Origin: Myxococcales bacterium
Lineage (GTDB): Bacteria > Myxococcota > Polyangia > Fen-1088
Reading direction: 5' to 3'
Length of the DNA: 9,629 bases
NCBI GenBank assembly: GCA_003153875.1
Contig: PMBY01000391.1
Coordinates: 1-9,629 of the forward strand
Below, one piece after another: positions 1-9,629 of this stretch. The notes under the pieces were generated by a model, which saw nothing but the letters and a program-made list of their open reading frames with translations, did not search any database and was not told where the DNA came from. A program made the translations under genes and the position numbers. Each line of letters begins with the position of its first letter. Within the stretch, counting starts at the first letter, position 1.

Positions 1-701
1 AATTCGTGGCGGTTCCGCAAGCCAACCTTTACCGTCTCCCTGACAACGTGGCCATGAAAGTCGTGCCCATGGTCGAGATGTACGGCCTGGGTCACCACGT
101 CCTTGAGCGCGGGCACGTGCAGCCGGGCGAGACAGTGGCGATCCTGGGCGCGGGCAAGCTGGGACTGTCGGTGCTCGACGTGCTCTGCCACAGTGCCGGC
201 GCCGCCTTCACCATTGTCTGCGACCAGGCCCCGTTTCGCCTGGATACTGCGCGCGCCCTGGGCGCGGATCAGGTGCTCGACATCCGCCATGACGACCCGG
301 TGGAACGCGTGCGCGAGCTGACCCAGGGCGTGGGCGTTGATTGCGTGATCGAATGTGTGGGACACGCCCACGAGATCCCCGGCCGCGAGCCGCCGCTGGC
401 CCAGGCCGTGAAGATGATCCGTCACGGCGGGCGCGTGGTCACGGCCGGCCTGGGCGACCAGCTCACGCCCGTGCACTTCAAGACCCTGGTGATGAAGGAA
501 GGCACAATCATCGCCACGCGCGTGACCGCCGGCGAGTTTCCGCGCGCGCTGCGCTTGCTGGCCAAAGGCCTGCTTCACCCCGAGCGGCTCATCACGCACG
601 AAATGCCCATGCAAGACGCGGCGGCGGCCTTCAAGTTGGTGGACAGCGAAAATCCCGGCGTGATCAAAGTCGTGCTCAACCAGATCCCGGTTAGTGCATG
701 A
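1..701 (+). CDS. Zinc-type alcohol/polyol dehydrogenase (MDR family), 5'-truncated by window edge
   Basis: C-terminal two thirds of a medium-chain dehydrogenase/reductase, a cytosolic NAD(P)-dependent oxidoreductase of alcohols or polyols. The frame is already open at base 3 (reads FVAVPQANLYRLPDN), matching the end of the catalytic domain, so the GTG at base 6 is not a convincing start and the gene begins outside the window. The nucleotide-binding Rossmann fold is clear: GAGKLG (GxGxxG) near residue 49 counted from that GTG, then an Asp in IVCDQ about 25 residues later, which usually favours NAD over NADP. RALGADQVLD and VDCVIECVG are further family landmarks. The Zn-ligand region lies upstream and cannot be seen. 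Sorbitol- or threonine-dehydrogenase-like proteins are the nearest type I recognise; the substrate cannot be told. The stop (699-701) overlaps the stop end of the converging GH8 gene by 11 bases. Confidence 0.9.
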   Translation, partial: FVAVPQANLYRLPDNVAMKVVPMVEMYGLGHHVLERGHVQPGETVAILGAGKLGLSVLDVLCHSAGAAFTIVCDQAPFRLDTARALGADQVLDIRHDDPVERVRELTQGVGVDCVIECVGHAHEIPGREPPLAQAVKMIRHGGRVVTAGLGDQLTPVHFKTLVMKEGTIIATRVTAGEFPRALRLLAKGLLHPERLITHEMPMQDAAAAFKLVDSENPGVIKVVLNQIPVSA

Positions 702-3021
702 AATTGCCGGTCATGATGAGCAGGGTCAGCATGCCGACGGTTGCGTTGTAGTACCCATACGTGGGCTGCGGGCTCCGGGACCCAGACTCGCCGTACCCGC
801 CGCCAACGTCGATCGAGGGAGCCATGGTTCCACGGGTAAGGATGTCGAAGACGGCCTGGTAGGCATCATTGAGGAAGGTCTGGTTGCCGCTGGCCATCGC
901 GCTCACTGCGGCCGTGCCAAGCATCGAGGCCGAGTTGGTGCCGCTGCCAGATACAGCGCCGCCACTTGGCGTGAACATGTCCACTAGGAAGCCAATTCCG
1001 TTCTGGGCCATGAGGGCAAAGTAAGCGGTCGTCTTTTTCGTGTAGGCCTTGGCTTCAGCCGCGGCGTTGAAGCAGTAATCCAAGCCAATGCGCATCGGGA
1101 GGCGGTGTGAGTCGTATTGGTAGTCAGGGTCAGTCGGCCAGCCATTGCTGCCTGGGGCCGTGCAGGTGGCGCTGCACCACGCAGGGATAAGTCCATTGCT
1201 GCCGGCGATGGTGCCGCCGATGACGCCATAAACTGCCGTGATGACGCCGGCCCAGTCATGGGCGCCATCTACCGCCGCGAAAGCCCGGTACGTGGCCGGA
1301 GCGAAGTACGAGGGGCTGGTGACCGCGTTCGCTGGGCTGCCGAAGCCGCTGCCTCCCTTGGGGAGCTTGGTGCCAGCGCTGTCGATGTCATTGGCCCAGA
1401 TGTCATTGATCATGGTCAGGGCGTCGGCTTTGTAGGTTCCACCCCAAGCCTTGTCCGCCATCAAGAGCGCGTAGGCCGCGTCCTCATCCGCGCCCGTGGC
1501 CGAGCCGCCGGAAGCGAGGCACGCTGTTCCCGCTCCGCCGCCGTCGGGTCGGCTGCCGGGAACACACCAAGTCATGAGCGACGTGGTTGACGCCGGGTGC
1601 TCCTTCCAGAAGCCATACAGGCCATCGAACAGATCCTGGTCATTCATGTTGACTGCGATGAGCATGCCGTACGCGATACCCTCGGAAATCGTGTCGTTCA
1701 GGTGATCCGGCCGAATGACCTTGTTGCCGCTGACGAAGGTGCTCTTCCATTGATTGTAGGCAGACACCAGGAATTTGGCGTCTGCACTCGGCCCTTGGGG
1801 CCTGATGCAACTGCCCACGCCACCAGGGTTGGCCAAAGGGAACCCAGGGCGCGTCTGCAATCCCGAGTCGTCCTTTATGAATTCGACATCATCGATCCAG
1901 AGATCATAGGTTCCAGGGATTGCTCCTGCGGGCTTGGGGAAACCCTCGTCCTGGTAGATCGAAACCTGGAAGGCGAGAACGTCACGCGGGTTGAACGCTG
2001 GCGCCTGGCACTTGGGCGTTCCACTAGCGAGACAGGCAGCCTCATAGGGGCCAGCCCACTGGGCCGGAACCCAACGCGGCACCAGAGTGCCGAAAGGCAC
2101 GGTAAAGGTCTGATAGCTGCTCGAGATCGCATTGGGGGTCCACGGCGGATTCAGCACTTGGCCTCGGTTGTTGTGGAGACCGGTGGCAACGTCAGCGCCT
2201 TGCTCCGAGCCAAGAAGCCCGCCTTGGGACGACGATGTTGTTTCCCGGGTCAGCATTTCGAAATAGACGGCTTGCTGAATGCCGCTGCCTGCTTTCATCT
2301 TGAATCTGATGCCCGTGTACATGCTGACGTCGTACGGGTTGAAAACCTGGCTCCCGGGGAGCTGGGGCAAGAAGCCGGCGCCGAACCCGACCGCGTTTTC
2401 GGGGCCGCGGGAGCCCGGTCTCGACCCGGGCGCGAAACCCGATCCCGTGGAGTGCAGCGCGTACTTGTTGCATGGGCTTGCATCCGGCGCTGGCTCAACA
2501 GCGATTGGGCCGCTGGAATTGAACGCGGGGGTCTGCATTTTGCCAGCGGCCATCGCCCCGGGCGAGCCCGGGTAGTACACGTACCACCAACCACTTCGCC
2601 GGGGGCTTCCTTGCGGGATCATGTCGCCTTGGCCCGACTCGAAGTCGGAGATCATGTCCGGTGCGACCGGGCAGGCGCTGCTGCCACCTGTGCCAGTTGA
2701 GACACCGCCGCTGCCTCCAGCGCTGGTGCCACCTGAGCTGCTAGTTGTTCCGCCTCCGCCGCCCGCGGTGCCACCGACGGGGACATCGGGCTCGCCGTAG
2801 TTGGCGTCCGCTACAACAGCGGCGTCGCCTTCACCGCTTCCGCTGGTGCCGGCGACAGAGGTGCCGCTCGAGCCTCCTGCCGAAGCAGCGGCGCCGTCCG
2901 CGCCACCCACGCTGGCGTCAGCCCCATGGCCCATCTTCAGCGGATGCCCACAGCCCACCGCAGTCGCCATGAGAGCCAGCAAGCCCAGTCTCACTGTTGC
3001 CACAACCAGTTGCCAACGCAT
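691..3021 (-). CDS. Lipoprotein glycoside hydrolase family 8 (CelA-like endoglucanase type) with N-terminal CBM-like domain
   Basis: Predicted surface or periplasmic lipoprotein acting on a beta-1,4-linked polysaccharide (cellulose-, xylan- or chitosan-like). I chose the ATG at 3019-3021 (776 aa) because it gives a compact signal, MRWQLVVATVRLGLLALMA, ending at lipobox-like TAVGC (Cys24); an upstream TTG at 3057 adds 12 residues with no signal character, and neither start has a strong RBS. Residues about 35-115 are a Gly/Ser/Thr tether. Residues about 118-385 look like a beta-sandwich carbohydrate-binding module, ending in YDLWIDDVEFI. The GH8 catalytic domain spans about 405-776. The general acid Glu447 lies in ISEGIAYGM and the general base Asp637 in YQYDSHRLPMRIGLDY. 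The GH8 signature is present as ATGADEDAAYALLMADKAW, but its first Asp is Gly (residue 510). The gene lies 74 bases downstream of the Cys-rich repeat gene on the same strand, so co-transcription is possible. Family call is firm; substrate and activity are not. Confidence 0.88.
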   Translation of the reverse strand: MRWQLVVATVRLGLLALMATAVGCGHPLKMGHGADASVGGADGAAASAGGSSGTSVAGTSGSGEGDAAVVADANYGEPDVPVGGTAGGGGGTTSSSGGTSAGGSGGVSTGTGGSSACPVAPDMISDFESGQGDMIPQGSPRRSGWWYVYYPGSPGAMAAGKMQTPAFNSSGPIAVEPAPDASPCNKYALHSTGSGFAPGSRPGSRGPENAVGFGAGFLPQLPGSQVFNPYDVSMYTGIRFKMKAGSGIQQAVYFEMLTRETTSSSQGGLLGSEQGADVATGLHNNRGQVLNPPWTPNAISSSYQTFTVPFGTLVPRWVPAQWAGPYEAACLASGTPKCQAPAFNPRDVLAFQVSIYQDEGFPKPAGAIPGTYDLWIDDVEFIKDDSGLQTRPGFPLANPGGVGSCIRPQGPSADAKFLVSAYNQWKSTFVSGNKVIRPDHLNDTISEGIAYGMLIAVNMNDQDLFDGLYGFWKEHPASTTSLMTWCVPGSRPDGGGAGTACLASGGSATGADEDAAYALLMADKAWGGTYKADALTMINDIWANDIDSAGTKLPKGGSGFGSPANAVTSPSYFAPATYRAFAAVDGAHDWAGVITAVYGVIGGTIAGSNGLIPAWCSATCTAPGSNGWPTDPDYQYDSHRLPMRIGLDYCFNAAAEAKAYTKKTTAYFALMAQNGIGFLVDMFTPSGGAVSGSGTNSASMLGTAAVSAMASGNQTFLNDAYQAVFDILTRGTMAPSIDVGGGYGESGSRSPQPTYGYYNATVGMLTLLIMTGNFMH
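2677..2919 (-). repeat. Low-complexity Gly/Ser/Thr tether of the GH8 lipoprotein
   Basis: Coding low-complexity stretch of about 80 residues dominated by Gly, Ser, Thr and Ala (GGSSGTSVAGTSGSGEG, then SSSGGTSAGGSGGVSTGTGG), lying between the acylated Cys and the CBM-like domain. It is probably a flexible stalk holding the enzyme away from the membrane. Its degenerate GGN/GCN/TCN codons make the opposite strand read as a spurious Arg/Pro/Ala-rich ORF. Confidence 0.75.
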
Positions 3022-3095
3022 TCCAGGACTATGGCACAGGTATTCTCGATATCGCAAACCCCGGGATCACCCACGCGCGCAGCCGAGCCAGTCCA

Positions 3096-4583
3096 TCACA
3101 AGGGAACGTAGATCATCATCTTGCACCAGGTCGTGCACATGCCATCCAGGCCGTTCCAGTCGCCGTCGTCGCATTCCTCCGGACCGTTGGCGATTCCGTC
3201 GCCGCAGTGGGGAGCCAGCTTGCATTGCGGGGTGCAGTCGCCGTACGAGCCGTCCAGAATTCCGTTGTCGCATTCCTCAGGTCCATTCTTGACGCCGTCG
3301 CCGCAGTGGGGAGCATAGATGCAGCTCGGGGCGCAGGCACCGTAGCCGCCGTTGTTGAGGAATACCCCGTCGTCGCATTGCTCGGGCGGCTCGATCTTGC
3401 CATCGCCGCAGCCACCGGGTTTGCGGCAGGCGTTGGTGCAATTGGGATCGTTCGACATGGTGGGTTCGCATTCTTCCCCGTAGTCCGACTGAACCACGCC
3501 GTCGCCGCACCTGGGCGCCAGGGTGCAGTCGGGATTGCAGGTTCCGTAGGTGCCGTCGTTGACGCTGTCGTCGCAAGCCTCCGTGCCATTCACGATGCCG
3601 TTGCCACAGTAGTCGCCAGGCGGGCAGTTTGGCAGGCAGCGATGGGGGGCCTGCTGGCAGGTCTTGCCCGGCACTGGGCAGACCCACCCGGGTTCGAGGT
3701 GACAACTGCTGCTGCAACCATCGCCGCTTTGGCTGTTGCCATCGTCGCACTGTTCGCCCGGTTCGATGCGCTTGTTGCCACACTGGGAGATGCGGGTGCA
3801 GGGTTGTCCGGCGATACACTTGTAGGCGGGGTCCTGAACCGTACAGGTGGAATTGCAGCCGTCATTGTCGAGAGTGTTGCCGTCGTCGCAAACCTCGCCC
3901 GGCCCAATGAGGCTGTCGCCGCAGACGACTCTTCGCGTGCAAGCTCCGGCCGGGGGACAAACCCAATTGGGTTCGACCCTGCAAAGGCCGTCGCACCCGT
4001 CGCCGGGCAGCACGTTCCCGTCGTCGCACTGCTCGATGCCATTCTGATTGTTGATTCCATCGCCGCAGCCCTCTGGCACCAGGGCCTTGCAGCCAGCGGT
4101 GCTCTCGATGTTGCACACCTTGGTTGCGCCACCGGCCCCGCCGGTTCCCCCGGCCCCGCCTACGCCAGCCGTGCCGCCCGCGCCACCCGATGCCGTCCCG
4201 CCCCTGGTTGCGGTAGCGCCGGCAGTTCCGGACGCAGTTCCGCCAGTGCCCGCCGTCGCACCCGCGCCACCGGATATTCCACCGGCTCCCCCGGTTCCAC
4301 CTCCGCCTCCCGTCGCAGTTCCACCAGAGCCGCCGGTGCCGCCGGACGTCGTCCCGCTATTGCCGCCCGCACTCGTCGCGCCGCCGGCTCCGCTGCCAGC
4401 CGAGCTTTGGCTGCCCGCTGATCCGCCGCTGCCGCCAAGAATACCGCCCGTACTCGCTGACCCGTCTGCCCCCACGGCTCCGTCGTAAAGGCTCGTGATA
4501 CCGGACTTCCCGCAACCGGCACCGGCAAAGACAATGGCACCAGCTAGCGCGAGGAAGAGTTGAAAAGTCCAGAATGGCCGCAT
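3096..4583 (-). CDS. Lipoprotein with eight Myxococcus-type Cys-rich (DUF4215-like) repeats
   Basis: Predicted exported lipoprotein of 495 aa. Start ATG at 4581-4583 is fixed by a strong RBS GGAGGT (4587-4592) three bases upstream. The signal MRPFWTFQLFLALAGAIVFA leads to GAGC with acylatable Cys24. Residues 40-155 are a Gly/Ala/Thr/Ser tether. From Cys173 to the C-terminus there are eight Cys-rich repeats beginning at Cys173, 221, 268, 326, 359, 392, 427 and 460. Repeats 1-3 are long (47-58 residue spacing), of the type CGDxxIxPGEQCDDGNxxxGDGCxxxC followed by WVCP-like segments. Repeats 4-8 are short (33-35 residues), of the type CGDGxxNGPEECDDG...YGxCxPxC..APH. These match the myxobacterial disulfide repeat/DUF4215 family known from exported proteins. 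The molecular role of that family is unknown to me; the many paired Cys imply disulfides formed outside the cytoplasm. It precedes the GH8 gene on the same strand. Adhesion or structural display is inference only. Confidence 0.88.
   Translation of the reverse strand: MRPFWTFQLFLALAGAIVFAGAGCGKSGITSLYDGAVGADGSASTGGILGGSGGSAGSQSSAGSGAGGATSAGGNSGTTSGGTGGSGGTATGGGGGTGGAGGISGGAGATAGTGGTASGTAGATATRGGTASGGAGGTAGVGGAGGTGGAGGATKVCNIESTAGCKALVPEGCGDGINNQNGIEQCDDGNVLPGDGCDGLCRVEPNWVCPPAGACTRRVVCGDSLIGPGEVCDDGNTLDNDGCNSTCTVQDPAYKCIAGQPCTRISQCGNKRIEPGEQCDDGNSQSGDGCSSSCHLEPGWVCPVPGKTCQQAPHRCLPNCPPGDYCGNGIVNGTEACDDSVNDGTYGTCNPDCTLAPRCGDGVVQSDYGEECEPTMSNDPNCTNACRKPGGCGDGKIEPPEQCDDGVFLNNGGYGACAPSCIYAPHCGDGVKNGPEECDNGILDGSYGDCTPQCKLAPHCGDGIANGPEECDDGDWNGLDGMCTTWCKMMIYVPL
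3123..4067 (-). repeat. Eight tandem Cys-rich repeats within the 3096-4583 gene
   Basis: Protein-level tandem array in two subtypes: three long units (about 48 residues) then five short units (about 33 residues). The short units stay similar in DNA, for example the + strand string gccgtcgccgcagtggggag recurs at the ends of units 7 and 8. This suggests that the C-terminal part grew by recent unit duplication, while the first three units are older. Confidence 0.8.
4119..4466 (-). repeat. Gly/Ala/Thr-rich tether of the Cys-rich repeat lipoprotein
   Basis: About 116 codons made almost only of Gly, Ala, Thr and Ser (for example GGAGGTAGVGGAGGTGGAGG), the longest of the three Gly-rich tethers here. 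It separates the lipid anchor from the Cys-rich head. The pattern is a degenerate GG[T/A/S] triplet rather than an exact DNA tandem repeat. Confidence 0.75.
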
Positions 4584-4586
4584 GTG

Positions 4587-4592
4587 ACCTCC
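4587..4592 (-). promoter_or_regulatory. Ribosome binding site of the Cys-rich repeat lipoprotein gene
   Basis: GGAGGT on the - strand, three bases before the ATG at 4583. This strong Shine-Dalgarno match fixes the start codon. Confidence 0.75.
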
Positions 4593-4631
4593 AACGGAAT
4601 ACGCTACTCCGAATTCGTGGGCAGGAGAACA

Positions 4632-4665
4632 AGCCCGTTAGGGCCATCGCACGGTCAAACGGGCT
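4632..4665 (-). terminator. Candidate intrinsic terminator downstream of the 4738-5817 gene
   Basis: Perfect 8-bp inverted repeat AGCCCGTT (4632-4639) / AACGGGCT (4658-4665) with an 18-base loop. Read on the - strand it lies about 70 bases after the stop codon at 4738 and is followed by TGTTCTCC, a weak T-rich tail. The loop is long and the tail poor, so this could be chance. Two smaller hairpins lie closer to the stop: GTCCCA/TGGGAC (4703-4708 / 4716-4721) and AAGAT/ATCTT (4689-4693 / 4697-4701). The 154-base gap with three hairpins suggests that the 4738-5817 gene and the 3096-4583 gene are separate transcription units. Confidence 0.35.
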
Positions 4666-4737
4666 CCCGCATGCGCTTCCGGTAGTCGAAGATGAAATCT
4701 TGGTCCCAAAGCTGATGGGACTTGGCGCTTGAAAGCA

Positions 4738-5817
4738 CTAGGAACAGTACGCCACTTGGCATTGGCCGGCGACGCATGTGAAGTGTGCGCAGCCGGCGCT
4801 GCCGTTTGCGCATATTTCACAGAGCGTAGGCAAGGCGCCGGTGCAGTCGGTTGCCTTGCTGCAGCTGGTGGTCGAAGTGTCAGGCACGCACTTGCACAGG
4901 GTGCTGTCGAAGTGGTCCCCCTTTATGCACAAGACATTGTCTAGGCATGCGGCGTCGACCGGCGGCTTTGCTCCTGCGTCTTGATCGGGCACACAGCGCC
5001 CCGATACCTGGGGATCGCATCCCTGCCCGCAAGTCAGCGACGATGCGCAGCCGAGCGCGGGATTGTGGCACGCAAACCCTGCTCCGCCGCCCGGCTCTTT
5101 GCAGCCGTACAGCGAGAACCCATTTGGACAGCAGGCAAGCCCCACGTCGGGACTCGCCAGGCCAGCGTCAGGATTCGGCGGACAGATGGGACAGCCACAA
5201 GGCTCAGGACTCGGCAGGAACCCGGTCACACAAAGCAGCGCCGGGCAATTGAATTGCGGACAGATGGACGCGTCCTTCTTTCCAGCGTCCGTCACCGTTC
5301 CACCGTCGACCGGAGTACAACTGGTGCATCCGCAGGGCGGAGAATTGAACTCATACCCCGCGGGACAGGTATTGGGCGGTGGGGCGCAGGGGGGCACGGG
5401 CCCAGGACAGATCGGGGCGTCTCGGCCGGCGGCGTCCTTTGTCGCGCCAGCGTCAGGATTCGGCGGACAGATGGCACAGCCGCAGGGATCGGGGTTCGGC
5501 CGGAACCCACCCACGCAAGCGAGCGCGGGGCACGCTGTCGGGAGGCAGGCGCTCGTTCCACCGGCGCCGGCGGTTCCATTCGTCCCGCCAGCACTGACTC
5601 CACCCGAGCCGATGCCGCCCGAGCTGCCGGCCACAATGCCACCAACGCCGACTGTACCAGCCGATCCACCGGCCACGCCGCCGGTCTGGCCTCCGCTCGT
5701 CACGCCTCCAGCACCGCCGGTTCCCCCGCCCGGGTTCAGGCCGGCCTGGTTGACACAGGCTAGGCCCAGCAGACCAGCTGCGAGAAGGGCTGCGACGCCC
5801 ATTGACATCTTGAGCAT
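4738..5817 (-). CDS. Lipoprotein with antistasin-like Cys-rich modules
   Basis: Predicted exported lipoprotein of 359 aa. Start ATG at 5815-5817 is supported by RBS GGAGGA (5822-5827) four bases upstream. The signal MLKMSMGVAALLAAGLLGLAC gives an acylatable Cys21. Residues 28-89 are a Gly-rich tether. The head carries six Cys-rich segments: about 91-117, 137-167, 187-212, 229-275, 291-310 and 319-358. Segments 1-3 share the pattern C...C..G[FY]....PCGCxxCxP, which resembles antistasin-like domains; segments 1 and 3 are near copies (CPALACVGGFRPNPDPCGC versus CPALLCVTGFLPSPEPCGC). Spacers between them are Asp/Ala/Pro/Gly-rich (PPNPDAG). Antistasin-like domains in animals often inhibit serine proteases, but in bacteria the role is not established, and I do not infer inhibition. 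Disulfide formation outside the cytoplasm is likely from the high Cys content. Function unknown; surface location is the main supportable claim. Confidence 0.85.
   Translation of the reverse strand: MLKMSMGVAALLAAGLLGLACVNQAGLNPGGGTGGAGGVTSGGQTGGVAGGSAGTVGVGGIVAGSSGGIGSGGVSAGGTNGTAGAGGTSACLPTACPALACVGGFRPNPDPCGCAICPPNPDAGATKDAAGRDAPICPGPVPPCAPPPNTCPAGYEFNSPPCGCTSCTPVDGGTVTDAGKKDASICPQFNCPALLCVTGFLPSPEPCGCPICPPNPDAGLASPDVGLACCPNGFSLYGCKEPGGGAGFACHNPALGCASSLTCGQGCDPQVSGRCVPDQDAGAKPPVDAACLDNVLCIKGDHFDSTLCKCVPDTSTTSCSKATDCTGALPTLCEICANGSAGCAHFTCVAGQCQVAYCS
5161..5247 (-). repeat. Direct repeat copy A (encodes antistasin-like module 3)
   Basis: About 87 bases that recur in frame at 5446-5532, 285 bases (95 codons) away. 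The first 29 bases are identical between copies and roughly four fifths of the whole matches by eye. This copy encodes the module with CPALLCVTGF and PCGCPIC. It points to duplication of a module plus spacer inside the gene. Confidence 0.75.
5446..5532 (-). repeat. Direct repeat copy B (encodes antistasin-like module 1)
   Basis: Partner of the repeat at 5161-5247. It encodes CPALACVGGF and PCGCAIC followed by the same PPNPDAG spacer. The middle module (residues 137-167) is more diverged, so an alternating two-module unit may have been duplicated. Confidence 0.75.
5551..5736 (-). repeat. Gly-rich tether of the antistasin-like lipoprotein
   Basis: About 62 codons rich in Gly, Ala, Ser, Thr and Val (GGTGGAGGVTSGGQTGG and similar) directly after the lipid anchor. 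It has the same architecture as the two downstream lipoproteins. Confidence 0.72.
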
Positions 5818-5821
5818 TGAT

Positions 5822-5827
5822 TCCTCC
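5822..5827 (-). promoter_or_regulatory. Ribosome binding site of the antistasin-like lipoprotein gene
   Basis: GGAGGA on the - strand with a four-base gap to ATG 5817. It decides for this Met over the nearby in-frame Met4 and Met6. Confidence 0.7.
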
Positions 5828-6060
5828 GTGTGCTCACCAGGGCAACCTCAGTCTCTAGTTTAGCACGCGGCTGGAGGAGCCCATTGAGTGGAGTGTCTTC
5901 ACGTGCTGACACGGGCGCCCCACGGCATCCAAGCAACTGGCGAAACGCGACGACGCGCCCAGCCGAGTTCGAGCCACGATCTCCGTTCCTATCGGCGGCC
6001 GCGAAAAATATTGAGGTGGTTCCTGATTCCTAGATTCCGGCTATCATCTCGCGCCGATAA
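5828..6060. other. Intergenic region between two - strand genes
   Basis: I see no convincing gene in this stretch; the short + strand ORFs lack an RBS and any recognisable sequence. It should hold the promoter of the 4738-5817 gene. A possible -10 (TAAACT on the - strand, 5857-5862) lies about 40 bases before the start codon, but no good -35 accompanies it. Around 6004-6060 the DNA is more AT-rich than its surroundings, which would fit a promoter for the orphan start at 6073. Confidence 0.4.
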
Positions 6061-6117
6061 AGGGAGATCGCCATGTCCAGACGGCAAAGATTCTTGCTGC
6101 CGCTCGCGTTCGTTGTC
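6061..6117 (+). pseudogene. Possible gene-start remnant: RBS plus signal-peptide-like N-terminus
   Basis: AGGGAG (6061-6066) sits six bases before ATG 6073, which opens 15 codons reading MSRRQRFLLPLAFVV: basic n-region then hydrophobic core, as in a secretion signal. At codon 16 the frame meets the complement of the stop codon of the - strand gene (6118-6120), and from there the reading (to 6417) looks like antisense shadow of that gene. The best explanation is the head of an exported-protein gene cut off by a rearrangement; chance is the main alternative. A functional short overlapping protein of 114 aa is possible but has no support beyond its start. Confidence 0.3.
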
Positions 6118-7929
6118 TTAGAGGTCGAACGTCACGCCGGCAAACCAAGTGCTGTCGCCGACGTGCAACATCTTGCCAAAACCCAGTCCGTTGATCGCGG
6201 CGTAGTCCCATTCGAAGAACAGGGCGCAGGGGTCGGCCAACGCTCCCGGGTTGAGGGTGCCCATACCGAGGAAGTTCAGGCCGAGCGCCAGGCCCGCGGC
6301 CGTGTGCCACCCCGGTGTGAACCCACTGTGGGAAGCGCTGCCTCCCGTGCCGCTGGTTGTCCACACCACTCCGTCCAGCCCGGCCTTGAGGTACGGGATG
6401 AGCGGCACCTGCTTTAGGCCCGGAATTCGATCGGCTTTGTACACCAGCGACAGCGCAAAGGGGATGAGGCGCAGCGCGGTCTCGTCCCCGCTGCGGGTTT
6501 TCCCGTCGGCCAGAAAGGCCACGCCGGTCACGCTGTAGTAGCCGCCGCGCAGGCCCACGCCCCAGGTTCCGAAACGGTGGTACACGTACCGGTCGACCTC
6601 AATCTCCGACAGAAGATGGCGGCTGGACCCGAAGGTCTCGCCAAAGGGATGGTTCCCGTTGCTGAACTCGCTGTCCACGGCCGGGCGATAGAGCGACACC
6701 CCGATCTCAAAGCCCCAATCGGGGATTTGTGGCAGCGGCGATACCGGCGATTGCGAGGGCCAGTCGGCGGCTTGGTGATCGACCGCGATCTGCGCTGAAG
6801 CGGTCGCGCTGAACGCGAGCACAAATAGAATTGCGCGTGTCGCGCTGGCGCCAGCGGTTCCCCGGCGCCCCCTGCGTCGTGGGCTGCGGCCCAACGCGAC
6901 GACCAGGGCGGCGACCAGCGCCATCCAGAGCAGACCCGCCCGATCCGAGTGCGGCAACAGCGTGCAGCCGCTGGCCGCCCCGCCGTCTTGTTGGTACTTC
7001 TGGAGAAATCCAATGGTCTGCTGGGGCGTCGCCGTGGCCTGCGACAAAGGCGCGCTCACGCCGCCACTCGCATCTATCGAGATCACTGCGACCGTGTAGG
7101 ACTTGTCATTGTCCAGTCCGGCCAGACGAACCGAGGTCTTGCTGGCGGAAACCTCGGCCGAGCAGACCTGGGTCAGGTCAGACGGGGTCAGGACCGCGCT
7201 GCCGATGGCGATACTGTCCAGCCCGCAAGTTTCGTAGGCGGCTGTGGATGCCTGAGCCGGACTGGGCAGGCACAGCACCTGGTACCCGGCGACCTGAGAG
7301 GTGTCGGCCGGAGGAGTCCAGCTGACGAGCAGACCGTGGTTCGAGGGCAGGGCTTTGACGTCGGTGGGAGCCGAGACCACGGTCGCGACCACCGGAAGCT
7401 GTAGCGGGAGCGCGAAGGGGAGCACGGTTCCGTCCTGGGCGAGAACCGCCCACAGGGTGGTCGACCCAGGGGTCAATTTCCCGCAGTCCACGGTTGCGCT
7501 GCCTGCCGCCGACTGGAACACCTGGCTGCTGTCGAAGGTTGACTGGGCCGCCTGGGACGCGGTCAGGGCGATCTGGTTGCCGACCGACACGCACGAAGCA
7601 GACGAGGCAGAGCTGGAGCAGTCTGCGCCCAGGTAGAAACTGACCGTGATCGTCGAGCTGCCTATGTCGGTTTGCCCGGCCGAGGTCATCTGCACTACGG
7701 CTGTGATGGTGTCAGGACAAAGACACCGATGACGGTTGAAGAAACCGCTCGAGTCGAGCGCGCCCGACGAACTCCCGACAGAGCCGTAGGCAGCGAGAGC
7801 GAAGTCGCTCTCGGTCAATGCCGCGGCTTGAGCCCCGGCTGGCGTCCAGGCCAGGGCGGCCGCCAGCGCCGGGGCGAGGCGACCACCCAGGCATCTGGCG
7901 TGCAGGCGAAGGGGCTTCATGGCCGCCAT
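6118..7929 (-). CDS. Fused MYXO-CTERM-type FN3 surface protein and outer-membrane beta-barrel (MXAN_2561/MXAN_2562-like)
   Basis: One open frame of 603 aa from ATG 7927-7929. Alternatives are GTG 7956 and ATG 7920; all have weak RBSs, and the signal APALAAALAWTPAGAQA is retained by each. Residues about 35-185 form an exported domain with HRCLCP and several Cys. Residues about 187-301 are a fibronectin type III domain (PTDVKALPSNHGLLVSWTPP ... SYTVAVISID). Then come Cys322 (GAASGC), a hydrophobic segment (332-346) and an Arg cluster (RSPRRRGRRG, 348-357), the layout of a MYXO-CTERM tail where such proteins normally end. Here the frame continues into a second signal-like segment, TRAILFVLAFSATASA|Q (364-380), and about 220 residues rich in alternating aromatic/hydrophobic strands, resembling the MXAN_2562 outer-membrane barrel family. 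From memory these are two adjacent genes in Myxococcus. No ATG lies at the junction; an in-frame TTG (6892-6894) could start the second part. Function unknown. Confidence 0.8.
   Translation of the reverse strand: MAAMKPLRLHARCLGGRLAPALAAALAWTPAGAQAAALTESDFALAAYGSVGSSSGALDSSGFFNRHRCLCPDTITAVVQMTSAGQTDIGSSTITVSFYLGADCSSSASSASCVSVGNQIALTASQAAQSTFDSSQVFQSAAGSATVDCGKLTPGSTTLWAVLAQDGTVLPFALPLQLPVVATVVSAPTDVKALPSNHGLLVSWTPPADTSQVAGYQVLCLPSPAQASTAAYETCGLDSIAIGSAVLTPSDLTQVCSAEVSASKTSVRLAGLDNDKSYTVAVISIDASGGVSAPLSQATATPQQTIGFLQKYQQDGGAASGCTLLPHSDRAGLLWMALVAALVVALGRSPRRRGRRGTAGASATRAILFVLAFSATASAQIAVDHQAADWPSQSPVSPLPQIPDWGFEIGVSLYRPAVDSEFSNGNHPFGETFGSSRHLLSEIEVDRYVYHRFGTWGVGLRGGYYSVTGVAFLADGKTRSGDETALRLIPFALSLVYKADRIPGLKQVPLIPYLKAGLDGVVWTTSGTGGSASHSGFTPGWHTAAGLALGLNFLGMGTLNPGALADPCALFFEWDYAAINGLGFGKMLHVGDSTWFAGVTFDL
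6787..6966 (-). other. Fusion junction: Cys-TM-Arg tail joined to a second signal sequence
   Basis: Sixty codons holding, in order, the Cys of the anchor motif, a transmembrane segment (6892-6936), six Arg in ten codons, a hydrophobic signal core (about 6800-6832) and a signal-peptidase-like ATASA|QI site. There is no stop codon and no ATG between the two halves. The positive-inside rule places the Arg loop in the cytoplasm, with both flanking domains outside. Confidence 0.7.
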
Positions 7930-7956
7930 TATCCACGATACCGCCACCCTAGCCAC

Positions 7957-8134
7957 GTTTCCGCGCGCTACGTGCGCCCACGCCGACAGAACTGTCCGGG
8001 AGTCCTCAGAATTCTGAGGGTGGTCTCAGACCGCTGATGGCTGGTAGCCAGCATCTGGCGTTCTCCCGGGTCGAGGGACAGACTCGGACTTGGCCTCGAA
8101 CTTGCTGACAACCTGCCCAATTGAGGCGAAGACC
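7957..8134. promoter_or_regulatory. Divergent intergenic region with clustered palindromes
   Basis: Separates the - strand fusion gene from the + strand lipoprotein gene, so it must carry both promoters. Between 8004 and 8055 three dyads lie almost end to end: CCTCAGAATTCTGAGG (8004-8019, perfect 16-bp palindrome), GGTCTCAGACC (8022-8032, 5-bp arms), and GCTGGTAGCCAGC extended by GAT/ATC with one bulged G (8036-8055). Spacing is 2-3 bases. Such an arrangement suits an operator for a dimeric regulator or a structured 5' leader of the + gene. No clear -35/-10 pair was recognised. Operator identity is inference. Confidence 0.4.
8123..8126 (+). promoter_or_regulatory. Ribosome binding site of the 8135 lipoprotein gene
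   Basis: GAGG eight bases before ATG 8135. It supports this start over the in-frame start at 8090, which would place the signal sequence 15 residues in. Confidence 0.6.
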
Positions 8135-8965
8135 ATGAGCCACGCCATTTCACTTGCGACACCTCTTCTCTTCATCGCCTGCAGTTCAGGGACAGGTCTC
8201 ATCAGCTCAAATGGGCCGGGTGGCAGCTCGTCCATGGGCGGAACCATGAGTATGGGCGGAACCACGAGCGTGGGCGGAACCACGAGCGTGGGCGGAACTA
8301 TGAATATGGGCGGAAGTGAGGCCACGGGTGGAACCACGGCGACAGCTTCCAGTTGTTCCGTCTTGCCGGTCGATCCCAGTATTGCGTTTCAGAAGACGTG
8401 TTCCTCGTACATACCCGCCCTGGGGAACAGCGAGGTCGTCTTCGTCAGCCAGACGACCACCGGTTCGCCGGGCAATCAAGTCGTTGCGCATCGGTTTCGG
8501 ACAACAGCGTCTTGTGGTTTCGATGTGGTCATTTCGCTCCCTAACCTGCAGTTCGCAGCCGACAATCAGCCGTACCAGATGTCGCAATGGTGGTTGCAGG
8601 ACGCCAGGACTGGGGAGGTGGGGCTCCTCGCGATCGTGCTTCGCCGCTCACTTTCTGGGCCCGTGTTGCTTGGTGTGGCGGCCCCTGGGAGTGTGGACGA
8701 GTTCAACTTCCTCGTTTCTCCACTTGCCGTCACAATGAATGGCCCGGTTTGCACCGACCCAGCGCAGGCCGGCAACACAAGCCAGATTCTTGAAAACAAC
8801 GATGGCCCGCTCTCCTGCGAAGACGAAGCGGGTGGGTACGCGCTCCGTCTGTGCCATGATGGGGACTCAGTCTACCGAATGGTTGCCTACCGGGGCTCGC
8901 CAGACTCCACCGAGCTTCCGGCCGTCTTTGGTGCCAGCGATTTGCTGGTCACGCCGCTTGACTGA
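8135..8965 (+). CDS. Hypothetical lipoprotein with six-residue tandem repeat
   Basis: Predicted exported lipoprotein of 276 aa, unrecognised family. From ATG 8135 the signal MSHAISLATPLLFIAC ends in a variant lipobox with Cys16 (Phe at -3). Residues 34-68 are a tandem repeat of the pattern [MV]GGT[TM][SN]. The remaining residues 70-276 form a compact domain with about six Cys (74, 89, 127, 206, 228, 240), likely beta-rich, for example HRFRTTASCGFDVVISLP and QWWLQDARTGEVGLLAIVLR. No catalytic motif was seen. It is transcribed divergently from the fusion gene across the palindrome-rich region and converges on the ribonuclease gene with 22 bases between stops. The Cys number and Gly-rich spacer resemble the other surface lipoproteins in the window, but the head domain does not share their repeats. 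Confidence 0.8.
   Translation: MSHAISLATPLLFIACSSGTGLISSNGPGGSSSMGGTMSMGGTTSVGGTTSVGGTMNMGGSEATGGTTATASSCSVLPVDPSIAFQKTCSSYIPALGNSEVVFVSQTTTGSPGNQVVAHRFRTTASCGFDVVISLPNLQFAADNQPYQMSQWWLQDARTGEVGLLAIVLRRSLSGPVLLGVAAPGSVDEFNFLVSPLAVTMNGPVCTDPAQAGNTSQILENNDGPLSCEDEAGGYALRLCHDGDSVYRMVAYRGSPDSTELPAVFGASDLLVTPLD
8234..8338 (+). repeat. 18-bp tandem repeat, about six units, in coding sequence
   Basis: Units begin at 8234, 8252, 8270, 8288, 8306 and 8324 (last one partial), consensus RTGGGCGGAACCAYGAGY, encoding [MV]-G-G-T-[TM]-[SN]. Units 2-3 differ at a single base; units 5-6 are diverged. Being a multiple of three, copy-number change would lengthen or shorten the stalk without a frameshift. Confidence 0.9.
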
Positions 8966-8987
8966 TTGTTCTGTTGGGTGGCGGCGT

Positions 8988-9629
8988 CTACTGTCGCCGT
9001 TCGAAGTCGAGAAAGCCCCGATCGAAATCGGTGTGCACGAGAGTCACGCGCACCTGGTCACCCACGCGCAGACTCTGGAATCCACGCACCATGCGGCCTT
9101 CCACCGGCGGGTTGAAGATGCGCACCCAGGTTCCCTTGTCCGCGGCGCCGGTGATCAGACCATCGAAACTCTCACCCACGCGCCCTTCCAGCAGCAGGGT
9201 CGCAGCAGACTTACCTACCTGGCGCTCGACCTTGGCCACATTTCCCTCTTGCTGGGTGCAATGGGTGGCGATCTCGCCTAGCTCGGCCACGCTGTAGGGC
9301 GCGGGGCCATCGGCCAGCGCGGCTTTGACCAGCCGATGCGTGACCAGATCAGGGAAACGGCGGTTGGGCGCGGTGGAATGGGCGTAGTCCTTCACCGCAA
9401 GTCCGAAGTGTCCCACGGGGACCTGGCCCGGCAACTCCACCACGTACTCACCGGCGCCCATCAGTTTCACGATCACCAGCGAGAGATCGGGAAAACGCAG
9501 CGGATCGGCAGCGTGGCGTCGCAGGAGAAACGCCTCCAGCGCGCGCGACGACGGTTCGGCGGAAAGCGACTCGCCCAACTTCGCGGCCACGTCGACAATC
9601 TTCGCCCAGCGCTCAGGCGAGCGCACCAC
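8988..9629 (-). CDS. RNB-family exoribonuclease (RNase II/R-like), C-terminal part, 5' end beyond window
   Basis: C-terminal 213 residues of a processive 3'-5' exoribonuclease acting on RNA in the cytoplasm. The frame is open to the window edge, so the GTG at 9629 is probably internal and the start lies outside. Landmarks, counted from the window edge: the RNB-domain end with the family motif YAHSTAPNRRFPDLVTHR (82-99), equivalent to the HFTSPIRRYPDL-type motif of RNase R and holding its conserved Arg; then LGEIATHCTQQEGNVAKVER (117-136) and an S1-like RNA-binding fold (about 150-213, GLITGAADKGTWVRI ... VGDQVRVTLVH). The STAPNRR variant is the form I associate with the shorter RNB proteins of cyanobacteria, actinobacteria and myxobacteria rather than E. 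coli RNase R. The catalytic Asp cluster lies outside the window. Confidence 0.9.
   Translation of the reverse strand: MVRSPERWAKIVDVAAKLGESLSAEPSSRALEAFLLRRHAADPLRFPDLSLVIVKLMGAGEYVVELPGQVPVGHFGLAVKDYAHSTAPNRRFPDLVTHRLVKAALADGPAPYSVAELGEIATHCTQQEGNVAKVERQVGKSAATLLLEGRVGESFDGLITGAADKGTWVRIFNPPVEGRMVRGFQSLRVGDQVRVTLVHTDFDRGFLDFERRQ

Follow-up and report, generated by a model that had tools for sequence, protein, structure and literature searches.

Architecture of the reading frame

The DNA analyzed here (the window) is a 9,629-nucleotide stretch from a Myxococcales bacterium, and it carries an unusually composed open reading frame. We asked whether this frame is a genuine union of two envelope protein genes and, if so, what would become of its product. 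The original prediction described a single stop-free frame with an exported fibronectin type III (FN3) part, a Cys-TM-Arg tail, a second signal-like sequence and a barrel. This layout was confirmed on the minus strand, as shown in Table 1; the plus strand of the same interval is interrupted by stops.

Table 1. Features of the fused reading frame in the window
Feature	Position	Strand	Basis or remark
Fused ORF, N-half surface protein plus barrel	6118..7956	minus	612 codons/aa, GTG start
N-terminal Sec signal peptide, about residues 13-46 from the ATG at residue 13	7819..7920	minus	sequence, boundaries by eye
Beta-strand-rich domain of N half, residues 47-194	7375..7818	minus	alignment and fold model
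Fibronectin type III domain, residues 195-303	7048..7374	minus	PF00041, 29.8 bits, cut-off 25
Cys331, MYXO-CTERM-like cysteine	6964..6966	minus	invariant, 113/113 fused proteins
First membrane helix, residues 340-356, MYXO-CTERM-like	6889..6939	minus	sequence and fold model
Arg-rich loop, residues 357-368, predicted cytoplasmic	6853..6888	minus	alignment, charge count
Internal signal peptide, residues 374-388, ending A386-S-A388 / Q389	6793..6837	minus	predicted signal peptidase I site
Eight-stranded outer-membrane beta-barrel, residues 414-612, MXAN_2562 family	6121..6717	minus	NF040596 and barrel-only model

In-frame ATGs occur at residues 10 and 13. In the fold model of the fused protein, residues 1-27, 37-42 and 383-406 had pLDDT <50, and helices were predicted at 340-356 and 369-382. 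The second hydrophobic segment ends in SATASA, followed by Q, at residue 388/389. Cysteines C78, C80, C113, C122 and C158 of the beta-strand-rich domain are invariant in the alignment of fused proteins. When the whole model was submitted to Foldseek, the best 50 matches listed were mostly tandem FN3 chains; the barrel was therefore modelled alone, and the eight predicted strands agree with the outer-membrane beta-barrel fold of an MXAN_2562-type half. No PDB sequence was matched in a profile search with the barrel.

Family membership of the two halves

The barrel half matched NF040596, the model of the MXAN_2562 family, at 150.1 bits over residues 414-611 (curated cut-off 100). NCBI types this model as a subfamily domain and names one fused relative (P0036) 'MXAN_2562 family outer membrane beta-barrel protein'. 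Of 289 genomes of the class, 269 contained a match that exceeded the cut-off of this model, compared with none of 14 control genomes. The N half lies directly before the MXAN_2562 barrel, which is the position of the MXAN_2561 family, and scored 56.9 bits on that family's model, NF045522 (curated cut-off 150). None of 235 genomes of the phylum reached this cut-off, and the model was found below it in 175 of them. The HMM searches originally proposed assigned the barrel to its family but left the N half below the cut-off and the MYXO-CTERM models unmatched.

The barrels of four other loci (L225, L227, L228 and L219) gave a weak match to the Bd0486 family (NF053801, 24-47 bits, cut-off 370), and a wider kinship of the two barrel families is possible.

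The junction is genuine

The original prediction cautioned that a stop lost through sequencing error had to be excluded. A homologue search of 5.8 billion proteins returned 132 relatives; the 120 listed are 48-94% identical and mostly of fused length, and one on another contig (P0001) shares 94% identity over 99% of the fused protein. We aligned the window protein with 112 of these 120, which share 49-94% identity with it, omitting 8 shorter or odd ones, and all 113 rows cross the junction. Both halves lie in one frame in 7/7 searched genomes of the nearest genus, including one (G002) in which a TAG was seen at first and a 606-codon frame still holds both halves. Moreover, genome G014 contains a copy of each kind, L009 being fused and L069 separate; this speaks against the idea that assembly style produced the fusion. 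One relative, L093 of genome G021, does resemble a lost-stop case, with an in-frame junction that lacks the Cys-TM-Arg hairpin, but the conservation of the junction and the coexistence of both forms in G014 leave this explanation a negligible probability in the window. On the strength of P0001, the 113-row alignment and the seven genomes, we rejected sequencing or assembly error there.

We also dropped L093 as a true fusion. Its gene 1 is apparently frame-shifted, the N half being in the barrel frame and the tail not, and its barrel has a normal-looking ATG.

Fused and separate forms across the phylum

A survey of relatives for split and fused forms had been suggested, and both exist across the phylum. 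We classified 176 loci from 164 genomes plus the window, a sample that was not random and in which the window's family is over-represented; 70 were chosen by high-scoring N halves and 106 by barrel or whole protein. The two halves were separate in 100 loci and in one frame in 71 (70 fusions and the artefact L093), while in 3 loci a barrel lacked a recognized N half and in 2 no barrel was recognized. Of those 3, L010 and L092 lie at the ends of their contigs and L074 lies within a long one. An automatic hairpin rule passed 66 of the 71 same-frame loci; L146, L149, L171 and L207 were kept by eye. One-frame loci were commoner among those picked by N half (39/70) than among those picked by barrel or whole protein (32/106). 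Both halves occurred together in 171 of 176 loci, and in 103 of the 106 picked by barrel or whole protein.

Fusions were found in 19 of the 43 families sampled (20 if L093 is counted), and a family belonging to another class had fusions at all 16 of its examined loci. A set of 80 named loci, which partly repeats genomes already in the 176-locus count, comprised 65 separate, 13 fused and 2 without a recognized N half. All named loci of Myxococcus, Corallococcus, Pyxidicoccus and the Sorangium isolates were separate; in Myxococcus dinghuensis, for example, the halves are adjacent genes overlapping by four bases. Adjacent, overlapping genes in neighboring lineages support the view that the window frame is a fusion of an MXAN_2561/MXAN_2562-type pair. 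The fusion is thus real, as first proposed, but not peculiar to this genome: it is genus-wide in the seven genomes searched and recurs across the phylum.

One locus, L303 (BNCN01000003.1), is titled 'Comamonas sp. KCTC 72670' and carries a Myxococcus-type separate pair; that genome may be mislabelled or mixed.

Among the 100 separate pairs, the barrel frame relative to gene 1 was +1 in 92, the same frame behind a stop in 5, and other in 3. In 85 of the 92 +1-frame pairs the barrel start codon overlaps the gene 1 stop by four bases (53 ATGA, 31 GTGA, 1 TTGA), and 77 of these 85 have a Shine-Dalgarno match of at least 4 bases just upstream of the barrel start. The separate pairs are coupled. Gene 1 of the separate relatives ends in a similar TM-Arg tail, mostly with the Cys, and gene 2 begins with a similar signal peptide. 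Given the four-base overlap, a small frame change near it would suffice to fuse the genes. We infer that the separate state is the older, because fission, if it had occurred repeatedly, would be unlikely to produce the four-base overlap every time; the barrel tree is unrooted and fits either direction, fusion or fission.

That tree was built from 172 of the 176 loci (2 without a barrel and 2 of fewer than 130 residues were left out), or 171 after L093 was dropped. The fused or separate label required 16 changes on the 171-barrel tree, with at least 7 changes forced by starred branches, compared with an average of 54 for shuffled labels. Placing all fused forms in one clade was rejected (p 1.6e-47, quick tree). 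In the window's own clade, 9/9 classified rows were fused, and the tenth, L010, is cut by its contig end.

Predicted processing of the fused product

How might such a chain be handled by the cell? Residues 356-374, between the helices, carry a mean of 6.5 Lys plus Arg against 0.17 Asp plus Glu across the 113 proteins. Positively charged loops lie on the cytoplasmic side of membranes (the positive-inside rule), and a strongly basic loop fits this location. The second hydrophobic segment occupies the position of the N-terminal signal peptide in separate barrel genes and has the hydrophobic core and AxA of a signal peptidase I substrate. A hydrophobic run followed by AxA was present in 64 of 70 fused loci, the other 6 failing the strict AxA rule, and in 79 of 92 separate +1-frame loci. 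In the fused proteins C331 (113/113), A386 (105/113), A388 (108/113) and Q389 (110/113) are conserved, and the linker is otherwise variable. Conservation of the cut site beyond the needs of an anchor suggests cleavage, and a conserved cutting site at the second signal-like sequence makes a processed polyprotein likelier than one finished fused protein. The AxA/Q conservation could partly be inherited from the separate gene.

The Gln at +1 of the predicted cut (6790-6792) resembles the 'Q-rule' of Bacteroidetes, as far as the accessible part of the source describes it; the phylum differs.

Taken together, these features make it reasonably probable that the ORF encodes a membrane-threaded polyprotein, derived from the fusion of two genes that in their separate form mostly overlap by four bases, whose hairpin would be cut by signal peptidase I and probably also by myxosortase. 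The N half would be exported by Sec until the Cys-TM-Arg segment stops transfer, with the Arg loop on the cytoplasmic side. Export would resume at the second hydrophobic segment; without this re-export the barrel, which follows the first helix, would stay in the cytoplasm. Cleavage at A388/Q389 by signal peptidase I would release the barrel, which could then insert into the outer membrane, and cleavage near C331 by myxosortase would leave the FN3 protein lipid-anchored at the outer surface, with a small hairpin left over. The two products would act as a 1:1 pair of surface protein and outer-membrane barrel, on the TraA/TraB plan discussed below.

A chain that stays whole is quite improbable. 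Such a product would form a helical hairpin in the inner membrane, with the N half periplasmic and the barrel in the outer membrane; the single ORF fits it, and the poorly ordered linker at 383-406 could bridge part of the periplasm. However, a mere anchor needs none of A386, A388 and Q389, and in separate relatives the barrel is a protein of its own.

The barrel could also be made independently from an internal start codon, the fusion then being incidental, which we regard as very improbable. Upstream of the second helix, the window has no ATG, GTG or TTG with a Shine-Dalgarno match of at least 4 bases, so the barrel is most likely made only within the chain. An ATG at residue 345 falls within the first helix. 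At residue 355 the frame has a TTG, which lies 34 codons ahead of the predicted cut; its ribosome-site match is three bases long, and the Arg residues after it would be appropriate for a signal peptide. Of 98 aligned proteins only 51 have Leu at this position, so this TTG cannot be generally kept; internal initiation there is unlikely. Among the 71 same-frame loci, a match of at least 4 bases accompanied a well-placed ATG in 4 and any start codon (GTG and TTG included) in 17, with the cut site placed by a simple rule that misplaced it in a few rows; the window and 53 other loci had no start codon with such a match.

The myxosortase half of the processing model is the weaker one, because the MYXO-CTERM models miss the window tail. 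The tail had been called MYXO-CTERM-type, and its position, cysteine, helix and Arg cluster do correspond, in the order Cys, TM helix, Arg cluster (Arg360 in 90 and Arg361 in 94 of 112 proteins), but neither TIGR03901 nor TIGR03382 matched it. MYXO-CTERM tags are C-terminal, whereas more than 240 residues follow the tag in the window. One other tail of the same (A) copy was likewise unmatched, and a tail of the genus's other (B) copy matched TIGR03901 weakly (13.5 bits, cut-off 20). The tails of four separate relatives varied as well: two exceeded the cut-off of 20 (23.4 and 30.2), one was unmatched, and one, from Myxococcus, scored 19.7 on TIGR03901 and 19.3 on TIGR03382, above the latter's cut-off of 15.85. 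Of 18 relatives, 16 have a protein whose myxosortase core scores over cut-off. The nearest relative is among them, as are 6 of 7 genomes of the nearest genus; the exception in that genus was G002, whose genome is 76% complete.

These results bear on a half-processed product, in which the barrel is released by signal peptidase I but the N half, an FN3 protein facing the periplasm, stays in the inner membrane by its Cys-TM-Arg helix. The unmatched models point that way, as do 7 of the 66 fused loci accepted by the hairpin rule, in which no Cys precedes the hairpin; these indicate that the myxosortase step is not universal. In contrast, the Cys is invariant in the close fused homologues and the enzyme core is present in most relatives, and we consider the half-processed outcome unlikely for the window. 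Myxosortase cleavage of the window protein thus appears likely from its sequence, though less sure than the signal peptidase cut.

We noted a sub-group with a TM-Arg tail and no Cys before the helix, both fused (L083, L084, L085, L111, L179, L180, L181) and, as judged by eye, separate (L112, L138, L139). Without the Cys, this tail is unfit as a MYXO-CTERM tag, and the gene 1 product of this sub-group may stay in the inner membrane.

Paralogues and gene neighborhood

Each of the seven genomes of the nearest genus has two fused paralogues. An RNase R gene is close to the window copy, an arrangement shared with G001 and G006, and the other copy in G006 adjoins truA, as do pairs in loci of other classes; the window copy looks like a relocated duplicate. 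In a neighborhood survey of 20 longer loci plus the window, truA recurred most often as a neighbor: its cluster was present in 6 of 21 loci, and Pfam confirmed the assignment in 4. As truA is a housekeeping gene, this says little about function.

The other paralogue of G006 (L225, G006:C43) lies near truA, an acyltransferase and a CDP-alcohol phosphatidyltransferase, and clusters of the latter two recur in two more genomes of its family. The window also encodes, on the minus strand, a Cys-rich protein at 3096-4583 with a Gly/Ser-rich, lipoprotein-like start, 7 myxo_disulf_rpt stretches (TIGR02232, 167.5 bits) and DUF4215 repeats. The protein at 691-3057 (minus) is lipoprotein-like; it contains a domain of glycosyl hydrolase family 8 (138.7 bits) and weakly resembles the periplasmic endoglucanase BcsZ (58.5 bits, cut-off 299). 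The protein at 4738-5817 (minus) is Cys/Pro-rich, Gly-rich and lipoprotein-like, with no Pfam or NCBIfam match at E 1.

Comparison with known systems

Few bacterial polyproteins are known to be cut at an internal signal peptide. The FbcH cytochrome b/c1 precursor of Bradyrhizobium is one; it yields inner-membrane respiratory proteins and has no sorting tag, unlike the putative polyprotein of the window. Literature searches on bacterial polyproteins cut by signal peptidase, FbcH included, found nothing on point, and in the open-licence literature we found no publication on the MXAN_2562 family or its recurrent fusion.

One close counterpart is the MXAN_2561/MXAN_2562 pair, with homologous halves in the same order, a similar Cys-TM-Arg tail and the same barrel family. 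It differs in being two genes rather than one, and the window N half falls short of the cut-off of the MXAN_2561 model.

A similar gene layout is found in TraA/TraB, the outer-membrane exchange system. In the accessible part of the report (PMC3325183), the traA and traB ORFs of M. xanthus overlap by four bases and encode a MYXO-CTERM surface protein followed by its envelope partner; TraA has a PA14 domain and Cys-rich repeats, and TraB an OmpA domain. The order of surface-protein gene and envelope-partner gene, with the same overlap, is that of 85 of our 100 separate relatives. In contrast, TraA and TraB are not fused, and the Pfam scan found no OmpA peptidoglycan-binding domain on the barrel partner in the window.

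Near-constant pairing, four-base overlap and repeated fusion suggest that the barrel and its surface partner belong together. Pairing and overlap likewise support the earlier suggestion that the two products may work together. On these sequence comparisons, the chances are about even that Myxococcota have repeatedly turned a coupled envelope pair into a doubly threaded polyprotein cut by two proteases, giving an exact 1:1 ratio, and that the pair forms a phylum-wide, TraAB-like surface complex. A little-studied barrel and its surface partner would thereby become a phylum-wide envelope pair with a directly testable role, and the occurrence of fused and separate forms within one family makes processing, stoichiometry and partnership testable by comparison.

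A published architectural precedent is MXAN_5598, so that the idea is already in print for another protein. The accessible part of that report (PMC11980579) calls internal MYXO-CTERM motifs rare and describes MXAN_5598, in which such a motif is followed by a barrel and an OmpA domain, as a likely fusion. MXAN_5598 differs from the window protein in its large adhesin region and OmpA domains, and no signal peptidase cut is proposed in that part of the text; the window frame, in contrast, belongs to a conserved family in which fusion is recurrent.
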